This document shows positions 1 through 64,000 of a stretch of 64,000 nucleotides of DNA, piece by piece; the stretch's first letter is position 1; each line of letters begins with the position of its first letter. The notes under the pieces were generated by a model that saw nothing but the letters and a program-made list of their open reading frames with translations, ran no database searches and was not told the DNA's origin. Position numbers and translations under genes: made by a program. Source of the DNA: Deltaproteobacteria bacterium (lineage in GTDB: Bacteria; Myxococcota_A; UBA796; SXON01). The stretch is taken from contig BJHF01000020.1 in NCBI GenBank assembly GCA_014191855.1, positions 1 to 64,000 on the forward strand. Reading direction: 5' to 3'.

Positions 1-245
1 CCGATCCAACGGTCGTGGGGGAGCGTGACCTGATGGTCCTGGTAGCCACCGGATGGATCGCCCACGCCACCGCCCATCGTGAACGTTCCGGCGGGGATGC
101 GAACCATCGGGGTGCCCCATGCCGTCGTTTCGGTATCTAGTTCGGTGTCAGAGCCCGTGTCGGTGTCCACATCCCCGCTATTCGCGGTGTCCTCCGTCGA
201 CTCGGGGGCACACGCGGCGAGACCAAGCAGGGAAACGACGAGCAT
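1..245 (-). CDS. FGE/sulfatase-modifying-factor-like lipoprotein, N-terminal part (cut by window edge)
   Basis: The reading frame runs from an ATG at 245 off the left edge (81 codons seen). The first residues form a short hydrophobic signal ending in LAAC, a lipobox with the modified Cys at residue 12, followed by an acidic Asp/Thr/Glu-rich linker typical of exported lipoproteins in this window. Residues from about 46 read MVRIPAGTFTMGG and then a QDHQVTLP segment. This is the usual opening of the formylglycine-generating-enzyme-like (SUMF1/FGE-sulfatase) fold, found both in true FGEs and in many non-catalytic surface proteins. The catalytic Cys region lies outside the window, so activity cannot be judged. 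An in-frame GTG three codons upstream (254) is an alternative start. Confidence 0.72.
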   Translation of the reverse strand, partial: MLVVSLLGLAACAPESTEDTANSGDVDTDTGSDTELDTETTAWGTPMVRIPAGTFTMGGGVGDPSGGYQDHQVTLPHDRWI

Positions 246-313
246 CGCGGTCACCGGGCTGACCGAAGCGTACCCCACCCACCCCGCTGGCGACGCTTGA
301 GCACGCGGCGTTT

Positions 314-333
314 ATCAGGGTCCCCTCCCTGAT
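314..333. other. Perfect 7-bp inverted repeat between cyaY and the FGE-like gene
   Basis: ATCAGGG and CCCTGAT flank a 6-nt loop. It lies about 100 bp downstream of the cyaY stop and 70 bp upstream of the next minus-strand start. There is no T tract on the minus strand, so a classical terminator is not supported. It could be a weak terminator or an operator. The rest of 246-432 shows no gene. Confidence 0.3.
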
Positions 334-432
334 TTCCTCCGGGTCCTCCGCGCCCGCCGTGGTGAAAGCCTCTTCGTCCGCCGTGCCACCGGCGCGCCAA
401 GCGGAGAAGCCATCCACCCAACGGTGACGCGC

Positions 433-762
433 TTAGCCAGGATTCGAGATCGTAACCGCGAACCCCAGCTTCTTCGAAAACAGCTCCGTAAGCACATTCT
501 CCATCGGCTCCGCGAGATCGCGCTCCGTCCACTTCCCTTCGTCCCACCGGAAGTGCCAAGCGCGCGAAAACGCGGACAACCACAGCTCCCGCACCGGCAC
601 CTGCTGGCTCAGGATGAACACGCCGCCGGCCTCGAATTCCACGGAGAGCACCCCGTCGGTGAGCTTCCAGTCGAGCGCGTCGGTGTCGATGGTGTCGATC
701 TGCCGGCCAAGGTCCTTGATCGCCGCCGCCACGATCTGCCGGAAGCGAGTTTCGTCAATCAT
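433..762 (-). CDS. cyaY: Frataxin-like iron donor protein CyaY
   Basis: A 109-residue protein of the usual length for bacterial frataxin. It starts with an acidic helix (MIDETRFRQIVAAAI, then Asp-rich residues about 22-30) and continues with the family's beta-sheet pattern: GVLSVEFEAGGVFILSQQ, PVRELWLSAFSRAWHF, and a final helix with LTELFSKKLG. In the family, CyaY binds iron through the acidic ridge and modulates cysteine desulfurase IscS during Fe-S cluster assembly in the cytoplasm. Here it stands alone, divergent from ffh with 73 bp between starts, and no isc/suf genes are nearby. Assignment rests on the order of conserved aromatic and acidic positions and is fairly secure. Confidence 0.88.
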   Translation of the reverse strand: MIDETRFRQIVAAAIKDLGRQIDTIDTDALDWKLTDGVLSVEFEAGGVFILSQQVPVRELWLSAFSRAWHFRWDEGKWTERDLAEPMENVLTELFSKKLGFAVTISNPG

Positions 763-835
763 CCATCGTGGGTAACCGCCCCCGGCTCGGCGGGATGGTG
801 GGCCGCCTCACCCGCCCGTGATAGTCGCGCGCCCC

Positions 836-2350
836 ATGTTCGACACACTCTCCCGCGGCTTCCGCAACGCCCGCCTGAAGCTGCAGGGCAAGACCGAGCT
901 CTCCGAAGAATCCGTCGCCGACGCGCTGCGAGACGTTCGCGTTTCCCTGCTCGAAGCCGACGTGAGCCTCGACGTGGCGAAGGACTTCCTCGCCAAGGTG
1001 AAGGATCGGTCCCTCGGAAAGGTCGTCACCCTCAAGGTGAAGAACCAGCCCTTCCAGGCCACGCCGGCCGACCACTTCATCAAGGCCTGCTACGACGAGC
1101 TCGAGGCCCTGATGGGTCCGGTGGACACGTCGCTCGACCTCGAGGGAAAGCCGGCGTTGATCATGATGGTCGGCCTCCAGGGCTCCGGAAAGACCACGAC
1201 CGCAGGGAAGCTCGCGCGGCGCCTGCAGGCGCAGGGGCGCAAGCCGATGCTCGTGGCCGCCGACGTGTACCGGCCCGCCGCCGTCGATCAGCTCACGACG
1301 CTGGGGCGCAAGCTCAACGTGCCCGTGTTCTCGATCAAGGGGATGAATCCGGTACAGCTCTGCGTGACCGCCGTCACTCAGGCGCGCAACGTGGGTCGCG
1401 ACGTGGTGATCTTCGATACCGCCGGCCGCCTCGCGATGGATGAAACGCTGATGGCGGAGCTCGACCAGATCAAGGAAAAGACGCAGCCGAAGAACATCCT
1501 GTTCGTCTGCGATGCGATGATCGGCCAGGACGCGGTGCGCACCGCCGCCGAGTTCGACCGCCGCCTGGCGTTCACCGGCTTCGTCCTCACGAAGCTCGAT
1601 GGCGATGCGCGCGGCGGCGCCGCCGTTTCGATCAAGGCGGTGACCGGAAAGCCGGTGAAGTTCCTCGGCATGGGCGAAGGTCTCGACAAGCTGGAGGAGT
1701 TCCGCCCCCAGGGCCTCGCGAGCCGCATCCTCGGCTTTGGGGACGTCGTCGGCCTGATGAGCGACTTCGAGAAGGTGATCGACAAGGAGAAAGCCGAGAA
1801 AGACGCCGAGAAGATGCTCCGCGGCCACTTCACCTACGACGACTTCTATACCCAGCTGCAGACGATCAAGTCGATGGGCTCGCTCAAGGACGTGATGGGA
1901 AAGCTGCCGTTCATGGACGAGGTGATGGCCCAGGTGCCCGCCGAAGCGCTGGACGACTACGAGCTCGTGAAGGTCGAAGCCATCATCCAGTCGATGACGC
2001 GCGAAGAGCGTCGCAACGCCGATTGCCTGAACGAGTCGCGCTTCAAGCGCCTGGCGAAGGGCTCCGGTCGCCCGCTCCAGGAGGTGAAAGAGCTGCATGA
2101 TCGCTTCAAGATGACGCGGGCGATGATGAAGGAAGTGGGGTCGATGACAGGCCTGTTGGGCGGCGGCGGCATGAACCCGCGGGCCCTGCAGCAGCGCATG
2201 GCGCAGTACGCGCAGCAGTCCGGCATGTCCATGCCCGGGATGCCAGGGGCCGCCGAACAGCGCGCGATCCCGATGACTCCGGCCGAGCGGGATGCGCGCC
2301 GCAAGAAGACGAAGGAAGCCAAGAAAGCTCGGAAGAAGCAGCGGCGGTAG
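836..2350 (+). CDS. ffh: Signal recognition particle GTPase Ffh
   Basis: A 504-residue GTPase that binds signal sequences and 4.5S RNA and delivers ribosome-nascent chains to FtsY at the membrane. Visible elements in order: an N domain (MFDTLSRGFRNARLKLQG), the P-loop GLQGSGKTTT, the closing-loop DVYRPAAV, DTAGRL, TKLDGDARGG, and a Met-rich M domain near the C terminus with an SGRPLQEV segment and a basic tail. The ATG at 836 matches the family's MFD start. A GTG at 818 would add six residues and is less likely. Length is slightly above the usual ~450-480 because of the Met/Gly-rich tail. rpsP, a frequent downstream neighbour, is absent here. Confidence 0.97.
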   Translation: MFDTLSRGFRNARLKLQGKTELSEESVADALRDVRVSLLEADVSLDVAKDFLAKVKDRSLGKVVTLKVKNQPFQATPADHFIKACYDELEALMGPVDTSLDLEGKPALIMMVGLQGSGKTTTAGKLARRLQAQGRKPMLVAADVYRPAAVDQLTTLGRKLNVPVFSIKGMNPVQLCVTAVTQARNVGRDVVIFDTAGRLAMDETLMAELDQIKEKTQPKNILFVCDAMIGQDAVRTAAEFDRRLAFTGFVLTKLDGDARGGAAVSIKAVTGKPVKFLGMGEGLDKLEEFRPQGLASRILGFGDVVGLMSDFEKVIDKEKAEKDAEKMLRGHFTYDDFYTQLQTIKSMGSLKDVMGKLPFMDEVMAQVPAEALDDYELVKVEAIIQSMTREERRNADCLNESRFKRLAKGSGRPLQEVKELHDRFKMTRAMMKEVGSMTGLLGGGGMNPRALQQRMAQYAQQSGMSMPGMPGAAEQRAIPMTPAERDARRKKTKEAKKARKKQRR

Positions 2351-2415
2351 TTGACGATGGGCTGCCGGTGCCTACCCCATGGTCGCGCAATGAGCGCCCA
2401 TTCAGGAGGCTACCC

Positions 2416-2871
2416 ATGGAACTGCCGCTCAAGGAACGATTCGCCCGCACGCGGGAGAACCTCCGCCACACCTTCGATGAAACCAGTGAAACGCTGAAGC
2501 ACCGTCGGGACGAGCTGAAGCACCGCGTGGAGCACGGGCGTGGCCGCGTCGCCCAGGCGGAAGCCACCGTGCTCGAGGCCGCGGCGGATGGGCTCGCCAA
2601 GGCCCGGCAGGCGCTGGGGGAGCGCGCCGCGTTCGTGGAGCGCAGCGAGAAGGCGCTCCGCGAAGCGCTTGTCGAGCTGCGGGCCGGGCACGCAGCCACG
2701 CTCCCGATCCCGAACTACGACGAACTCAACGTGCGCGAGGCGAACGCCGCGTTCATCCCGCTCCACCTCGCGGATCTGCGCACGGTGCGCGCCTACGAGC
2801 TCAAGCACAAGAAGCGGGTGACGGTGCTCAAAGAGCTCGACGCGCGCATCGCCCGGGGCGAAACGAGCTGA
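2416..2871 (+). CDS. Coiled-coil protein with C-terminal helical-hairpin motif, function unknown
   Basis: A 151-residue protein. An AGGAGG Shine-Dalgarno at 2404-2409, six bases before the ATG, fixes the start and is one of the few strong ones in this window. Residues about 1-100 are highly charged and helical, rich in Lys, Glu, Arg and Ala, and probably form a coiled coil. The last ~45 residues (YDELNVREANAAF, then LRTVRAYELKHKKR) resemble a short helical domain seen at the end of some bacterial membrane- or lipid-associated proteins of unknown role. There is no signal peptide and no transmembrane segment. It follows ffh by 65 bp in the same direction, but its own ribosome-binding site suggests independent expression. 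Confidence 0.75.
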   Translation: MELPLKERFARTRENLRHTFDETSETLKHRRDELKHRVEHGRGRVAQAEATVLEAAADGLAKARQALGERAAFVERSEKALREALVELRAGHAATLPIPNYDELNVREANAAFIPLHLADLRTVRAYELKHKKRVTVLKELDARIARGETS

Positions 2872-2872
2872 C

Positions 2873-3919
2873 TCACGGCGCTTCGGGCGGTACGGCGAGC
2901 GACCAGTCGCCCGCCGCCACGGTTCCGCCCGAGGTGTTGGGCCAGGCCCCGCCGGCCGCGCGCGTGCTCCCGTCCACCCGCAGCTCCAGTCGAATCGGCG
3001 CCGAAGCCCCATCCAACGTCGGGCTCACGTCGGCGCGCCCCATGGCCCACACCAGACCCCCAGCTCGGCCCGCCGTCCACCCCCCAGAGGTCGGCGCGAT
3101 GCTGCCGGGCAGCGGGATCCGACTGGGCAGGACATCCGGTGCGGGCTGCCGAAACGACGAGGGCGCCTCCACCTGGATGGCAACAGGCAGCATCGGGATC
3201 GGCGGCATCGAGCCGTCGGTCATGCTCACGTCGAAGGCAAGCCTGGCGCTGCACGCGGCGCTAGCTCGAAAGTGCAGGTCGATCCGACGCGCCAGCACGC
3301 CCGCCTGTGTGGCCTGATCCTCCACGACGCGCTCGAGCACCACGCATCCCGGTGAGTCCGTAGAGCGATGCAGCTCCGCCCGCACGCCTGGAGCGCTGAG
3401 CAGCTCCACCTGAACGAGCAGATCGCTTCCGAGAAACACGTTTCCCTCTGGGCCCGTCGTCCGCCCCACCACGGGGGCCGGCGGCAGCACCTCAAGGAAC
3501 GGCGCGGTCCCGAGCACCGATCGGAAGTCCTCGTCCAACGCCGCTTCGTACGGGGAGCGCGCGCCGAGCACGATCGCGTGCCGCAAGTCGTCCGCCGCCG
3601 CGTCGTGATGGCCCAGTCGCACGCGCCACGCGGCCCGGTTGTACCAGGCGAGACCCGCATCGGGGTGCTCGGCGATCACCCCGGTTGCGAGCGCTTCAGC
3701 GCCCGCTACGTCGCCCGTTGCGGCTCTCGCTCGCGCCTCCCAAAGCGCGAGCACCGCGCTCCCCGGATCCCCCCTTCGAGCCTCGACGAACGCCGCCACG
3801 GCGGCCTCCTTCTCTCCCGCTTCGAGCGCCGCACGACCGCGCGAGTAGTCGTCGAGCGCTCCTTTGAGCGGCGCCAGCTCCTTGTCGGCACACGCCAGCA
3901 ACAGCAGGGCGGCGATCAC
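2873..3919 (-). CDS. TPR-type lipoprotein, function unknown
   Basis: A 348-residue protein starting at GTG 3919, with a very short signal (VIAALLLLAC) that puts the lipobox Cys at residue 10. Residues about 20-115 form helical repeats in TPR style (SRGRAALEAGEKEAAVAAF, then AWYNRAAWRVRLG, then AADDLRHAI). The rest is beta-rich with alternating hydrophobic residues and no family I recognise. The GTG overlaps the TGA of pgeF (GTGA), so the two genes are almost certainly translationally coupled. A role in the envelope as a scaffold is inference from the TPRs and lipobox only. Its stop lies 2 bp from the stop of the convergent coiled-coil gene. Confidence 0.75.
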   Translation of the reverse strand: MIAALLLLACADKELAPLKGALDDYSRGRAALEAGEKEAAVAAFVEARRGDPGSAVLALWEARARAATGDVAGAEALATGVIAEHPDAGLAWYNRAAWRVRLGHHDAAADDLRHAIVLGARSPYEAALDEDFRSVLGTAPFLEVLPPAPVVGRTTGPEGNVFLGSDLLVQVELLSAPGVRAELHRSTDSPGCVVLERVVEDQATQAGVLARRIDLHFRASAACSARLAFDVSMTDGSMPPIPMLPVAIQVEAPSSFRQPAPDVLPSRIPLPGSIAPTSGGWTAGRAGGLVWAMGRADVSPTLDGASAPIRLELRVDGSTRAAGGAWPNTSGGTVAAGDWSLAVPPEAP

Positions 3920-4566
3920 GCGCGGATCGCCCCGACCTGCCGACCGAGATCGCCGCGCCGATGGGAGAACCACCCCTCGCCGCATCGGGTGCACCCCCCG
4001 ACCACCTCCACCGCAACGCCAATTTCGGCGAGGATCGCCCGGTTTGCTTCTGCCAGATCGACGTGGCGCCCGTCGCGCCAGCTCGCCCCGGGCGCCACGG
4101 CCCCCACCCCCTGGATCACTTCGTCCCCAACCTCGTAGCAGCAGCCCCGGATCGAAGGGCCCACCGCCGCGCGGAGCTCGTGCACCCGGCAGCCCGCCGC
4201 CGTCGCCGCCGCCGCCGCGCTCAACCGCACGATGTCCGCAGCGGTTCCGCGCCACCCCGCGTGGACGGCGGCCACCACCCCAGGACCCGCCAGCAACACG
4301 GGAACACAATCGGCGACGCGCACCGCCACGATCGTTCCGGGGGTGGTGGTGAACAGTGCGTCCGCCTCCAACGCCGTGTCCTCCCGCAGATCTTCAGCCG
4401 CAAGCACCCGATTTCCGTGCACCTGCGACACCGTGGCGATGGGCGATCGGCCGCCGAGAACGGCGGCGAGGGAGGCCAGGCCCTCGGTGTTGCCCCGGCG
4501 CAGATCTCCCTCCGCCAACCCAGTGAATGCGTGGACGGCCGGGGACAACAAAGCGGAGCGCAACAT
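3916..4566 (-). CDS. pgeF: Peptidoglycan editing factor / purine nucleoside phosphorylase PgeF (YfiH family)
   Basis: A 216-residue member of the multicopper-oxidase-like YfiH/DUF152 family. The metal-binding and catalytic signature is complete: SQVHGN with His50, VADCVPV with Cys87 and VHAGWRG with His102. GPSIRGCCYEVG and the C-terminal CTRC and RRGDLGRQ segments also match. Family members have been described as removing misincorporated serine from peptidoglycan precursors, and related proteins act as purine nucleoside phosphorylases or laccases. The gene is slightly shorter than the usual ~240-250 residues. It is upstream of, and overlaps by 4 bp, the TPR lipoprotein, and diverges from the kelch gene with 54 bp between starts. 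Confidence 0.9.
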   Translation of the reverse strand: MLRSALLSPAVHAFTGLAEGDLRRGNTEGLASLAAVLGGRSPIATVSQVHGNRVLAAEDLREDTALEADALFTTTPGTIVAVRVADCVPVLLAGPGVVAAVHAGWRGTAADIVRLSAAAAATAAGCRVHELRAAVGPSIRGCCYEVGDEVIQGVGAVAPGASWRDGRHVDLAEANRAILAEIGVAVEVVGGCTRCGEGWFSHRRGDLGRQVGAIRA

Positions 4567-4607
4567 GGCGGGCGGAACCGGGCGTCCCTACCCTTATCGG
4601 ACCGTGC

Positions 4608-4613
4608 TACGCT
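4608..4613 (+). promoter_or_regulatory. TACGCT -10-like hexamer 7 nt before the kelch gene
   Basis: TACGCT is followed by seven bases and then the ATG at 4621, with no Shine-Dalgarno sequence. A -10 box at this distance would place transcription start at or near the start codon (leaderless mRNA). Confidence 0.5.
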
Positions 4614-4620
4614 GGGCGCG

Positions 4621-6204
4621 ATGTCGCTCGGAATCCTGCTCTCGCTTGCGGCGTGCACCGGCACCACGGGCGGCGCCGTAGATTCCGCCTCGGTGGCGGA
4701 CTACACGCTGAACCTGCGGCCCATCGTGCCGCTCGATCTCAACCCCTTCGATGGCGCGGATCGGATCGACCTGCTGTTGGATTCGGGCGTGGGCGATCCG
4801 GTCCGGATCACGCTCGACGCGCCTGCGGCGGGGGACAGCGCCTTGGCCGAGGGGCTGCCGGCCCTGGACGGTACCCGGATCATCGTCGAGGGGTACTCGG
4901 GTGGCGAGCTGGTGGCGTGGGGGCGTTCGGCGCCGGTGATCGCGGTGAACGGAGAGGTCGAAGCAACCATCTTCGTGAGTGGTCCGGAGGCGATCGGCAA
5001 GCTGGGCGGACTGCCGGAGCCCGACGCAGATGGGGCGGGCGCCGCCCTCGGCGATGGACGCTTCGTGGTGATGGGCGGCAGCGGCAACCGGACCTCGGGC
5101 AATGTGGACAAGACGACAGATGCGATGTGGGTTCTTGACCTTGAGGAGCCGGAGGAGGGCCTGGCGTTCACCGAGATCGGCGCGATGCCGAGCTACGTGG
5201 ACGCGAAGGGGGACGAACAAAGCAAGCGGCGAGGCTTCACCCTCACCCGACTCACCGCGGGGGACGCCGGGAAGTTCCTGATGGTCGGCGGCGGCCCATC
5301 CTACGGCTACGGCGATAGCACGGAGCTCACGGCCGAGGCCCGGCTGTTCGACCCCGAAACCTTGAACTTCGAGGACGCGATCCCCGACAAAGACGCGCTT
5401 TCGAACGCGCGGAGCAGCCACCGGGCCATTGGCAACCAGCAGGGCGCGGTGCTGGTGTGGGGCGGCTTTGGTTCCACGCCCGATGCCGGTCAATTCATCC
5501 TGCTCGCGGACGGCGAGCTGTACGACCCCGCCCAGCGCTCCTTTTCGTCGATCATCGGGGTTGATGACGGGGGATCGGTGGGCGTGGTGCTCGCGGATCT
5601 CGGGGACGATGGCACCCTGGTCGCCGGCGGTGCCCGGATGGAAGGGAACAATTGGGCGATCTCCGACGCGAGCCTGGCCGTGAGCCTCCGCGGCGACGTC
5701 GATGAGCTCTCCGGCATGGATCCAATGGCGGGCGGGGCGGCGGTAACGCTCGCGGATGGCGACGTGGTGGTGTTCGGCGGCGTCTCAAGCAACGCCTCGT
5801 TCGCGCAGGACGCAGCGGCCGTGGCTACCGACCAGGTGTGGCGGTTCCGGCACGGATCGAACACGTGGGAGGAGGTGGGGAAACTGGAGGTCGAGCGCGC
5901 GGGGCACACCGCCACGGCGATCGACGACACCCACGTGCTCATCGCGGGTGGATCCACGACGTGGTCGCCCTTCGCGTTCGGCGCCACGGCGCTTTCCTGC
6001 GTAGAGATCTACGACGTTGCGACCGACACGTCGTCGATGCTGGAGCGTTGCGACGAACAAGACGACGCTGTGGGGCTCCCGGGGCGCGCGGAGGCTCCGT
6101 TGGCCCTCGACGATCCCGATCTCGGCATCGTCTTCGTCGGCGGTGTAGACGGTGAGAACGGCGCGGTGGCGACGACTTCGTTCTATGGGCGGGCACCGGA
6201 TTAG
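4621..6204 (+). CDS. Kelch-repeat lipoprotein
   Basis: A 527-residue exported protein. The signal MSLGILLSLAAC ends in a lipobox with Cys at residue 12. After an N-terminal beta-rich region (about residues 25-125), at least six kelch-type blades are visible through their Val/Gly-Gly cores: FVVMGGSG, FLMVGGG, VLVWGGFG, VVVFGGVSS, VLIAGGST and IVFVGGVDG. A beta-propeller on the cell surface that binds sugar or protein is the expected role, but no ligand can be named. The open frame extends upstream to 3961, but that part is antisense to pgeF and has no export signal. The stop codon overlaps the stop of the convergent HAD gene. Confidence 0.85.
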   Translation: MSLGILLSLAACTGTTGGAVDSASVADYTLNLRPIVPLDLNPFDGADRIDLLLDSGVGDPVRITLDAPAAGDSALAEGLPALDGTRIIVEGYSGGELVAWGRSAPVIAVNGEVEATIFVSGPEAIGKLGGLPEPDADGAGAALGDGRFVVMGGSGNRTSGNVDKTTDAMWVLDLEEPEEGLAFTEIGAMPSYVDAKGDEQSKRRGFTLTRLTAGDAGKFLMVGGGPSYGYGDSTELTAEARLFDPETLNFEDAIPDKDALSNARSSHRAIGNQQGAVLVWGGFGSTPDAGQFILLADGELYDPAQRSFSSIIGVDDGGSVGVVLADLGDDGTLVAGGARMEGNNWAISDASLAVSLRGDVDELSGMDPMAGGAAVTLADGDVVVFGGVSSNASFAQDAAAVATDQVWRFRHGSNTWEEVGKLEVERAGHTATAIDDTHVLIAGGSTTWSPFAFGATALSCVEIYDVATDTSSMLERCDEQDDAVGLPGRAEAPLALDDPDLGIVFVGGVDGENGAVATTSFYGRAPD

Positions 6205-6875
6205 GCCTGGATCAACGCCAGAATCCACGCCAGCCCTTCGCTGAGGTTCGCGACTTGCAGATCCGGCCGCGCGTTCGCGAGCGCCTCCGGCGTGCTGAAC
6301 CCCGTCTCCACCACGACCACGCGCGCACCGCCCGCTCGCGCACACTTCACATCGGAGACGGTGTCTCCGAGCACCACGACCTCGCCCACGCCCAGGCCGC
6401 GTGACGCCGCCCGAAGGCGCGCAGCCGGCACCAGCCCGTCCCGATCGAAGGCATCCTCGGAGTACACGCCCCAGTCGAAGCGCCGCTCCACCTCCACGGC
6501 ACGGAGCTTCACGTCGGCGCCAATCTGCCAGTTGCCCGTGAGCAACGCCACATGAGCCCGGCCGGCCAGCGCGTCGAGCAGCGCGCTCACCCCCGGGAGC
6601 AGCTCGGCGCGCCCCGGCTCCTCGACGCGGTGCCGTAACCCCACGAGGTAGCGGTCCACGAGCTGGGGAGTCGCCGACGGGAGCCAGGCCTCGCCAAACC
6701 GGGCCGCGACGTCGCGACAGATGACGTCGTCGGTGGCGCCCGCAACATTCACCCCCTCGGTGGCGTGGTTCCACCCATACAAGGCGAGAAACGCCTCATC
6801 AAGGGCCTCGCGTCCGGCGCCGCGCGTCCGCAGGATGGTTCCATCGATGTCGAAGCACACCAGGGGCAAGTTCAT
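6201..6875 (-). CDS. HAD-superfamily hydrolase (phosphoglycolate-phosphatase-like)
   Basis: A 224-residue cytoplasmic phosphatase of HAD subfamily I. Motif I is CFDIDGTIL (Asp9 nucleophile, Asp11), motif II is LLTGN around residue 135, and motif IV is VLGDTVSDV with the Mg-binding Asp pair. A helical cap lies between motifs I and II. The closest general match is the Gph/phosphoglycolate phosphatase or beta-phosphoglucomutase type, and substrate cannot be told from sequence. The final bases TTAG are shared by both stop codons of this gene and the convergent kelch gene. The gene diverges from the small hypothetical gene at 6946. Confidence 0.87.
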   Translation of the reverse strand: MNLPLVCFDIDGTILRTRGAGREALDEAFLALYGWNHATEGVNVAGATDDVICRDVAARFGEAWLPSATPQLVDRYLVGLRHRVEEPGRAELLPGVSALLDALAGRAHVALLTGNWQIGADVKLRAVEVERRFDWGVYSEDAFDRDGLVPAARLRAASRGLGVGEVVVLGDTVSDVKCARAGGARVVVVETGFSTPEALANARPDLQVANLSEGLAWILALIQA

Positions 6876-6932
6876 CGCGCGCGCTTAGCGCGCACACTTC
6901 GCCGGAACCCTCCCCAACCCGCAAATGTCAGC

Positions 6933-6938
6933 TATGCT
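6933..6938 (+). promoter_or_regulatory. TATGCT -10-like hexamer 7 nt before the 6946 start
   Basis: TATGCT, then seven bases, then ATG at 6946. The same hexamer sits six bases before the starts at 24246 and 39729. It supports 6946 rather than the ATG codons at 6925 or 6934 as the true start, because those would lie upstream of or inside the promoter. Confidence 0.5.
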
Positions 6939-6945
6939 GACGGGG

Positions 6946-7425
6946 ATGGCGACGCGCGTGCGAATCTGGCACCCAGATTACCCGCCAAGTTGGACCGAGC
7001 GGCTGCTCGACCTCTTCCATGGGTATGTCCCCGCGCCGACGCCAGCAGGAGTGGACCTTACCCTCATGGCCGCCCGTGAGCGCCGCACCGTTCGGGCGTT
7101 CCTCGACGAGTGCGGTCCCGTAGTGCTGCTCGGCCACGAGATGGTGAAGGCGGACAGTCGCTGGGCGCTCCCCGAAGGTGACGACGAGCGGCGGGCGGCC
7201 GCTGAAGCGTTGGCCTTGCGCCTGCGTTTCGGACAGGTGCACGCCGGTGAGCTCCGGCTGCCCATGGCGGCGCGTTGGTTTGAGGTGTTGGATCTGCCGA
7301 ATGGCGGCACCCGCTGCCTGATCCGGCTCATCGATGGCCCCTCCCCCCACCTGCGGAGCTTCCTGGCGGCGAACCTTGGGCCTGACTCGCGCGGCCCGTG
7401 GACCGAGGTCGCGGTCGGAGGCTGA
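6946..7425 (+). CDS. Conserved-looking hypothetical protein
   Basis: A 159-residue soluble protein that I do not recognise. It begins MATRVRIWHPDYPP, contains a central helical stretch with many Arg/Ala (DDERRAAAEALALRLRF) and a beta-rich end (WFEVLDLPNGGTRCLIRLID). It has no signal peptide, membrane segment or metal motif. Codon use and GC skew fit the neighbours, and the opposite-strand frames are clearly less protein-like. In-frame ATGs at 6925 and 6934 would give longer versions, but the TATGCT box favours 6946. Its stop is 1 bp from the stop of the convergent nadD. Confidence 0.62.
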   Translation: MATRVRIWHPDYPPSWTERLLDLFHGYVPAPTPAGVDLTLMAARERRTVRAFLDECGPVVLLGHEMVKADSRWALPEGDDERRAAAEALALRLRFGQVHAGELRLPMAARWFEVLDLPNGGTRCLIRLIDGPSPHLRSFLAANLGPDSRGPWTEVAVGG

Positions 7426-7426
7426 G

Positions 7427-7957
7427 TCAGCGCGCCTCGGCCCACACCGCCAGCACCGCCGCAGGCACCAGGGCCTCCACTGATTCTCCCGCCGCGAGCC
7501 TCCGCCGAACCTCCGTGCTCGAAACGTCCGGAAACGTGGGCACGCCCGGCAGTTCGTGCCCCCCGCGGCCCACTACGATCGGCGAGTACTCCGCCTCGAT
7601 CCGCGCCCAGTTCTTCCATTTCTGCAAGCTGCTCACGTTGTCCGCGCCAAGCACGAGCTGCAGGCGGGCGTTCGGATGCGCTGCTGCCAGCGCGTCGAGC
7701 GTATTCACGGTGAACGAGGGCGCGGGGAGATGGGCCTCGATGTCGATCGCCCGGGCGCGCGGCCCCAAAATCCCCGCAAGCTGCTGGCACGCAGCGAACC
7801 GGCGCGGAAACGGGGCGAGCGCCTTGTCGAACGCGTGAACGAACGCGGGGATGATCCACACCTCGTCCACGCGCTCGGTCCACAACAACCATGCCGCGAC
7901 CATCGCGTGCCCCACATGGGGCGGGTTGAAGCTGCCTCCGAAACATGCAACCCGCAT
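7427..7957 (-). CDS. nadD: Nicotinate-nucleotide adenylyltransferase NadD
   Basis: A 176-residue nucleotidyltransferase that joins nicotinate mononucleotide to AMP, the penultimate step of NAD synthesis. The family signature is at the N terminus, FGGSFNPPHVGH, with the catalytic HxGH equivalent. The adenylate-binding SSTEVRRRL motif (usual form SSTxIR) is near residue 145, and an LVLGADN segment lies between. At 176 residues it is shorter than most NadD (about 190-215), so assignment relies on the motifs. A related phosphopantetheine adenylyltransferase is unlikely given the GADN and SSTEVR motifs. It diverges from ftsE with 55 bp between starts. Confidence 0.9.
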   Translation of the reverse strand: MRVACFGGSFNPPHVGHAMVAAWLLWTERVDEVWIIPAFVHAFDKALAPFPRRFAACQQLAGILGPRARAIDIEAHLPAPSFTVNTLDALAAAHPNARLQLVLGADNVSSLQKWKNWARIEAEYSPIVVGRGGHELPGVPTFPDVSSTEVRRRLAAGESVEALVPAAVLAVWAEAR

Positions 7958-7997
7958 CCCTGCCTCCTTGCCTGGTCGAGGCGGCGAGCGCCCGTGA

Positions 7998-8003
7998 TAA
8001 CGT
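7998..8003 (+). promoter_or_regulatory. TAACGT -10-like hexamer 9 nt before ftsE
   Basis: TAACGT lies nine bases upstream of the GTG start of ftsE, with no Shine-Dalgarno sequence between. No convincing -35 element is visible. Confidence 0.35.
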
Positions 8004-8012
8004 AGCCCCCGC

Positions 8013-8690
8013 GTGATCCGCCTCTACCACATCGTCAAAAGCTACGCGGAACGCGACGCCCTGCGGGACGTGTCGGTGCACGTCGAAAAGGGAGAGATGG
8101 TCTACATTACCGGCCCCTCTGGCGCCGGGAAGTCGACGATGCTCAAGCTGCTGTACGGCGCCGAGCGCCCCACGTCAGGAAAAATGCTCCTCGGCGGCGT
8201 GGATGTGAGCAAGATGAGCACCCAGCAGCTCCCTGCCCTGCGCCGCAACATGGGCGTGGTATTCCAAGACTTCAAGCTGCTCCCTCACCGCTCCGTGGCC
8301 GAGAACGTCGCGATGGCGCTCGAAGTGATCGGCGCTCCCGACGACAGCATCCGGCGCCGCGTGCCGGCCGTGCTGAACATCGTGGGATTGAAGGGCCGGG
8401 AAGACGACCTCACGGGGGTGCTCAGCGGGGGCGAGAAGCAGCGGGTGGCCATCGCCCGGGCGATCGTCAACGATCCCGCGATCCTGCTCGCCGACGAGCC
8501 CACCGGCAATCTCGATGGGGCCATGGCGGTAGAGGTGATGGAGATCCTCCAGGCGATCAACCTCCGCGGCACCACCGTCCTGGTGGCCACGCACGACGTA
8601 GGGCTGATGGACCGCTTCCCGTACCGGAAGCTCCGGTTCGTCGACGGGCGACTGGTGGGTGGTGCAGCGCCGAAGGGAGGGCGAGGATGA
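8013..8690 (+). CDS. ftsE: Cell-division ABC ATPase FtsE
   Basis: A 225-residue ABC ATPase that pairs with FtsX in the septal membrane and transmits ATP hydrolysis to periplasmic amidase activation. Walker A is GPSGAGKST (residues 34-42), the Q-loop is FQDFKLL, the ABC signature is [14 protein letters not shown] and Walker B is [11 protein letters not shown]. The start is GTG with [10 protein letters not shown], the usual FtsE opening. It is the first gene of an operon with ftsX (ATGA overlap), envC (GTGA overlap) and a C-terminal protease (ATGA overlap). This four-gene order settles the identity against other LolD-like ATPases. Confidence 0.95.
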
Positions 8691-9577
8691 TCCTACCCTT
8701 CCGCCGCGCCCTGCGCGGCCTCCGAGAGCACACCTACCTCGCGATGGTGAACACCGGCGTCATCACCGCGGCCATCGTGTTGCTTGGCGTGTACGCCCTG
8801 GTTGTGGTGAACCTCCAGGCCGTCGTGAGCGGATGGCAACACGACGTACACGTCTCCGCCTATTTCGAGAACAGTGTCTCGGCCGAGGATCAAGCAGCGT
8901 CTCGGGTCGAGCTCGCCGGCCGCGCGGAGGTGAAAGCGGTGGAGCTGGTCACCCACGAGATGGCGGCGGCGTGGATGCGGGAGCGCATGCCAGAAGTGGG
9001 CCCGATGCTCGACGAGCTCGGGGAGGAGGCCCTGCCGGCCTCCCTTGAGGTCACGCTCAACGATGGCCACACGAGCCCCGCAGCCATGGATACATTCGCC
9101 GCTTCGCTGCGCGAAACCGGGCGATTCAGCGAGGTTGACTACGGCCGTGAGTGGGTGGAGCGCGCCGCGGGGTTCCTGCGCACCCTCACGCTCCTGGGCG
9201 CCGTTCTCGGCGTCATCCTCATTGGGGCTGCGCTGTTCCTGGTCGGCAACACCATCCACCTCGTGGTCTACGCCCGGCGGGACGAGCTGGAGATCCTCCG
9301 CCTGGTGGGGGCCACCGACGGGTACATCGTCACGCCGTTCGTGATCGAGGGGGCCCTTGAGGGGCTGGTCGGCAGCGTGCTCGCCCTGGTTGCCCTGGAG
9401 TTGGTGCACCAGGGAGTCATGAGCAAGCTGCACGAGGCGGTGCCGCTCACCTTCGACAACGAGGGGTTCCGCTTTCTACCCGGTGGTTTACTCGTTGGAC
9501 TGGTTCTCGTCGCGGTGGGGACCGGCGTGCTGGCAGCGTTCGTCGCAGTCCGGCGTTTCCTGCGGCGCCTGGCGTGA
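8687..9577 (+). CDS. ftsX: Cell-division permease-like protein FtsX
   Basis: A 296-residue membrane protein with the FtsX topology: a cytoplasmic N terminus, TM1 (about 24-44), an extracytoplasmic domain of roughly 110 residues, then three TM segments at about 165-190, 215-240 and 262-285. [16 protein letters not shown] and [18 protein letters not shown] are family-like segments; the latter matches the cytoplasmic loop conserved in FtsX. It does not transport a known substrate but couples FtsE to the amidase activator encoded next. It overlaps ftsE by four bases and envC by four bases. Confidence 0.93.
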
Positions 9578-10650
9578 GGGTGCCGGGTTTGCTCGCGGTT
9601 GCGGCGCTCGTGCTCCTCACGAACCCGGCCTCCGCGCAGGGCGATGGGGCGGCGCGGGAGCTACTGGCCGAGATCGAGGCGTACGACACCCAGATCCTCG
9701 CGCTGGATGCGCAGCTCGGCACGCTGGAGACCACCCTCGCGGCGGCCGAGGCCGCCCGGACCGCCAAGCTTGAAGAAGCCAAGTCGGCCGCCGGGAAGGT
9801 GAGCCAGCGCGCTTCGGGGGCTCGGGCGTTGTTGCGCTCGTTGTACCGGATCCGCCGCTTCGGCATGCTGCGCCTCCTGTTCGGCGCCGACGATCCGGTC
9901 GAGCTCCGCCGCCGCGCCAGCTACCTCACGGCGGTGCTCGCATCCGATGAGGATCAGACCGCCGAGTTCGCGAGGCTGGCTGCCGAGAAGACCGCAACGG
10001 CGAAAGCGGCTGAGGAAGCCAACGCCGCAACCCGAGCCCTGCGTGATCAGCTCACCACCCAGCGCACCGGCCTGGATGCGGAGCGGAAGCGACGGGTGTC
10101 CCTGCTGAGAGAAATCCGCGGACAACCTTCGCTGGTGGGGCGAGTCATTACCGAAACGGCGACGGCGCGCGAGGCGCTGGACAGCTCCGTGCGTGCGCGC
10201 GAGGGCAGCATGCCGGCTTCGCAGGCGGTCACCTCCAACGTGGACTTCCGCAGCCTACGTGGGCGCCTCCCCAAGCCCGTGAGCGGGCAGGTGCTCCACG
10301 GGTTCGGCCCGGTCGTGGACGCGACGACGGGAGCCAGGACCAACAACCCCGGAATCGACTGGCAGGCGCAGCCGGGTAGCTCCTTCCGGGCGGTGGCCGC
10401 CGGCGAGGTTACCCGTGCGGGCTACGTTCGCGGCTATGGCCAGATGGTCATGGTTCAACATGGCAATTTCAGCACCCTGTACGCGCACGCCAACGGGTTG
10501 CGGGTGTTCGTGGGGCAGAGCGTGGCGGCGGGGGATGCGCTCGGCACCGTGGGCACAACGGGGCTGGCAGAAGACGGCGAGCCGCAGCTCCACTTCGAAA
10601 TTCGATATAATGGAACCCCACAAGACCCGACCGAGTGGCTCGCGCGATGA
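9574..10650 (+). CDS. envC: EnvC-type murein hydrolase activator with degenerate LytM domain
   Basis: A 358-residue exported protein starting at GTG 9574 inside the ftsX stop. The signal peptide ends near ASAQ (about residue 22). Residues about 25-190 are a long charged coiled coil, including LEAELR-like heptads and an RSLYRIRRFG stretch, and a LytM/M23 domain occupies about 255-355. The zinc-ligand positions are lost: the usual HxGxD is NNPGID, and the usual HLHFE is PQLHFE with Gln in place of the first His. Loss of the ligands is what makes E. coli EnvC an amidase activator rather than an enzyme. Position right behind ftsEX supports that role here. Confidence 0.9.
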   Translation: MRVPGLLAVAALVLLTNPASAQGDGAARELLAEIEAYDTQILALDAQLGTLETTLAAAEAARTAKLEEAKSAAGKVSQRASGARALLRSLYRIRRFGMLRLLFGADDPVELRRRASYLTAVLASDEDQTAEFARLAAEKTATAKAAEEANAATRALRDQLTTQRTGLDAERKRRVSLLREIRGQPSLVGRVITETATAREALDSSVRAREGSMPASQAVTSNVDFRSLRGRLPKPVSGQVLHGFGPVVDATTGARTNNPGIDWQAQPGSSFRAVAAGEVTRAGYVRGYGQMVMVQHGNFSTLYAHANGLRVFVGQSVAAGDALGTVGTTGLAEDGEPQLHFEIRYNGTPQDPTEWLAR

Positions 10651-11807
10651 GCCAGGCGCGGCCCCGGATCGGCGGGTACGCGTTGGCCTTCGCTGGCGGC
10701 GTGGTCGCCACACTTTTGGTAGGCGCCGCGGATCCCTTCGGCGGCCTTGACCTGTTCGCGCGGGTGTTGACGGACATCGACACCCAGTATGAGCGGCCCC
10801 TGGCCCTCGACACCCTGGTGCACGCAGCGCTCGGTGGGATCGGGACGGTGCTGGACGAGCACTCGGCCTACTACTCGCCCGAGGCGTGGGGGATCCTGCG
10901 GGGCGCGGAGAGCGGCGTAGCGTTGGGGATCGGGGCCACGCTCGCAAAGGAGCCGTGCGGCCTTCGACTCGCGGCGCTCGAACCCTGGGGCGCGGCAGAA
11001 AACGCTGGGCTGAAGGTGGGGGATTGCGTGGTGGCGGCGAACGGCGCCGCGCTCATCCAGCCCGCCGATCCAACGCAGCTCCTCGGGCCCGAACATACGG
11101 CGGTGCGGCTCACGGTGCGGCGGGGCGAGGTGGAGTGGGAAGTCGCCCTGCTCCGGGCGCGGGCCCGGGAGCCCGCGGTGCGCGTGCAACAGCTCCCGGG
11201 CGGGGTGGTGTACGCGAGGGTGGGTCATTTTGGCGATCCCGTCGCGGCGCCGCTGGCGCGCGCGGTCGCGGAGCGCTCGGGCATGCGGGCGATGATCCTC
11301 GACCTTCGATCAAATCCGGGGGGTCGGGTGGAAGAGGCCGGCGCGCTCGTCGATCGTTTCGTCGGCACCGGCACCATCGTGACCACGCGCACCCGCTCCG
11401 GCGGCGACACTCGGATCGTCGCCACCAAAAGCAGCGCCGACTGGACGCTCCCCCTGGTCGTGATGGTGGACGGAGAAACCGCGAGCGCCGCGGAGATCGT
11501 GGCCGGCGCGCTCCATGATCTCAAGCGCGCCACCCTCGTAGGTACGCGCACCTATGGGAAGGGCTCCGTACAGCGGGTCTTCCAGTACGAGGACGGCTCC
11601 GCGTTGAAGCTCACCGTCGGCAGGTACTACCTCCCCGGCGGGGAGCCCATCCCGGATCATCAAGGCTTGACGCCCGATATCGAGGTGGCCTTTCCCGCTG
11701 CCGCCGATGGCACCCCGGGGGCGCCTGGCTTCCGGGGGCTCGCGGACCCCGCGGCTGACCCTCCGCTCGCCGCCGCACTATCCGCCCTGGCGCCGACCAA
11801 GCGATAG
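10647..11807 (+). CDS. C-terminal processing peptidase (S41 family)
   Basis: A 386-residue protease. Residues about 8-28 are a hydrophobic anchor or uncleaved signal, a PDZ domain follows (GIGATLAKEP, GAAENAGLKVGDCVVAANG), then the S41 catalytic domain. The Ser-Lys dyad is visible as the Ser in GETASAAEIVAGAL and the Lys in GTRTYGKGSVQ. In the family these enzymes trim or degrade periplasmic proteins by their C termini. The ATG overlaps the envC stop (ATGA), so it is co-translated with the division operon. A role in turning over the amidase activator or septal proteins is inference from this linkage. The stop is 12 bp from the convergent helicase. Confidence 0.92.
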   Translation: MSQARPRIGGYALAFAGGVVATLLVGAADPFGGLDLFARVLTDIDTQYERPLALDTLVHAALGGIGTVLDEHSAYYSPEAWGILRGAESGVALGIGATLAKEPCGLRLAALEPWGAAENAGLKVGDCVVAANGAALIQPADPTQLLGPEHTAVRLTVRRGEVEWEVALLRARAREPAVRVQQLPGGVVYARVGHFGDPVAAPLARAVAERSGMRAMILDLRSNPGGRVEEAGALVDRFVGTGTIVTTRTRSGGDTRIVATKSSADWTLPLVVMVDGETASAAEIVAGALHDLKRATLVGTRTYGKGSVQRVFQYEDGSALKLTVGRYYLPGGEPIPDHQGLTPDIEVAFPAAADGTPGAPGFRGLADPAADPPLAAALSALAPTKR

Positions 11808-11819
11808 CACGCTTGTAAC

Positions 11820-13547
11820 CTATTCGATCAGCTCCCACCCGGAGCGGTAGCCCCCGAGCTCCGCCACGGCATCGATCACGCGTCGATACGCGGGGCTCCC
11901 GCTCAGGGTAGCGGTGTCGCCGATGCCAATGAAGCGGTCGCGCGCGCGGGTCACGGTCACGTTCAGCCGCCGCGCGTCCGCCACGAAGCCGAGCTCCTGG
12001 GCGTCGTTGCTCCGCACGAACGTCGCGATGATGACGGGCTTCTCCCGCCCCTGAAACGCGTTCACCGTTCCCGCCTCAAGTGCAGGGAACGCGGTTCGCA
12101 CGCGCAAAAGCTGCGCGCGGTACGGCGTGACAACCCCGACGTCCTCCGCGCGGACCCCTTGCGCGCGCAGCTCCTCCCAAACCTTGGCGAGCAGCCGGAG
12201 CTCCCCTGGATTGTGGAACGACGAGGCCGCATCCCGCTCCTCGTCGAAGCCCATCCCCGAAGTATCGATCCAGGTCGCCGCGGGCTCCACCCGCGGTGTG
12301 GCGACCGAGGGGTGAGCGACCAGGAGCCCGCCGTAGGTCGGCGCGCACAATCGAAGGAGCTGCTCGTTGAAGCGGTACTCTTCGGTGAGCATCGGGAACG
12401 TAAAACCTTCTTCCACGAGCCGTTGGATCAACGAGCGTTCCAGGACCGGATCACGGGACTTCACGACGGGGCCGAGTTGGTGCGGGTCGCCCGCCAGGAT
12501 GAGCCGCTTGACGCGGCCTACGAGCGGCCAGAGCGCGGGTTCGGCGATCTGCGAAGCCTCGTCCACGACCGCCGTTTTCGGGGCGATCAGGCTCCGGCCT
12601 CGGGTGGCGAGCGAGCCGAGCGTCATGGCGATCACATCCCCGGCGGCCAGCACCTCGCGCTTCGCGGCGGCCCACTCGGAGCGGATAGCGTCGCGCAACT
12701 CCACGCCAGCCGGCCCGCTGGTGCGCGCCGCCTGCCGCATCAGGCCACGGATGACTTCGGCACGGGGGCCATTGAGGATCCGCCATTCCAGCGTGAGCGG
12801 CTGCACCCGAGACGCGATGCGCGCGCTCACGCCGAGTCGCACGACGTTGAGCCCTGCCGCGCTCGCGCGAAGCGCCAGATGGTCCACTGCGGCGTTGCTC
12901 TCGGCGAGCGCCCACGGCCGCTCTCCCAGTTCGCGAAGCGCCACGAGGACCGCGCACAGCGTCTCGGTCTTTCCAGTACCGGGCGGCCCGTGCAAGAGCC
13001 CGATCTCCGTGGCCCCCAGTACGAGCTCGCTCGCCGCGCGCTGCGACGCGTTGAGCGAGGCGAAGGCAGGGTGAACCCATGGATCCGGCCGGTAGGGTGC
13101 CTCGTGCCCGAGCAGCAGATTCGCGAGCATCCCCGACTGCGACTCCGCGCGAACGAGCGCGGCTACCTGTTCCTCGTGCACCGTGAAGTCCAGACGACGG
13201 CTCACCGCCCACGGCCCCGGCCCGATGGGCGCATCCTCCACGCGTAGCTCGATGCTGTGCTCGTCGGCCCCTTCCACGCGCCCCGCCCACCCCTCGTCCG
13301 GCTTTCCCAGCGGCGCCAGCACCACCGGGTCGCCGGGACCGAACCCGTCCCCAAGATCGGAGCCGCGAAGCAGCACGTTCACCCGCCCGCGACTTCGCAG
13401 CTCCGTGGTGTCCAGCGTGAGCGGGTAGAGGCTGAACCCAAGCGCCCGGCGGGCCGGCATCGGCAACCCACGCAGCGACTCATGTTCGGCGATGATCGCG
13501 CGGCGCTCGCGATCCAGCGCGGCACGGAGCGCGGCGAGGTGAGACAT
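11820..13547 (-). CDS. Superfamily 1 DNA/RNA helicase (DNA2/NAM7, SMUBP2-like)
   Basis: A 575-residue ATP-dependent helicase. An N-terminal beta-barrel-like region (about 1-130) precedes the motor. Motif I is GPPGTGKTET around residue 190, motif Ia includes ALAESNAAVDHL, motif II is VVDEASQ, motif III is LILAGDPHQLGP, motif IV/V region includes VVTPYRAQ and AFQGREKPVII, and motif VI is NVTVTRARD. This order is typical of the UPF1/IGHMBP2-like group, which in bacteria is little studied and may unwind RNA or DNA. No nuclease domain is fused. It is a single gene facing the ctp operon, with its start 82 bp from the terminator-bounded ExbD cluster. Confidence 0.9.
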   Translation of the reverse strand: MSHLAALRAALDRERRAIIAEHESLRGLPMPARRALGFSLYPLTLDTTELRSRGRVNVLLRGSDLGDGFGPGDPVVLAPLGKPDEGWAGRVEGADEHSIELRVEDAPIGPGPWAVSRRLDFTVHEEQVAALVRAESQSGMLANLLLGHEAPYRPDPWVHPAFASLNASQRAASELVLGATEIGLLHGPPGTGKTETLCAVLVALRELGERPWALAESNAAVDHLALRASAAGLNVVRLGVSARIASRVQPLTLEWRILNGPRAEVIRGLMRQAARTSGPAGVELRDAIRSEWAAAKREVLAAGDVIAMTLGSLATRGRSLIAPKTAVVDEASQIAEPALWPLVGRVKRLILAGDPHQLGPVVKSRDPVLERSLIQRLVEEGFTFPMLTEEYRFNEQLLRLCAPTYGGLLVAHPSVATPRVEPAATWIDTSGMGFDEERDAASSFHNPGELRLLAKVWEELRAQGVRAEDVGVVTPYRAQLLRVRTAFPALEAGTVNAFQGREKPVIIATFVRSNDAQELGFVADARRLNVTVTRARDRFIGIGDTATLSGSPAYRRVIDAVAELGGYRSGWELIE

Positions 13548-13580
13548 CGGGGCCCACTATCCCGCGAACAGCGGCGCCCC

Positions 13581-13612
13581 AAAAACGAAAAGGGCCGCCC
13601 TGCGGCGGCCCT
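13581..13612 (-). terminator. Rho-independent terminator of the exbB-exbD-exbD operon
   Basis: An 8-bp perfect GC stem (GGGCCGCC/GGCGGCCC, loop of four) is followed on the minus strand by TTTTCGTTTTT. It lies 18 bp beyond the stop of the last exbD gene and is the cleanest terminator in the window. Confidence 0.8.
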
Positions 13613-13629
13613 CAAACGTCGGCGGAGGC

Positions 13630-14190
13630 CTACTCGGCGGCTTCGGGCTTTCCGGTTGCCGCTGGCTGGGTGACGAACTTCATCTTGGCCCAGCCCGCCT
13701 CGTTGGACGAAGCGATGATGCGGCGCACAAGGCGAAAGTCCGTTGCCAAGTCGGCCTGCACGATCAGTACGCCGTCGTATGGCATCGTGGGGTCGCGACC
13801 GAAGATCTTCTCGTTCACTTCGCGAACCTTCGTGAGGCGCGCAACCATGCCCGGGATCGACACGTCGAGCTCGGAGCCCATCTCCTCCTCGGAGAAGGAC
13901 TGACCTTCAAGGAGCAGCAGATCGGCGGACACCTGCACCACCGTTCCCGCTTCGCCCTCGAGGGGCTCTCCAGCCAGGGAGCGCGGCACCGTGATCTTGC
14001 TGCTGAGCTGAACTTCGCCAGAGGCCTTGAACAGCTGAATCAGGAAGACGACGAGGATGGTGAACATGTCCACCATCGGCGTGAGGTTGAGCGACACGAA
14101 GCCGCTCTTCTTCCCGCCGGAGAGGGGGGAAGAGCGGAGGCGACCGATCGGCGCGAAGGCCGGGCGGCGCCCTGGAGTGACGACGCTCAT
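13630..14190 (-). CDS. ExbD/TolR-family proton-channel subunit, second copy
   Basis: A 186-residue protein with a 30-residue cytoplasmic N terminus, one transmembrane helix (about 41-56) and a periplasmic domain. The pore Asp is in LTPMVDMFTILVVFLI (Asp41), the residue that carries protons with ExbB/TolQ in this family. The periplasmic part contains the ExbD-like VLIVQADLATDFRLV segment. It is the third gene of the operon (3-bp gap to the gene before) and is followed by a terminator. Two different ExbD-type genes behind one ExbB-type gene recall the AglR-AglQ-AglS gliding motor of Myxococcus, but Tol-Pal or TonB energising systems are equally possible. Confidence 0.88.
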   Translation of the reverse strand: MSVVTPGRRPAFAPIGRLRSSPLSGGKKSGFVSLNLTPMVDMFTILVVFLIQLFKASGEVQLSSKITVPRSLAGEPLEGEAGTVVQVSADLLLLEGQSFSEEEMGSELDVSIPGMVARLTKVREVNEKIFGRDPTMPYDGVLIVQADLATDFRLVRRIIASSNEAGWAKMKFVTQPAATGKPEAAE

Positions 14191-14193
14191 GAG

Positions 14194-14718
14194 CTATCCT
14201 CCACTGGGGGGTGCGGCGCCAGCGGCCGGCACACCGTCAGGGGTGGCAGACGGAGGGCCGCCCGCCAGAAGGGTCTTGGGGTAACCGACCTTTCGCGACA
14301 TATCGAGCACCTTGGCCATGTGTTCGAAGTGAACGCCGTCGTCGGTGTTGATGACCACCAGATCATCCAACGGGAAGGTCGTGTGATCGGTGTTCATCAA
14401 CTCTTCCAGCTTCTCCCAGTCGTAGTCTTCTCCGAGCTTGGGGATGTTGGTCCCCTCCTCGGCCTTCCGGGCGATCCACAACCCGTCGGCGCGCACGTGA
14501 ACCGTGAGCGGCGGCGTGGGGGGAGTCTCCGGAGGGGGCTCGTCGGGGTTTGGCGGGGAGATGTTCTGCTCGACGGCGAGCGAGTGGATCTCGCTCATGA
14601 CGGCGGTCATCATCAGGAAGGCGATCAGGCAGGACAGGAAGTCAATGAACGGGACCAGGTTGAGGTCGACGCCCATCGACTTGCCGCGGCCTTTTCCTCC
14701 CTCAACGTTTACGCTCAT
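14194..14718 (-). CDS. ExbD/TolR-family proton-channel subunit, first copy
   Basis: A 174-residue ExbD-type protein. The transmembrane helix carries VDLNLVPFIDFLSCLIAF with the pore Asp at residue 26. A Pro-rich spacer (residues about 55-71, with NPDEPPPETPPTPP) links it to the periplasmic domain (LTVHVRADGLWI, then DLVVINTDDGVHFEH). The C terminus is Gly/Pro/Ala-rich. It lies between the ExbB-type gene and the second ExbD-type gene with gaps of 3 bp on both sides. The two ExbD proteins are clearly different in length and periplasmic sequence, so this is not a recent duplication and they may form a mixed subunit dimer. Confidence 0.88.
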   Translation of the reverse strand: MSVNVEGGKGRGKSMGVDLNLVPFIDFLSCLIAFLMMTAVMSEIHSLAVEQNISPPNPDEPPPETPPTPPLTVHVRADGLWIARKAEEGTNIPKLGEDYDWEKLEELMNTDHTTFPLDDLVVINTDDGVHFEHMAKVLDMSRKVGYPKTLLAGGPPSATPDGVPAAGAAPPSGG

Positions 14719-14721
14719 GAC

Positions 14722-15381
14722 CTACCCCACAGCCTGCGCGCCTTCCTGCTTAGCAGCGCGGTTCGAGAGCACGAAGTTCAGCTCCGCGACAACGGACTCG
14801 TTGATCGCTTCGAGAATGTGCTGCGTCTGCGCCTGGATGACGGCATAGCAGAGGATGACGAACGCCGCGCTGGCCAGACCGAACAGCGTGCAGTGCATCG
14901 CCTCGGCGATGCCTTCCGAGAGGATCTCAGACTTCTTCGCGGGATCCACGCCGGAGCCGAGGGACGAGAACGTCTTGATCAGGCCGGAGATGGTGCCGAT
15001 GAGGGCGAAGAGCGTGGAGGTGTTGGAGAGCACGGCGAGGTAGCCGGTGCGCGCCTCGACGCGGGGAACCTCGGAGAGCGAGGCTTGATCAAGGGCGGCC
15101 TGGATCTCCTTGTCGGGGCGGTGCGCCTTCATGAGGCCCGCGCGCAGGATGCGGCTGATCGGGCCCTGCTTCTGGCTGGCCAGCCAACGGATGGCAGCCT
15201 GCACGTCGCCGCGCATGATGTGCTGGTTCAACCCGGTGAGCAACGCGTGCTTGTTCTCGGAGCTGTCCATCCAAAGCACCTTTACGCGCTCGATGATGAT
15301 GCCGATGGACACGAGCAAACAGACCAGGATGAGGTGCATACCCCATCCCCCTTCCTTGTAGAATGCGACGAGTGAGGACAC
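14722..15381 (-). CDS. MotA/TolQ/ExbB-family proton-channel protein
   Basis: A 219-residue membrane protein with three helices, about 13-33, 110-135 and 152-178. The family core VEARTGYLAVLSNTSTLFALIGTISGLI and the third helix segment GIAEAMHCTLFGLASAAF are clear, with Thr residues lining the channel as in TolQ/ExbB. It forms the stator-like proton channel together with the two downstream ExbD-type proteins and uses the proton gradient to drive work in the envelope. First gene of a three-gene operon transcribed leftwards. No tonB, tolA, tolB or pal gene is visible nearby, so the driven partner is unknown. Confidence 0.9.
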   Translation of the reverse strand: MSSLVAFYKEGGWGMHLILVCLLVSIGIIIERVKVLWMDSSENKHALLTGLNQHIMRGDVQAAIRWLASQKQGPISRILRAGLMKAHRPDKEIQAALDQASLSEVPRVEARTGYLAVLSNTSTLFALIGTISGLIKTFSSLGSGVDPAKKSEILSEGIAEAMHCTLFGLASAAFVILCYAVIQAQTQHILEAINESVVAELNFVLSNRAAKQEGAQAVG

Positions 15382-15587
15382 GTTGACTCCACGGCTGAGT
15401 AGCCGACTGGGGGGTTTATGAAGCGCGCAACCTTGTAGCAGAAACGGGTGACCCTGACCACACCCACGAGCAAGGAGTCCGTCAAGCCTCCCAACACGCG
15501 AGCGGTGCCGCGTCCTTTTTCATCAGACCTCAGGTGTGACAGCGTGCGCGCAAAAAATACGTCAACGGGGGGAATGAGGACGAACCC

Positions 15588-15616
15588 TTGACATCGAGGC
15601 CCCCCGAGCGGTATGC
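15588..15616 (+). promoter_or_regulatory. Possible promoter of the 15641 lipoprotein within the 15382-15640 intergenic region
   Basis: TTGACA at 15588 is followed after 17 bp by a weak GTATGC. The rest of this 259-bp divergent region contains a small hairpin (CGGCT/AGCCG, 15392-15405) in the leader of the exbB-type gene and no other feature I can support. Confidence 0.35.
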
Positions 15617-15640
15617 CCGCAGCGCGAAACCGGAGTCCCG

Positions 15641-16615
15641 ATGTTCTTCCTCATGGCGTTGGCGTGTGACCTCCCGAAGCCCCCCGAGCCGGCCAAGCCC
15701 AAGACCCCGGCCTGTGAGCTCGCGCTCGACAAGCTGCCCGGCAGCGCATGGCTGTACTCCAAGCCGCAACCGTCCGGAGCCAACAAGCCCGACCCCACGG
15801 CGCGGCTGCGCTTCCGGGACGAGGCGGGCGCGCTGAAGGCCGACTACACGGCGGGATCGTCGAGCGACGTCTTCCAGTACGACTGCGCTTCCGACGGAAA
15901 GATCGCGACCTGCACCGAGAGCAATCCGCACGCGGATGCGTTCTGCATGGGCTACGCCGCCGTGCACGATGGTGTTTGCGACCCCGCGGCGGTGTCCACG
16001 CTCACGGGCATCCCGCTGGATGTCGTGACCAAGGCCGCCGAAACGGTGAACGCCGACCTCAAGAAGCTCAAGGGCGACGAGATCGCGCAGCAGCGCAAGT
16101 CGGACAACAGCCCGAACAACAAGATGCGCGGCAAGTTCAAAGTGGCGATCGACAAGGGCAATTGTGGCCTCACGGTCGTCGACAAGTACATGACGATGGT
16201 GGACGGTAAGGTCAACGAGTTCGAGAACGTGATCGGCACCGCGAAGTTCACCAAGACCGAGGAGAACTTCACCTGGGAGTCCTGCAAGGACGCCGACTCG
16301 GCCTGGGCCCCCGGCCCGGACGACAGCCACCTCGCGGCCCAGCCCGCCGGCGCGATCAAGTTCTCGGCGATGCTGCAGAAGGATCAGCAGAAGGGCACCG
16401 CCGGCTGCACCCTCACCGCCGAGGTCTACAAGGACTGGATCAAGGCGGAGGGCGAGCTTACGGCCACCACGGATGCCAAGTGGGGTCCGCGGTGGGACAC
16501 CTCGATCTCCTTGAGCGAAACCGGGAAACACGTCGTGTACTTCGATCGGTACAAGACGTGTGACGGTAAGAAGGAGCGCATCGGCATGACGTGCGCGATG
16601 GTTCGCGTCGAGTAG
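15641..16615 (+). CDS. Secreted lipoprotein of unknown function
   Basis: A 324-residue protein that starts MFFLMALAC, an extremely short lipoprotein signal with the Cys at residue 9, followed by a Pro/Lys-rich linker. A CCGGAG sequence stands a few bases before the ATG. The mature part is hydrophilic with at least eight further Cys residues (among them the CASDGK, CTESNPH, CMGYAA and CDGKKER segments), suggesting disulfides. I do not recognise the family. A middle stretch (about residues 125-165) is Lys-rich and helical. It is flanked by the divergent ExbB-type gene and the convergent thiamine-diphosphate enzyme, with no obvious operon partner. Confidence 0.75.
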   Translation: MFFLMALACDLPKPPEPAKPKTPACELALDKLPGSAWLYSKPQPSGANKPDPTARLRFRDEAGALKADYTAGSSSDVFQYDCASDGKIATCTESNPHADAFCMGYAAVHDGVCDPAAVSTLTGIPLDVVTKAAETVNADLKKLKGDEIAQQRKSDNSPNNKMRGKFKVAIDKGNCGLTVVDKYMTMVDGKVNEFENVIGTAKFTKTEENFTWESCKDADSAWAPGPDDSHLAAQPAGAIKFSAMLQKDQQKGTAGCTLTAEVYKDWIKAEGELTATTDAKWGPRWDTSISLSETGKHVVYFDRYKTCDGKKERIGMTCAMVRVE

Positions 16616-16642
16616 CTCCGCCGGGCGCCGCCAGCGCCGACG

Positions 16643-18268
16643 CTAAACCGAGATCGCGCCTTCCCGAAACGCGGAGGTGCCGATCTTGACGTTGACCAGC
16701 GCGGGCTTCCCGCTCTCGAGCGCGCGCTCAATCGCGGGCCGGATCTCCTCGGGCCGCTCGACGTACTCCCCGTGGCCACCCAGCGCCTCTACCATGCGGT
16801 CGTAGCGGGTGAAGGCGAGCCCCGTGGCCGGCATCCGCTCCGGGCCGAAGAGCTGCACCTGGCCACGGCGGATCTGCGTCCAGGCGCTGTCGTTCCCCAT
16901 CACACCGACGAAGGGGATGCCCTGGCGAGCCGCGGCCTCGTATTCCATTCCATTAAGCCCGAAGCTGCCATCCCCATAGATCACGAACACTGGATCGTTG
17001 GGACGGGCGAGCCGCGCCGCCATGGCAAAGGAGGGGCCGACGCCGAGCGTTCCGAGGGGGCCCGGATCCATCCACCGACCCGGCTCCCAAACGTCGACGA
17101 CCTTGGCGGCGGTGCCCACGATGTCGCCGCCATCGCACACCACCGTCGAATTCTTGGGCATCGCCTTCGCCAATTCCATGGAGAACCGCAGGGGGTTGAT
17201 CGGCACATCGTCGCTGTGGAGCTCCCCCAGCATCTTCTGGAAGCGGGCCTGCTCCATCGCCCGGATGGTGTCGATCCAGTTGTTGGATGGGCGCTTTCCA
17301 GCGGCGGCGAGCTGGTGCATCACGAGCCCCGTATCCCCTACGATGCCCACGTCTGCGCCACGGTTGTGACCGATCACGTCCGGGTCGAGATCGACGTGGA
17401 TCACCTTGGTTCCCGCGGGGATGTCGTTTCCATAGTTCAACCGGAAGTCCCACGGCGTGCCGAACACGACGATGACATCGGCAGCGGCCAGGGCTTTGTT
17501 GCGACAAAGGCGGAAGAATCGAGGATCGTCCGGCGGAACGGCCCCGCGCGCTCCGCCGTTGAGGAACACCGGCAGGTCGTACCGCTGCAGGAACGACGCG
17601 ATCTCCGCCTTGTAGGGGGACCACCACCACTGGGTACCGACCAGCGCAACGGGACGCTCCGCGCCGGCCAAGAGCGCCGCCGCCGCCTCGACGCCCCGCG
17701 GATCTCCACCCGCCACGGAATCGGTGCGGTAGGACACGGGGAAGTGAAGGTTGGAGTCGTCCTCCATTCCCATCAGCACGTCGAGCGGCATCTCGAGGAA
17801 AACCGGCCCCGGAACACCGGTCATCGCCTTGCGGAAGGCCATGGCCATGAAGTCGGGAAGCCGGCGTGTCTCCGGCACGGTGACCGACCACTTGGTGATG
17901 CTGCGCAAAAGCGTGACGTGGTCCATCTCCTGAAGCGAGCCCATCCCCGAGAAGAAGCGCGGCCCCTGCCCGCCGATCAGGATCATGGGCACGCCGCCGC
18001 GCATCGCGTTTGCAGCCGCCGTGACCGCATCGGTGACGCCCGGACCGGCGGTCACCAGCGCTACGCCGGGCTTCCCCGTTGCCCGCGCCCAACCCTCGGC
18101 CGCGTGACCCGCCGATTGTTCATGGCGAAAGTCTACAACTCGGATTCCAAAGTCGAGGCAACCGTCGTAGATGTGCTGGATGTGGCCGCCGCACAGCGTG
18201 AAGACGTGGCTCACCCCCTCTTTGTGCAGGGCCTCGGCAACGAGGCGACCGCCATGAACGTACGACAT
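16643..18268 (-). CDS. Thiamine-diphosphate-dependent enzyme of the acetolactate synthase / 2-hydroxyacyl-CoA lyase type
   Basis: A 541-residue enzyme of the usual length for this superfamily. The N-terminal PYR domain has the cofactor-activating Glu at residue 50 in DFRHEQSAGHAAEGWAR. A central DHAP/TPP-enzyme domain follows (about 185-320), then the PP domain with the Mg/ThDP motif GDGSFGLNGMEYEAA ending in GNDSAW. A GxGxxD pattern at TAGPGVTDAV also fits. The FAD-linked features of catabolic acetolactate synthase cannot be judged. Candidate activities are acetolactate synthase, oxalyl-CoA decarboxylase or 2-hydroxyacyl-CoA lyase. No small regulatory subunit (ilvN) lies nearby, which argues against the biosynthetic enzyme. 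Confidence 0.87.
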   Translation of the reverse strand: MSYVHGGRLVAEALHKEGVSHVFTLCGGHIQHIYDGCLDFGIRVVDFRHEQSAGHAAEGWARATGKPGVALVTAGPGVTDAVTAAANAMRGGVPMILIGGQGPRFFSGMGSLQEMDHVTLLRSITKWSVTVPETRRLPDFMAMAFRKAMTGVPGPVFLEMPLDVLMGMEDDSNLHFPVSYRTDSVAGGDPRGVEAAAALLAGAERPVALVGTQWWWSPYKAEIASFLQRYDLPVFLNGGARGAVPPDDPRFFRLCRNKALAAADVIVVFGTPWDFRLNYGNDIPAGTKVIHVDLDPDVIGHNRGADVGIVGDTGLVMHQLAAAGKRPSNNWIDTIRAMEQARFQKMLGELHSDDVPINPLRFSMELAKAMPKNSTVVCDGGDIVGTAAKVVDVWEPGRWMDPGPLGTLGVGPSFAMAARLARPNDPVFVIYGDGSFGLNGMEYEAAARQGIPFVGVMGNDSAWTQIRRGQVQLFGPERMPATGLAFTRYDRMVEALGGHGEYVERPEEIRPAIERALESGKPALVNVKIGTSAFREGAISV

Positions 18269-18444
18269 GGGCTCTCCGGGTGCGCGGCACTAACCCAGCG
18301 GCGCAGGGCGTCGCCGGCGCCCGGTCGGCCAACTCGGGACCGTCTCCGCAGCCCCATTGTAATACATCTCACATATTTTCACTTCTGACCGGCCCGTCGT
18401 TTCGAGCGCGATTCATGATTGTGCTGTTTAGTGTTCGTTCATGG

Positions 18445-18483
18445 GCGTGGTGTGCAAACTTCTACGCGTGGTGCGTAAAACTT
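18445..18483. promoter_or_regulatory. Tandem direct repeats with 21-bp period upstream of the GMC genes
   Basis: Two near-identical copies, GCGTGGTGTGCAAACTT at 18445-18461 and GCGTGGTGCGTAAAACTT at 18466-18483, lie 21 bp apart (two helical turns) on the same face of the DNA. They sit about 40 bp upstream of the TATCTT box of the 18534 gene in a region of unusually low GC content (18355-18530). The arrangement suits an activator or repressor that binds as a dimer of direct repeats. The remaining 18269-18533 sequence has no gene I can support. Confidence 0.5.
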
Positions 18484-18521
18484 TTCGCATCAAGCCAGTA
18501 GCGGTTCGACCGACCAGTCAG

Positions 18522-18527
18522 TATCTT
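18522..18527 (+). promoter_or_regulatory. TATCTT -10-like hexamer 6 nt before the 18534 start
   Basis: TATCTT, six bases, then ATG at 18534, with no Shine-Dalgarno. The direct repeats at 18445-18483 lie where an upstream regulator would bind. Confidence 0.5.
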
Positions 18528-18533
18528 CACCCC

Positions 18534-19037
18534 ATGCCCATCACGCGCCGCCAACTCCTCGCCGCCACCACCGCATGCGCCGCCCTCGCTGGCACCGGTG
18601 GGGTGCTTGCGCACCTGCCTGCCCCGGCGCCGGGGCACGCCCTGTTCTCGGAGGCCGAGCTGCAGATCGTGGCCGCCCTCGCGGATGCATTCTTCCCCCC
18701 CGGGAACGTGGTCGGCGTTTCTGGCGCCGCGGTCAACGTAGCCGCCGAGCTGGATCGGATGCTCGCGGAGGATCTCGATCCGGTGGTTGCTCCGGTTTTT
18801 CGCCATCTGCTGCGCGGCCTGGAGTACGGCGCCGTGGCCACGCACGGCGGGCGCTTCTCGCGGCTGGAGCGCCCCCTGCGGGAGCAGATCCTCGCGGAGT
18901 GGGCGGAGCCCGGGAACGTGCCGCGGCGCATGGCGTACGACGTGCTGAAGACCTGCATCGGCTGGGCGTGGTTCAACGCGCCCGAAGTGCGCGCGGGCCT
19001 GGGCTGGCAGTCGTCGTGCCACGTGGGCGCGGCGTAG
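18534..19037 (+). CDS. Tat-exported small subunit-like protein (gluconate 2-dehydrogenase subunit 3 type)
   Basis: A 167-residue protein beginning MPITRRQLLAATTACAAL, a twin-arginine signal with RRQLL and a short hydrophobic core. The mature part has FSEAELQIVAALADAFFPPG followed by helices, the pattern of the small subunit that accompanies membrane-bound GMC dehydrogenases (gluconate 2-dehydrogenase subunit 3 family). It ends 36 bp before a GMC oxidoreductase in the same direction, which supports a two-subunit enzyme; the flavoprotein, having no signal of its own, may be carried out by the Tat signal of this partner. An open frame upstream to 18441 contains the promoter region and is unlikely to be translated. 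Confidence 0.75.
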   Translation: MPITRRQLLAATTACAALAGTGGVLAHLPAPAPGHALFSEAELQIVAALADAFFPPGNVVGVSGAAVNVAAELDRMLAEDLDPVVAPVFRHLLRGLEYGAVATHGGRFSRLERPLREQILAEWAEPGNVPRRMAYDVLKTCIGWAWFNAPEVRAGLGWQSSCHVGAA

Positions 19038-19073
19038 TACCTCCGGTTCCTACGCGCCCGTTCGTGTGCTCCC

Positions 19074-20582
19074 ATGATCTGCGACTTCCAGCCCGGCCGC
19101 CACCGCTGCGCCGACTACGCTCCGGAGCTTGAGATCGAGGCCGACACGGTGATCCTCGGCTCGGGAGCTGGGGGCTCGGCAGCGGCCGCCGTCCTGGCCG
19201 AACGCGGTCGTACCGTGGCGATCCTCGAAGAAGGCTCCCACTGGCTGCCCTCGCAGTTCAAGCCGAGCAGCATCTGGGCGTTCCGAAACCTCTACCAGGG
19301 CCGCGGCACGCGCGCCGCGCACGGAAACGGCGTGATGGTGCTGCCGGGCGGGCGAGCCGTGGGCGGCAGCACGGTGGTGAACAGCGCAATCTGTTTTCGT
19401 ACGCCGCCAGCTGTGCTGGATCGTTGGCGCACCGAATCGGGGTGCCATCGTTTCACGGATGCGGCGATGGAAGCCTGCTTTGAGCGCATCTGGGCTACAC
19501 TGGGCGTGGCGGTGAATCCGCCTGAGGTCCAGAAGGACAACAACCGGATCTTCAAGCTCGGGGCCGATCGCCTCGGGCTTCCAGGCGACTGGCTGGCGCG
19601 CTCCGCGCCCGCGTGCGTTGGGTGCGGCTCCTGCCAGCAGGGTTGCGAGATCGGCGCGAAGCGAACCGCCGATCGCACCTTCCTCGCGGAAGCGGTGGAG
19701 GGCGGCGGCTGCGGCGTGTACTCCGAGTGCCGGGTGAGCGGCGTAGAAAGCGCGGGCGGGCGAGTCACCGCGTTGGTGGGAGAGTCGCTCGACCCGCAGA
19801 CGGGGGAGGTTGTCGGGCGGTTCCGCGCGCGCGGGCGTCACTTCATCGTGAGCGGCGGCGCGATCGGCTCTCCGAGGTTCCTGCTCGACAATGCGCTGGG
19901 CGGCGGGCCGGTTGGCGAGAACTTGCGCGTACACCCGACTACGGGCATGGTCGCGAGGTTTGACGAAGACATCAAGCCGTGGACCGGCGTTACTCAGGGG
20001 TACTACGTCGATCAGTGGGCGAAAGGTTTCCTGCTGCAGGTGTACACCGCGCCTCCAGAGCAGGCATGGCTGCAGTTGGCGCTCCCGCCGGCGGAGGCGC
20101 TGGAGTGGATGGGCGCGCTCCGCCGATCGGCCATGGCCGGCGTGGTGGTTCACGACGAGGACTCCGTGGGTCGAGTCACCCGGCTGGGGCTGGAGTACTG
20201 GCTCGGCGATCAGGATCGGCGCGTGTTGCTGGAAGGCGTGCGCACCGCCGCGCGGGTGTACTTCGCGGCCGGGGCGCAGGCCGTGGTCGCCGGGATCCAC
20301 GGGCCGGGGTCGATCCGCCGGGAGGCGGACGTCAACCGGTTGCTGCACGACGATCTCCCGGCGTGGCAGCTCGCGCTGTATGCCGCACATCCGATGGGGA
20401 CGTGCCGGATGGGGAGCAGCCCGGACACGAGCGTGGTCGATCCCGATGGGCGCGTGTGGGGGTGGGACAACCTTCACGTGGCCGATGCGAGCATCTTCCC
20501 CACGTCCCTTGGCGTAAATCCTCAGGTTACAACGTATGCTGTGGGCCTGACCATCGGGGCGGTCGTCGCCGAGGCGGCGTAG
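19074..20582 (+). CDS. GMC-family FAD-dependent oxidoreductase
   Basis: A 502-residue flavoprotein. The dinucleotide-binding motif is VILGSGAGGSAAAAVLAERG (GxGxxG at 29-34) followed by the acidic EEG end of the second strand. A Cys-rich CVGCGSCQQGC segment near residue 182 is typical of the long-chain alcohol oxidase/dehydrogenase branch. The substrate-domain active-site residues are near the end: AHPMGTCRMG with the catalytic His, and LGVNPQVTTYAVG with the Asn-Pro pair. It probably oxidises an alcohol or sterol and passes electrons on, but the substrate is not evident. It pairs with the Tat-type small subunit just upstream. Confidence 0.9.
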   Translation: MICDFQPGRHRCADYAPELEIEADTVILGSGAGGSAAAAVLAERGRTVAILEEGSHWLPSQFKPSSIWAFRNLYQGRGTRAAHGNGVMVLPGGRAVGGSTVVNSAICFRTPPAVLDRWRTESGCHRFTDAAMEACFERIWATLGVAVNPPEVQKDNNRIFKLGADRLGLPGDWLARSAPACVGCGSCQQGCEIGAKRTADRTFLAEAVEGGGCGVYSECRVSGVESAGGRVTALVGESLDPQTGEVVGRFRARGRHFIVSGGAIGSPRFLLDNALGGGPVGENLRVHPTTGMVARFDEDIKPWTGVTQGYYVDQWAKGFLLQVYTAPPEQAWLQLALPPAEALEWMGALRRSAMAGVVVHDEDSVGRVTRLGLEYWLGDQDRRVLLEGVRTAARVYFAAGAQAVVAGIHGPGSIRREADVNRLLHDDLPAWQLALYAAHPMGTCRMGSSPDTSVVDPDGRVWGWDNLHVADASIFPTSLGVNPQVTTYAVGLTIGAVVAEAA

Positions 20583-20599
20583 GGCGGGTAAGGCGAAGC

Positions 20600-21412
20600 A
20601 TGCGCACCCCCATCGTCGGCCGCGCGGCCGAAACTGAAGCGTTGTTGGCGTGCCTCGCGGCGGAGCGGCATGTGCTGTTGGAAGGGCCCGTCGGCGTGGG
20701 CAAGACGGCGCTCGCGCGCGCGGTGTGCGCAGAGCTCGACCGTCCGCTCTTCCGCGTGGACGGAGACGGGCGTTACACTGAGGGAAAGCTCGTCGGCTTG
20801 TTCGATCCTCCCGCGGTGCTGGCGAGCGGCTACCGCCCCGAGCATTTCATTCCCGGTGCGCTGGTGCTCGCGATGCAGGCGGGCGGGATCCTCTTCATCA
20901 ACGAGCTGAACCGGATGCCGGAGGGGGTGCAGAACGTGCTTTTGCCCGCGCTCGACGAGGGCCGGGTTCAGGTGCCGAACTACGGCGAAGTGCGCGCAGC
21001 GCATGGGTTCGCGTTGGTCGCGACCCAGAACCCAACCGAGTTCGTGGCAACCGGGGCGCTCTCCGAGGCGCTGCTCGACCGGTTCGAGCTAGTGAAGCTC
21101 GACTATCAATCCGAGGACGAGGAGCGGGCGATCGTCGCGCTCGACGCGCGAAGCGGCCCGGCCGCCGAGCTGATCGTGCGCGCTGTCGCGCTGGTTCGCG
21201 CCACGCGCACGGATCCCCGCATCCGCCGCGGTGCCTCCGTGCGAGCGGCGATCGCGATCGCGGACATCGCCGCGCGGCTCGGTGGCGACCTCGCCCGGGC
21301 CGCGCTCCTGGCGCTCCCCACCCGCATTGAGCTGGTTGACCCCGCCGCTACGCCGTTGGCCGGAGTGCTGGACGACCTCGCAAAAAAAGCGGGGGTCGCC
21401 GGGCTTCTCTGA
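20600..21412 (+). CDS. MoxR-family AAA+ ATPase
   Basis: A 270-residue AAA+ ATPase starting at ATG 20600, 17 bp after the GMC gene. Walker A is GPVGVGKTA, Walker B is ILFINELNR, sensor 1 is ALVATQNP and the arginine finger region is LSEALLDRFEL. The Walker B Asp before the catalytic Glu is replaced by Asn (FINE), a variant worth noting. MoxR ATPases act as chaperones that load metal or cofactor into partner enzymes together with a VWA protein, and such a VWA gene follows 62 bp downstream. The larger open frame reaching back to 19979 runs antisense-like through the GMC gene and is rejected. Confidence 0.88.
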   Translation: MRTPIVGRAAETEALLACLAAERHVLLEGPVGVGKTALARAVCAELDRPLFRVDGDGRYTEGKLVGLFDPPAVLASGYRPEHFIPGALVLAMQAGGILFINELNRMPEGVQNVLLPALDEGRVQVPNYGEVRAAHGFALVATQNPTEFVATGALSEALLDRFELVKLDYQSEDEERAIVALDARSGPAAELIVRAVALVRATRTDPRIRRGASVRAAIAIADIAARLGGDLARAALLALPTRIELVDPAATPLAGVLDDLAKKAGVAGLL

Positions 21413-21474
21413 GCCTCCCCCGCCCGGCGACCACGAGCCCGGATGCCGACGCCCCCGCGACCGCTGCGACGGCT

Positions 21475-22278
21475 TTGGTGCCGGCCGTCGCCCAGCCTGG
21501 CGAGCTGCCCAGCGGCTGGAGCGCCGCGACCGCCTGGCGGCGCGTTCAAGGCCAGCTCACGGGGCCCGCGCGGCAGGAGGTCCGCGAGCGTGCGGTTCAG
21601 GCCGTGATCTCGCGCGCCAAGGAGCTGTTGCGCCACGCCTCCCGCCCGTTGCGGCGCGAGGAGGTTGGCTGGCCGGAAGCCGGCGAGCTGGACCTTGAAG
21701 AAACGATCGAGCGCCCGCGCCCCTGGGCGGTCGGCGACGTTCGGGTAGCGCGCCTTCGCCCGCGCGAAGCTGACGTGGTGGTGGTGCTGGATATGTCGCT
21801 GTCCATGACCGGCGAGAAGATCGCGCTGGTGGCGGTGGCGACCGCGATCCTGTGGATGAAGCTGGAAACGGTCTCCGTGGTTGCGTTCGATACCGTGCCG
21901 CATGTGCTCGTTCGCACGGGCGAAGCGGCACCGCTTCGCGAAGTGGTGAGGCGGATCCTCGAGGTGCCCGCTCAGGGGTACACGAACATTGAAGGCGGAC
22001 TTTTGGCGGGCTGGGCGCAGCTCAGGCGTGGCCGCCACTCCGAGCGGATCGGCATGCTCTTCACGGATGGGGTGGCGAACGTCGGGAATGACCCCATCCG
22101 GGCGGCCTTTCGCTTCCCCCGCCTGCATGTCGTGCACGTGGGCGAGCATCACCCGCAGGGCGCGAGAGCCTGCCTCGGCATGGCGCGGGCCGGGCGCGGG
22201 CGGCTGTACCGGGCGCGAACCTACCCGGACCTTCCTGCGGTGGTGCGCCGCGCCGTTCGTGAGCTTTTTCGCGGCTGA
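21475..22278 (+). CDS. VWA-domain protein, partner of the MoxR ATPase
   Basis: A 267-residue protein (GTG start at 21475; a TTG one codon upstream is also possible, and the frame is open further back). The N-terminal ~95 residues are helical and basic. A von Willebrand A domain follows with a complete MIDAS site: DMSLSMTG (DxSxS), the Thr in GYTNIEGG and the Asp in LFTDGVANV. Such proteins bind Mg and a client protein and work with MoxR in complex assembly. The neighbouring GMC oxidoreductase is a possible client, but this is inference from order only. The convergent SDR gene ends 13 bp away. Confidence 0.85.
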   Translation: MVPAVAQPGELPSGWSAATAWRRVQGQLTGPARQEVRERAVQAVISRAKELLRHASRPLRREEVGWPEAGELDLEETIERPRPWAVGDVRVARLRPREADVVVVLDMSLSMTGEKIALVAVATAILWMKLETVSVVAFDTVPHVLVRTGEAAPLREVVRRILEVPAQGYTNIEGGLLAGWAQLRRGRHSERIGMLFTDGVANVGNDPIRAAFRFPRLHVVHVGEHHPQGARACLGMARAGRGRLYRARTYPDLPAVVRRAVRELFRG

Positions 22279-22291
22279 TCGGCGAGCGCCC

Positions 22292-23113
22292 CTACACGTT
22301 CGCCAGCGCCCCCGGATCAAACGCGCGCGGCTGGAGGCCAGACGCAACCGCGAGCGGCTTCGGGTCCACCACATCATCGGTATCGAAGGTCGAGATCACG
22401 TCGGCCGACATGCCCGCGAGCGGGCCGATGACGCGCAGCAGCGGGCGGGGAAGCGGCACGACGCGGCGACCGCCCAGGGCGCGGATGATCGCACGCAGCG
22501 TCATGGGCTCCGGCCCCCCCGCGTCGTAAGCAGCGTTCCACGCGCCGGCACGAACCAGGCGCAGGATGGCGCCGTTGAAATCGTCCACATGAACCGGTTG
22601 ACGACGGTAATTTCCATCACCCAAAACCGGCACGGCCGGCCACCCGCGGCACATCCGCGCCAGGGTGTGGAACGACTCTTTGTGCGCCGGGAGGTGCTCG
22701 GCGTGCCGTGGCCCGTAGGGCGCGCAAGGCCGTACGATGAGGTAGGGCAGGCCGCTGGCTCGCACCCGATCTTCGTCCTCGATTCGGCTGAGCGCGTAGG
22801 CGTTGCGTCGCTCCCAGTGCACGACCGTACTGGATGCATAGACGACGGGAAGCCCCCAGGACAACACCGCATCGAGCATCCGCCGGTTCTGGTCCCGAGC
22901 GTCCGGGGCCATGACCTTCGTCGCAAGGTGAACCACAACCTCCGTACCTGGCGAGGGGCGGGTGCTCGCCGCGTCCCCGCGAACGGCCACGACGCCCCGC
23001 AGATTCAGGCTCGTTCGCCGCCACAGCCCGTGAACGATCATCCCTTCTCGCGAGGCCAGGCTGCAAAAATGGGCACCCACAAAGGAGCTGGCCCCGGTGA
23101 CGAACAGTCGCAT
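22292..23113 (-). CDS. NAD-dependent epimerase/dehydratase (extended SDR), atypical active site
   Basis: A 273-residue protein starting MRLFVTGASSFVGAHF, the nucleotide-binding GxxxxxG of the extended short-chain dehydrogenases. The active-site region reads VYASSTVVHW, then NAYALSRIEDE: the Tyr is kept but the usual YxxxK Lys is Arg. Later segments (RPCAPYGPRH, VHVDDFNGAILRLV) are typical of sugar-nucleotide epimerases or 4-reductases. The Arg may reduce or change activity. It is followed upstream on the same strand by two methyltransferase genes (gaps 10 and 8 bp), forming a leftward three-gene operon. Confidence 0.8.
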   Translation of the reverse strand: MRLFVTGASSFVGAHFCSLASREGMIVHGLWRRTSLNLRGVVAVRGDAASTRPSPGTEVVVHLATKVMAPDARDQNRRMLDAVLSWGLPVVYASSTVVHWERRNAYALSRIEDEDRVRASGLPYLIVRPCAPYGPRHAEHLPAHKESFHTLARMCRGWPAVPVLGDGNYRRQPVHVDDFNGAILRLVRAGAWNAAYDAGGPEPMTLRAIIRALGGRRVVPLPRPLLRVIGPLAGMSADVISTFDTDDVVDPKPLAVASGLQPRAFDPGALANV

Positions 23114-23123
23114 GGGGCGGGGT

Positions 23124-23642
23124 CTAATTGCCGCGCAGCGCGATGCACACGGCGCGGCCGACTCCGAAGCGATGAACGTCGGGGAGGAAGCCGGCTTCCC
23201 GCACGAGGCGCTCGAGCGCGGCCACGGTCGGCGCGTGCTCCATCTGATCGCCAAACTGCTCGGGCGCGTCGATGCGGTCCGGGGGCATGGACCACATCAC
23301 ATCTCCGATCACGAGCAGCGCACGCGGCGGAAGCTGGCGACCGATATCCCGAATCAGCTCGCGTTGAGCGGCCGGATCGAGCCGCCGCAGCGCATCGTGG
23401 AGGACGACCACCGAGGTGCCGTTCGGGAGCGCGAACGGGGCGACGGGCCCCTCGCTGAAGCTGAGGTTGGCGGGAGCATCCCCGGGCCGATCGCGCGAGA
23501 CCGTACGCACGGTCACGCGCTCGACCCGCGCCGCCAGCGCGACGGCCACCCCCAGATCGGCCCCGAAGCACACGACGACATCGTTCGGGTGCGGCGCAGC
23601 CGCCTCAACGACGACGCGGCGAGTGACCTCGGACCAGTCCAT
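23124..23642 (-). CDS. Class I SAM-dependent methyltransferase-like protein
   Basis: A 172-residue protein. The beta1-loop pattern VVVCFGADLGVAVALAARV resembles motif I of class I methyltransferases, with the Gly-rich loop reduced to FGADLG. The later strand VVVLHDALRRL and the LPPRALLVIGDVMW segment fit motifs for post-I and IV-V. The substrate is not recognisable. It is the middle gene of a leftward operon between the TrmB-like gene and the SDR. The start MDWSEV was chosen because the frame further upstream (to 24827) runs over neighbouring genes. Confidence 0.65.
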   Translation of the reverse strand: MDWSEVTRRVVVEAAAPHPNDVVVCFGADLGVAVALAARVERVTVRTVSRDRPGDAPANLSFSEGPVAPFALPNGTSVVVLHDALRRLDPAAQRELIRDIGRQLPPRALLVIGDVMWSMPPDRIDAPEQFGDQMEHAPTVAALERLVREAGFLPDVHRFGVGRAVCIALRGN

Positions 23643-23650
23643 CCGGCGCC

Positions 23651-24220
23651 CTATCGCTGCACGCAGAGCCGGAACACCTCGATTCCATCGCGCCGACACA
23701 CACGCTCGCGGCGTGAAAGCTCCACGCCGAGTGGAGGAGGCGGCGCATCCGGCCACGGAAACAGCGAGCGCGCCTCCCGGTACAGCGCCTCGACGTCCGT
23801 CGCGAACCAGAGCACGCCGCCAGGCTTCAGCACGCGCGACACGCCGGCGGCGAACTCCCGGCTGAGCAGCGCCCGTTTCGGGGCGGAGGGTGGCGTCGGG
23901 AACAACAGGTAGATCCAGTCGATGCTCGCATCGGGGAGCAAGGCCACGCAGAGCGTTCGCGCGTCTATGCGGAGCAAAAGGCAGTTGTCCGGCGCATTCG
24001 CTGCGGCGGCTTCGACGCGCGCCTCCCGAAGCTCGACGCCGAGGTGATTCTGCGCCGGGAAGCGCCGGGCGCGGTCGAGGATGCACATGCCGTGGTCGAA
24101 GCCGATCTCCAACCCCAGCGGCGCTGGGCGCGACACAAAGGCGTCCAACCTCGCTCGCACCGCGGCATGGCGCGGCTGGTCGAAGAGCCGCGTTCCGTAC
24201 ATCGTGGAGAGCTCCGCCAT
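23651..24220 (-). CDS. TrmB-like tRNA (guanine-N7) methyltransferase, divergent
   Basis: A 189-residue Rossmann methyltransferase. LGLEIGFDHGMCILDRAR is the SAM-binding motif I and matches the TrmB form (EIGxGxG), and HLGVEL, LLRIDART and VLWFATDVEALYREA match the later TrmB motifs. The TrmB hallmark FPDPWxKxRH is changed to LFPTPPSAPKRA, so the active-site Asp and His are missing. A true m7G46 enzyme is therefore uncertain; it may act on another substrate or be a degenerate copy. The start at ATG 24220 was chosen to begin MAELSTMYGT; a start at 24295 would overlap the divergent gene at 24246. Confidence 0.72.
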   Translation of the reverse strand: MAELSTMYGTRLFDQPRHAAVRARLDAFVSRPAPLGLEIGFDHGMCILDRARRFPAQNHLGVELREARVEAAAANAPDNCLLLRIDARTLCVALLPDASIDWIYLLFPTPPSAPKRALLSREFAAGVSRVLKPGGVLWFATDVEALYREARSLFPWPDAPPPPLGVELSRRERVCRRDGIEVFRLCVQR

Positions 24221-24233
24221 CGCACCACCGGCG

Positions 24234-24239
24234 TATGCT
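24234..24239 (+). promoter_or_regulatory. TATGCT -10-like hexamer 6 nt before the 24246 start
   Basis: TATGCT, six bases, then ATG. It lies in the 25-bp gap between the divergent TrmB-like gene and the membrane protein gene. Confidence 0.5.
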
Positions 24240-24245
24240 GGCGGC

Positions 24246-24626
24246 ATGGGTTCGCGCCCGCCCCCAACGCCACCCACGGATCCCTGGGGCGACACCCGCC
24301 GGATCGTCGGCGCGTCGTTCGCGATCTCGTCGTTGGTGATGACGTGGTCCGCCGGCGCGCTGGGCGCCGCTGTGGTTCGCTTCGTCGGCCCCGCGCTCGC
24401 CGCGCTCGGCCAGATGTATGTTCATGGCGTAACCGAGCCGTTGGAGCCGAAAGCTACGTTCTGGCTCGGTTGGACCCTGCTCGCCGCCGCGCTCCCGCTC
24501 CCCTTCGCGGTGCGTCGTGAGTGGCGCCGAGCGTCCCTGGCGGCGCTGCCCTTCGCGCTCCTGCCCTGGTGGCAGCTCGCCGAGCTCTACCGACTTTCGG
24601 GCGCGGAGCCCCCCGTTTCTGGATAG
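24246..24626 (+). CDS. Small multi-pass membrane protein, function unknown
   Basis: A 126-residue protein. After a Pro-rich N terminus (MGSRPPPTPPTDPWGD), three hydrophobic stretches are visible at about residues 20-45, 70-90 and 98-117, separated by short basic loops (VRREWRR). No motif is recognisable. It is transcribed towards, and ends 10 bp before, the Old Yellow Enzyme gene, so both may share one transcript. The TATGCT box just upstream supports the start. Confidence 0.6.
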   Translation: MGSRPPPTPPTDPWGDTRRIVGASFAISSLVMTWSAGALGAAVVRFVGPALAALGQMYVHGVTEPLEPKATFWLGWTLLAAALPLPFAVRREWRRASLAALPFALLPWWQLAELYRLSGAEPPVSG

Positions 24627-24636
24627 CCCCCACCCC

Positions 24637-25962
24637 GTGTTCCCCCCGCCGATTGAGCCGCTCCACGAGGGCGCGTTCCGCCCCGATCCGGTTCTCCCAC
24701 CGCCATCGGGCTCGGCGCTGTTTACGCCATGCGCGGTCGGGCCGCTCACCGTTCCGAACCGGGTGTGGCTGCCGGCCATGGTCACCTGGCTGAGCAATGA
24801 GGCGGGCGAAGTTACCCCCGATATCACGGCCCGATACGTTCGTTATGCCCGTGGCGGGGCGGGGATGATCGTGCTGGAGGCGATGGGCGTTCGCGACGTG
24901 AACAGCGGCCCGCTTTTGCGGATCGGGCACGACCGATATCTGCCCGGGCTGCGCGCGCTCGCCCGCTCGCTGCACGAGACGAACGACGTGCGGGTGATCC
25001 CGCAGATCATCGACTTCCTCAAGATCGCGCGACGCGACCCCGCGCGGGCGCTTCTTCGCCTCGAGCCTCGCTACCCCGGGTGCTCCGCGTGGACGGAGCC
25101 GGAGCTTCAAGAGCGGCTCCTGCCTCGCGATTGGCGCGACTACGCCTCCGGATATCGCCAGCAGATCGAGGATCTTTCGCTTGAGGAGATCCGCGCCATC
25201 CCCCAGCTTTTCGCCGACGCCGCGCGACGCGCTCGGGCCGCCGGCTTCGACGGCGTGGAGCTGCACTTCGCGCACGCCTACACGATGGCCAGCTTTCTGA
25301 GCGCCACGAACGGGCGCACCGACGACTACGGCGGGAGCCTCGAGAACCGGGTGCGCCTGGCCATTGAGGTGACTCGGGTCGTCCGCCGCGAAGTCGGCGC
25401 CGATTTCTGCGTCGGCTGTCGAATTCTGGGGAGCGACGACGTGTCCGGCGGAAGCACGCTCGCCGAAACTGCCTGGTTCGCCGTGGCCCTCGCGAACGCC
25501 GGCCTCGACTTCATCTCGGTGAGCCGCGGCGGTCGCTTCGAGGACGCAAAGCGGCCCGCGATCGGGGAGGCGGCCTACCCCTACACCGGGAACTCCGGGC
25601 TGCTCTGCATGCCCACCCGCGTGTTCCCGGAAGGCAACAACCTTCATCTACCGAGCGGGATCCGCGCGGCTCTGCGCAGGGCCGGCCTGCCCACGCCCGT
25701 GGTCGGCGCCGGAAAGATCAACACGTATGCGGCGGCCGAGAGCGCGCTGCGGCAGGGCCACGTCGATCTGGTGGGCATGGCCCGGGGCTTGCTCGCCGAT
25801 CCGGACTGGCCGAACCGCGTGCGAGGGGACCAGGAATCGTCGGTCCACGCCTGCAAGTACACCAACGTTTGCGAGGCGCTTGACCGAAAACACCTGCCGG
25901 TGCGCTGCCAGCTCTGGATGAAACGGCCCGACGGCGGCATGCACCCGCCCGACGCCTGGTAG
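24637..25962 (+). CDS. Old Yellow Enzyme family NADH:flavin oxidoreductase
   Basis: A 441-residue TIM-barrel FMN protein (GTG start at 24637, first residues VFPPPIEP). The FMN and active-site region is well kept: PNRVWLPAMVTWL, ELHFAHAYTMASFLSATNGR with the substrate-binding His pair, and TDDYGGSLENR. VGAGKI and LVGMARGLLADPDW form the phosphate-binding part. The C terminus has Cys residues in HACKYTNVCEALDRKHLPVRC, spaced unlike the CxxCx3C iron-sulfur site of 2,4-dienoyl-CoA reductases. It is longer than simple OYEs and lacks the extra NADPH domain of the dienoyl-CoA reductases. The substrate is probably an enone, but its identity is open. Confidence 0.88.
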   Translation: MFPPPIEPLHEGAFRPDPVLPPPSGSALFTPCAVGPLTVPNRVWLPAMVTWLSNEAGEVTPDITARYVRYARGGAGMIVLEAMGVRDVNSGPLLRIGHDRYLPGLRALARSLHETNDVRVIPQIIDFLKIARRDPARALLRLEPRYPGCSAWTEPELQERLLPRDWRDYASGYRQQIEDLSLEEIRAIPQLFADAARRARAAGFDGVELHFAHAYTMASFLSATNGRTDDYGGSLENRVRLAIEVTRVVRREVGADFCVGCRILGSDDVSGGSTLAETAWFAVALANAGLDFISVSRGGRFEDAKRPAIGEAAYPYTGNSGLLCMPTRVFPEGNNLHLPSGIRAALRRAGLPTPVVGAGKINTYAAAESALRQGHVDLVGMARGLLADPDWPNRVRGDQESSVHACKYTNVCEALDRKHLPVRCQLWMKRPDGGMHPPDAW

Positions 25963-25995
25963 ATCGCCCGTGCTCGCGACGATAAGGCCGCCGCC

Positions 25996-26973
25996 ATGAA
26001 CGTCCTGGTTACCGGAGGGGCCGGCTACATCGGCAGCGTCGTTACCCGCGTGCTCATGCGGGAAGGGCACGACGTTGCGGTGTTCGACAGCCTCGTTACC
26101 GGCCACCGAGGCGCGGTTCCCCGCGGCGTGCAACTCCATGTGGCCGACACTCGCGACACCGTCGCCGTCCGCGGCGCGCTACGCGACCACCGCGCTGAGG
26201 CGGTCGTACACCTCGCCGCCATCTCCCAAGTGGGCACCAGCGTGCTCGACCCCCGCGGCTACTTCGACAACAACGTGCGGGGTTCACTCTCGCTTTTGGA
26301 CGCGATGTTGGCCGAGAACGTCGGCCGCATCGTGTTTTCGTCCACCGCGGCGGTGTACGGCGAGCCGGAGGTGTGCCCGATCGACGAGGCCGCGCCTACA
26401 CAGCCGAAGTCCCCGTACGGCGACACCAAGCGGATGATCGAAACGGTGTTGCAGCGCTACGGTGCGGCCTACGGGCTCGAGCACACCTCCCTGCGCTACT
26501 TCAACGCGGCGGGCGCCATGCCGGATGCAGGCGAGGATCATCGGCCAGAAACACATCTCATTCCTAAGCTTTTTCAGTCCGCGCTCGGGCAGGCGCCACC
26601 GGTGACGGTGTTCGGCACGGACTACCCGACGCCGGACGGCACCTGCATTCGCGACTACATCCACGTAGAGGATCTGGCCCGCGCCCATACGCTCGCCCTC
26701 GGCGCCCTGAGTCGGGAGGGCCGGGTTTACAATCTCGGCTGCGGCGGCGGCTTTTCTGTGCAGCAGGTGTTGGATGCCGCACGGCGCGTGAGCGGATGCC
26801 CGATCGCGGTGCAGCTCGGCGCGCGTCGGGAGGGCGATCCTGCGATCCTCGTGGCAAGCAGCGCACGAATCGCAGCCGAGCTCGGCTGGAGGCCCGCGTA
26901 TCCGGGGATCGACGAGATCCTCACCCACGCCTGGGACTGGATGTCGAAGCACCCGAACGGTTACGACGACTGA
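25996..26973 (+). CDS. galE: UDP-glucose 4-epimerase GalE
   Basis: A 325-residue extended SDR that interconverts UDP-glucose and UDP-galactose for surface sugar synthesis. The NAD site is MNVLVTGGAGYIGS, the catalytic residues are Ser in FSSTAAVYGEP and the YxxxK motif in SPYGDTKRMIE, and LRYFNAAGAMPD, GTDYPTPDGTCIRDYIHVEDLARAH and LGCGGGFSVQQV are GalE-specific stretches. Length fits the family. A short gap of 15 bp separates it from yebC downstream. Confidence 0.93.
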   Translation: MNVLVTGGAGYIGSVVTRVLMREGHDVAVFDSLVTGHRGAVPRGVQLHVADTRDTVAVRGALRDHRAEAVVHLAAISQVGTSVLDPRGYFDNNVRGSLSLLDAMLAENVGRIVFSSTAAVYGEPEVCPIDEAAPTQPKSPYGDTKRMIETVLQRYGAAYGLEHTSLRYFNAAGAMPDAGEDHRPETHLIPKLFQSALGQAPPVTVFGTDYPTPDGTCIRDYIHVEDLARAHTLALGALSREGRVYNLGCGGGFSVQQVLDAARRVSGCPIAVQLGARREGDPAILVASSARIAAELGWRPAYPGIDEILTHAWDWMSKHPNGYDD

Positions 26974-26988
26974 GAGGAGAGAGCAGGG

Positions 26989-27711
26989 ATGGGACGCATC
27001 TTCGAAACTCGAAAAGCCACGATGATGAAACGCTGGGACAAGATGTCCAAGGCGTTCACCCGCGTGGGCAAGGAGATCGCCATGGCTGTGAAGGCCGGCG
27101 GTCCGAACCCCGACAGCAACCCTTCGCTGCGCCGCGCGATCCAGAACGGCCGCGCGGTGAACATGCCGAAGGACAAGGTTGAATCCGCCATCAAGAAGGC
27201 TTCAGGGCAGGGAGCCGCCGCGTACGAGGAGATCGTGTACGAGGGCTACGGGCCCCATGGGGTCGCGATCCTCGTCGTTACCGCCACCGACAATCCCACC
27301 CGCACGGTGAGCAATGTGCGGGTCGCCTTCAACCGCAACGGAGGCAACATGGGCAGCAGCGGCTCGGTGGCCTTCCAGTTCACCAAGATGGGCGTGTTTC
27401 GCCTGAAACCGGAGGGGCTCGACCCGGAGGCGCTCGAGCTCGACCTGATCGACTTCGGATTGGAAGACTTCGGCGAAGCCACGGGCGATGAGGGTGAGCC
27501 GCAGCTCGTTGTCCGGTGCGCGTTCGAGAGCTTCGGCGCAATGTCCAAGGCCCTGGAAGAGCGCGGGATCACGCCGATCTCCTCGGGATCCGCCTTCGTG
27601 CCCGCCACCCTGATCGAGCTCGACGAGGCCGCCGCCACCGAGGTCCTGGAGCTGGTGGACAAGCTTGAGCAGGACGACGACGTGCAGGAAGTGTTCTACA
27701 ACCTCGGGTAG
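26989..27711 (+). CDS. YebC/PmpR-family transcriptional or translational regulator
   Basis: A 240-residue protein with a purine-rich ribosome-binding region (GAGAGGAGAGAG) just upstream. It begins [25 protein letters not shown] instead of the more common MAGHSKW...R opening, but the rest is typical: [56 protein letters not shown] and [12 protein letters not shown]. The family binds nucleic acid; recent work links it to translation of proline-rich sequences. ruvC, a frequent neighbour, is absent. Its stop lies 3 bp from the stop of the convergent barrel gene. Confidence 0.92.
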
Positions 27712-27714
27712 GGC

Positions 27715-29778
27715 TTACGGTCGCCACAGGTAGCTGACCTTGGCGAACACGGATCGCTCCGTCCAAGCGTCGCCCTCAAGATCGTACGATTCCTGGTAGC
27801 CCAACCAGGCGGCCGTGCCGTAGTTCTCGACAAACGCGAGGAGCACGCTCGAATCCAGCGTTTCGTCCCAGGTGTTCCACTCGGAGATCACGCGCACGGA
27901 GAGCGGACGCGTGAGATTCAGGCCCACCTGGGCGCGCGACAGCACGGTGGTGTACACGACCTCGCCGCTCGCGGAGCGTTGGAACTGATCGAAGGTCACG
28001 TCCACCGTGCCGCGAAAGCGCCCGGCAGCCAGCTCGGCGCCGCCGGTGACGTCGTAGCCGAAGCCCAGGTACAGATCCTCGGCTGTCTCCGCCGCATAGT
28101 GGGGAACGGGTCCGATGTCCCACGCAACGTACACGTTCGAGCTGGGCGTTGGCGGGAAGGCGCTGAACCCGTCCACGCTCCACCGGTCAAAGGTCTGGCC
28201 CACGAACCGCTCCCGCACGACGTCCACCTGCGCCTCGGTGTACACCTGCCCGACGAACGCCGAGACTCCCGGCCCCACCCTCAGCTCCGTCGGCACCGCG
28301 TCGAGGTCGAACGTCGCGCTCGTGTGCACGTCGGGCTCCACGCTGCGAACCAGCCCCAGATCGCGGAAGTGAAGCTTCACCTGGGACTCCCCACCGATGC
28401 GCCCCACCTCCTCCAGATACCCGTTCTCTGCGCGAAATCCCTCGCCGACGCCGAAGTGGTTCACCTCAAACGACACCCGCTCGCTCGACTCGGATACGCC
28501 CACCTGCCAGGCCGGGCCGTGGATCGGCGCAGCGCCCTCAAGGTCGGTTTCGCTGTAGAGCGCCTGAGCGTGGGCCTTCCAGCGTTGCGACAAGGGAATC
28601 ACCGCATCCACCCCGCCAAGGCGATTTCCCAGCGCCTTCGGCACCAGCTCCTTGTCGCTCAGGATCGCGCCGACGCTGCCACCGTTCCCAGTGTCCCACC
28701 GGGCGCGTACGAGGTGGTCAAACGCCCATTGATCCTCCATCGTATGCTCGTCCCAGCCGGGAAGGGACTCTCCCGTGGCGTAGTCGAAGCCGATCGTGGA
28801 GGGCGCCGGGTGCTCATCGAGCGCGCCGAGGAAGCCGAGGCCGAGGTTTCCTGCGCGTCCCGAGAGTTTCCACCCCGCGAGCGGCTCCACGATGCTGCGG
28901 CTGTAGGCCACGTCGATGTCGGTGCGGAACAGGTCCGCGTTCTCCAGAAAGAACGAACGCTTCTCCCGCAGGAACAATGGATACTTCACGTTCGAGGTCA
29001 CCTGGTCAGCGTCGGCCTCGATTTGCGAATAGTCGGGGTTCGCGGTCAGATCGGCGGTGAAGCTGGAGGACAGGGCGAGACGCGCGCTCACGCCTGGGTC
29101 AAAAGTAGCTTCGTTCCTTGCGATGTCGTAGCCACCGGTCAGGGTCGGCAACGCTTCGAACGTCACGCCGCGGGCGGGCGGCGGCGTTGGGCGCAGCTCC
29201 AGCCCCTGCGTGAGCGTGGCGGCCTGATCGGTGGAGATGATGGGCGCCGTCGTGACGCGGAAGGGCGAGGGCTGGAATCGGGAGAGGATCACCTTCCACG
29301 CCTGGTCCTGCGCCTTGGGATACCGGAGGCTGCGCCACGGGATCGCCAATTCCACCGTGTAGCCGCCCTCCTGCAGGGTCGCCGCCGACGACCAGACCGT
29401 GTCCCACGACAGGTCCTGCATCCAGAAGTCGCCGCCCTCCGTGTAGATGCCGTCGGCCTGCACGCCGCGAGCGCTGACCCGAAAGGAAAACGCACGTTGT
29501 CCATCGGCAAAGGTGTCGAGGCTCACCCCCACCCAGTCGTTGAACAGCGTCTGATCCCGGGGAACGAGCGGCGCGTTCAGCGCGTGGTCGACCCGAACGA
29601 CGACCGCGATGTAGAGCGCCGTGGCATCCTGAAGAAAGCGAGCCTGAACCCCCGGGTCTGGGGCGCCTGGCGCAGGGAACAGTTCTCCATAGCCCGCCAC
29701 GATCTCCGCCTGCGACCACGCGGCTTCGTCGAGCGTGCCGTCAATGTGCACGGGTTCGGTGGTGGGGGTCGGAGTCAC
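27715..29778 (-). CDS. DUF5916-like outer-membrane protein with CBM9-type N-terminal domain
   Basis: A 687-residue protein. Residues about 10-190 resemble the carbohydrate-binding family 9 fold (HIDGTLDEAAWSQA, ATALYIAVVVR, YTVELAIPWRSLRYP). The rest has the DUF5916 signature NPDYSQIEADADQV followed by YPLFLREKRSFFLEN, then a long beta-rich region with alternating aromatic residues that ends in a likely barrel strand (VFAKVSYLWRP). The family is thought to sit in the outer membrane; function is not established. Oddly, the only usable start (GTG 29778) gives no signal peptide, and an in-frame TAA lies 39 bp upstream, so the 5' end may be mis-sequenced or translation may begin differently. Confidence 0.8.
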   Translation of the reverse strand: MTPTPTTEPVHIDGTLDEAAWSQAEIVAGYGELFPAPGAPDPGVQARFLQDATALYIAVVVRVDHALNAPLVPRDQTLFNDWVGVSLDTFADGQRAFSFRVSARGVQADGIYTEGGDFWMQDLSWDTVWSSAATLQEGGYTVELAIPWRSLRYPKAQDQAWKVILSRFQPSPFRVTTAPIISTDQAATLTQGLELRPTPPPARGVTFEALPTLTGGYDIARNEATFDPGVSARLALSSSFTADLTANPDYSQIEADADQVTSNVKYPLFLREKRSFFLENADLFRTDIDVAYSRSIVEPLAGWKLSGRAGNLGLGFLGALDEHPAPSTIGFDYATGESLPGWDEHTMEDQWAFDHLVRARWDTGNGGSVGAILSDKELVPKALGNRLGGVDAVIPLSQRWKAHAQALYSETDLEGAAPIHGPAWQVGVSESSERVSFEVNHFGVGEGFRAENGYLEEVGRIGGESQVKLHFRDLGLVRSVEPDVHTSATFDLDAVPTELRVGPGVSAFVGQVYTEAQVDVVRERFVGQTFDRWSVDGFSAFPPTPSSNVYVAWDIGPVPHYAAETAEDLYLGFGYDVTGGAELAAGRFRGTVDVTFDQFQRSASGEVVYTTVLSRAQVGLNLTRPLSVRVISEWNTWDETLDSSVLLAFVENYGTAAWLGYQESYDLEGDAWTERSVFAKVSYLWRP

Positions 29779-29827
29779 CGCGACGGTCCGGTGTGGCGGG
29801 TGGGGGGCGCCGTATTACGCGGTTGGG

Positions 29828-30667
29828 GTGCGCGCCCCCTCCCCTGCCCGCGTCGCCGCGACGCACGCCGCGCTGGTCGTGGTCACCGTCGCAACGTTGC
29901 TGCCCATCCTCTGGGTCATGCGGATGGCGCTATCCCCGTCGCAAGGCTTCTCACTCGGGCTCGATGGGGGCTGGACCCTGGATAATTTCGTCGCGGTCGT
30001 GAGCACGACCAGCGCGGACGGGCGCTGGTTGTTCGGGCGCCAACTCTTCAACAGCGTACTGGTGAGCGCCGCCACCGCGGCCGTTGGCGTGAGCCTGGCC
30101 TGCACCGCCGGGTACGCCCTCTCCCGTTGGAGCTTCCCCGGTCGCGACCGGTTGATGGCCACCTTCCTGCTCACGCAGATGTTCCCGGGCGTCGTGATGG
30201 CCATCCCGTTGTACATCCTGCTGGACGCCTTGCACCTGTTGGATTCGATGACGGGCCTGGTGCTCGTGTACAGCACCACCTCCGTTCCCTTCGCGACCTG
30301 GAACCTCAAGGGCTACTTCGACACCATCCCGAAAGAGCTGGAAGAAGCCGCGATGATGGACGGTGCCTCGCGCTGGACGACGTTTTGGGTGATCATCCTC
30401 CCCCTCGCGCGCCCGGCCATCGCGGTGACCGCGCTCTTCGCGTTCATGACCTCCTGGAACGAGTTCATCCTCGCAGCCACGCTGATGGGCGACGAACGCG
30501 CCTACACCCTCCCCGTGGTCCTCAACGGCTACGTCGGCGAATTCGGGGCGGAGTGGGGGCGTTTTGCGGCCGGCGCGATCCTCGTCAGCCTCCCGGTGAC
30601 CGCGCTGTTCTTCGCGCTCCAAAAGCAGCTCGTCGAGGGGCTCACCGCCGGTGGTGTGAAGGGCTGA
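29828..30667 (+). CDS. MalG-type sugar ABC transporter permease, apparently orphan
   Basis: A 279-residue inner-membrane protein with six hydrophobic segments, the first at about residues 12-30 (ALVVVTVATLLPILWVMRMA). The EAA loop that contacts the ATPase is EAAMMDGASRWTTFWVIILP, the MalG/binding-protein-dependent permease form, and FAFMTSWNEFILAATLM is typical of sugar carriers. No binding protein, MalF-type partner or ATPase gene is in reach on either side, so partners must be elsewhere. The GTG start at 29828 was chosen; the longer frame to 29735 overlaps the divergent DUF5916 gene. Confidence 0.85.
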   Translation: MRAPSPARVAATHAALVVVTVATLLPILWVMRMALSPSQGFSLGLDGGWTLDNFVAVVSTTSADGRWLFGRQLFNSVLVSAATAAVGVSLACTAGYALSRWSFPGRDRLMATFLLTQMFPGVVMAIPLYILLDALHLLDSMTGLVLVYSTTSVPFATWNLKGYFDTIPKELEEAAMMDGASRWTTFWVIILPLARPAIAVTALFAFMTSWNEFILAATLMGDERAYTLPVVLNGYVGEFGAEWGRFAAGAILVSLPVTALFFALQKQLVEGLTAGGVKG

Positions 30668-30704
30668 CGGCCCGAGGGCGGGTTACACGATTGGAGGAGG
30701 TTCC

Positions 30705-31232
30705 ATGCTACTTCTCGCCCTCACCCTCTCCAGCGCCCACGCCGACACCGACATCGCCAGCGTCAAGAAATTCGGCCTCGGGCTGTCGACGGGGCCCGCG
30801 CTGATCACCGTTACCGGAAAATACTACTTCGGCGAGAAGGCCGGCCTGGCGTTCTGGGCAGGTACGAGCGGGAATTTCCACAACGCCCGCGTGGCCTATC
30901 AGGGCGAGATCGTGCACTGGGGAGATGACTGGTCGTGGGGCCAGATGCCCCTCTACTGGCACGCCGATCTCGACGTGGGCATCTACTCCGACCCGTTCGT
31001 GTACGCGGGCACCGTGTTCCCGAACGTGGGCGTTGGCGGCGGCGTAGGCATCGCGCTGCAGTTCAAGAAGACCCCGATCGAAGTGTTCGTGGATGCTGGC
31101 CTTCAGATCGTGCCCGTGCACGGCTACTGCGGCGCGGTGATGGCCGACACGGCCGCCGCCACCGGCATCGATCTCTCCGGCGTCTGCTGGGTCGGCGGCC
31201 TCGGCTCCGCCGGCGGACGTTGGTACTTCTAG
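30705..31232 (+). CDS. Small outer-membrane beta-barrel-like protein
   Basis: A 175-residue exported protein with a GGAGGAGG ribosome-binding site 4-5 bases before the ATG. The signal peptide is MLLLALTLSSAHA. The mature part alternates hydrophobic and polar residues with many Gly, Tyr and Trp (GLAFWAGTSG, DWSWGQMPLYWHADLDVG, GVGGGVGIALQF) and ends in GGRWYF, an aromatic C terminus of the outer-membrane type. Two Cys residues in GYCGAVM and GVCWVGG may form a disulfide. An eight-strand barrel is likely by length, role unknown. Confidence 0.75.
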   Translation: MLLLALTLSSAHADTDIASVKKFGLGLSTGPALITVTGKYYFGEKAGLAFWAGTSGNFHNARVAYQGEIVHWGDDWSWGQMPLYWHADLDVGIYSDPFVYAGTVFPNVGVGGGVGIALQFKKTPIEVFVDAGLQIVPVHGYCGAVMADTAAATGIDLSGVCWVGGLGSAGGRWYF

Positions 31233-31236
31233 CTCC

Positions 31237-33891
31237 ATGATCCTCCTCGCCCTGCTCGCGTGCTCCGACTCGTTCTCGCTGCGGTTCGTGAGCCCCGAGG
31301 CGGGCGAGGTGGTCGCCCTCGGCGCGCCGGTGCCGCTCACCGTTGGCGTGACCGGCGCCGCTGTAGGCGATCTCTCCTGGCGCTTCGAGGCGAACGGCGC
31401 GGCCCTCGAGGGCGAGCTCAGCCTGGACACGGCGTTGAACGAGGCGATCTGGACGACGTCCGCGTTGCCCGCCGGTACGCAGACCGTCACGGCGTACGGA
31501 AGCGCGGACGAAGCCTCCGCCTACGTCGCGACCACATTCGCCGTCCTCGATAATCAGCCGCCAACGGTGACCTTCCTGAGCCCAACCGAGGGGGCGACGT
31601 TGATCGCGGGGGTGCCGTTCGAGGTGCGCGCGATGGTGGAAGACCCAGACGCATCGGCGGGACACGCGGGGCTCACGCTGGTGTGGAGTGGCGCGGCTGC
31701 AGGCGCCCTGACGGCGCCGAACACGATGGTTGAGCCCGGCGAAGTCCACTTCTTTCTCGATGGGGTGAGCGAGGCGGGCACGATGGGCCTGCGGGCTACG
31801 GACAGCTGGGGCGAAGCTGGCGAAGCCACAGTGAGCTTCATGATGGGCAGCGGCGATGCCGATGGGGACGGGTTCGCCGACGCGGCGCTGGGGGGCGACG
31901 ATTGCGACGATGAAGACGCCAACGTCTCCCCGGCGGAGACGGAGCGGTGCAACGGCGTTGACGATGATTGTTCGGGGATCGCCGACGACAACCCGGTGGA
32001 CGGGCAGACGCTCTACGCTGACGATGACGGCGACGGATACGGCGACGACGGCCAGACCACGCTCGGCTGCGAAGGCGCGGACGGGTGGGCGGACCAAGGC
32101 GGCGACTGCGACGACACGAACGCGGCGGTGAACCCGGGCGCCCCCGAGCAGTGCGAAACCGGGATCGACGAGAACTGCAACGGTGAGATCGACACCGACG
32201 CGTCGGGCGCCATCTACCAGTGGAGCGATGCCGACGCGGATGGGTACGGGCGCGGCGCGGCCACCGTAGATTGCGCCGTGATCCCCGGGTATGCGCCGCA
32301 GTCCGGCGACTGCGACGACACCAACCCCAGCGTGAACCCCGGTGCCGACGAGGTGTGCGACGCCGCCAACGCCGACGAGGACTGCGACGACGCTGCGGAC
32401 GACGCTGACGCCTCCGCCACCGGACAAACCCGCTTCTACGCGGACTCCGACCGCGACGGCTACGGGGAGAGCACCTCCACCAGCAACCGCTGTGACGCAA
32501 CGGCGGGGTGGGTGAGCAACAACGACGATTGCGACGACGGCGAGGCGCTGGCCTGGACTGGCGCGACCGAGGTGTGCGACGACGGTGCCGACAACGACTG
32601 CAGCGGTGGGGACGCATCCTGCGCGTTGTCCGGCACGATCTCGCTGTCGGGAGCGGACGTGAAGCTGACCGGAGGCGGCGCGCTCGGCTTCGCGGGCGAC
32701 GCGGTGGACTCCGCGGGCGACGGGGATGCCGACGGGCTCGACGACCTCGTCGTCGGCGCGTGGAGCTACGGCACGGGCGGCACCGTCTACCTCGTAGACG
32801 GCGCGTCGCTGAGCAGCGGCTCGCTCTCCGGCTACACCAGCGTCACCGCCGAAGCATCCGGGGACGAGCTCGGGTACGCGGTGGCGGGCTGCGGGGACGT
32901 CGGCACCGACTCGCGCGACGATGTGGTGTTCTCCGCACCAGGGAACGGCAGCGGCAAAGGCGCGATCTACCTCTGGGCAGGCGGGAAGGCGGCCGGCGCC
33001 GCGTCCACCGCCACGGACGAGGTCGACGGTAGCTCCACCACCGACGCGCTCGGGAGCGCGCTCGATTGCGGCGCGGACGTAGATGACGACGGCAAGATCG
33101 ACGCGCTCGGCGGCGCCCCGGGCGCGGGCGTCGCCTACCTCTACACCGCTTCCACCCTCACGAAGTGGGGCACGCTCACCGGTTCGGCCGACGCGGGCAG
33201 CGCCGTGGCCTTCGTGCACGACGTAGATGGCGACGGGGTCGACGACCTGCTGGTGGGCGAGTCTCAATCCAACAAAGCGTGGTTGGTGCTCGGCTCTTCC
33301 GCCCTCGGCAACGTAACGCTCTCCACCGGCGCGGACGCCGCGTACACCGGCGAAGCGACCGACGACAGCGCAGGCACCTCGCTCGCGGGCTTCGGCGACG
33401 TGGATGGGGACGGCTACGACGATCTTGGCATCGGCGCCCCCGAAAACGACAGCGCCGCCACTGCCGCCGGGAGCGCCTACGTCGTGATGGGCAAGGCAAC
33501 GCCGGCCAGCGCCAGCTTGTCCGCCGCTGACGCCCGCCTTCGCGGCATCGACAGCTCGGATCGCGCCGGCTTCACGGTCGCCGCCGCCGGCGACAGCGAC
33601 GCCGACGGCTTCGCCGACGTGCTCGTGGGCGCCTACTACGACGAAGCCGGCGGCACCGGCGCGGGCGCCGCGTACCTGCTCTACGGCAGCTCGGCGTTCG
33701 CGGGGCTGAGCTTATCCGCGGCGGACGCGACCTTTACCGGCGAGTCCACCCGCGACAGCGCGAGCGAGGGGCTGGCCGGCGCGGCCGACGTGAACGGCGA
33801 CGGCGCGGACGATGTGATCATCGGCGCGCCGAGCGAAGCCAGCGCGGGGAGCGCGGCAGGCGCGGTGTATGTGCTGTTTGGGGGTGGCTGA
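31237..33891 (+). CDS. Large FG-GAP / MopE-repeat lipoprotein
   Basis: An 884-residue surface protein whose signal is only MILLALLAC (Cys at residue 9). Residues about 15-200 contain Ig-like beta-sandwich segments (FVSPEAGEVVALGAPVPL; TFLSPTEGATLIAGVPF). About 200-460 hold four MopE-like units with CDD and DNDCSG-type cores and DxDGDGYG loops, expected to bind calcium or another metal. About 465-884 hold at least six FG-GAP repeats (GDADGLDDLVVGA, VDGDGVDDLLVG, VDGDGYDDLGIGAP, SDADGFADVLVGA, VNGDGADDVIIGAP), building an integrin-like beta-propeller. It follows the barrel gene by 4 bp and probably shares its transcript. Confidence 0.85.
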   Translation: MILLALLACSDSFSLRFVSPEAGEVVALGAPVPLTVGVTGAAVGDLSWRFEANGAALEGELSLDTALNEAIWTTSALPAGTQTVTAYGSADEASAYVATTFAVLDNQPPTVTFLSPTEGATLIAGVPFEVRAMVEDPDASAGHAGLTLVWSGAAAGALTAPNTMVEPGEVHFFLDGVSEAGTMGLRATDSWGEAGEATVSFMMGSGDADGDGFADAALGGDDCDDEDANVSPAETERCNGVDDDCSGIADDNPVDGQTLYADDDGDGYGDDGQTTLGCEGADGWADQGGDCDDTNAAVNPGAPEQCETGIDENCNGEIDTDASGAIYQWSDADADGYGRGAATVDCAVIPGYAPQSGDCDDTNPSVNPGADEVCDAANADEDCDDAADDADASATGQTRFYADSDRDGYGESTSTSNRCDATAGWVSNNDDCDDGEALAWTGATEVCDDGADNDCSGGDASCALSGTISLSGADVKLTGGGALGFAGDAVDSAGDGDADGLDDLVVGAWSYGTGGTVYLVDGASLSSGSLSGYTSVTAEASGDELGYAVAGCGDVGTDSRDDVVFSAPGNGSGKGAIYLWAGGKAAGAASTATDEVDGSSTTDALGSALDCGADVDDDGKIDALGGAPGAGVAYLYTASTLTKWGTLTGSADAGSAVAFVHDVDGDGVDDLLVGESQSNKAWLVLGSSALGNVTLSTGADAAYTGEATDDSAGTSLAGFGDVDGDGYDDLGIGAPENDSAATAAGSAYVVMGKATPASASLSAADARLRGIDSSDRAGFTVAAAGDSDADGFADVLVGAYYDEAGGTGAGAAYLLYGSSAFAGLSLSAADATFTGESTRDSASEGLAGAADVNGDGADDVIIGAPSEASAGSAAGAVYVLFGGG

Positions 33892-33903
33892 ACCGCCGCG
33901 AAT

Positions 33904-33925
33904 CGGCCGACACGGGCCTCGGCCG
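33904..33925. terminator. Possible bidirectional terminator hairpin
   Basis: A 7-bp perfect stem (CGGCCGA/TCGGCCG) with an 8-base loop lies in the 95-bp gap between the convergent 31237-33891 and 33987-34349 genes. No T tract follows on either strand, so termination is only inferred from position. Confidence 0.35.
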
Positions 33926-33986
33926 CTACACGCTCGCCGTAGAGGCGGAACCCCGCGTCCGCCCGCGCGTGGGGGTCGCCGACTCG

Positions 33987-34349
33987 CTACCGCCCCAGAT
34001 CCTCGTACCCGGCCTTGTAGAAGTAGTACGTGTCGGAGCCACAGTGCACGGCGCCACCGTGCCACCCGTCGCCGTTGTAAGACGACTCGGTGTCGAGGGT
34101 GCACTCCTTGCCTACGATGCTGGACTTGTCGCTGTAGTAGGCGTCCTCCGTGCTCAAGTCGGCGATGCGAACGCGCTCGCCCGCCGGCAGTGCGCTGTAC
34201 GCCCGAGCGCCGGAGCCGCCGCCACCCCCGCTGGAACCCGCGTCCACTTCCTGAGCGATCTCCTCAAACATCGAGGCCATGTCGCCGCCACAACAGCAGC
34301 AGCCGCCGGCCGCCAACACGATACCGGCCACGGGGAGGAGCAGCTTCAC
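33987..34349 (-). CDS. Small lipoprotein with one copy of the Cys/Tyr/Trp-rich repeat domain
   Basis: A 120-residue protein (GTG start). The hydrophobic signal MKLLLPVAGIVLAAGG is followed by four Cys in a row (17-20), the first being the likely lipidation site. After a Gly/Ser linker (about 38-48), residues 54-118 form one unit of the domain shared with the two larger proteins upstream in the operon: RVRIADLSTEDAYYSD, IVGKECTL, GDGWHGGAVHC and TYYFYKAGY. I do not recognise this domain. It is the last gene of a leftward operon, 46 bp after the caspase-like gene, and may be a lipid-anchored partner or inhibitor built from the same module. Confidence 0.78.
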   Translation of the reverse strand: MKLLLPVAGIVLAAGGCCCCGGDMASMFEEIAQEVDAGSSGGGGGSGARAYSALPAGERVRIADLSTEDAYYSDKSSIVGKECTLDTESSYNGDGWHGGAVHCGSDTYYFYKAGYEDLGR

Positions 34350-34395
34350 GAGATCACACGGGGGAGTCTGTTCGCGCTAACGTGCCCGCCCCGCT

Positions 34396-36939
34396 TCAGC
34401 GACGTTCCACCGACACGTACGCAAAGTACCAGTACTGGCCTTCGCACGTCATCCCGCCGCCGTAGAACACACCATCGTTGCGGTGGAGGTCCCCGCTTAC
34501 GATGCAGCTCTTCCCGATGTAGTCGGCCCGCTCCGCATAGTAGAGGTCGCCTGAGCCGAGGTCGGTGATGCGAAGCTTCACGCCGTCCTTCACTTTGTCG
34601 CCGAGATCCTGGCCCTTCTTGCCCAGGGAGTCCGCGCCACCCGCGCCCGAGAGGGCAGCCTTGTAGAAGTAGTAGCTCTCCCCGTTGTCGCAGTTGATGG
34701 GGCCGCCGTGCCAGCCCCCGCCGTTGTCGGAGGTCGCATCGGCCGTCGTGCATGACTGTCCGATGATCGAGCTTCTGTCCGCGTAGTACGCATCCTCGCT
34801 CGAAACGTCGGTGATCGTGACCCGCGTTCCCGAGGCCACGGAGCCGGTGAGCTTTCCACCGCTCGTCGCAACCGCCGCCGCCGCCACCTTCGTCTTCCCC
34901 GAGGCCACCTGTACTTTGTAGAAGTACTTCCCGCCGTCGGGGCACTTCATGCCGCCGCCGTACCACAGCCCGTCATTGCGGTGCAAATCTCCATCTACCG
35001 TGCACGTCATGCCCACCAGGTCGAGACGATTGCTGTAATAGGCATCGTCGGAGCTCACGTCTACGATGGTTACAGTCTTGCCGTTCGCGACGTTCTCGCC
35101 CATGTCTTCGGCCCGGCCGGTGCTCGCGGACGTCGCGACCGCAGCCGACGCCAACACCAGCTCCGCCTTGTAGAAGTAGTAGCTCTCGCCGTTCTCGCAG
35201 TCCATGGGGCCGCCGTGGTAGCCGCCGCCGTTGTGCGACATGCCGTCGCCGGCGGTGCAGCTCAGCCCGAGCAGCTCGGAGCCAGGATAGTACGCATCCT
35301 CCGCCGAGATCCCGGTGATGCGTACCTTGGTGCCCGCGGGGATGTCGTACTCGATGTGCGGACTCGCGCTCGTGGGGGCGGGCGCCTTCTTTGCAGCGAC
35401 GGGGGCGCTGCCATCCGCCGGGATGAACGCCGCTTTATAGAAATAGTAGCTCTCGCCGTTCTCGCAGCTCGCGGGACCACCGTGCCAGCCCTCTCCGTTG
35501 TGGTTCGTGTCGGCGTCCGGCGTGCAATACAGGCCGATCATCCCCTCGCGCGAGGAATAGTAGGCGTCGTCGGAGGAGATATCTTCGATCCGCACGCGGG
35601 TGCCCTCGGGGATCGGGCCGAACACCCGGCTCCCCGTCGCGGCCGTGGAGGCGCGACTGCTCGTGAACGCCGAGCGGTCCTGCTCCTCGATCCACGCCGT
35701 GGCCTCCGCCACCTGGGGTACGGGCACCACGATCACGGTATCGTCGATCGCGACGGTCGCCTCGCCGTAGGTCGCGATGTAGGTCTCGACCACTTTTCGC
35801 GTCGCCGATCCACCGCTTTTCAGGACGCTTTTCACCGACGTCCAGTCACGCGCGGCCTTGTCAAGCAGGGTGCTCCGGGCCTCTTCCAGACGCCGGGTGC
35901 GCTCGCTTTCCAGGGCCTTGCGCACCGTGTCCGCGCGGTCCGTCGCCGCTCGCGCTGCGGCATCCGCGCGCGCTGCTTCCGCCGCCAACGCCGCAAAGTC
36001 GGTACCGCCGGTGCTGTACGTCGGCGAGCCGACCGGAGGCACGTAGGCCGGCTCGGGAACGACCACCTCCACGCGGAGGTCGGGCCCGGTTTCTTTGGCG
36101 CCCTTCACCATCGCCCAGCCTTTCGGGTAGTCGATGGCGAGCTGCGGATTCTGCTGGGTAATCCCGACGGCCGACAGGGATTGTGCGATGTACTCCTGGG
36201 CTTCGTCGGCGCTCACCGATCCGTCCTTCTTCCCATCGAGCTGCCCATCCGCCCAGCCGCGCCCCGCTCCCACCCAGAAATAGGTGAACGCGCCGTGGCC
36301 GGTGCCCGGGAGCGGACGAGCCAGCTCCGAAGGCCCGGCGGCGTTCCACTCGGCGATTCCTTTCACCTGGGTGATCGCGGCGCTTGGAACGACAAAACGC
36401 GTGCCGGCTTCCAGAACGCTCCCGCCCTGACGGGTGCCCCCGTTGAAGCAGGCATCGATCACCATCATGAGCTGCGCGCCCTGCGACGTGCCAAGCTTTT
36501 TGATCTCCGCGACAGTGACCGAACGCGCGGACATGGCCTCCGGGGCCGTCGGCACGTCGTCGCCGAACAGCAGGCGTTCACCGCTGGGAGAAGCCCCGCC
36601 ATGCCCGGCAAAGTAGAACCACAACGTGCCGCCGGAGCCCACCTGGTGCGCCATGTCCTGGAGCGCGCCGAGGATCACCTCACGGGAGGCCCCGGCCGTG
36701 AGCAAGCGCACCTTCGCCGGCGCCACGCCACGTGTATACACAAGGAAGTCCCGTACCAACTTTGCATCTGCGGTTGCGCCGGGCACGTCGGCTACCCGGA
36801 GGTAATCCTCCACACCGATCACCACGGCCGCGTCGCTCGCATTCGCGGCGCCCGTCTTGAGGGGGGCGCCGTCGAGCATCGGGAGCGGGTCGGCGGCAAA
36901 CGCCGATGTGGAGAGCAGCGCGAGCATGGAAAGCAACAT
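34396..36939 (-). CDS. Exported caspase-like (C14) protease with five copies of an unrecognised repeat domain
   Basis: An 847-residue protein. Signal peptide about 1-15 (MLLSMLALLSTSAFA). Residues 35-270 are a caspase/metacaspase fold: VVIGVEDYL, LWFYFAGHGG with catalytic His113, MMVIDACFNGG with catalytic Cys164, and TGHGAFTYFW. An EF-hand-like DGKKDGSVSADEAQEY (about 236-251) follows. A helical charged region spans 315-380. Five repeats follow at about 443-505, 533-594, 616-678, 700-762 and 783-845, each with V-x-I-x-D/G-x-S-x-x-D-A-YY, an IG-x-x-C core, a G-W/Y-x-GG-P/M-x-x-C core and YYFYK. Catalytic residues are intact, so protease activity is plausible; substrate and role are unknown. 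Confidence 0.85.
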   Translation of the reverse strand: MLLSMLALLSTSAFAADPLPMLDGAPLKTGAANASDAAVVIGVEDYLRVADVPGATADAKLVRDFLVYTRGVAPAKVRLLTAGASREVILGALQDMAHQVGSGGTLWFYFAGHGGASPSGERLLFGDDVPTAPEAMSARSVTVAEIKKLGTSQGAQLMMVIDACFNGGTRQGGSVLEAGTRFVVPSAAITQVKGIAEWNAAGPSELARPLPGTGHGAFTYFWVGAGRGWADGQLDGKKDGSVSADEAQEYIAQSLSAVGITQQNPQLAIDYPKGWAMVKGAKETGPDLRVEVVVPEPAYVPPVGSPTYSTGGTDFAALAAEAARADAAARAATDRADTVRKALESERTRRLEEARSTLLDKAARDWTSVKSVLKSGGSATRKVVETYIATYGEATVAIDDTVIVVPVPQVAEATAWIEEQDRSAFTSSRASTAATGSRVFGPIPEGTRVRIEDISSDDAYYSSREGMIGLYCTPDADTNHNGEGWHGGPASCENGESYYFYKAAFIPADGSAPVAAKKAPAPTSASPHIEYDIPAGTKVRITGISAEDAYYPGSELLGLSCTAGDGMSHNGGGYHGGPMDCENGESYYFYKAELVLASAAVATSASTGRAEDMGENVANGKTVTIVDVSSDDAYYSNRLDLVGMTCTVDGDLHRNDGLWYGGGMKCPDGGKYFYKVQVASGKTKVAAAAVATSGGKLTGSVASGTRVTITDVSSEDAYYADRSSIIGQSCTTADATSDNGGGWHGGPINCDNGESYYFYKAALSGAGGADSLGKKGQDLGDKVKDGVKLRITDLGSGDLYYAERADYIGKSCIVSGDLHRNDGVFYGGGMTCEGQYWYFAYVSVERR

Positions 36940-36945
36940 GGCGAC

Positions 36946-37860
36946 CTACTTGACGTCCACGCGGACTTTGTAGAAGTAGTAATAGTTCTTCTTGCAGGTG
37001 AGCCCGCCGCCGTACCAGTCGGCATCGTTCTGCGGGTGGAGGTCCCCCGTGACCTTGCACGCCTTTCCGATGAGGCTCATCCGATCGGAAAAGAAGGCGT
37101 CATCCGGCGAAACATCCTTGATCACCACCTTCGTGCCCTCGTCGAGCACCCCTGGCTCCGAGGTGCGGTCGTCGCCCCCGCCAAGGAGCGCGCCGAGCAC
37201 GCCTCCCGACTCGACCTGCGGCTGGATGTCCATGTTGCCGTGCGTCGGGTCCGTTACGAGGCCGACCTTGTAGAAATAGAAGGTTCGCCCATCCCAACAC
37301 GTCATCGGGCCGCCATGCCAACCGTCCTGGTTGTAGCTCATGTCGTCGGTCGGGTAGCAAGTCACCCCGACGATCTCGGCGCGATCCGAGAAGTAGGCGT
37401 CTTCCGGGGAGAGGGCCACGATCCGCACCGCCTCGCCGGCATGCACGTCGCGACGCAACGACTCGCTCGGCGCGACGTTCGGGCTGCCGGTCACGATGGG
37501 TGGCGGAGATGTGGGCGCCGGGAGCCCGGCCCCGTCGAGCTTGATCGACGAGCCAAGGCCCGCCGCGATCGAGGTGGCCGACACCGAGCGCGGTTGCGGC
37601 TGGGTTCCAGGCACCGAGACCGACACGCCCGTGGTGTTGTAGGTCACCCCGTTTGCGCAGACCAATTGCCCGCGCCACCACCCGTCCCCGCTGGAAGCGA
37701 GCGGCAGCTTGCCGACGGCGCACACCTCGCCGAGCATCGCGCCGCGCTCCATCGCGTTCGGGTCGTTCCCCGCCACGTCCGTCACCACCACCGTGGTACC
37801 GGGGCCGAGCGTGAGGCTGCCGGCCAGGGCCGAGGCCGCGCTGAGAATCACAAGAAGCAT
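36946..37860 (-). CDS. Exported protein with three copies of the same repeat domain
   Basis: A 304-residue protein with signal peptide MLLVILSAASALAG. The first repeat (about 17-82) is diverged: it keeps GTTVVVTDV, MLGEVCAVG and GWWRGQLVC but lost the YYFYK end. The second (about 137-201) is of type A (AYFSD, VGVTC, GWHGGPMTC, FYFYKV) and the third (about 237-303) of type B (AFFSD, LIGKACKV, GDLH, WYGGGLTC, YYFYKV). Linkers are rich in Pro, Ser, Gly and Asp. It has no enzymatic domain. The stop is 6 bp before the caspase-like gene, so co-translation is likely. Confidence 0.82.
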   Translation of the reverse strand: MLLVILSAASALAGSLTLGPGTTVVVTDVAGNDPNAMERGAMLGEVCAVGKLPLASSGDGWWRGQLVCANGVTYNTTGVSVSVPGTQPQPRSVSATSIAAGLGSSIKLDGAGLPAPTSPPPIVTGSPNVAPSESLRRDVHAGEAVRIVALSPEDAYFSDRAEIVGVTCYPTDDMSYNQDGWHGGPMTCWDGRTFYFYKVGLVTDPTHGNMDIQPQVESGGVLGALLGGGDDRTSEPGVLDEGTKVVIKDVSPDDAFFSDRMSLIGKACKVTGDLHPQNDADWYGGGLTCKKNYYYFYKVRVDVK

Positions 37861-37882
37861 CGGGCTCTCCTCCAGCGCCCGA

Positions 37883-39685
37883 CTACGGGCCCACGTCGAT
37901 GGTTTCGCCGAAGCTCGGCGTGATACGAATGCCGTCTACCGCACAATTCCCGTCCAAGCCGACCACCACCACGGTGTCCTGCTGCTGCCCCGTCACCCCG
38001 TAGCCGCCCGAAACGTCGAAGGTTTGGGTGGTCCCGCTCGCGTCCACATCCACCCGGGTGCCGACGGCGAGCCCGCTGATCGTCAGGGATGTCCCCCCGA
38101 GGCGATTCTCCCAAAAATGGAGCGTGTTCTCCGTCCACGGTGAGCCGCCGCGGGCGTGCGAAGATCCGGTCACGACGTCAAGGTCCCCGTCCCGGTCGAA
38201 GTCGGCCACGGCTTCCCCGTGCGGCCACGGCTGGTTCAGCCCCGTCGCATCGCTTACATCCTCGAAGGTGCCATCGCCCAGGTTGCGCCAAACGAACAGG
38301 TGGGTGTCCTCGTAGTCGGAGTCGACGAGGAGGATGTCTTTCCATCCGTCGAGATCATAGTCAAAGAACGCCCCTTCGAGGTCCCCTTCGTTCCAGTCCC
38401 CCGTCTTCGGCTGCTTGCGGGCGAGCCCGTTCTCTTCGCTGTCGGCCCGCTCAAACACGCCTTCGCCGTCGTTGAGCAACAACTGGCTCCCATCGCCGCT
38501 GCCCCCGGCCCACTTGTGGTGGATCTCGGTGTGGAACAAGTCGAAGTCCCCGTCATTGTCGATGTCGCCGCACACCGTGGTGAACGTGTTGCCCGCGAGC
38601 CGCGCGGGCTGGTCGTCCCAACCCGGCGTCCAGTAATTGTTGGGGAAGGCCCCATCACAATCCACCGTCGGCTTGGGATCGCAGCTCGCTGCCTCACAGT
38701 AGCAGGCGTACCAGAGGTTGTCGGTATAGTCGAGGTTGTCGTCGGCATCGATGCCGGCCGATTCGCCGATCTCCTCCCACTCTCCGCCGGACTGCGAAAA
38801 CATCAGGTTCCACGAGCGCGCGTAGGTGGACTGGATCAGCTCCGCCGCGCCATCCCCGTCTACATCGCACGCCGTGGCGCCGTACCCGGGCCGCCGCCGG
38901 TCACGGTCGAGGTACTGATCCGCGGTGCGCGTGGGTTTGAGGTCCATCGCCGTGCCGCTGGTCACATCCTCGAACGTACCGTCTCCCCGCCCTTCATAGA
39001 GCTTGGGCGGCCCGGCATCGTAATCCACGCCGTACTTCGAGTACCACGACACCACCCACAAGTCGGGGTAGTTATCCGCGTTTACATGGGTGAATGACGC
39101 GCTCACGGTGGACTTGAGCACGTCTCCCACGCCGCTCGCCGCGACCCGGCTGAAGTGCCCGGCGCCGTCGTTGAGGAAGATGGCGTCCCGCTCTCCCGTG
39201 GTGTCCTCGCTGCCTTCGTCGTAGTTTCGCCCGGCGAAGAGGTCGAGGTCCCCATCCAGGTCCACGTCCGCGGCGGCGTACGTCGCGTGCCCCGTTCCCA
39301 ACGCGCCATCTTCGCCCACCAACAGGCCGCTCTCGTCCGATTCGTCGAGGAACACCCGCCGCCCGCCGGACTCACGGTTCATGAGCACGCGATGGTAATA
39401 GATGCCCGAGGCCGGATCGTCGCGAGTGGTACCGCTTGCTTCGTTCACGATGAGGTCTGCGTACCCGTCCCCGTCGAGATCCACCGTCATCATGTTCGAG
39501 GCAGTGAAGCCATCGAGGCCCCAGGCGGTCGTCTCCTCCACAAAAGCGGGGCTTGTCTCTGAATAGTCCTCGGCCTCCCCATCGCAGGAGAAGCGAACTT
39601 CCACCCCATCCGGGAGGTTGGCCCACTCGCTTTCGGACGCGGTGTCCTCGATGGGCGGACAAGCGAGCAGGAGCGTGAGCAACAT
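37883..39685 (-). CDS. FG-GAP/VCBS-repeat lipoprotein with ASPIC/UnbV-like C-terminal domain (CRTAC1 type)
   Basis: A 600-residue surface lipoprotein (signal MLLTLLLAC, Cys at residue 9). Seven Asp-rich FG-GAP/VCBS loops are visible: VDLDGDGYADLIV, VDLDGDLDLFAG, VNADNYPDLWVV, VDGDGAAELIQ, IDNDGDFDLFH, YDLDGWKDILLV and FDRDGDLDVVTG, which build a calcium-stabilised propeller. The last ~70 residues (SLTISGLAVGTRVDVDASG through DTVVVVGLDG) match the ASPIC/UnbV type that closes such proteins. An extra Cys-rich insertion sits at about 305-330 (ACYCEAASC). It heads the leftward operon leading into the repeat-domain genes (22-bp gap). Confidence 0.85.
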   Translation of the reverse strand: MLLTLLLACPPIEDTASESEWANLPDGVEVRFSCDGEAEDYSETSPAFVEETTAWGLDGFTASNMMTVDLDGDGYADLIVNEASGTTRDDPASGIYYHRVLMNRESGGRRVFLDESDESGLLVGEDGALGTGHATYAAADVDLDGDLDLFAGRNYDEGSEDTTGERDAIFLNDGAGHFSRVAASGVGDVLKSTVSASFTHVNADNYPDLWVVSWYSKYGVDYDAGPPKLYEGRGDGTFEDVTSGTAMDLKPTRTADQYLDRDRRRPGYGATACDVDGDGAAELIQSTYARSWNLMFSQSGGEWEEIGESAGIDADDNLDYTDNLWYACYCEAASCDPKPTVDCDGAFPNNYWTPGWDDQPARLAGNTFTTVCGDIDNDGDFDLFHTEIHHKWAGGSGDGSQLLLNDGEGVFERADSEENGLARKQPKTGDWNEGDLEGAFFDYDLDGWKDILLVDSDYEDTHLFVWRNLGDGTFEDVSDATGLNQPWPHGEAVADFDRDGDLDVVTGSSHARGGSPWTENTLHFWENRLGGTSLTISGLAVGTRVDVDASGTTQTFDVSGGYGVTGQQQDTVVVVGLDGNCAVDGIRITPSFGETIDVGP

Positions 39686-39694
39686 GGCGCCCTT

Positions 39695-39700
39695 ACGCTA
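39695..39700 (-). promoter_or_regulatory. TAGCGT -10-like hexamer 9 nt before the 39685 start
   Basis: On the minus strand TAGCGT precedes the ATG of the FG-GAP lipoprotein by nine bases. The 43-bp divergent gap also carries the TATGCT box of the opposite gene. Confidence 0.35.
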
Positions 39701-39716
39701 CCCCGACCGGGCCGGC

Positions 39717-39722
39717 TATGCT
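39717..39722 (+). promoter_or_regulatory. TATGCT -10-like hexamer 6 nt before the 39729 start
   Basis: TATGCT, six bases, then ATGATG at 39729. This is the same arrangement as at 24234 and 6933. Confidence 0.5.
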
Positions 39723-39728
39723 CGCCGG

Positions 39729-40886
39729 ATGATGCTCGGCTTGCTCTTCGCGTGCGGCGGCGATGTGGTGCACCACCCGGAGCCAGAGGGCGACTCGGCG
39801 GCGCTCGGCCTGTCGATCGCGGCCCTTGAGCCGGCGGCCGGCCCCGCGGCGGGCGGCACCTTCGTTCGGATCGCGGGCTCCGGCTACACCACGGCGAGCG
39901 CGGTCACCGTGGCAGGCACCCCCTGCGCCACCCTCACCTTTTTGTCCTCCGTCGAGCTTTTCTGTACCACGCCCCCGGGCGTCATCGGCGCAGCGGAGGT
40001 CGTGGTGACCGATGGGGACGAGGCCGCCAGCAGCGCCTTCGAGTACCTCGCCGACGATGCCGACACGGGGGACACGGACGAACCCGTCGCCACGATCACG
40101 AGCTGCACGCTCGACTCACCGGCCAGCATGGTCGTGGAGAGCGACAATTATGGAGACACGGTCCTCGGGAGCGTGGTCGTGGCCGGACGAACGGAGGGCG
40201 AAGGTCAGGCGCCGGGGGTCGAGGGCGGCCTCGGCTGGGGGCCGGCGGGCTCCGACCCGAGCACGTGGGAGTGGTGGGAGCTGGGGTACGTCGCCTCGGC
40301 GGGCGATGCGGACCAGTACGACGCCAGCTTCTACATCGATGTCGTCGCCGCGCTGGAGTACACGGTGCGGTTCCGGGTCGACCACGGGGCGTGGACGACC
40401 TGTGAGCTTTCGACCGGCGGTTACGGGCAGCTCGAGGCGACACCGCCTACGGTGGAGGAGCCCGTGGACTACTGCCATACGCAGTGGCCATGCAGCCTCA
40501 CCGTGGAGGCGGGCGAGGACTCCGAGCCGGTTTACGCCTGGATCTACGAGTGGGGGGCGAGCGATCAGGTTGGGCCGGGGGAGGGGCTGCAGTTCGAGCT
40601 GGGTGTGGGCAACGACGGAACGGACCCGCTCGCCGACAACAGCTGGTCGTGGTCGCCGATGACGTTCAACGAAGACAAGGACGGCGGGATCGTGGGCGAT
40701 CACGCCAACGACGAGTTCATGGGCAGCTTCGTCGCGCCGATGACGCCCGGCTCCTACGACTACGTGGCGCGCGCGAGCGCGGACTACGGGCTCACCTGGA
40801 CGCTGTGCGACCTTGGGGGCGACAGCTGCAGTTTTGGGGGTTCCACCGACGGGTACGATGATCCGGGGGAGTGCACGGTGCCGTGA
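39729..40886 (+). CDS. TIG/IPT-domain lipoprotein, function unknown
   Basis: A 385-residue exported protein. The signal MMLGLLFAC puts the lipobox Cys at residue 9. Residues about 28-112 look like an IPT/TIG Ig-fold (LEPAAGPAAGGTFVRIAGSGY; AVTVAGTPC; VELFCTTPPG). An Asp/Thr linker follows (DDADTGDTDEP). The remainder consists of two or three beta-rich segments with paired Cys (AWTTCELSTGGYG; DYCHTQWPCSLTV; WTLCDLGGDSCSF) and many Trp and Tyr; no family recognised. It diverges from the FG-GAP operon. The long frame back to 39618 lacks an export signal. Confidence 0.75.
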   Translation: MMLGLLFACGGDVVHHPEPEGDSAALGLSIAALEPAAGPAAGGTFVRIAGSGYTTASAVTVAGTPCATLTFLSSVELFCTTPPGVIGAAEVVVTDGDEAASSAFEYLADDADTGDTDEPVATITSCTLDSPASMVVESDNYGDTVLGSVVVAGRTEGEGQAPGVEGGLGWGPAGSDPSTWEWWELGYVASAGDADQYDASFYIDVVAALEYTVRFRVDHGAWTTCELSTGGYGQLEATPPTVEEPVDYCHTQWPCSLTVEAGEDSEPVYAWIYEWGASDQVGPGEGLQFELGVGNDGTDPLADNSWSWSPMTFNEDKDGGIVGDHANDEFMGSFVAPMTPGSYDYVARASADYGLTWTLCDLGGDSCSFGGSTDGYDDPGECTVP

Positions 40887-40926
40887 CGAGCGGGGCGGGC
40901 GCGGGGTGAGTTAGCCCCCGCCCGCC

Positions 40927-42252
40927 ATGTCGAAGTTCGGTCGCCTCGCAAAACTCGGTTCGCTCACCACCCGCGTCACCGGCAGCTACCTCGGGCAGCA
41001 GCTCGCCGGCCTGGTGCAGAGCGAGGAGAAGCGGAAAGAGGCGCTCGATCGCCTGCACATCCACAACGCGGGCCGCATCGTGGAGAACCTCGGCGCGCTG
41101 AAGGGCGCGGCGATGAAGGTGGGGCAGGCGGTGGCCCAGGTGGCCGACAGCATCGACATGCCGGCGGATGCTCGTGCGATGCTGGGCAAGCTGCACGACA
41201 AGGCGGAGCCGGTGCCGTGGGAAACGGTGAAAGCGAGGATCGAGCTGGAGTTGGGTGGGCCGGTAGAGTCGGTCTACAAGAGCATCGATCCCTCCCCGCT
41301 CGGAACGGCGTCGCTCGGCCAGGTGCACGCCGCCACGCTCCCCGACGGCAGCGACGTGGTGGTGAAGGTGCTGCACATGGGCGTGGAGGACGCGATCCAC
41401 AGCGATCTGAGCGCGCTCAAGAACATGTTGATCGGCGGCCGGATGCTGCGCCGCAGCAAGGCCGAGATCGACTCGTGGTTCGACGAGATCGACGCCCGCC
41501 TCGCGGAAGAGATCGACTACGAGAACGAAGCGCGCAACCTGCAAACCTTCCGCCGCGCGCTCATCGACGACCCGGATGTGACCGTGCCCCGGGTGCACGA
41601 AGGGTGGTCCACGCGCCGCGTGCTCACGATGGAGCGGCTGCACGGCAAGCCGCTGGCCGCGTTCGTCGCCACGGGCACGCCCGAAGCGAGGCAGCGGGCC
41701 GGTGTCACGCTCGGGCGGGTGTTCTTCGACCTGTTCTACGGCCACCGGATGATCCAGGCCGATCCGCATCCCGGGAATTTCATTTTCGCACCAGACGGGA
41801 AAATCGGTCTGTTGGATTTTGGCTGCGCCCGCTTCTTCGACCTGGAGTGGGTGGCCGAGTATGGCGCGTGTGCCATCTACACCCGTCGCAACCAGCGCGA
41901 GTTGATGATGCAGCACGCGGTGAAGTTGGGGGCGCTCTCCGAACGGGATGCCGACGCGGAGGAGACCTTATGGGCCCTCGGCCGCGCCATCGGAATCCCC
42001 TTCCGCGATGGCCCCTTTCTCACGGGCGGGCCGGACGACAACGCCCACGAGCAGATCGCCCGGGTGATGCCCAAGGTGATGATCAACAACAAGCTCCGCG
42101 CGCCCAAGGAGCTGGTGTTCTTGCACCGCTCGCTCGGTGGCATCTACTCGCTCAACAAACAACTGAAGCCGATGCACGACTGGGGCGAGGTGATCGAGCG
42201 GGCGTATGCGAAGACGTTGCGCGATACGGGGCGGAGGTTGGTGGAGGGGTGA
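40927..42252 (+). CDS. UbiB/ABC1/ADCK-family atypical kinase
   Basis: A 441-residue cytoplasmic protein. The family signature is complete: the KxGQ helix in ALKGAAMKVGQAVAQ, the Ala-rich nucleotide loop ASLGQVHAATLPDG followed by VVVKVLH (Lys), EEIDYENEARN, and the catalytic DPHPGNF and GLLDFGCAR. In the family these proteins support ubiquinone or other isoprenoid lipid synthesis or handling, as ATPases rather than protein kinases. There is no C-terminal transmembrane pair like that of UbiB, so it is closer to the soluble ADCK3/ABC1 type. No ubi genes are nearby. Confidence 0.9.
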   Translation: MSKFGRLAKLGSLTTRVTGSYLGQQLAGLVQSEEKRKEALDRLHIHNAGRIVENLGALKGAAMKVGQAVAQVADSIDMPADARAMLGKLHDKAEPVPWETVKARIELELGGPVESVYKSIDPSPLGTASLGQVHAATLPDGSDVVVKVLHMGVEDAIHSDLSALKNMLIGGRMLRRSKAEIDSWFDEIDARLAEEIDYENEARNLQTFRRALIDDPDVTVPRVHEGWSTRRVLTMERLHGKPLAAFVATGTPEARQRAGVTLGRVFFDLFYGHRMIQADPHPGNFIFAPDGKIGLLDFGCARFFDLEWVAEYGACAIYTRRNQRELMMQHAVKLGALSERDADAEETLWALGRAIGIPFRDGPFLTGGPDDNAHEQIARVMPKVMINNKLRAPKELVFLHRSLGGIYSLNKQLKPMHDWGEVIERAYAKTLRDTGRRLVEG

Positions 42253-42271
42253 AATAGGGGGGGCGTCGGTG

Positions 42272-42324
42272 GGCGAATCGCGGTTCCCGGTCCCGTGGTT
42301 GAGCGGGGTTCGCGGCGATTCGCG
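42272..42324. other. Imperfect inverted repeat after the UbiB-like gene
   Basis: GCGAATCGC at 42273-42281 and GCGATTCGC at 42315-42323 are perfect inverted arms separated by 33 bases. They lie 20 bp downstream of the 42252 stop in a 177-bp intergenic region otherwise without a gene. They could be part of a terminator or a protein-binding site. Confidence 0.3.
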
Positions 42325-42429
42325 GCCGCCCGCGGACACGGGCTCTCGCGGTGCGCCGCCACCCCCTCCACGACCAAGGCGACGAGCGATCCGCGCACCG
42401 CCCAAATCCCGCCCCTTCCCTTCCCCCCC

Positions 42430-43014
42430 TCAAGCCTGCGAGGCCTCCGTCATCCACTTGAACGAAGCCGGCGCTCGCCACGCTTCCATGCGGTCCAGGA
42501 GCCGGTCAAGGTCGGTGTCGTCCAGCAAGAACGCCCGGTGCTCCGGGCGCACGAAGCCCTCGGCGACGAGGTGATCGAGCGCCCCGATCAGCGGCTTCCA
42601 CAGGCCCGCGACGTCGAGGAGGCCAACCGGCTTGGTGTGCAGGCCAAGCTGGCCCCAGGTGAACACCTCGAACAGCTCCTCCAGCGTACCAATACCGCCG
42701 GGTAACGCCAGGAATCCATCGGCGAGCTCGGCCATCAGCGCCTTGCGCACATGCATCGAGGGCACCACCTCCATCCGTGTGAGCCCACGGTGGCCCACCT
42801 CCAGCGCTTGCAGGTGCTCCGGGATCACGCCGGTAACCGGCACGCCGCGGGCCAACGCCGCGTCGGCCAGCACGCCCATGATCCCCACGCTTCCGCCGCC
42901 GTACACGAGGCCCATACCCCGGGCGGCCAGCCGCGACGCGAGCAGGATCGCAGCGTCTCGATACGCAGGTTGAGTGCCGACGGCGGAACCACAGAAGACG
43001 GCGAGCGTACGCAT
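42430..43014 (-). CDS. LOG-family protein (cytokinin riboside 5'-monophosphate phosphoribohydrolase type)
   Basis: A 194-residue enzyme. It starts MRTLAVFCGSAVGTQPAY, and the nucleotide and catalytic motifs are YGGGSVGIMGVLADAAL and LPGGIGTLEELFEVFTWGQL (the PGGxGTxxE signature), with MHVRKALMAELAD before it. Enzymes of this family cleave ribose 5-phosphate from nucleoside monophosphates; in bacteria this is often nucleotide salvage rather than hormone production. The longer frame to 43197 overlaps the divergent kinase gene, so the ATG at 43014 is preferred. Confidence 0.9.
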   Translation of the reverse strand: MRTLAVFCGSAVGTQPAYRDAAILLASRLAARGMGLVYGGGSVGIMGVLADAALARGVPVTGVIPEHLQALEVGHRGLTRMEVVPSMHVRKALMAELADGFLALPGGIGTLEELFEVFTWGQLGLHTKPVGLLDVAGLWKPLIGALDHLVAEGFVRPEHRAFLLDDTDLDRLLDRMEAWRAPASFKWMTEASQA

Positions 43015-43065
43015 GGCGGGGCGGATTAGCCGCCGACGCCGCGAAAGGCCAACGCCGAGTTGTGG

Positions 43066-43071
43066 TACCCT
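43066..43071 (+). promoter_or_regulatory. TACCCT -10-like hexamer 10 nt before the kinase gene
   Basis: TACCCT precedes the ATG at 43082 by ten bases in the 67-bp divergent gap to the LOG gene. No ribosome-binding site is visible. Confidence 0.35.
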
Positions 43072-43081
43072 CCACTCACTC

Positions 43082-44821
43082 ATGATCCCCGACCCCAGCC
43101 TGTCAGAGTACACGGGCCTCCGAGAAGCGCACCACAGCGACCGCACCCTCGTGCTTTCGGCGCACCGGATGAACGACGGTACGCCGGTCATGCTCAAGAT
43201 GGTGGCGCCGGGCTGCGGAGATCCAGGCGCTGCGCGGAGCCTGCGCTGGGAGTACGAGCTGCTGCTCCTGGCGAGGGGCGAAGCGGTCGTCGGGACGAAT
43301 CGGCTGATTCAGTCCCCTTCGGGGCCGGTACTGGAGCTGGAGGACCTCGGGGAGATCACGCTCGCCAACGCGCCGGCCCTCGCCGCGGAGCAGGTGCTTC
43401 AGATCGGAATCGAGCTCGCCACCGTGCTCACGCGGATCCACCGGCTCGGGGTGCTGCATCGCGACATTCACCCGGAAAACATCGCTTACTCCAAGGCGAC
43501 TGGCCGCGTGACGTTGCTGGACTTCGACGCTGCGGCCCGGGTGGAGGGGCGCACCCAGCGCAGCGCCGAAGCCGGCCTGGGAGGCGCGTTCGGGTACTGG
43601 GCACCCGAGCAGACCGGGCGGATCAACCTCCCCGTGGACCAGCGCACCGACCTCTACAGCCTCGGCGCCGTCCTCTACCGCCTGCTCACGGGCACCGCGC
43701 CAGGGGCCACCGACGACGCCCTCTCAGCGGTGCACGCGGCCCTGGCGATCGTGCCCACGCCCGCGCACACCCTCCGCCCCGAGGTGCCGGCCACCGTCTC
43801 CAAGATCGTGGCGCGCCTGCTCGCCAAGGTGCCCGAGGACCGGTACCAGAGCGCTGCAGGGCTGGCGTTCGACCTCACGCGCGCCAGGGACGATCTCCGC
43901 CTCACCCGCCGCGTGTCGGATTTTCCGCTCGGCTCGCGCGACGTTTCGGAAGTATTCTCGCCGTCACGCCGGCTCTACGGGCGCGCCGACGCCCTGGCCG
44001 CGCTGGCCGGCACCCTGAGCAGCGGCGCCGCTTCGGGGAACGGCACCGTCGTCACCATCACGGGCCCGCCGGGCGTCGGTAAGTCCGCGTTGGTGGCGGA
44101 AGCAGCGCGCCTCATCGCGGCGGGTGGCGGGGCGATCGCCGGGGGGCGCTACGACCAGACCGCGCCGAGCCCGATGAGCGGCATCGTCGAGGCGTTGCAC
44201 GCGGCGATCCGGGCCGCGCTCACCCTCCCCGAACGGGAGCTCGCGGTCGTTCGCGCCCGCGTGCTCGATGCGGTGGAGGAGTCTGGGCCGGCCTTCCTGG
44301 ATCTGGTCCCCAAACTCAAGCTGCTCGTGCCAGCGCTCCCGCCCGTTCCGGAGCTCCCCCCTGCCGAAGCACGCAATCGAACCCTCGCTGGTCTCGACGC
44401 GTTGGCGCGCGCGCTCCACACCCCCTCCCGGCGGCTGGTGCTGTTCCTCGACGACCTGCAGTGGGCCGACGCCCCCTCCCTCGAGCTGCTGGAGCGGCTG
44501 CTGCTCACGCCCGAGGGACGGCCAACGTTGATGCTCGCCTGGCGAGACGCGGAGTTGAGCGAGGGTCACCCGCTGACTGCGGTGCTGGCGCGCCTCCCGG
44601 CAGAATCCGTGCGTGCGCTCCAGCTTGGCCCCCTGGGCGTGGCCGAGGTCACCGAGCTGGTGGCCGACACCCTGTCCTGCCCGCCCAGCCGCGCCGCTGA
44701 GCTCGCGGAGCCACTGGCGACCAAGAGTGCAGGAAACCCCTACTTCGTGCTGCAGCTGCTCGAAGCGTTGCACGAGCGGGGCGGGCTGCGCTTCGACGCC
44801 GACCAGCGGGGCTGGACGTGA
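43082..44821 (+). CDS. Ser/Thr kinase plus AAA-type ATPase, 5' part of an interrupted kinase-ATPase-GAF-cyclase gene
   Basis: A 579-residue product. Residues 10-270 are a Hanks-type kinase: the ATP-anchoring Lys is probably Lys39 in VMLKMV, HRD is at 126-128 (HRDIHPENI), the Mg motif is DFD at 147-149 rather than DFG, and the APE-equivalent is WAPEQTGRIN. Residues 297-579 are an AAA_16-type ATPase with Walker A GPPGVGKS (328-335) and Walker B LFLDDLQWAD. The frame ends at TGA 44819-44821. The next ORF continues in the same frame, so in relatives the two are expected to be one protein. A single base change (TGG to TGA) would explain the break. Confidence 0.85.
   Translation: MIPDPSLSEYTGLREAHHSDRTLVLSAHRMNDGTPVMLKMVAPGCGDPGAARSLRWEYELLLLARGEAVVGTNRLIQSPSGPVLELEDLGEITLANAPALAAEQVLQIGIELATVLTRIHRLGVLHRDIHPENIAYSKATGRVTLLDFDAAARVEGRTQRSAEAGLGGAFGYWAPEQTGRINLPVDQRTDLYSLGAVLYRLLTGTAPGATDDALSAVHAALAIVPTPAHTLRPEVPATVSKIVARLLAKVPEDRYQSAAGLAFDLTRARDDLRLTRRVSDFPLGSRDVSEVFSPSRRLYGRADALAALAGTLSSGAASGNGTVVTITGPPGVGKSALVAEAARLIAAGGGAIAGGRYDQTAPSPMSGIVEALHAAIRAALTLPERELAVVRARVLDAVEESGPAFLDLVPKLKLLVPALPPVPELPPAEARNRTLAGLDALARALHTPSRRLVLFLDDLQWADAPSLELLERLLLTPEGRPTLMLAWRDAELSEGHPLTAVLARLPAESVRALQLGPLGVAEVTELVADTLSCPPSRAAELAEPLATKSAGNPYFVLQLLEALHERGGLRFDADQRGWT
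44819..44821 (+). other. In-frame TGA separating the two halves of the kinase-cyclase gene
   Basis: The codons run GGC TGG ACG TGA AGC GAA TCC, and the frame is then open for over 3 kb. Related proteins usually show W-x-W followed by an acidic residue here, so TGG is the expected codon. Other genes in the window use TGA as a true stop, so a changed genetic code is not the reason. Confidence 0.7.
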
Positions 44822-44848
44822 AGCGAATCCGACGTCGCCCGCATCGAG

Positions 44849-47800
44849 ATGGCCGACAATCTGGCGGTGCTGCTGGCAGAGCGCCTCAGCGGCTTGCCGG
44901 CGGCCACGCGCAAGGTCGTCGCGATCGTGGCGCGGCTCGGGCATCGAGCGCTTGTGGCGCTGCTCGCCGCCGCGCTCGGCGAGGCGGCAGAGCGCGCGCT
45001 CGCCGCCCTCGAACCCGCGTTGATTGCCGGGCATCTCGTGCTGAGCTCGGAGTCCGACGCGGTCAGCTTCGCCCACCACCGTGTGCGGGAGGCGGCCCTG
45101 GCCGCGCAGGACGGCGCGGAGGTTGACCACCGCGCAGTCGCCCGCCGCCTGGCCGCCCAAGCCGACGAATTCGACGCGTTCGTGGTGGCGGAGCGCTGCA
45201 TCGAGGCCATGGATGCGGCCTTGGCGCCCGCCGACGCCATACCGTTTGCACGCGCGCTCACCCGGGCGGCACGCGCGGCCCGCCTCGCGGGGGCAACCGC
45301 GGCGGCCTTGAACTACGCAGAGCACGGCGCGCGCGCGTTGAACGGCACCGACGCGAAAGAGCTCTGGTTGGAGCTGTACATCGAAGGTGCGCGAGCCTCG
45401 GTGATCTGCACCGACCGCGTGCCCGTCCCAGACTTCATCGCGGTGCTCACCCAGACCGCGCTCGATCGGCCGACGAAGAATCGCGTTCAAGCCCTGAAGA
45501 TCGAGCGACACCTCGCGCGCTGGGAGAACGATGCTGCGCTGGACAGCACCATCGCGGCGCTGAGCGACCTCGGCGTTCGTCTACCCCAAAACCCGACCCT
45601 TGCGCATGTGCTCCTGGGCCTCGGGCGAACCGCGCTCACTCTGTGGCGAACGGGCGACGAGCGGCTTGCGCAGCTCCCCATCGCGACCGACCCCGACGTG
45701 TTGGCCGCGCAAGACCTGCTGCTGCGTTCGATCACCGCCGCCTATTATTCGCGTCCCAACCTGCTTTCGCTGGTGATCATCACCTCGATCGACCTCGCCG
45801 TCGCCAAGGGCATCGGCCCGCCGACCGGGTGGGCGTTCTCCGCCTACGCCTTCATCCAGGCGGTGATCCTCGGCAAGCTCGACCGCGGGCTCTATTTTGC
45901 GCGCCTCGCGCGGGCGACGCTCAAGCGAACGGACGCCAGCTACCTCGCCACCCGCGTGGAGCTCACCGTCATCGGCTTCATCGAGAGCCGAGAGGGGCGG
46001 CTCGCGGAGATCAGCGGGCGCTACGAGGCCATGCTCCCGCAGGCGATCGCCGACGGGGACTGGGAATATGGCGCGCTCTGCGCCAACAACGTGGTGTTGT
46101 TCGGGCTCGGTGGGAGCATCCCGCTTGATGAGCTGGTCCCAAAGGCCGAGCGGATGTTGGCCACCTGCGTGGGCCTGGGGCATCGGCGACAAGTCGTGGC
46201 CGCGAAGCTCTTCGCCCAGGTGGCGGACGCCCTCCGAAGCGGGCCGGACGACGCCGGCGAGGTGAGCGGGCGCTTTGTGACTGCGAGCGAGCTCGCCCGA
46301 TCGACGGCGGAGGTCAGCGACCCGAACCTGATCTCAAGCTGGCATGCGGGCCGCACGCTGGTGAACGTGCACCTCGGCGAGTTCGAGCGCGCCGCGGCCT
46401 GCGCGGCCGAGATGGACCCGTTCCTTGCCGCCCACCCCGGCGCGCCGCAAGCCTACTGGCACCACACGTGTGGCGGCATCGCGCGGGCGTTGGCGGCGCG
46501 TTCAGCGGTCGGCACCTCGAAACGTGCGCTGCTCACCGCGGCGAAGCGCTCACGCAAAGCCTTGTTGTCGTGGGTGGCCGCATCGCCGCACAATCACGAG
46601 CACCGGCTGCACCTCGTCGATGGGGCGCTCGCGGCCGGCGCCGGGAGCACCGAGGTGGCGCTTGGCCACTTTGAGCAGGCGGCGCGCCTCGCCCTCCACG
46701 GCGAGTTCATCGGAGACGCCGCGTTGGCGAACCAGCTCGCTGCCAGGGCGCTCCGCGACGCCGATCACGCCCGAGCGGGCTCCGGATACTTGTCCGAGGC
46801 GATCACCCTGTACGGACGGTGGGGTGCAAAGGCCGTTGTAGACCGGCTGCGAAGCCTCGGAGGCACGACGGAGGCCGTGGTGGCCCCCTCGGCGAGCGCG
46901 CGGGGCTTCCTCGCCCCCGAACACGTGGCGCTCTTGCGGGCGGCGCGGGCGGTTTCCGAAGTAACCGGCCTCCATGCCCTGTTACAAACAGTGCTGCGGG
47001 TCCTCGTCGAGGCGGTCGGCGCCCGCCGGGGGCTCCTGGCCATCCCGGCGAAGGGCAAACTCGTCGCAGTCGCGAGCGCAACATCCACGGAGGGCGAAGT
47101 GGCCGTGGAGGTGCTCACCGCAGACCTTGCCGCCAACCCCGAGGATCTCGTACCCGGGAGCGCAGCGACGATCGCCTACGTGGCGCGCACCGGTGAGCCG
47201 CTGAAGGTGGACGAACCCCGCTCGCTGCTCGTGGTGCCGCTTCGTAAGGGAGAAACGCTGGTGGGGGTGGTGTACCTCGACAATGACGCCTTGCCCGGCG
47301 CGTTTGGCGCCTGGCACGAGGAGCTGGCCTCGGTGCTCGCCGCGCAGGCGGCGATCGCGCTCCAAAACGCCGGGCTGGTTGAAGACTTGCGCTCCTCGCT
47401 GGAGATGCAAACGCGCATCGCGAATTCCTACAATCGCTTCGTGCCGCACGAGCTGATCGCGCTCCTGGAGCGAAACGGGATCCTGGAGGTGCTGCCCGGC
47501 GACCAGGTGATGACCGAATTCACGGTGCTGTTCGCCGACGTCCGCGGCTTCACCGCCATCGCCGAGCAGCTACCCCCGTCCCTGACCTTCTATTTTATCA
47601 ACGAGTACCTCCGCCATGTGCAGCCCGCCGTCGACCAGAACGGCGGCATCATCAACCAGTTCCTCGGCGACGGGATCATGGCGTTGTTCCCGAAGAATGC
47701 GGACGCGGCCGTTGCTGGGGCGGTCGCGATGTTCGCCGGAGTGCGCGCGTACAACGCGGGCCGTGAGGCCACGCTGCCTGAGATCCGCATCGGTGTCGGG

Positions 47801-48196
47801 ATGAACACGGGAATGCTCGCGCTTGGAACCCGCGGCGTGCCGGAGCGCCTCGATTGTGGCGTCGTCGGCGATCCGGTGAACATCGCCTCCCGGGTGGAGG
47901 GGCTCACCAAGCCCTACGGCGCCCCGCTGGTGATCAGCGAAACCACCTATGCGGCGATGAAGCACCCCGAGCGCTTTGCGATCCGGGAATTGGACCTGGT
48001 CGTGCCGGTTGGGCGCAAGCAGCCGCTGCGGATCTACGAGGTCATCGACGCCGAAGTCGGCGCCATGCGCGACGGGAAACTTGCAACGCTGGAGCGCTTC
48101 CACGCCGCCCGCACCGCGCTCACGGCCGGCCGCTTTGAAGAGGCGCTCGCCGGCTTCTCTGCATGCGTAACGGCGTTCCCCGCAGACTCCGCGTAG
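44849..48196 (+). CDS. ATPase C-terminal helical region plus GAF plus class III nucleotide cyclase, 3' part of the interrupted gene
   Basis: An open frame of 1115 codons from ATG 44849. Residues about 1-650 continue the ATPase (MADNLAVLLAERLSGLP) and then helical TPR-like repeats. A GAF domain lies at about 690-850 (VSEVTGLHALLQTVLRVLVE to AQAAIALQNAGL). A class III cyclase catalytic domain lies at about 885-1075: FTVLFADVRGFTAIAE and FLGDGIMALF give the two metal-binding Asp, and RLDCGVVGDPVNIASRVEGL gives the purine-binding Asp and transition-state Asn/Arg. It would make a cyclic nucleotide. Without the kinase half its control would be lost; whether it is translated alone after the TGA is unknown. 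Confidence 0.85.
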   Translation: MADNLAVLLAERLSGLPAATRKVVAIVARLGHRALVALLAAALGEAAERALAALEPALIAGHLVLSSESDAVSFAHHRVREAALAAQDGAEVDHRAVARRLAAQADEFDAFVVAERCIEAMDAALAPADAIPFARALTRAARAARLAGATAAALNYAEHGARALNGTDAKELWLELYIEGARASVICTDRVPVPDFIAVLTQTALDRPTKNRVQALKIERHLARWENDAALDSTIAALSDLGVRLPQNPTLAHVLLGLGRTALTLWRTGDERLAQLPIATDPDVLAAQDLLLRSITAAYYSRPNLLSLVIITSIDLAVAKGIGPPTGWAFSAYAFIQAVILGKLDRGLYFARLARATLKRTDASYLATRVELTVIGFIESREGRLAEISGRYEAMLPQAIADGDWEYGALCANNVVLFGLGGSIPLDELVPKAERMLATCVGLGHRRQVVAAKLFAQVADALRSGPDDAGEVSGRFVTASELARSTAEVSDPNLISSWHAGRTLVNVHLGEFERAAACAAEMDPFLAAHPGAPQAYWHHTCGGIARALAARSAVGTSKRALLTAAKRSRKALLSWVAASPHNHEHRLHLVDGALAAGAGSTEVALGHFEQAARLALHGEFIGDAALANQLAARALRDADHARAGSGYLSEAITLYGRWGAKAVVDRLRSLGGTTEAVVAPSASARGFLAPEHVALLRAARAVSEVTGLHALLQTVLRVLVEAVGARRGLLAIPAKGKLVAVASATSTEGEVAVEVLTADLAANPEDLVPGSAATIAYVARTGEPLKVDEPRSLLVVPLRKGETLVGVVYLDNDALPGAFGAWHEELASVLAAQAAIALQNAGLVEDLRSSLEMQTRIANSYNRFVPHELIALLERNGILEVLPGDQVMTEFTVLFADVRGFTAIAEQLPPSLTFYFINEYLRHVQPAVDQNGGIINQFLGDGIMALFPKNADAAVAGAVAMFAGVRAYNAGREATLPEIRIGVGMNTGMLALGTRGVPERLDCGVVGDPVNIASRVEGLTKPYGAPLVISETTYAAMKHPERFAIRELDLVVPVGRKQPLRIYEVIDAEVGAMRDGKLATLERFHAARTALTAGRFEEALAGFSACVTAFPADSA

Positions 48197-48285
48197 CCTG
48201 CTGGTGCAGCGGTGCGCCCAGCTCCGCGAAGATGGCGCCGCGGGTTGGGACGGCGCGTACCGACCGAAAGTAAAGTAGCGGCGCG

Positions 48286-50958
48286 TTACTCGCGCGACCA
48301 GATGCTCACCCCGGTGCGGCAAGCTCCCGCCCCGTACACGTCCGGTCGATCCTGGCAGATCGTGCTGGTCGCCGCCGTGGCGCTCGACGCATAGATCGGC
48401 AAAACCTTGTACGTCGGGCCCCCACCGTTGGAGCAGCCCACGCCCCAGTGGCCAGCCTCGGAGGAGGAGCAGTAGAAGCTCGACGTCACGGAGCCGCCCG
48501 TGCCATAGCTGTACACGCCGTTCTGCGCCTGGTAACTCGACCAGCTCCAGACCATGGTGGTGGAAGGCGACGTGTACCAGTTGCTGCCGTAGCTGTAGAG
48601 GTAGACGCGCGAGGTCGAGGTGCTCAGCTCGTCGAGGTAGGCTTGGACGGACTGGGTCCAACCGCCGCCCGCGAGCGTCATCTCGCACAACACATCGAAG
48701 GGCGCGCTGCCGGTGCCCGATCCATCCGGATCGATGGTGTAGGTTCCGTTCCCGACGCTTTTGCCGGAGTCGAGGATATCGAGACAGTCCAGCCCGTCCG
48801 GGCACGTTCCGTCGGACTCGGGAAAGAGGAGCGGATCGTCGTCGTCGCAATCGGTAGCGTCTGTCACGTAGCCGACGGGGGTGCCACAGGTTGAAGTTGA
48901 GGTGCTCGCGTCCCCATAACCGTCGGCGTCATTGTCGAGGTACCACGTGGTGGTGGGCACGCCGTCGTCGGCCACGCCGTCGCAATCTTGATCGATCGCA
49001 TCGCAAATCTCGGTGGCGGCGGGGTTGATGGAGGCGTCGGTGTCGTCGCAGTCGGTAGAGGGCCCCACGTACCCGGCGGGAACCGAGCAACTGACGGATG
49101 AAACGGCGCTGTCGCCGAACGAGTCGAGATCGGCGTCGAAGTACCAGGTGTAGGTGGCGAGCCCGTCGTCCACGACGGTGTCACAATCTTCGTCCACGCC
49201 GTCGCACGTCTCCGCTGCGGCGGGGTTGATCGCCGCGTCTGCGTCGTTGCAATCGCCCGAGGCGGCAACGTAGTCCGCGGGCGCCGCGCAGTTTACGGTG
49301 GAGGCCGCGGGATCGCCGTAGCTGTCGCCGTCGTCGTCGAGGTACCAGGCGTAGGTGGTGAGGCCGTCGTCCGCCACCGTGTCACAATCCTCGTCCACCC
49401 CGTCGCACGTTTCGGTCGCAGCCGGGTTGATCGTCGCATCGGCGTCGTTGCAGTCGGTGTCCGAGGCCACGTAGCCGGCCGGCAACGCGCAGCTTGAGGT
49501 GCTCACGGCGGGATCGCCGTAGCCGTCCAAATCCGCGTCTGCGTACCAGGTGTACACGCTCACGCTGTCGTCCACCACGCCGTCACAATCCTCGTCCACC
49601 CCATCGCACGTCTCCATGGCGCCCGGGTAAACGCCGGCTTCCGTGTCGTCGCAGTCCGTGTCGTCCGCGACGTAGCCAACGGGGGCCGAACAATCCGAGA
49701 CCGCGATGCTGGCGTCGCCGAACGTGTCTGAATCGGCGTCCGCGTAGTAGTCACTCGGGTCCACGGCGCCGTCGTCCACCGTGCCGTCGCAATCCTCGTC
49801 TACCCCATCGCACGTTTCGGGCGCGCCGGGGTACACGTTTGCGTCGAGATCGTCGCAGTCGTCGTCGGTCGCGACGTAGCCGCTGGGTTGGGTGCAGCTC
49901 ACCGCCGTGAAGGTGCTGGCGCCGTAGGTGTCGCCATCGGCGTCGCCATACCAGGTGGTCGCGTCTGAGGCGGAGTCTTCGTCGATCTCGGAATCGCAGT
50001 CGTCGTCGATGGAATTGCACAGCTCGACGGCGCCGGGGTTCACCGCACCATTGGCATCGTCGCAGTCCGTCGAGTTCGAAACGTATCCGACCGGCGCACC
50101 GCAGCTCACGACGGCTGAGCCCGTGCCATAGCCGTCCCCATCCCCATCGACGTAGTACGCCGAAGAGTCGGTCGCGCCGTCATCGGCCACGCCGTCGCAG
50201 TCTTGGTCCACGAGATCACACACCTCGTCTGCGCCGGGGTACACGTCGGCCCGCGTGTCGTCGCAGTCGTCGCTCGTCGCGGAGTAGCCCGTCGGTACGG
50301 TGCAAGCGGGCTCCACAACTGCCGGATCGCCAGAGCCGTCGCCGTCCAGATCGACGTAGAAGTCGGTCGTCACCCCGTCGTCCACAACGCCATCACAGTC
50401 ATTGTCGAGCAGGTCGCAAAGCTCCTCGGCGTCGGGCGCAACGGAAGCATCGGTGTCATCGCAGTCGCGATCGTTTTCGACATAGCCTGCGTCATCGTCG
50501 CAGGTCAACTCGCCCGTCGTCGCATCCCCATACCCATCCCCGTCGCCATCGGCCCATCGAAGGGTCCCGACGTCCTCGTCGCGCTCGCCGTCGCAGTCAT
50601 TATCCACATGATCACATACTTCTTCGGCCGCGGGGAACACGGAATGGTCCGCGTCGTCGCAGTCCTCCGCGTTCGTGACATACCCCTCGGAGGCCTCGCA
50701 CGCCTCGGTCGCGGTTGCGGTTGCGTCCCCAAATCCATCGGCGTCGATGTCGGGGTAGAACGAAGACATCACGCCCTCGTCCACCTGCCCGTCGCAATTG
50801 TTGTCGATCCCGTCGCAGATCTCAGGAGCCTCGCAATCGGTGTCCACCACGACGCCGGAATCGCCCGTTTCCTCGGCGCACTTGTCGCCTTCGCACGGGG
50901 TTTCGGGGCAGCCGAGGGCGGCGAGCATGAGCAGGGGGAGGAGGGTAGAGGGTCGCAT
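48286..50958 (-). CDS. MopE-repeat lipoprotein with fibrinogen-like C-terminal domain
   Basis: An 890-residue secreted protein. The signal MRPSTLLPLLMLAALGC has the lipobox Cys at residue 17. Ten consecutive units follow, each with a Cys-Asp core (DNDCDG or DEDCDG), an acidic DxDGDxYGD loop, a CxxPxGYV strand and a DCDDxD turn. This is the putative metal-binding motif of the MopE type, expected to bind calcium or copper. The last ~190 residues start at LDILDSGKSVGNGTYTIDPD and include VLCEMTLAGGGW, the opening of the fibrinogen-related fold, with four more Cys. Likely a surface adhesin or lectin. The longer frame to 51324 overlaps the next gene. Confidence 0.85.
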   Translation of the reverse strand: MRPSTLLPLLMLAALGCPETPCEGDKCAEETGDSGVVVDTDCEAPEICDGIDNNCDGQVDEGVMSSFYPDIDADGFGDATATATEACEASEGYVTNAEDCDDADHSVFPAAEEVCDHVDNDCDGERDEDVGTLRWADGDGDGYGDATTGELTCDDDAGYVENDRDCDDTDASVAPDAEELCDLLDNDCDGVVDDGVTTDFYVDLDGDGSGDPAVVEPACTVPTGYSATSDDCDDTRADVYPGADEVCDLVDQDCDGVADDGATDSSAYYVDGDGDGYGTGSAVVSCGAPVGYVSNSTDCDDANGAVNPGAVELCNSIDDDCDSEIDEDSASDATTWYGDADGDTYGASTFTAVSCTQPSGYVATDDDCDDLDANVYPGAPETCDGVDEDCDGTVDDGAVDPSDYYADADSDTFGDASIAVSDCSAPVGYVADDTDCDDTEAGVYPGAMETCDGVDEDCDGVVDDSVSVYTWYADADLDGYGDPAVSTSSCALPAGYVASDTDCNDADATINPAATETCDGVDEDCDTVADDGLTTYAWYLDDDGDSYGDPAASTVNCAAPADYVAASGDCNDADAAINPAAAETCDGVDEDCDTVVDDGLATYTWYFDADLDSFGDSAVSSVSCSVPAGYVGPSTDCDDTDASINPAATEICDAIDQDCDGVADDGVPTTTWYLDNDADGYGDASTSTSTCGTPVGYVTDATDCDDDDPLLFPESDGTCPDGLDCLDILDSGKSVGNGTYTIDPDGSGTGSAPFDVLCEMTLAGGGWTQSVQAYLDELSTSTSRVYLYSYGSNWYTSPSTTMVWSWSSYQAQNGVYSYGTGGSVTSSFYCSSSEAGHWGVGCSNGGGPTYKVLPIYASSATAATSTICQDRPDVYGAGACRTGVSIWSRE

Positions 50959-50966
50959 GGGGTGGG

Positions 50967-50972
50967 AGTGTA
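50967..50972 (-). promoter_or_regulatory. TACACT -10-like hexamer 8 nt before the MopE-repeat gene
   Basis: On the minus strand TACACT precedes the ATG at 50958 by eight bases, with no ribosome-binding site between. Confidence 0.45.
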
Positions 50973-51080
50973 CACCATGTGGGGGCGGTGCTCGCGGCCA
51001 CGTTGCTTTGCCGGGAGCGGTTCGGGGAGCACCGCGGCGCGACCGGGCCGCGAAGTGCGGCAAGCTACCGCCTTGCCCGC

Positions 51081-51707
51081 CTACATCAAACCCGCCGCCT
51101 TCAACGCCTCGGGCAACGCCGGGATCGCCGCCGCCCAGCCGGTGCCCTTGGAGGGCGTGCCGTCGTCTTCGAGGAGCTGGTTCTCCAGATGGAAGGTCCC
51201 CTTCCCGCGCCGGAGCGTGACGAGGTTCACGAATTCCTTGGGATCGTCGCCACCCAGGTGCGCCACCTCGAAGGGACCCGTGCCCGAAAAGGTCGTTTGT
51301 TGCTTCGCGCTCTCCTCGAACCACATCCCGAAGATCGGCTTTCCTGCCTTGTGGTGCGCCCAGTCCCCCGCGGAGAGCAGCGTGCCCACCCGCAGCGGCT
51401 CGCCGCGCTCCGCGGCCCAGAACGCGAACGGACCCTCGGCGTGGATCACGAGGTCGAGCGCGGCGTCGTGCAGCCGATAGCGCACCAACAGGTTCTCCGC
51501 GCCCTCCAAGCGCTTCAGCGTCGCGTCACGTTCATCCTTGAGCTTCGCCACGACGTCGTCCAGGGGCGCAGTCGCGACGCTCTCCATGTCGGGGGTGACG
51601 TCCAGGTAGGCCGCATCCACCACCACGGTTTGTTTCCCCACGTTCACCTGCACATCGAGGATCTCCCGGGTGTGCTCGAAGCAGCCGGCCAGCATCAGCA
51701 AAATCAT
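51081..51707 (-). CDS. Lipoprotein of unknown function
   Basis: A 208-residue protein with start at ATG 51707, preceded by GGAGG. The signal MILLMLAGC puts the lipobox Cys at residue 9. The mature part is mixed alpha/beta with many charged residues (DVVAKLKDERDATLKRLEGA), no Cys beyond the lipobox and no motif that I recognise. In-frame ATG at 51725 would add MLTEAT before the signal. It is followed by the MopE-repeat gene in the same direction (122-bp gap), with that gene having its own -10-like box. Confidence 0.72.
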   Translation of the reverse strand: MILLMLAGCFEHTREILDVQVNVGKQTVVVDAAYLDVTPDMESVATAPLDDVVAKLKDERDATLKRLEGAENLLVRYRLHDAALDLVIHAEGPFAFWAAERGEPLRVGTLLSAGDWAHHKAGKPIFGMWFEESAKQQTTFSGTGPFEVAHLGGDDPKEFVNLVTLRRGKGTFHLENQLLEDDGTPSKGTGWAAAIPALPEALKAAGLM

Positions 51708-52111
51708 CGTCGCCTCCGTGAGCAACTTCGCTCTACCACGTCACCCGGGGGTCACCGGGTCTGTCTCGGTTGGTCCAACCTCATCCGTCCCGTGCCTGAA
51801 TACGATCGCCGTGCAAGTCGCGGCGCCGTCACGGCGGGAGCCTCGTGGGTGGAGCACCGTCATCGGTGTACGCAGGAGTAAGAACCAAGGTTAGCGCCGG
51901 GTCCTGCCGGCACAGCCCGCCGACGCGCTCGCGTCGAAGACTCCGCTCGGCGCCGACGGCCTGTACCGTCACCCGCCCGTTCACCGCACGGCACAACGGG
52001 CCAGCGGACATCCGGAACCAGAGGGTAGACCCCGAGAATCCCGCGGAGGCTTGCTGCAACGGCTGGGTGAGCCGTCAGGGCGTTGTGTGGCGGAAACAGG
52101 CTCAGACAGCA
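51708..52111. other. 404-bp intergenic region without a gene
   Basis: It lies between the start of the lipoprotein at 51707 and the stop of the WYL regulator at 52112. Short frames here lack protein-like composition. It contains the first copy of the dispersed repeat (51803-51909, probably reaching 51972), a small hairpin GACGC/GCGTC at 51921-51934 and the imperfect dyad around 51741-51760 (CACCCGGGGGTCACCGGGT). I see no tRNA or known riboswitch. Confidence 0.6.
51803..51909. repeat. Dispersed intergenic repeat, copy 1 (about 107 bp)
   Basis: It shares with 59289-59394 a start GATCGCCG, a GCAAG spacer, CGCGGCGCCGT, GGCGGGAG and CTCG, an internal CCAAG, and an end GGGTCCTGCCGG, at nearly the same spacing over 106-107 bp. 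Weaker similarity (CGAAG, GCCTG) seems to continue to about 51972. No coding frame is conserved across the two copies. Confidence 0.65.
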
Positions 52112-53140
52112 TCAATCCGCCGCGTAGCGCTCCCCAAGCCAGGCGCCCAAGCCCGCCAGATCCCGTCGCGCGCTCTCCGGCGTCAGCACCTCCACCCCGG
52201 CCCCCCACGAGGCCACCCACGCGAAGACCTCGACCGCGCCTTCGCAGGTGAACGTCAATTCCAGGCCGCCACCCTCGGTCTCCGTCAACACCTGGGTGGG
52301 GTGCCAGGTGCGTTCGCGGATGAACGGCGCCACCTCGGCGCTGAAGCGCAGCCGCCACGTTTGGGGGGGCCCGCCGCGCGTGACGCCGAACGCGGCGTTC
52401 TCAAACTTCGCCGCGTCGAAGTCCGCCGGAGGTGTGCCCTTCTCAGCGGTTGTCTCCAGCTTGTGGAGCCGGTGGAGGTTGAGCGTGATGATGGAGTCGT
52501 ACTTCGGCACGTGGCAGAGCAGGTACGCCGCGCCGTCGTGGGCGAAAATCTTGAGCGGGAGCACCGTATACTGGCGTGCTTTCGCATCGGCCCGCGCCGC
52601 CCGGTAGCTCACCCGGCACAAGCTCCGCGCGGTGATCGCCTCAACCAACCGCCACAACACGTCCGGCGGCGCATCGCGCCACGCGAACTTCTCCCAGGAG
52701 TGAAAGGCGGCCGCGATGTCCTTGAGCTTCTGGTGATCGGCTTTTCCGAGCGCCTTCTCGATCTTCTCCGCGAGGTCCTCGAGCTGCGCGTACACCGAGC
52801 CCATGGTGCGGGTTGCCCCGCCCTGCTCCATGGCGAGGGTGAGCGCGAGGTAGTGGTTCCGGTCGAGCAACTTGGCGAAGTCCTGAACCGGCGCGCGAAA
52901 GTTGGCGCGACGGCGAACGCGGCCCTCCGCCGACGGGCGCTCGGTGGCGATCGGCATCCCCGCTTCTTCGAGCGCCGCGAGGTCCCGGCGGATGGTGCGA
53001 ACGTGCACGCCGTACCGCTCCGCCAATTCGTAGATGTCCACGCCGCCGAGGCGATCGAGATCGCGCACGATGGAGACGAAGCGGTTGAGCTGACTGTTGC
53101 GACCGCGGTCGCCGGCTTGTGACCCCACGTGTCCGATCAT
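52112..53140 (-). CDS. WYL-domain transcriptional regulator (YafY/PafBC type)
   Basis: A 342-residue regulator. Residues about 18-75 form an HTH of the DeoR/HTH_11 type (VSIVRDLDRLGGVDIYELAERYGV, VRTIRRDLAALEEAG). A helical linker follows, then the WYL domain (about 175-245: LCRVSYRA, TVLPLKIFAHDGAAYLLCHVP, and a Tyr/Leu strand) and a WCX-type C-terminal domain (RLRFSAEVAPFIRE ... LTFTCEGAVEVFAWVASWG). In the family WYL senses a ligand, often single-stranded DNA or nucleotide. It diverges from the tandem-AAA gene with only 37 bp between starts, so it very likely controls that gene and itself. Confidence 0.9.
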   Translation of the reverse strand: MIGHVGSQAGDRGRNSQLNRFVSIVRDLDRLGGVDIYELAERYGVHVRTIRRDLAALEEAGMPIATERPSAEGRVRRRANFRAPVQDFAKLLDRNHYLALTLAMEQGGATRTMGSVYAQLEDLAEKIEKALGKADHQKLKDIAAAFHSWEKFAWRDAPPDVLWRLVEAITARSLCRVSYRAARADAKARQYTVLPLKIFAHDGAAYLLCHVPKYDSIITLNLHRLHKLETTAEKGTPPADFDAAKFENAAFGVTRGGPPQTWRLRFSAEVAPFIRERTWHPTQVLTETEGGGLELTFTCEGAVEVFAWVASWGAGVEVLTPESARRDLAGLGAWLGERYAAD

Positions 53141-53177
53141 GCGCCTAAGGTCCGTCGAACGCAACCCGGAGCCCGCT

Positions 53178-55319
53178 ATGTCTTCTCCTCGCCGTCGCCG
53201 TCGCCGCCAGTCGAATGACCTGCTCGAAGCCCCGAATCCATACGCGGCCGCCGCCTCGGTGTACGCCCACAACTTCTTCGTGGGCACGCCGCTCAAAAAG
53301 GTGGACGTGGCGATCGTGGAGCAGGTGGGAGACGCGCGCCTGATCCTGGACATGGCCCGGTGCGCAGATCCGCGCCTCGCGAGCCTCGAAGTCGTAAGCC
53401 CGCGCCGCCTGCGAACCGCGCTGCGCCGCTACGTCGCCTCGGACGCGGTGGCGCGCACCGCGCCGATCCCGGAAGCCCCGATCGGCGCCAACCTCGCGAT
53501 GATCGCCGCCCTGGTGGGTCTCAGCGAAGTTGAGAATAAAATCCTGAGCTTCTTCATCGTGCTCGATCGCTGCGAGGCGCTCGGGGAGCTGGTGGGCCTG
53601 TTCGGTGCCGTGTCGGTAGCCCAGGCCCACTCCGCGGTGGGCGTCGCGACCGGATGCCCCACGCCCGAGGTGCGCGCCGCCCTCTCCCCGAACGGGCGAC
53701 TGTTGCGGAGCGGGTTGTTGTCTCAACCCGACTACCCGGACGACCTCCGCGAGTGTTTCGTGTGCAAGGATGGCCTCGCGGATCTGCTGTCGTTGCCCGA
53801 CCTCACGGCGGCGACGTTCATCCACACCTTCTTGCCGGAGGTGCGGCCCACGACGATGGGGTTGGAGGACTTTGCGGAGATCAGCGCCGAGGTGGAGCTC
53901 GCCGGCACGATCCTGCGCGCGGCCCTCGCCCAGCGCAAACCTGGGGTGAACGTGCTTTTGTACGGCCCAACCGGCACGGGGAAGACCACCCTGGCCACCG
54001 TGCTGGCCCGCGAGAGCGGCGGGCGGCTGCTGCTCACCGGGGGCGAGGACGACACCGGGGAGCGGTCCATCGCGAGCCAGCGCATCTCGTCGTTGCTGCT
54101 CGGGCAGCGGCTGCTCGGCGGCGGGCGCGACCTGCTGTTGTTCGACGAGATCGAGGATCTCTTCGAGTGGGCGCCGCCTTCGATGTTCGGCGTAGAAGGC
54201 CGCGCAAAGTCGGCGATGTCCAAGCAGTGGTTCAACGCGCTGCTCGAAACGAACCCAGTGCCCACGTTCTGGATCACGAACCGGGTGGAAGGGATCGACG
54301 CTGCGTTTTTGCGGCGCTTCACCTATGCAATCGAGGTGGCATCGCCCGGGCCGCGGCAGCGTGCGCGGGTGCTCGCCCGCCACCTCGGCGAGGCGAACCC
54401 CCTGCCGCCCGAAGATGCCGCGGCGATCGCGCTCCGCTTCGACGCGAGCCCCGGCCAGTTCGCCACCGCCATCGATACGGCGCAGCTCATCGCCGCCGAC
54501 GGGAAGCCCAGTCGCGACAGCATCGAGCGCCTGCTCGCCCCGATCGACAAGCTGGTCAGCGGCCGCGAAGCCCCGCCCCGAGAGGACTTCGACGCTCGCG
54601 TCTTCCGCCTCGATGGGCTCCGCGCCACCGAGGATCTGGCCCGCCTCGGCGACCGGCTGGCCGCGTGGAAAGGGAGCGCTGGCCTCACCGTGCTGCTCCA
54701 CGGCGAGCCTGGCACCGGAAAGAGCGAATTCGGCCGGTATCTCGCCCACCGAATGGGGCGGCCCCTCGTGTACCGGCGCGTCTCCGACTGCATCAGCAAG
54801 TGGGTCGGCGAATCGGAGAAGCTGATCGCGGCGGCGTTCACCGAGGCGGCGCGCGACGGCGCGGTGCTCGTGTTCGACGAAGCGGACAGCTTTTTGAGGA
54901 GCCGGGAGGGCGCCTCGCAAGGCTGGGAGGTCACCCAGGTGAACGAGTTCCTCCAGCAATTGGAGTCCTTCCGCGGCGTCGTCGTTTGCACGACCAACCT
55001 GTTGACGACGCTCGATCCCGCTTCTTTGCGGCGGTTCATCTTCAAGGTGGGCTTCCGCTTCTCGGGCCCCGAAGAGGCGAGGGCGCTGTTCGCGGTGTTG
55101 CTCACGCCGCTGCTCGCCGCGCCAGCCACTCCCGAGGAGGAGCGCCTGTACACCGAGTTCACGGCGCGCACAGACAAGCTGGCGCCGGGCGACTTCGCCG
55201 CGGTCGCGCGGAGGTTTCGCGCACTTGGAGAACGGGTTTCGGTCGCCGAGTGCATCGCGGCGCTCACGGCGGAAGTGGCGCTGAAACGCGCCCGGCCCGC
55301 GGCGGGGTTCTCGCGATGA
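53178..55319 (+). CDS. Tandem AAA+ ATPase (VCP-like, two motors in one chain)
   Basis: A 713-residue cytoplasmic protein. A basic tail (SPRRRRRRQ) and an N-terminal domain of ~230 residues precede the first motor: Walker A GPTGTGKTT (263-271), Walker B LLLFDEIED and a sensor region WITNRVEGID. The second motor has Walker A GEPGTGKS (509-516), the KWVGESEKLI pore segment, Walker B VLVFDEAD (563-570), and CTTNLLTTLDPASLRRF with the Arg fingers. Two complete motors suggest a remodelling or unfolding machine. It starts 37 bp from the divergent WYL regulator and overlaps the next small gene by four bases. Confidence 0.88.
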   Translation: MSSPRRRRRRQSNDLLEAPNPYAAAASVYAHNFFVGTPLKKVDVAIVEQVGDARLILDMARCADPRLASLEVVSPRRLRTALRRYVASDAVARTAPIPEAPIGANLAMIAALVGLSEVENKILSFFIVLDRCEALGELVGLFGAVSVAQAHSAVGVATGCPTPEVRAALSPNGRLLRSGLLSQPDYPDDLRECFVCKDGLADLLSLPDLTAATFIHTFLPEVRPTTMGLEDFAEISAEVELAGTILRAALAQRKPGVNVLLYGPTGTGKTTLATVLARESGGRLLLTGGEDDTGERSIASQRISSLLLGQRLLGGGRDLLLFDEIEDLFEWAPPSMFGVEGRAKSAMSKQWFNALLETNPVPTFWITNRVEGIDAAFLRRFTYAIEVASPGPRQRARVLARHLGEANPLPPEDAAAIALRFDASPGQFATAIDTAQLIAADGKPSRDSIERLLAPIDKLVSGREAPPREDFDARVFRLDGLRATEDLARLGDRLAAWKGSAGLTVLLHGEPGTGKSEFGRYLAHRMGRPLVYRRVSDCISKWVGESEKLIAAAFTEAARDGAVLVFDEADSFLRSREGASQGWEVTQVNEFLQQLESFRGVVVCTTNLLTTLDPASLRRFIFKVGFRFSGPEEARALFAVLLTPLLAAPATPEEERLYTEFTARTDKLAPGDFAAVARRFRALGERVSVAECIAALTAEVALKRARPAAGFSR

Positions 55320-55732
55320 AACCTGAACTTGAAGAGGCGCTGTTCGCGATCCAGCCGGCGTGGTTCGACCGGGAGGACGGCATGCGGAGCTCGATGAACT
55401 TCGGCTTCGCGGTGGGCGACGGGTGGGCGCCGCTCGTGGAGCGCCTGCTGATGGCGGCGAAGGAGCGCGGCTTCACCCGGGAGAACTTCGAGGTGATCCA
55501 GGTGAAGCAGAAGTTCGGAGGGCTGCGCTTCTATGTTCGCGGTGGCGACGAGGCGTTCGGGAATCTCGTCCGGGAGGCCGAGCGGGAGAGCTACACGACG
55601 TGCGAGACGTGTGGCGGGCAACCCGCGTCGCTCGTGCGGCCACGGAATTGGTCCAGGACGCTGTGCGCGGGATGCGCCGCGACGGCGGTCGCGGCGGTGG
55701 CGGCGCAGAAAGCGACCATCAAACCCCGCTGA
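55316..55732 (+). CDS. Small protein with C-terminal zinc-ribbon-like CxxC pair
   Basis: A 138-residue protein whose ATG overlaps the AAA stop (ATGA), so the two are translationally coupled. The N-terminal part carries DGWAPLVERLLMAA and VIQVKQKFGGLRFY, followed by GDEAFGNLVREAERESYTTCETCGGQP and RTLCAGCAA. The two CxxC pairs (CETC, CAGC) look like a zinc ribbon. The KQKFGGLRFY ... CETCG arrangement recurs in a widespread family of short bacterial proteins of unknown function. It may act as an adaptor or substrate for the AAA protein, which is inference from the overlap. Confidence 0.82.
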   Translation: MKPELEEALFAIQPAWFDREDGMRSSMNFGFAVGDGWAPLVERLLMAAKERGFTRENFEVIQVKQKFGGLRFYVRGGDEAFGNLVREAERESYTTCETCGGQPASLVRPRNWSRTLCAGCAATAVAAVAAQKATIKPR

Positions 55733-55821
55733 ACGCCGCACCTGCGGAGATCTCCGTCGCGCCGTTGTCACCTTTGGCGGGGGATGGTCGTAGCGCCCGC
55801 CGCTCCGGCCGCGTTCTGGGG

Positions 55822-55827
55822 TACAAT
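55822..55827 (+). promoter_or_regulatory. TACAAT -10-like hexamer upstream of the 55848 gene
   Basis: TACAAT lies 20 bases before the ATG at 55848, which would leave a short leader. The 115-bp gap shows no other feature I can support. Confidence 0.4.
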
Positions 55828-55847
55828 GGCCGCGCCTCGGAGTCCCC

Positions 55848-58800
55848 ATGCGTCTGCTCCTGCTCGCGACCTTCCCCATCCTCGCCCTCGGCTGCCGCGT
55901 CGAAGGGGGCACCAAGTACATTCCCGATCGCGACGAGGATGGGATCAACGAAGAGTCCGACTGCGACGATGGGGACGCGAACATCGGCGTAGCAGATACC
56001 TATTATTACGATGGGGACCGCGACGGCCACGGGGCGACCGACGGCGCCGACAGCTTCTGCGACAGACCGGAGGGCTACGCCGAAGTCGGCGACGATTGCG
56101 ACGATGCGAACAGCGCGGTTTTTCCCGGGGCCGAGGATGTGTGCGACGGGCAGGACAACGACTGCGACGGCGTAGTCGACAATGGCCTCGAGTCTGCGGC
56201 GTACTACGCGGATCTCGATGGCGACGGCTACGGCTCCGACAGCAGCGTCATCTACGACTGCACGGCCCCCGAAGGGATGGTGGCCGTCGGCGGGGACTGC
56301 GACGATGCGGACAAGGCCTACAACCCTGGCGCGCTGGAAGAAGACTGCGAAGACCCGAACGACTACAATTGCGACGGAAGCGTCGGCTACGACGACGCCG
56401 ACGGGGATGGCTTCGCGGCTTGCACCGAGTGTGACGACAGCGTGGCCGCCGTGAACCCGGACGCCATGGAAGTGTGCAACGGCATCGACGACAACTGCAA
56501 TTCGCTGGTGGACGACGACGACGCCGATCTCGACGTTTCCTCAGGTACAACGGTGTACGCCGACCTCGATGGCGACGGCTACGGCGACCCCGGCAGCCCC
56601 GCTACGATGTGCGAGCCGGGCGCCGGCTGGTCCACGGATGCCACCGATTGCGACGATCTCAACCCCTTCGTGAACCTCGCCGCCACCGAAAAGTGTGATG
56701 GTATCGACAACGATTGCGACGGTGCGATCGACGATGCCGACGGCAGCCTCGACACCGGCACCGCCGACACCTGGTACACCGACGCGGACAGCGACGGGTA
56801 CGGTGACGACGCCACCGCTTCGCTGGCGTGCATCCAGCCGACCGGAAGCGTGGCCATCGCGGGCGACTGCGACGACGCCGACGCCGCCTACAATCCCGCC
56901 GCCACCGAAGCGGATTGCACCGATCCGAACGACTACAATTGCGACGGCTCGACCGGGTACACCGACGCGGACGCCGACGGGTGGGCCGCGTGCGAGGAGT
57001 GCGACGACACCTCCGCTGCGAACTTCCCTGGCGCCACCGAGCTCTGCGACAGCGCCGACAACGATTGCGACGGCACGGTGGACGAAGCCGACGCAGCGGA
57101 CGCGCTCACCTGGTACGACGACGCGGACAGCGATGGCTACGGCGACGCGGCCGGCGTGTCCCTGGCCTGCTCAGCGCCCGCGGGCAGCGTCGCCGACGAC
57201 ACCGACTGTGATGACGCCGATGGCGACGTTCACCCCGGCGCGGTCGAGCTGTGCAACGGAACGGACGACGATTGCGACGGCACGACGGACGAATCGGCCG
57301 TCGACGGCGCGACCTGGTATGCGGACGCCGACCTCGACGGCTACGGAGATGCGTCGTCCACGACCGCCGATTGCTCGGCCCCCGCAGGCTACGTTGCCAA
57401 CGATGACGATTGCGACGACACCGACAGCGCCGTGAGCCCCGCCGCGATGGAGCGCTGCGACTCCATCGACAACGACTGCGACGGCGACATCGACGAAGAT
57501 GCCTCGATCGACGTGCTTACCTGGTACATCGACGCCGATGCCGACACCTACGGCAGCACCGCGACCACCGCGATCGACTGCGACCAGCCCGCCGGGTACG
57601 TGTCGAGCACGACGGACTGCAACGACGCCTCGAACACCGTCCACCCCGGCGCGACCGAAGCCTGCAATTCCATCGACGACGACTGCGATGGCGTCGTGGA
57701 CGACGGCGCGACCGGCACCGCATCCTGGTACGCAGATGCAGACAGCGACGGGTACGGCGACACAGCCACGACCACGGTCTCGTGCAGCGCGCCCGCTGGC
57801 TACGTGAGCAACGACGACGATTGCGACGACACGAACGCGCGGGTGAGCCCGGGTGACGCCGAGATCTGCAACAGTGTGGACGACGACTGCGACGGCTCCA
57901 CGGACGAAGGGGTGACGACGACCTACTATCGGGATCAGGACGGCGACACGTACGGTGTCGCGACCATGACCACAGAGGACTGCACCCGACCCGCCGGCTA
58001 CGCGATCAATGACGACGATTGCAACGACTACGACTCTTCGGCCTACCCGGGCAGCACCGAGGTGCACGACAGCGTAGACAACGATTGCGACGGCTCCGTC
58101 GACGAGGGCTGGTGGGTCGGGACCGGTGCGGACGGTGCGCTCAGCCTCTCCGCTGGCACCACCACCACGGTCGCCTCAGGCCTGCCGGTCACGGCGATCA
58201 GCACCGACAACTTCACCGTGGACGGCACCCCAACCGTCGCGGCGGGCGACGAAGTGCTGGTCATCAACATGCACGGCGGCGACACCACATACGTGCACGT
58301 CGGCGTCTACGAGTTCTACACGGTCGACTCGGTTTCGGGGAGCGTCGTAACGATGACGGACAACCCGTCGGTCACCTTCGGGCAGTCGTCGAACAGCGAC
58401 CTTACGGGGCAGTCGATTCAGATGGTCCGGGTGCCCCAGTACACGGACGTCACGTTGGCCGCGAGCGCCATCCTCACCGCCGACGCATGGGATGGTGAAA
58501 CGGGCGGCGTGATCGCGTTCCGCGCCACGGGGACCGTGTCCCTGGCGAGCGGCGCAGCCATCGTGGCCGACGAGCTCGGCTATTGGGGCGGGGAAACGGG
58601 CACGATCTACAACAACGACGGCTTCCAGGGCGAGTCCTACGCCGGCGAAGGGGATGGAAACCTCGGCTCGGGCACCGGCGTGTACGGCAACTGGGCCGCC
58701 GGGTACTACCTCAACAATTACGGTGGCGGCGGCGCGATGATCACCGGCGGCGGCGGCGAGTATGCGGGCGGCGCCACGGCGGGCGACAGTTGGACCGGCG

Positions 58801-59282
58801 GGAGCTACCCCGAGGCGTACGCCGGGGACACCTACGGCGACACCGATCTCACCACGATGTTCGCCGGTTCTGGCGGCGCGGGCGTGTGGTACGGCGCGTC
58901 GAGCCCCGGCTCCGGCGGCAACGGCGCGGGACTCATCTTCATGGGCGTGCAGGACCTCACGGTCACCAGCGCGAGCTCGATCTCGGCGATCGGCGGCACC
59001 ACCGCGGCCTGGGCCACCGGCACCTGGACGTACGGCGCGGGCGGCGGGGCGGGCGGCACCGTTTGGATCATGGCCGACACCATGACGGTACCCGCGGGCG
59101 GGATCGCCGCGACGGGCGGCTTCGGGGAGAGCACCCACACTCGCGACGGTGGGGATGGCGGCGAAGGCCGCATCCGCGTCGATACCAACGAGATCAACGG
59201 GTACATGATCACGGCGAGCGCGGCGACCACGGCGGCGAACAGCGCCTGCGACCCGAACCCGGGCTACTTCGACGCGCCGTAA
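55848..59282 (+). CDS. Giant MopE-repeat lipoprotein with Gly-rich C-terminal region
   Basis: A 1144-residue secreted protein. The signal MRLLLLATFPILALGC has the lipobox Cys at residue 16. About eleven MopE-like units follow (to about residue 760), with DNDCDG or DDDCDG cores and acidic loops; two units have the variant DYNCDGS. After a linker, residues about 780-1144 are Gly/Ala/Ser/Thr-rich (GGVIAFRATGTVSLASGAAIVADELG; GGGGAMITGGGG; GAGGGAGGTVWIMAD), a pattern of surface beta-helix or glycine-rich adhesins. The gene is very GC-rich and repetitive, so recombination between units is plausible. It shares the repeat family with two other large lipoproteins in this window. Confidence 0.87.
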   Translation: MRLLLLATFPILALGCRVEGGTKYIPDRDEDGINEESDCDDGDANIGVADTYYYDGDRDGHGATDGADSFCDRPEGYAEVGDDCDDANSAVFPGAEDVCDGQDNDCDGVVDNGLESAAYYADLDGDGYGSDSSVIYDCTAPEGMVAVGGDCDDADKAYNPGALEEDCEDPNDYNCDGSVGYDDADGDGFAACTECDDSVAAVNPDAMEVCNGIDDNCNSLVDDDDADLDVSSGTTVYADLDGDGYGDPGSPATMCEPGAGWSTDATDCDDLNPFVNLAATEKCDGIDNDCDGAIDDADGSLDTGTADTWYTDADSDGYGDDATASLACIQPTGSVAIAGDCDDADAAYNPAATEADCTDPNDYNCDGSTGYTDADADGWAACEECDDTSAANFPGATELCDSADNDCDGTVDEADAADALTWYDDADSDGYGDAAGVSLACSAPAGSVADDTDCDDADGDVHPGAVELCNGTDDDCDGTTDESAVDGATWYADADLDGYGDASSTTADCSAPAGYVANDDDCDDTDSAVSPAAMERCDSIDNDCDGDIDEDASIDVLTWYIDADADTYGSTATTAIDCDQPAGYVSSTTDCNDASNTVHPGATEACNSIDDDCDGVVDDGATGTASWYADADSDGYGDTATTTVSCSAPAGYVSNDDDCDDTNARVSPGDAEICNSVDDDCDGSTDEGVTTTYYRDQDGDTYGVATMTTEDCTRPAGYAINDDDCNDYDSSAYPGSTEVHDSVDNDCDGSVDEGWWVGTGADGALSLSAGTTTTVASGLPVTAISTDNFTVDGTPTVAAGDEVLVINMHGGDTTYVHVGVYEFYTVDSVSGSVVTMTDNPSVTFGQSSNSDLTGQSIQMVRVPQYTDVTLAASAILTADAWDGETGGVIAFRATGTVSLASGAAIVADELGYWGGETGTIYNNDGFQGESYAGEGDGNLGSGTGVYGNWAAGYYLNNYGGGGAMITGGGGEYAGGATAGDSWTGGSYPEAYAGDTYGDTDLTTMFAGSGGAGVWYGASSPGSGGNGAGLIFMGVQDLTVTSASSISAIGGTTAAWATGTWTYGAGGGAGGTVWIMADTMTVPAGGIAATGGFGESTHTRDGGDGGEGRIRVDTNEINGYMITASAATTAANSACDPNPGYFDAP

Positions 59283-59288
59283 GCTCTA

Positions 59289-59394
59289 GATCGCCGCGCA
59301 AGACGCGGCGCCGTTGGGGCGGGAGGCTCGGGGTGGTCACGAAAGCGGACCCGGGGGCACGGGAGAGGCCAAGAGTGATGCTGGGTCCTGCCGG
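59289..59394. repeat. Dispersed intergenic repeat, copy 2 (about 106 bp)
   Basis: Same element as 51803-51909, in the same orientation, starting 6 bp after the stop of the Gly-rich protein. The similarity seems to extend weakly to about 59462, next to the stop of the response regulator. Confidence 0.65.
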
Positions 59395-59428
59395 GGCGGT
59401 GCGCCGGAGGCGAGTGGACCCGAAGCCC

Positions 59429-59443
59429 CGCGCCAAAGGCGCG
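59429..59443. terminator. Small perfect hairpin between the Gly-rich gene and the response regulator
   Basis: CGCGCC, AAA, GGCGCG form a 6-bp stem. The hairpin lies in the 181-bp gap between two convergent stops. No T tract, so termination is only suggested by position. Confidence 0.3.
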
Positions 59444-59463
59444 TAGCCTGAAGCCCGTACCCC

Positions 59464-60153
59464 CTACGGCACGAAGCGGTAACCGACTCCGCGCAGCGTC
59501 AGGAAGTGAACGGGCTCGTTCACATCCTCCTCGAAGAACTTCCGCAATCGCATCACGTAGTTGTCTACCGTGCGCTCGGTGGGGGAGCGGTCCATCCCCC
59601 AGGCCATCTCCAGGATGTCCGCCCGGCCGAGCACCTCGCCGGGGTGGGCGGCGAACAGCTCCAAAAGCGCAGCTTCGGTTTCGGTGAGCACGATCTTCGC
59701 CGCCCCGAGGCGCGAGGCCTCCCGCGTGTCGAAGTTCACGTGCCACGGCCCCACGCGCACCTCACGGCGCGTCGCGACACGCGGCGCGACCTCCGATCGC
59801 CGCGTCAACGCCTTCACCCTGGCCACCAGCTCCGGCATCGCGAAGGGCTTTGTCAGGTAGTCGTCGGCCCCCGCGTCGAGCCCCGCCACCCGCGCGGGCA
59901 CCTCCCCGCGCGCCGTCAACATCAGGATGGGCACCCGGCTCCCGCCGCCGCGCAGCCGCCGCGCCACCTCCAGGCCGTCAATCCCGGGCAGCATGACGTC
60001 GAGCACCACGAGATCGATCTCGCCCTCTGCCGCAACCAACGCCGCTTCCCCGTCCTCCACGTGGATCACCACGAAGCCGGCGTGCTCCAGGTTCAGGCGA
60101 ACCATGTCCGCCACCAACCGCTCATCTTCTACGACCAGAACGCGCAGGCTCAA
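59464..60153 (-). CDS. OmpR-family response regulator
   Basis: A 229-residue two-component regulator. The receiver domain (1-120) has VVEDE, the phosphoacceptor Asp in LVVLDVMLPGIDG, Thr in MLTARG, and KPF. The C-terminal winged helix (about 130-229) contains EAALLELFAAHPGEVLGRADIL and TVDNYVMRLRKFFEE, then FLTLRGVGYRFVP, as in OmpR/PhoB. Its start overlaps the stop of the upstream histidine kinase gene by four bases, so the pair is co-translated. The target genes are not evident. Confidence 0.93.
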   Translation of the reverse strand: MSLRVLVVEDERLVADMVRLNLEHAGFVVIHVEDGEAALVAAEGEIDLVVLDVMLPGIDGLEVARRLRGGGSRVPILMLTARGEVPARVAGLDAGADDYLTKPFAMPELVARVKALTRRSEVAPRVATRREVRVGPWHVNFDTREASRLGAAKIVLTETEAALLELFAAHPGEVLGRADILEMAWGMDRSPTERTVDNYVMRLRKFFEEDVNEPVHFLTLRGVGYRFVP

Positions 60154-61085
60154 AACCCCTCCGACGCGGGCAACGTCACCCGGAACGTAGCACCGCAGCC
60201 CGGCCCCGCGCTGCTCGCGCGAAGATCACCACCCGCCTCGCGAGCAATCGAGCGCGCCAGGTAGAGGCCCAAGCCCGTTCCCTGGGCAGAGCCTGCTCGC
60301 CGACCCCTCGCCCAAGGCTCAAACAGCCGCTCAGCGTCCTCCGCCGCGAAGCCGTTTCCCTGGTCCACGACGTCCACCACCACGTGGGCGCCCTCCCGCC
60401 GCGCCACGAGCCGCACCTGCTTCCCGGGCGCGTACTTCGTCGCGTTGTCCAAGAGATTGTCCACGATGACCCGCAGCGCTTCGCCCGGAAGGTCCAGGCG
60501 GCACGAGGCTGCGTTGCCCAGGTCCACCTCCACGCCCTCCTGCGGATGCAGCGAGCGCCGCTCCATGATCGGTGCGATCCACTCGGCCAAGGTACGCGAC
60601 TCCTGCGGCGATTCCCCCGCCAGCACCGCCTGCCGCACCAACATCCCTTCCGCCAAGCGCTGCAACCGATCACACGCATCGAGCCCCCGGGCGAGGTGGG
60701 GCCCGGCGGCCTCCAACGGCAAGACCCCGCTTTGCAGGCTCTCCAATAGCGCGCGTACCCCCGCGATCGGCGTCTTGAGCTCGTGGGTGCTTGCCGCGAA
60801 CAGCACCCGCAGCCGCTCCGCCTGACGGGCCTCCACAACCGTGCTGCGCCAACCCAGCCCCAGCAGCACAATGGTGGCTGCGATCAACGCCGCGGATTCG
60901 CCCGCAATCATGTGCTTCCGCCGCTCCAGCCGCTGCGTCGCCTCGGCCTCCACGCCATAGAAGGTCACGCTTTGTTCATAGCTTTCTGTCGCGAGGCGGT
61001 GCAACAGCACCGACCACCACGAGAGCAGCGCCACCAGCAAGGTGAGCGTCAGCAACAGCCAGGCGCGCGGATGGACACGCTTCAT
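60150..61085 (-). CDS. Membrane-bound sensor histidine kinase
   Basis: A 311-residue kinase, partner of the response regulator. Two TM helices (about 9-29 and 62-80) enclose a short extracytoplasmic loop of ~30 residues. No HAMP domain is obvious. The H box is STHELKTPIAGVRALLES, N box VIVDNLLDNATKYAPG, D box VVDVVDQGNGFAAEDAERLFEPWARG and G box GTGLGLYLARSIAREAGG. The small sensor loop suggests sensing in or at the membrane, or through a partner. A TAACCT box lies six bases before the ATG. It diverges from a MarR-type gene, with 97 bp between starts that hold two palindromes. Confidence 0.92.
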   Translation of the reverse strand: MKRVHPRAWLLLTLTLLVALLSWWSVLLHRLATESYEQSVTFYGVEAEATQRLERRKHMIAGESAALIAATIVLLGLGWRSTVVEARQAERLRVLFAASTHELKTPIAGVRALLESLQSGVLPLEAAGPHLARGLDACDRLQRLAEGMLVRQAVLAGESPQESRTLAEWIAPIMERRSLHPQEGVEVDLGNAASCRLDLPGEALRVIVDNLLDNATKYAPGKQVRLVARREGAHVVVDVVDQGNGFAAEDAERLFEPWARGRRAGSAQGTGLGLYLARSIAREAGGDLRASSAGPGCGATFRVTLPASEGF

Positions 61086-61091
61086 TGCGCG

Positions 61092-61097
61092 AGGTTA
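61092..61097 (-). promoter_or_regulatory. TAACCT -10-like hexamer 6 nt before the histidine kinase gene
   Basis: On the minus strand TAACCT, six bases, then ATG at 61085, with no ribosome-binding site. Confidence 0.45.
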
Positions 61098-61111
61098 GCA
61101 CGGGGCTGCCG

Positions 61112-61128
61112 CTGAAAACGAGTTTCAG
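61112..61128. promoter_or_regulatory. Perfect palindrome CTGAAA-N5-TTTCAG, possible operator
   Basis: A 6-bp inverted repeat with a 5-base spacer lies 8 bp upstream of the TTGACG box of the MarR gene and within 30 bp of the kinase start, so it could control both directions. Confidence 0.5.
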
Positions 61129-61135
61129 TTCGCGG

Positions 61136-61164
61136 TTGACGCTTTCCCAATCCGCGAATATTTC
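61136..61164 (+). promoter_or_regulatory. Promoter of the MarR/ABC operon
   Basis: TTGACG at 61136-61141, a 17-bp spacer and TATTTC at 61159-61164 match a sigma-70-type promoter. The start codon of the MarR gene is 18 bp beyond. Confidence 0.6.
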
Positions 61165-61174
61165 GAAGCATCGA
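61161..61174. promoter_or_regulatory. Palindrome TTCGA-N4-TCGAA over the -10 element, possible MarR operator
   Basis: Perfect 5-bp arms with a 4-base spacer overlap the -10 box and probable transcription start, as expected for autorepression by a MarR-type protein. Confidence 0.5.
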
Positions 61175-61182
61175 ACTATCGC

Positions 61183-61671
61183 ATGGCTGGCAACACGCCC
61201 GAACCCGATCTCGCAGGCGTTCCGCGCCTCACCGGTCAGCTCATCGAGCTGATGGGGCTCTTGCACTCGCGAATGGCGGGAGATGCGATGCAGCTCATGG
61301 CCGAGCTCAACCTCACGATGCCGCAGATGGTGTGCTTGCACATCCTCAAGAACGCCAACACGCGCAGCGTGGGCTCGATCGGCGGCGCGCTCAGCCTCTC
61401 CCCGAGCGCCACCAGTCACCTCATCGATCGCCTGTTCGAACGCGGGATTGTAACGCGCGAAGAAGATCCGGCGGATCGCCGCCAGAAGCTGGTCTCGATC
61501 ACCCCGCTGGGCGTCGAGATCGTCGATCGTTTGTCCGCTGCCCGCTCCGACCAGATCAGCGCGGCGGTGGCGGACATCGATCCGGAGCTGCGCGCCCAGC
61601 TCACCGACCTTGTCGATCTCATCATCATCCAATTGCGCCGTGGAGGGCCCGTCGTATGCCCGCAATCGTAG
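61183..61671 (+). CDS. MarR-family transcriptional regulator
   Basis: A 162-residue winged-helix regulator. Helical dimer ends flank a core with LNLTMPQMVCLHILKN, SVGSIGGALSLSPSATSHLIDRLFERGIVTREED (recognition helix) and ADRRQKLVSITPLG in the wing, all typical of MarR. It overlaps the ABC ATPase gene by 16 bp, so it forms an operon with the exporter and probably represses it until a ligand binds. Two palindromes in its promoter region are likely sites of action. Confidence 0.92.
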   Translation: MAGNTPEPDLAGVPRLTGQLIELMGLLHSRMAGDAMQLMAELNLTMPQMVCLHILKNANTRSVGSIGGALSLSPSATSHLIDRLFERGIVTREEDPADRRQKLVSITPLGVEIVDRLSAARSDQISAAVADIDPELRAQLTDLVDLIIIQLRRGGPVVCPQS

Positions 61672-62330
61672 AACTGAACAACGTGGTGAAAGAGTACCCC
61701 CTGGGGAAGCTCGTCGTCACCGCCCTGCACGACGTCTCCATCGCCATCACCAAGGGAGAGTTCACGGCCATCGCCGGGCCCTCGGGCAGCGGAAAAACCA
61801 CGATCCTCAACATGATCGGGTGCATGGACGTGCCAACGACGGGAACGGTGAAAATCGATGGCACGCTCACCAACAACCTCGACGATCACGCGCTCACGAC
61901 GTTGCGACTCAACCGCATCGGCTTCATCTTCCAAAGCTTCAACCTTGTCAACGTGCTCGACGTACGGCAGAATGTCGAGTTCCCGCTGCTGCTCCAGGGC
62001 AAGCTGAGCAGCAAGGATCGGAAGCTGCGCGTGGAGGAGATGGTCGAAAAAGTCGGCTTGACCAAGCAGATGACCCAGCGCCCAAACGAGCTCTCGGGTG
62101 GCCAGCGGCAACGCGTCGCCATCGCCCGGGCGCTCGTCACCAACCCCGCGATCGTGTTGGCTGACGAACCCACGGCGAACCTCGACTCCACCACCGGCCA
62201 CGCCATCATCGAGCTGATGCGCGATCTCAACGCGAACGACCACACCACGTTCATCTTCTCCACCCACGACCCCAAGGTCATGGAGCGCGCCACGAGGCTG
62301 ATCATGGTGGCGGACGGCAAGGTCGTATGA
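61656..62330 (+). CDS. ABC transporter ATP-binding protein (MacB/LolD type)
   Basis: A 224-residue ATPase starting MPAIVELNNVVKEYPLG. Walker A is GPSGSGKTT, the Q-loop FQSFNLV, the signature [15 protein letters not shown] and Walker B VLADEPTANLDS. This form is typical of the ATPase that pairs with MacB- or LolC-like permeases working on substrates in the periplasm. It overlaps the MarR gene by 16 bp and the permease by four bases (ATGA), so the three are one operon. The longer frame to 61332 overlaps MarR and is rejected. Confidence 0.93.
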   Translation: MPAIVELNNVVKEYPLGKLVVTALHDVSIAITKGEFTAIAGPSGSGKTTILNMIGCMDVPTTGTVKIDGTLTNNLDDHALTTLRLNRIGFIFQSFNLVNVLDVRQNVEFPLLLQGKLSSKDRKLRVEEMVEKVGLTKQMTQRPNELSGGQRQRVAIARALVTNPAIVLADEPTANLDSTTGHAIIELMRDLNANDHTTFIFSTHDPKVMERATRLIMVADGKVV

Positions 62331-64000
62331 GCTCGTTCTTCCTCGCGATCCGGCTTGCGCTGCGAAACGTCGCGGCCCACGCGATCAAGAATCTCGTCGT
62401 CGGCGTGATCCTGTGTTTTGGCACGATCGTCGTCGTTTCGGGTAGCGCGCTGCTCAACAGCCTCGACGTGGCCATGCGACGTAGCATCACGACGAGCGTC
62501 ACGGGCGACCTACAGGTGTACGACAAGACCGCGCGCGATCAGCTCTCGATGCTCGGGGACATGAACTTCGGCGGGTCCGACAATGGCGAGATCCCCGACT
62601 ACAAGGTTGTGAAAGATGCCCTGGCTGGTACGCCGGAGGTGGCCGAAGTGCTACCCATGGGCATCGGGAACGCCACCGTTTTCGGCGCCAACGACATCGA
62701 CCGCACCCTGGAGGATCTTCGGGCGGCGGTTCGGTCGGGAGACACGGCTCGGCAGACCACGCTGGTGGAGCGCCTCCAGCGCATCTGCACCGACATCCGC
62801 CCCGAGCTGGATCGCGTGGAAGCGATCACCAACGACAAAGAGAAGCTGACGGAGGACCGGGCGAACCTCGATCGCGTCATCGCGCCGGCCTTCGCTGCGG
62901 AATTCACAACCGATCCGATGGGCACCATCGACTGGATGGACGGGCACATCGCGTCGCTGGCCACCGACGGGCGCCTCGCCTACTTCCGCCTGCTCGGCAC
63001 CGACCTGCCGGCCTTCGCCCGTACCTTCCCGCGCTTCGAGATCACGAAGGGCGGCCCGGTGCCGGAGGGAGAGCGCGGCATCGTGCTCAACGAGTCGATG
63101 GTCGAACAGTGGCTGAAGCACCCGATCGCGCGCGAGTTCGACTGGTTCCAGAAGGAGTTCACGCAGAACGGCGGTGCGATCGGCACCAGCGGTACGGTCT
63201 TCGACCGGGTGGCCCGGATGAGCCGGCAATACCGTCGTATCCTGTACCAGTTGGACTCGGAGGAAGCCGCCGTGCTGACCCCGCTCCTGCAGGCGGAGGT
63301 CGGCTCCCAAGAGACCGACCTCGTGGCCTTGCTCAAGTCCTTCCTCACGGTCACTGACGAGAACTTCGCCCAACGCAAGGCCTTCTTCTACGCCCAGATC
63401 GCCCCGAAGATCCGCTTGTACGACATCAACGTGGGGGACACGCTGCCGCTGCGCGCGTTCACCAAGTCCGGCTACCTCAAGTCGCTGAACCTCAAGGTTT
63501 ACGGCGTTTACCGCTACAAGGGCGTCACGAACGACGACAGCGCCGCGGGCGCGTACTGCCTCGTCGACATGCCGAGCTTTCGCGACCTCTACGGAAAGAT
63601 GACCGACGACCAGCGCGCGGAGCTGGCGGACATCAAAAGCAGCGTCGGCGCGAAGGAAGTGGACCCGAGCGCGAGCATCGAGGATCAGCTCTTCGGCGGC
63701 GGCGGCGCCGTGGAGACCACCGTGAGTGAGATCACCACGCTCGAGAACCTGGACAGCATGACGTTTGGGCGGGTGGAAGACCGGGTACAACACACGTTCA
63801 CTCAGGACCAGATCGAGAACGGGCTGGCGACGAACGTGGCGGTGATCCTCAAGGATCCCGCCCAGGGCAAGGCCGGACTCACCGCGGTGCAAGCCGCGCT
63901 CGACAAAGCTGGCCTCAACCTCCAGGTCATCGACTGGCGGGCGGCCTCAGGCCTCGTTGGCCAGGCGGCAACGGTCGTGCAACTGGTGCTGTTCGTCGCC
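62327..64000 (+). CDS. MacB/LolC-like ABC transporter permease (cut by window edge)
   Basis: 558 codons are seen before the right edge. The first TM helix (about 20-45, NLVVGVILCFGTIVVVSGSAL) follows a basic N terminus. A very large extracytoplasmic domain (about 50-545) comes next, then a second hydrophobic stretch (VVQLVLFVA) begins at the edge. This is the mechanotransmission-type topology of FtsX/MacB-like permeases. The domain includes a long charged helical part (about 120-190) and is larger than the usual ~230 residues of MacB, an unusual feature. Fits an exporter or lipoprotein handler rather than an importer. Confidence 0.87.
   Translation, partial: MSSFFLAIRLALRNVAAHAIKNLVVGVILCFGTIVVVSGSALLNSLDVAMRRSITTSVTGDLQVYDKTARDQLSMLGDMNFGGSDNGEIPDYKVVKDALAGTPEVAEVLPMGIGNATVFGANDIDRTLEDLRAAVRSGDTARQTTLVERLQRICTDIRPELDRVEAITNDKEKLTEDRANLDRVIAPAFAAEFTTDPMGTIDWMDGHIASLATDGRLAYFRLLGTDLPAFARTFPRFEITKGGPVPEGERGIVLNESMVEQWLKHPIAREFDWFQKEFTQNGGAIGTSGTVFDRVARMSRQYRRILYQLDSEEAAVLTPLLQAEVGSQETDLVALLKSFLTVTDENFAQRKAFFYAQIAPKIRLYDINVGDTLPLRAFTKSGYLKSLNLKVYGVYRYKGVTNDDSAAGAYCLVDMPSFRDLYGKMTDDQRAELADIKSSVGAKEVDPSASIEDQLFGGGGAVETTVSEITTLENLDSMTFGRVEDRVQHTFTQDQIENGLATNVAVILKDPAQGKAGLTAVQAALDKAGLNLQVIDWRAASGLVGQAATVVQLVLFVA

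Follow-up and report, generated by a model that had tools for sequence, protein, structure and literature searches.

One small module occurs in three adjacent genes and in one of them is joined to a predicted exported caspase-like protein. The question then is whether these genes constitute a dedicated proteolytic system or whether they draw on a common part that serves several ends. The original prediction for the window (the whole stretch of 64,000 nucleotides that was analysed) favoured the former, proposing a secreted protease accompanied by adaptor or inhibitor partners. The roles of exported bacterial caspases are largely unknown. In this study we ask what the module is, how it became attached to a caspase and how far the association of the genes extends among related genomes.

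Organisation of the locus

Open reading frames, a sequence motif and an HMM agree on nine units of ~62 residues in three genes of the same strand, one in A, five in B and three in C (Table 1), as had been proposed; the first unit of C is without the YYFYK end, yet is picked up by the HMM at E 1.5e-21. The genes belong to an operon with the order UnbV, C, B, A, in which a fourth gene beside A, B and C, encoding an UnbV/FG-GAP protein (Pfam FG-GAP_3 8e-25; UnbV_ASPIC 0.013, sub-threshold), comes first, and the successive intergenic gaps are 22, 6 and 46 nt. The operon is convergent with a MopE/FG-GAP gene at 31237-33891. The source genome has a second unit locus, a 4-unit paralogue of A on another contig (L015 5506-6693, contig C30).

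The N terminus of C, as read from the sequence, is signal-like (MLLVILSAASALA), and a lipobox-like cysteine can be discerned by eye both in the UnbV protein (LLAC, in the N terminus MLLTLLLAC) and in A (AAGGC-CCC), the CCC/CCCC motif of A being kept in orthologues and paralogues. From such signal-peptide-like or lipoprotein-like N termini we infer export of the carriers and lipidation of A and of the UnbV protein, and the extracytoplasmic location originally assigned to the carriers is to be read as a prediction of the same kind.

Table 1. Genes, units and domains of the locus (positions in the window)
Feature	Position	Strand	Description or basis
Gene A	33987-34349	-	120 aa, GTG start; lipoprotein-like, one unit; CCCC motif after hydrophobic N terminus
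Gene B	34396-36939	-	847 aa; predicted exported caspase-like protein, linker domain and five units
Gene C	36946-37860	-	304 aa; predicted exported protein built of three units
UnbV/FG-GAP gene	37883-39685	-	600 aa FG-GAP repeat protein, ASPIC/UnbV-like end, lipoprotein-like N terminus
Unit A1	33999-34190	-	Unit HMM, E 2.0e-29
Unit B1	35422-35613	-	Unit HMM
Unit B2	35155-35343	-	Unit HMM
Unit B3	34903-35091	-	Unit HMM
Unit B4	34648-34839	-	Unit HMM; copy modelled by AlphaFold
Unit B5	34402-34593	-	Unit HMM
Unit C1, degenerate	37609-37806	-	Unit HMM, E 1.5e-21
Unit C2	37255-37446	-	Unit HMM, E 2.3e-30
Unit C3	36952-37146	-	Unit HMM, E 7.6e-28
Caspase domain of B, residues 17-290	36070-36891	-	PF00656 and Foldseek
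His113 codon of B	36601-36603	-	YFAGHGG context
Cys164 codon of B	36448-36450	-	IDACFNGG context
Helical linker domain of B, about residues 300-440	35620-36042	-	phmmer and AF2 helices

A domain family without a name

Single units and two profiles, of 13 and 85 sequences, gave no significant family match in Pfam, NCBIfam or the PDB, so that the early impression of a module outside all named families holds for these three collections. With HMM E-values of 1e-21 to 1e-32 per genome, far above chance, the unit is a real domain family that has no name in the databases and deserves its own profile. It is found in 21 of 94 related genomes, all from two families (f1 and f3) of a single order, which probably belongs to Myxococcota; a sampling of the same phylum recovered the same 21 among 331 genomes and no other group. 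Chitinophagales-type Bacteroidota have units as well, in 10 of the 199 genomes examined from their order. A phage origin was considered and rejected, since the viral contigs searched held no relatives of the unit and a viral structure library yielded nothing significant.

AlphaFold, supplied with 85 aligned units, gives a confident model (mean pLDDT 96) in which a strand at positions 7-13 and a helix at 20-26 are followed by strands at 30-33, 44-51 and 56-66. Barrels of the SH3, Tudor and ribosomal KOW types make up most of the structural neighbours of this model; the top ones have E-values of 0.2 or more and TM-scores of about 0.5, PetP being the best (prob 0.93, TM 0.56). The small beta fold that had been proposed thus reappears as a predicted SH3-like beta-barrel, but with no Foldseek match below E 0.001 the assignment is one of fold class only. 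Unit proteins also have weak, sub-threshold Pfam matches to SH3_3, Tudor_2, NfeD, DUF4926 and Agenet, and these agree with such a barrel. The cutoff for SH3_3 (PF08239) is 27 bits, of which B attains 13.6 and a distant carrier 18.5 at best; for the NfeD C-terminal domain (PF01957) B attains 15.9 bits against 29.1, in short stretches only, and the highest score summed over a protein, 29.4 in the distant L147, includes no stretch that is significant alone. Two further identities were discarded: Anti-LPS-SCYG exceeds its cutoff in the distant L059 (40 residues) but matches only 2 of 85 units, and MecR1/beta-lactamase matches only locally, with E-values no better than 0.16.

Small barrels of the SH3_3, PetP, Tudor and SH3 types are the best structural neighbours of the model; no sequence or structure score to SH3-like barrels is significant, and the unit has features of its own, namely a helix in the first long loop, the signature DAYY...GWxGG...YYFYK and a cysteine pair. 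A strong match to a characterised domain with a known role, which would have overturned the claim of novelty, was not found, though the fold is SH3-like. Literature searches on SH3 folds with disulfides and on UnbV/FG-GAP proteins returned nothing useful.

Alternative cysteine pairs

In the alignment of 85 sequences Cys1 and Cys2 are both present in 57 units, both missing from 28 and never found singly (Fisher p 4e-23, a value that overstates independence because the aligned units are related by descent). The 161 distinct units collected from individual loci follow the same rule: the Cys1-Cys2 pair is present in 122, 32 are instead of a GCW type with a cysteine just before the tryptophan, 7 have neither and none has just one of Cys1 and Cys2. 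Within the 25 residues upstream a further cysteine, usually in CPxGA, occurs in 32/32 GCW units versus 3/122 units of the Cys1-Cys2 type. Cysteines that are gained or lost together in every unit argue strongly for a disulfide and, by extension, for two alternative disulfides in one fold; a Cys1-Cys2 bond in the unit is, on these sequence grounds, well supported. In nearly all copies read from Chitinophagales-type Bacteroidota the pair is missing. The different pair of the sister group with GCW units and the Bacteroidota copies together indicate that the fold is independent of the Cys1-Cys2 disulfide. Of the disulfide-stabilised fold originally envisaged, the bond is thus supported by the pairing (122 units with both cysteines, 0 with one), but the dependence of the fold on that particular bond is not.

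A predicted exported caspase with a different tail

B can be placed in Peptidase C14 by profile (PF00656, E 9.4e-9, 35.7 bits versus a gathering score of 21.4), by catalytic dyad and by predicted fold, and would be expected to be proteolytic. The dyad, H113 in YFAGHGG and C164 in IDACFNGG, is intact, as first noted, and is so in 3/3 B orthologues. AlphaFold, applied to residues 17-442 with 18 relatives, predicts a caspase fold for which Foldseek returns MALT1 paracaspase first (5.6e-11) and metacaspases next (about 1e-9 to 1e-7). A sequence search of solved structures with the caspase domain as query gave no match, and B scores 55.7 bits against an NCBIfam cutoff of 140 for the EACC1-associated caspase (NF047832). 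Anti-phage defence was also considered and set aside, as only the generic 'caspase' model of PADLOC matches B and none matches A, C or UnbV. Nothing was found in the literature on caspases or orthocaspases of Myxococc- bacteria.

The caspase domain is followed by a linker with predicted helices at 299-357, 362-375 and 392-419 of the model; the linker (about residues 331-442) is common to 12 of the relatives examined (phmmer, E 5.8e-12 to 1.5e-5). Beyond the three B orthologues the nearest caspase relatives, at about 45-53% identity, are unit-less and have varied C-terminal ends; two of the 12 sharing the linker, the exported L102 and L108, have the caspase family and linker of B and end in FGE-sulfatase (PF03781), where B ends in units. 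Since caspase and linker are common to unit-less relatives, B is best described as the exported caspase-linker scaffold of this order fitted with another tail. In a unit tree of 68 columns, whose deep forks are poorly resolved, most B units cluster by position across three species, B3 and the last B unit fall in the branch holding C3, and the other B units are nearer to those of A and its paralogue. This grouping suggests that the tail of B was probably assembled from neighbouring unit genes.

Between the source genome and its G004 orthologue, a pair for which dS is about 0.8-1.2 and so near saturation, dN/dS (NG86) is 0.09 for the caspase domain, 0.25 for the linker and 0.35 for the units; purifying selection acts throughout, the caspase domain being strongly constrained and the units the least constrained part of B.

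Bacterial members of Peptidase C14 (orthocaspases and metacaspases, PF00656) have the same caspase fold and His-Cys dyad as B, and some prokaryotic members are on record with extra domains and with what may be a signal peptide (PMC3501461), but these extra domains are usually Pfam domains, in contrast to the array of unnamed units in B. A close parallel is A5ECX2, a secreted caspase of Bradyrhizobium with a signal peptide, a caspase domain and two C-terminal YARHG domains (PMC3355149). It resembles B in the succession of signal peptide (predicted in B), caspase and tandem C-terminal extracellular modules; it differs in that YARHG is another domain, predicted there to consist of four alpha-helices, and in that B has A and C as neighbours sharing its module, while the passage on A5ECX2 in that paper reports none.

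Possible functions of the units

The reading that we prefer, by a modest measure of confidence, is that the units are extracytoplasmic, SH3-like and reusable binding modules, each with a bracing disulfide in this lineage, that in B likely aim or anchor the protease. The unit stands singly on the predicted lipoprotein A and as short strings in C and in the 4-unit paralogue. A small number of species also have it as a tail of five or six copies on an otherwise ordinary, predicted exported caspase-like protease, where it replaces other C-terminal domains of related caspases such as FGE-sulfatase. Outside the cytoplasm the units would bind a putative ligand, repetition adding to the gain, such that A would hold them on a lipid anchor, C would present them free or as a bridge and B would employ them in targeting. 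The target of the B tail could be a surface ligand or the predicted FG-GAP lipoprotein from the head of the operon; UnbV, which accompanies C more regularly than any other gene, is the first candidate partner. The unit dN/dS of 0.35 counts against this explanation, since a contact both essential and specific should leave a stronger constraint.

A bolder version, tentative and in our view somewhat doubtful, holds that the two sister lineages brace the fold with different disulfides (Cys1-Cys2 in one, the upstream CPxGA cysteine with the GCW cysteine in the other) and that Bacteroidota have none, and that the units form an exchangeable targeting array by which a generic exported caspase would become a ligand-directed surface protease.

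The units could also, in principle, be functional analogues of SH3b that bind peptidoglycan or stem peptides, in which case A, B and C would be periplasmic and wall-associated. The modelled SH3-like fold, the predicted extracytoplasmic N termini and the tandem arrays typical of wall binders are compatible with this, as is the precedent of PMC3355149, in which the YARHG repeats of an exported caspase are putative binders of peptidoglycan. We nevertheless regard it as unlikely, given that the unit falls well short of SH3_3 membership and that the operon is without wall-hydrolase partners.

States of the locus in related genomes

Caspase relatives are present in 57 of 94 genomes of the order. Among the matches listed, the caspase-unit fusion is found only in the source genome, G004 and G005, leaving 18 of the 21 unit genomes without it. 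In G002 and G006 C adjoins A and B is absent, in G009 C and A lie about 1 kb apart with no B in between, and in five further genomes (G007, G008, G010, G014, G017) UnbV is followed by C only, without A and B. UnbV directly precedes C on the same strand in 10/10 relatives with C at this locus and is also found without C. In G001 and G003 UnbV abuts MopE (8 nt apart and 7 nt overlapping, respectively), whereas in the source genome the two are 3,991 nt apart, with A, B and C in between. G001 is only 76% complete, but the site is contiguous and the absence of the block therefore real. The UnbV tree joins G001 to the source genome and G003 to G005 as sisters; with B-bearing species so interleaved with block-less ones, the C-B-A block has been lost at least twice, or has moved. 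The block is accessory and does not constitute a fixed system.

These states bear directly on the proposal that A and C serve the caspase B as adaptors or inhibitors and recognise it through the shared modules. It draws on the position of all three genes in one operon with short gaps, on their common module and on the observation that, in every case with both sides of B available, C lies on one side and A on the other. However, three genomes keep C and A but have no B, and five have C alone, which weakens the inhibitor or adaptor idea, and most unit genomes among the matches listed are without the fusion. The association in relatives, whose absence was to count against a secreted protease with partners, is thus largely wanting; as a general system the proposal is not supported, and the claim shrinks to a lineage-specific domain combination. 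We consider a dedicated system improbable, slightly more so than wall anchoring. The least probable reading makes of B a mere by-product without a separate function, either dead as a protease or fused only recently; although the block is absent from G001 and G003 and Cys-less pseudo-caspases are common in this caspase family, the intact dyads, the low dN/dS of the caspase domain and a unit order that is the same in three species all speak against it.

Concluding remarks

The unnamed domain family, present in one order of what is probably Myxococcota and in Bacteroidota, is ready for a profile of its own, and constitutes a natural experiment in which one small barrel would have gained different disulfides after export. 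The comparison of B with its relatives suggests how exported bacterial caspases swap their C-terminal targeting domains, and because close relatives display different states of the locus (no block, C, C-A and C-B-A), what the added caspase does can be tested by comparison. The unit itself looks like a reusable surface-binding part and not a dedicated protease system, the relatives mostly using it without a protease.

Variants and relatives of the unit

The Cys pair of the unit is not the same everywhere: in a sister group (family f3, L062-L075) all units (32/32) carry another pair, composed of an upstream Cys, usually that of a CPxGA motif, and the Cys of a GCW motif. In a seven-unit protein encoded at L059, one unit region exceeds the Pfam cutoff for Anti-LPS-SCYG over 40 residues (28.7 vs 25), a match that is probably due to chance; lipopolysaccharide would be a candidate ligand. 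The Bacteroidota proteins of about 840 aa listed below each carry a single unit at the extreme C terminus, preceded by a PDZ-like N terminus and a long middle part.

Genes of the block and their surroundings

In gene A and its paralogues three or four consecutive Cys residues, conserved directly behind the hydrophobic N terminus (AAGxCCCCGG), perhaps represent a lipobox followed by extra Cys. The convergent neighbour gene, which encodes four MopE-type metal-binding motifs together with FG-GAP repeats, keeps its position next to the block across the genus. In genome G009 genes C and A lie about 1 kb apart, and the sequence between them may include part of another, by eye lectin-like, coding sequence on the opposite strand; a similarity search found no caspase remnant there.

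Location of the features
Feature	Locus	Position
Bacteroidota single-unit protein	L152	2972-5527
Bacteroidota single-unit protein	L153	5476-7983
Seven-unit protein	L059	4811-6862
C-A gap, G009	L050	about 4260-5230
MopE/FG-GAP gene	window	31237-33891
Gene A (with the Cys run)	window	33987-34349
Cys run, orthologues/paralogues	L015, L037, L038, L040, L041, L043-L047, L050, L051	
Caspase paralogues lacking the Cys motif	L158 (own genome, contig C28), L103, L104, L105, L106, L109, L112, L113, L114	

Caspase paralogues lacking the catalytic Cys motif

Many genomes of the family encode a caspase paralogue that lacks the catalytic Cys motif; the aligned ones read DASF, DAGF or DVGF at this place. These paralogues share the caspase linker and a common AREWLDYA-type tail, and represent a conserved, predicted exported pseudo-caspase.
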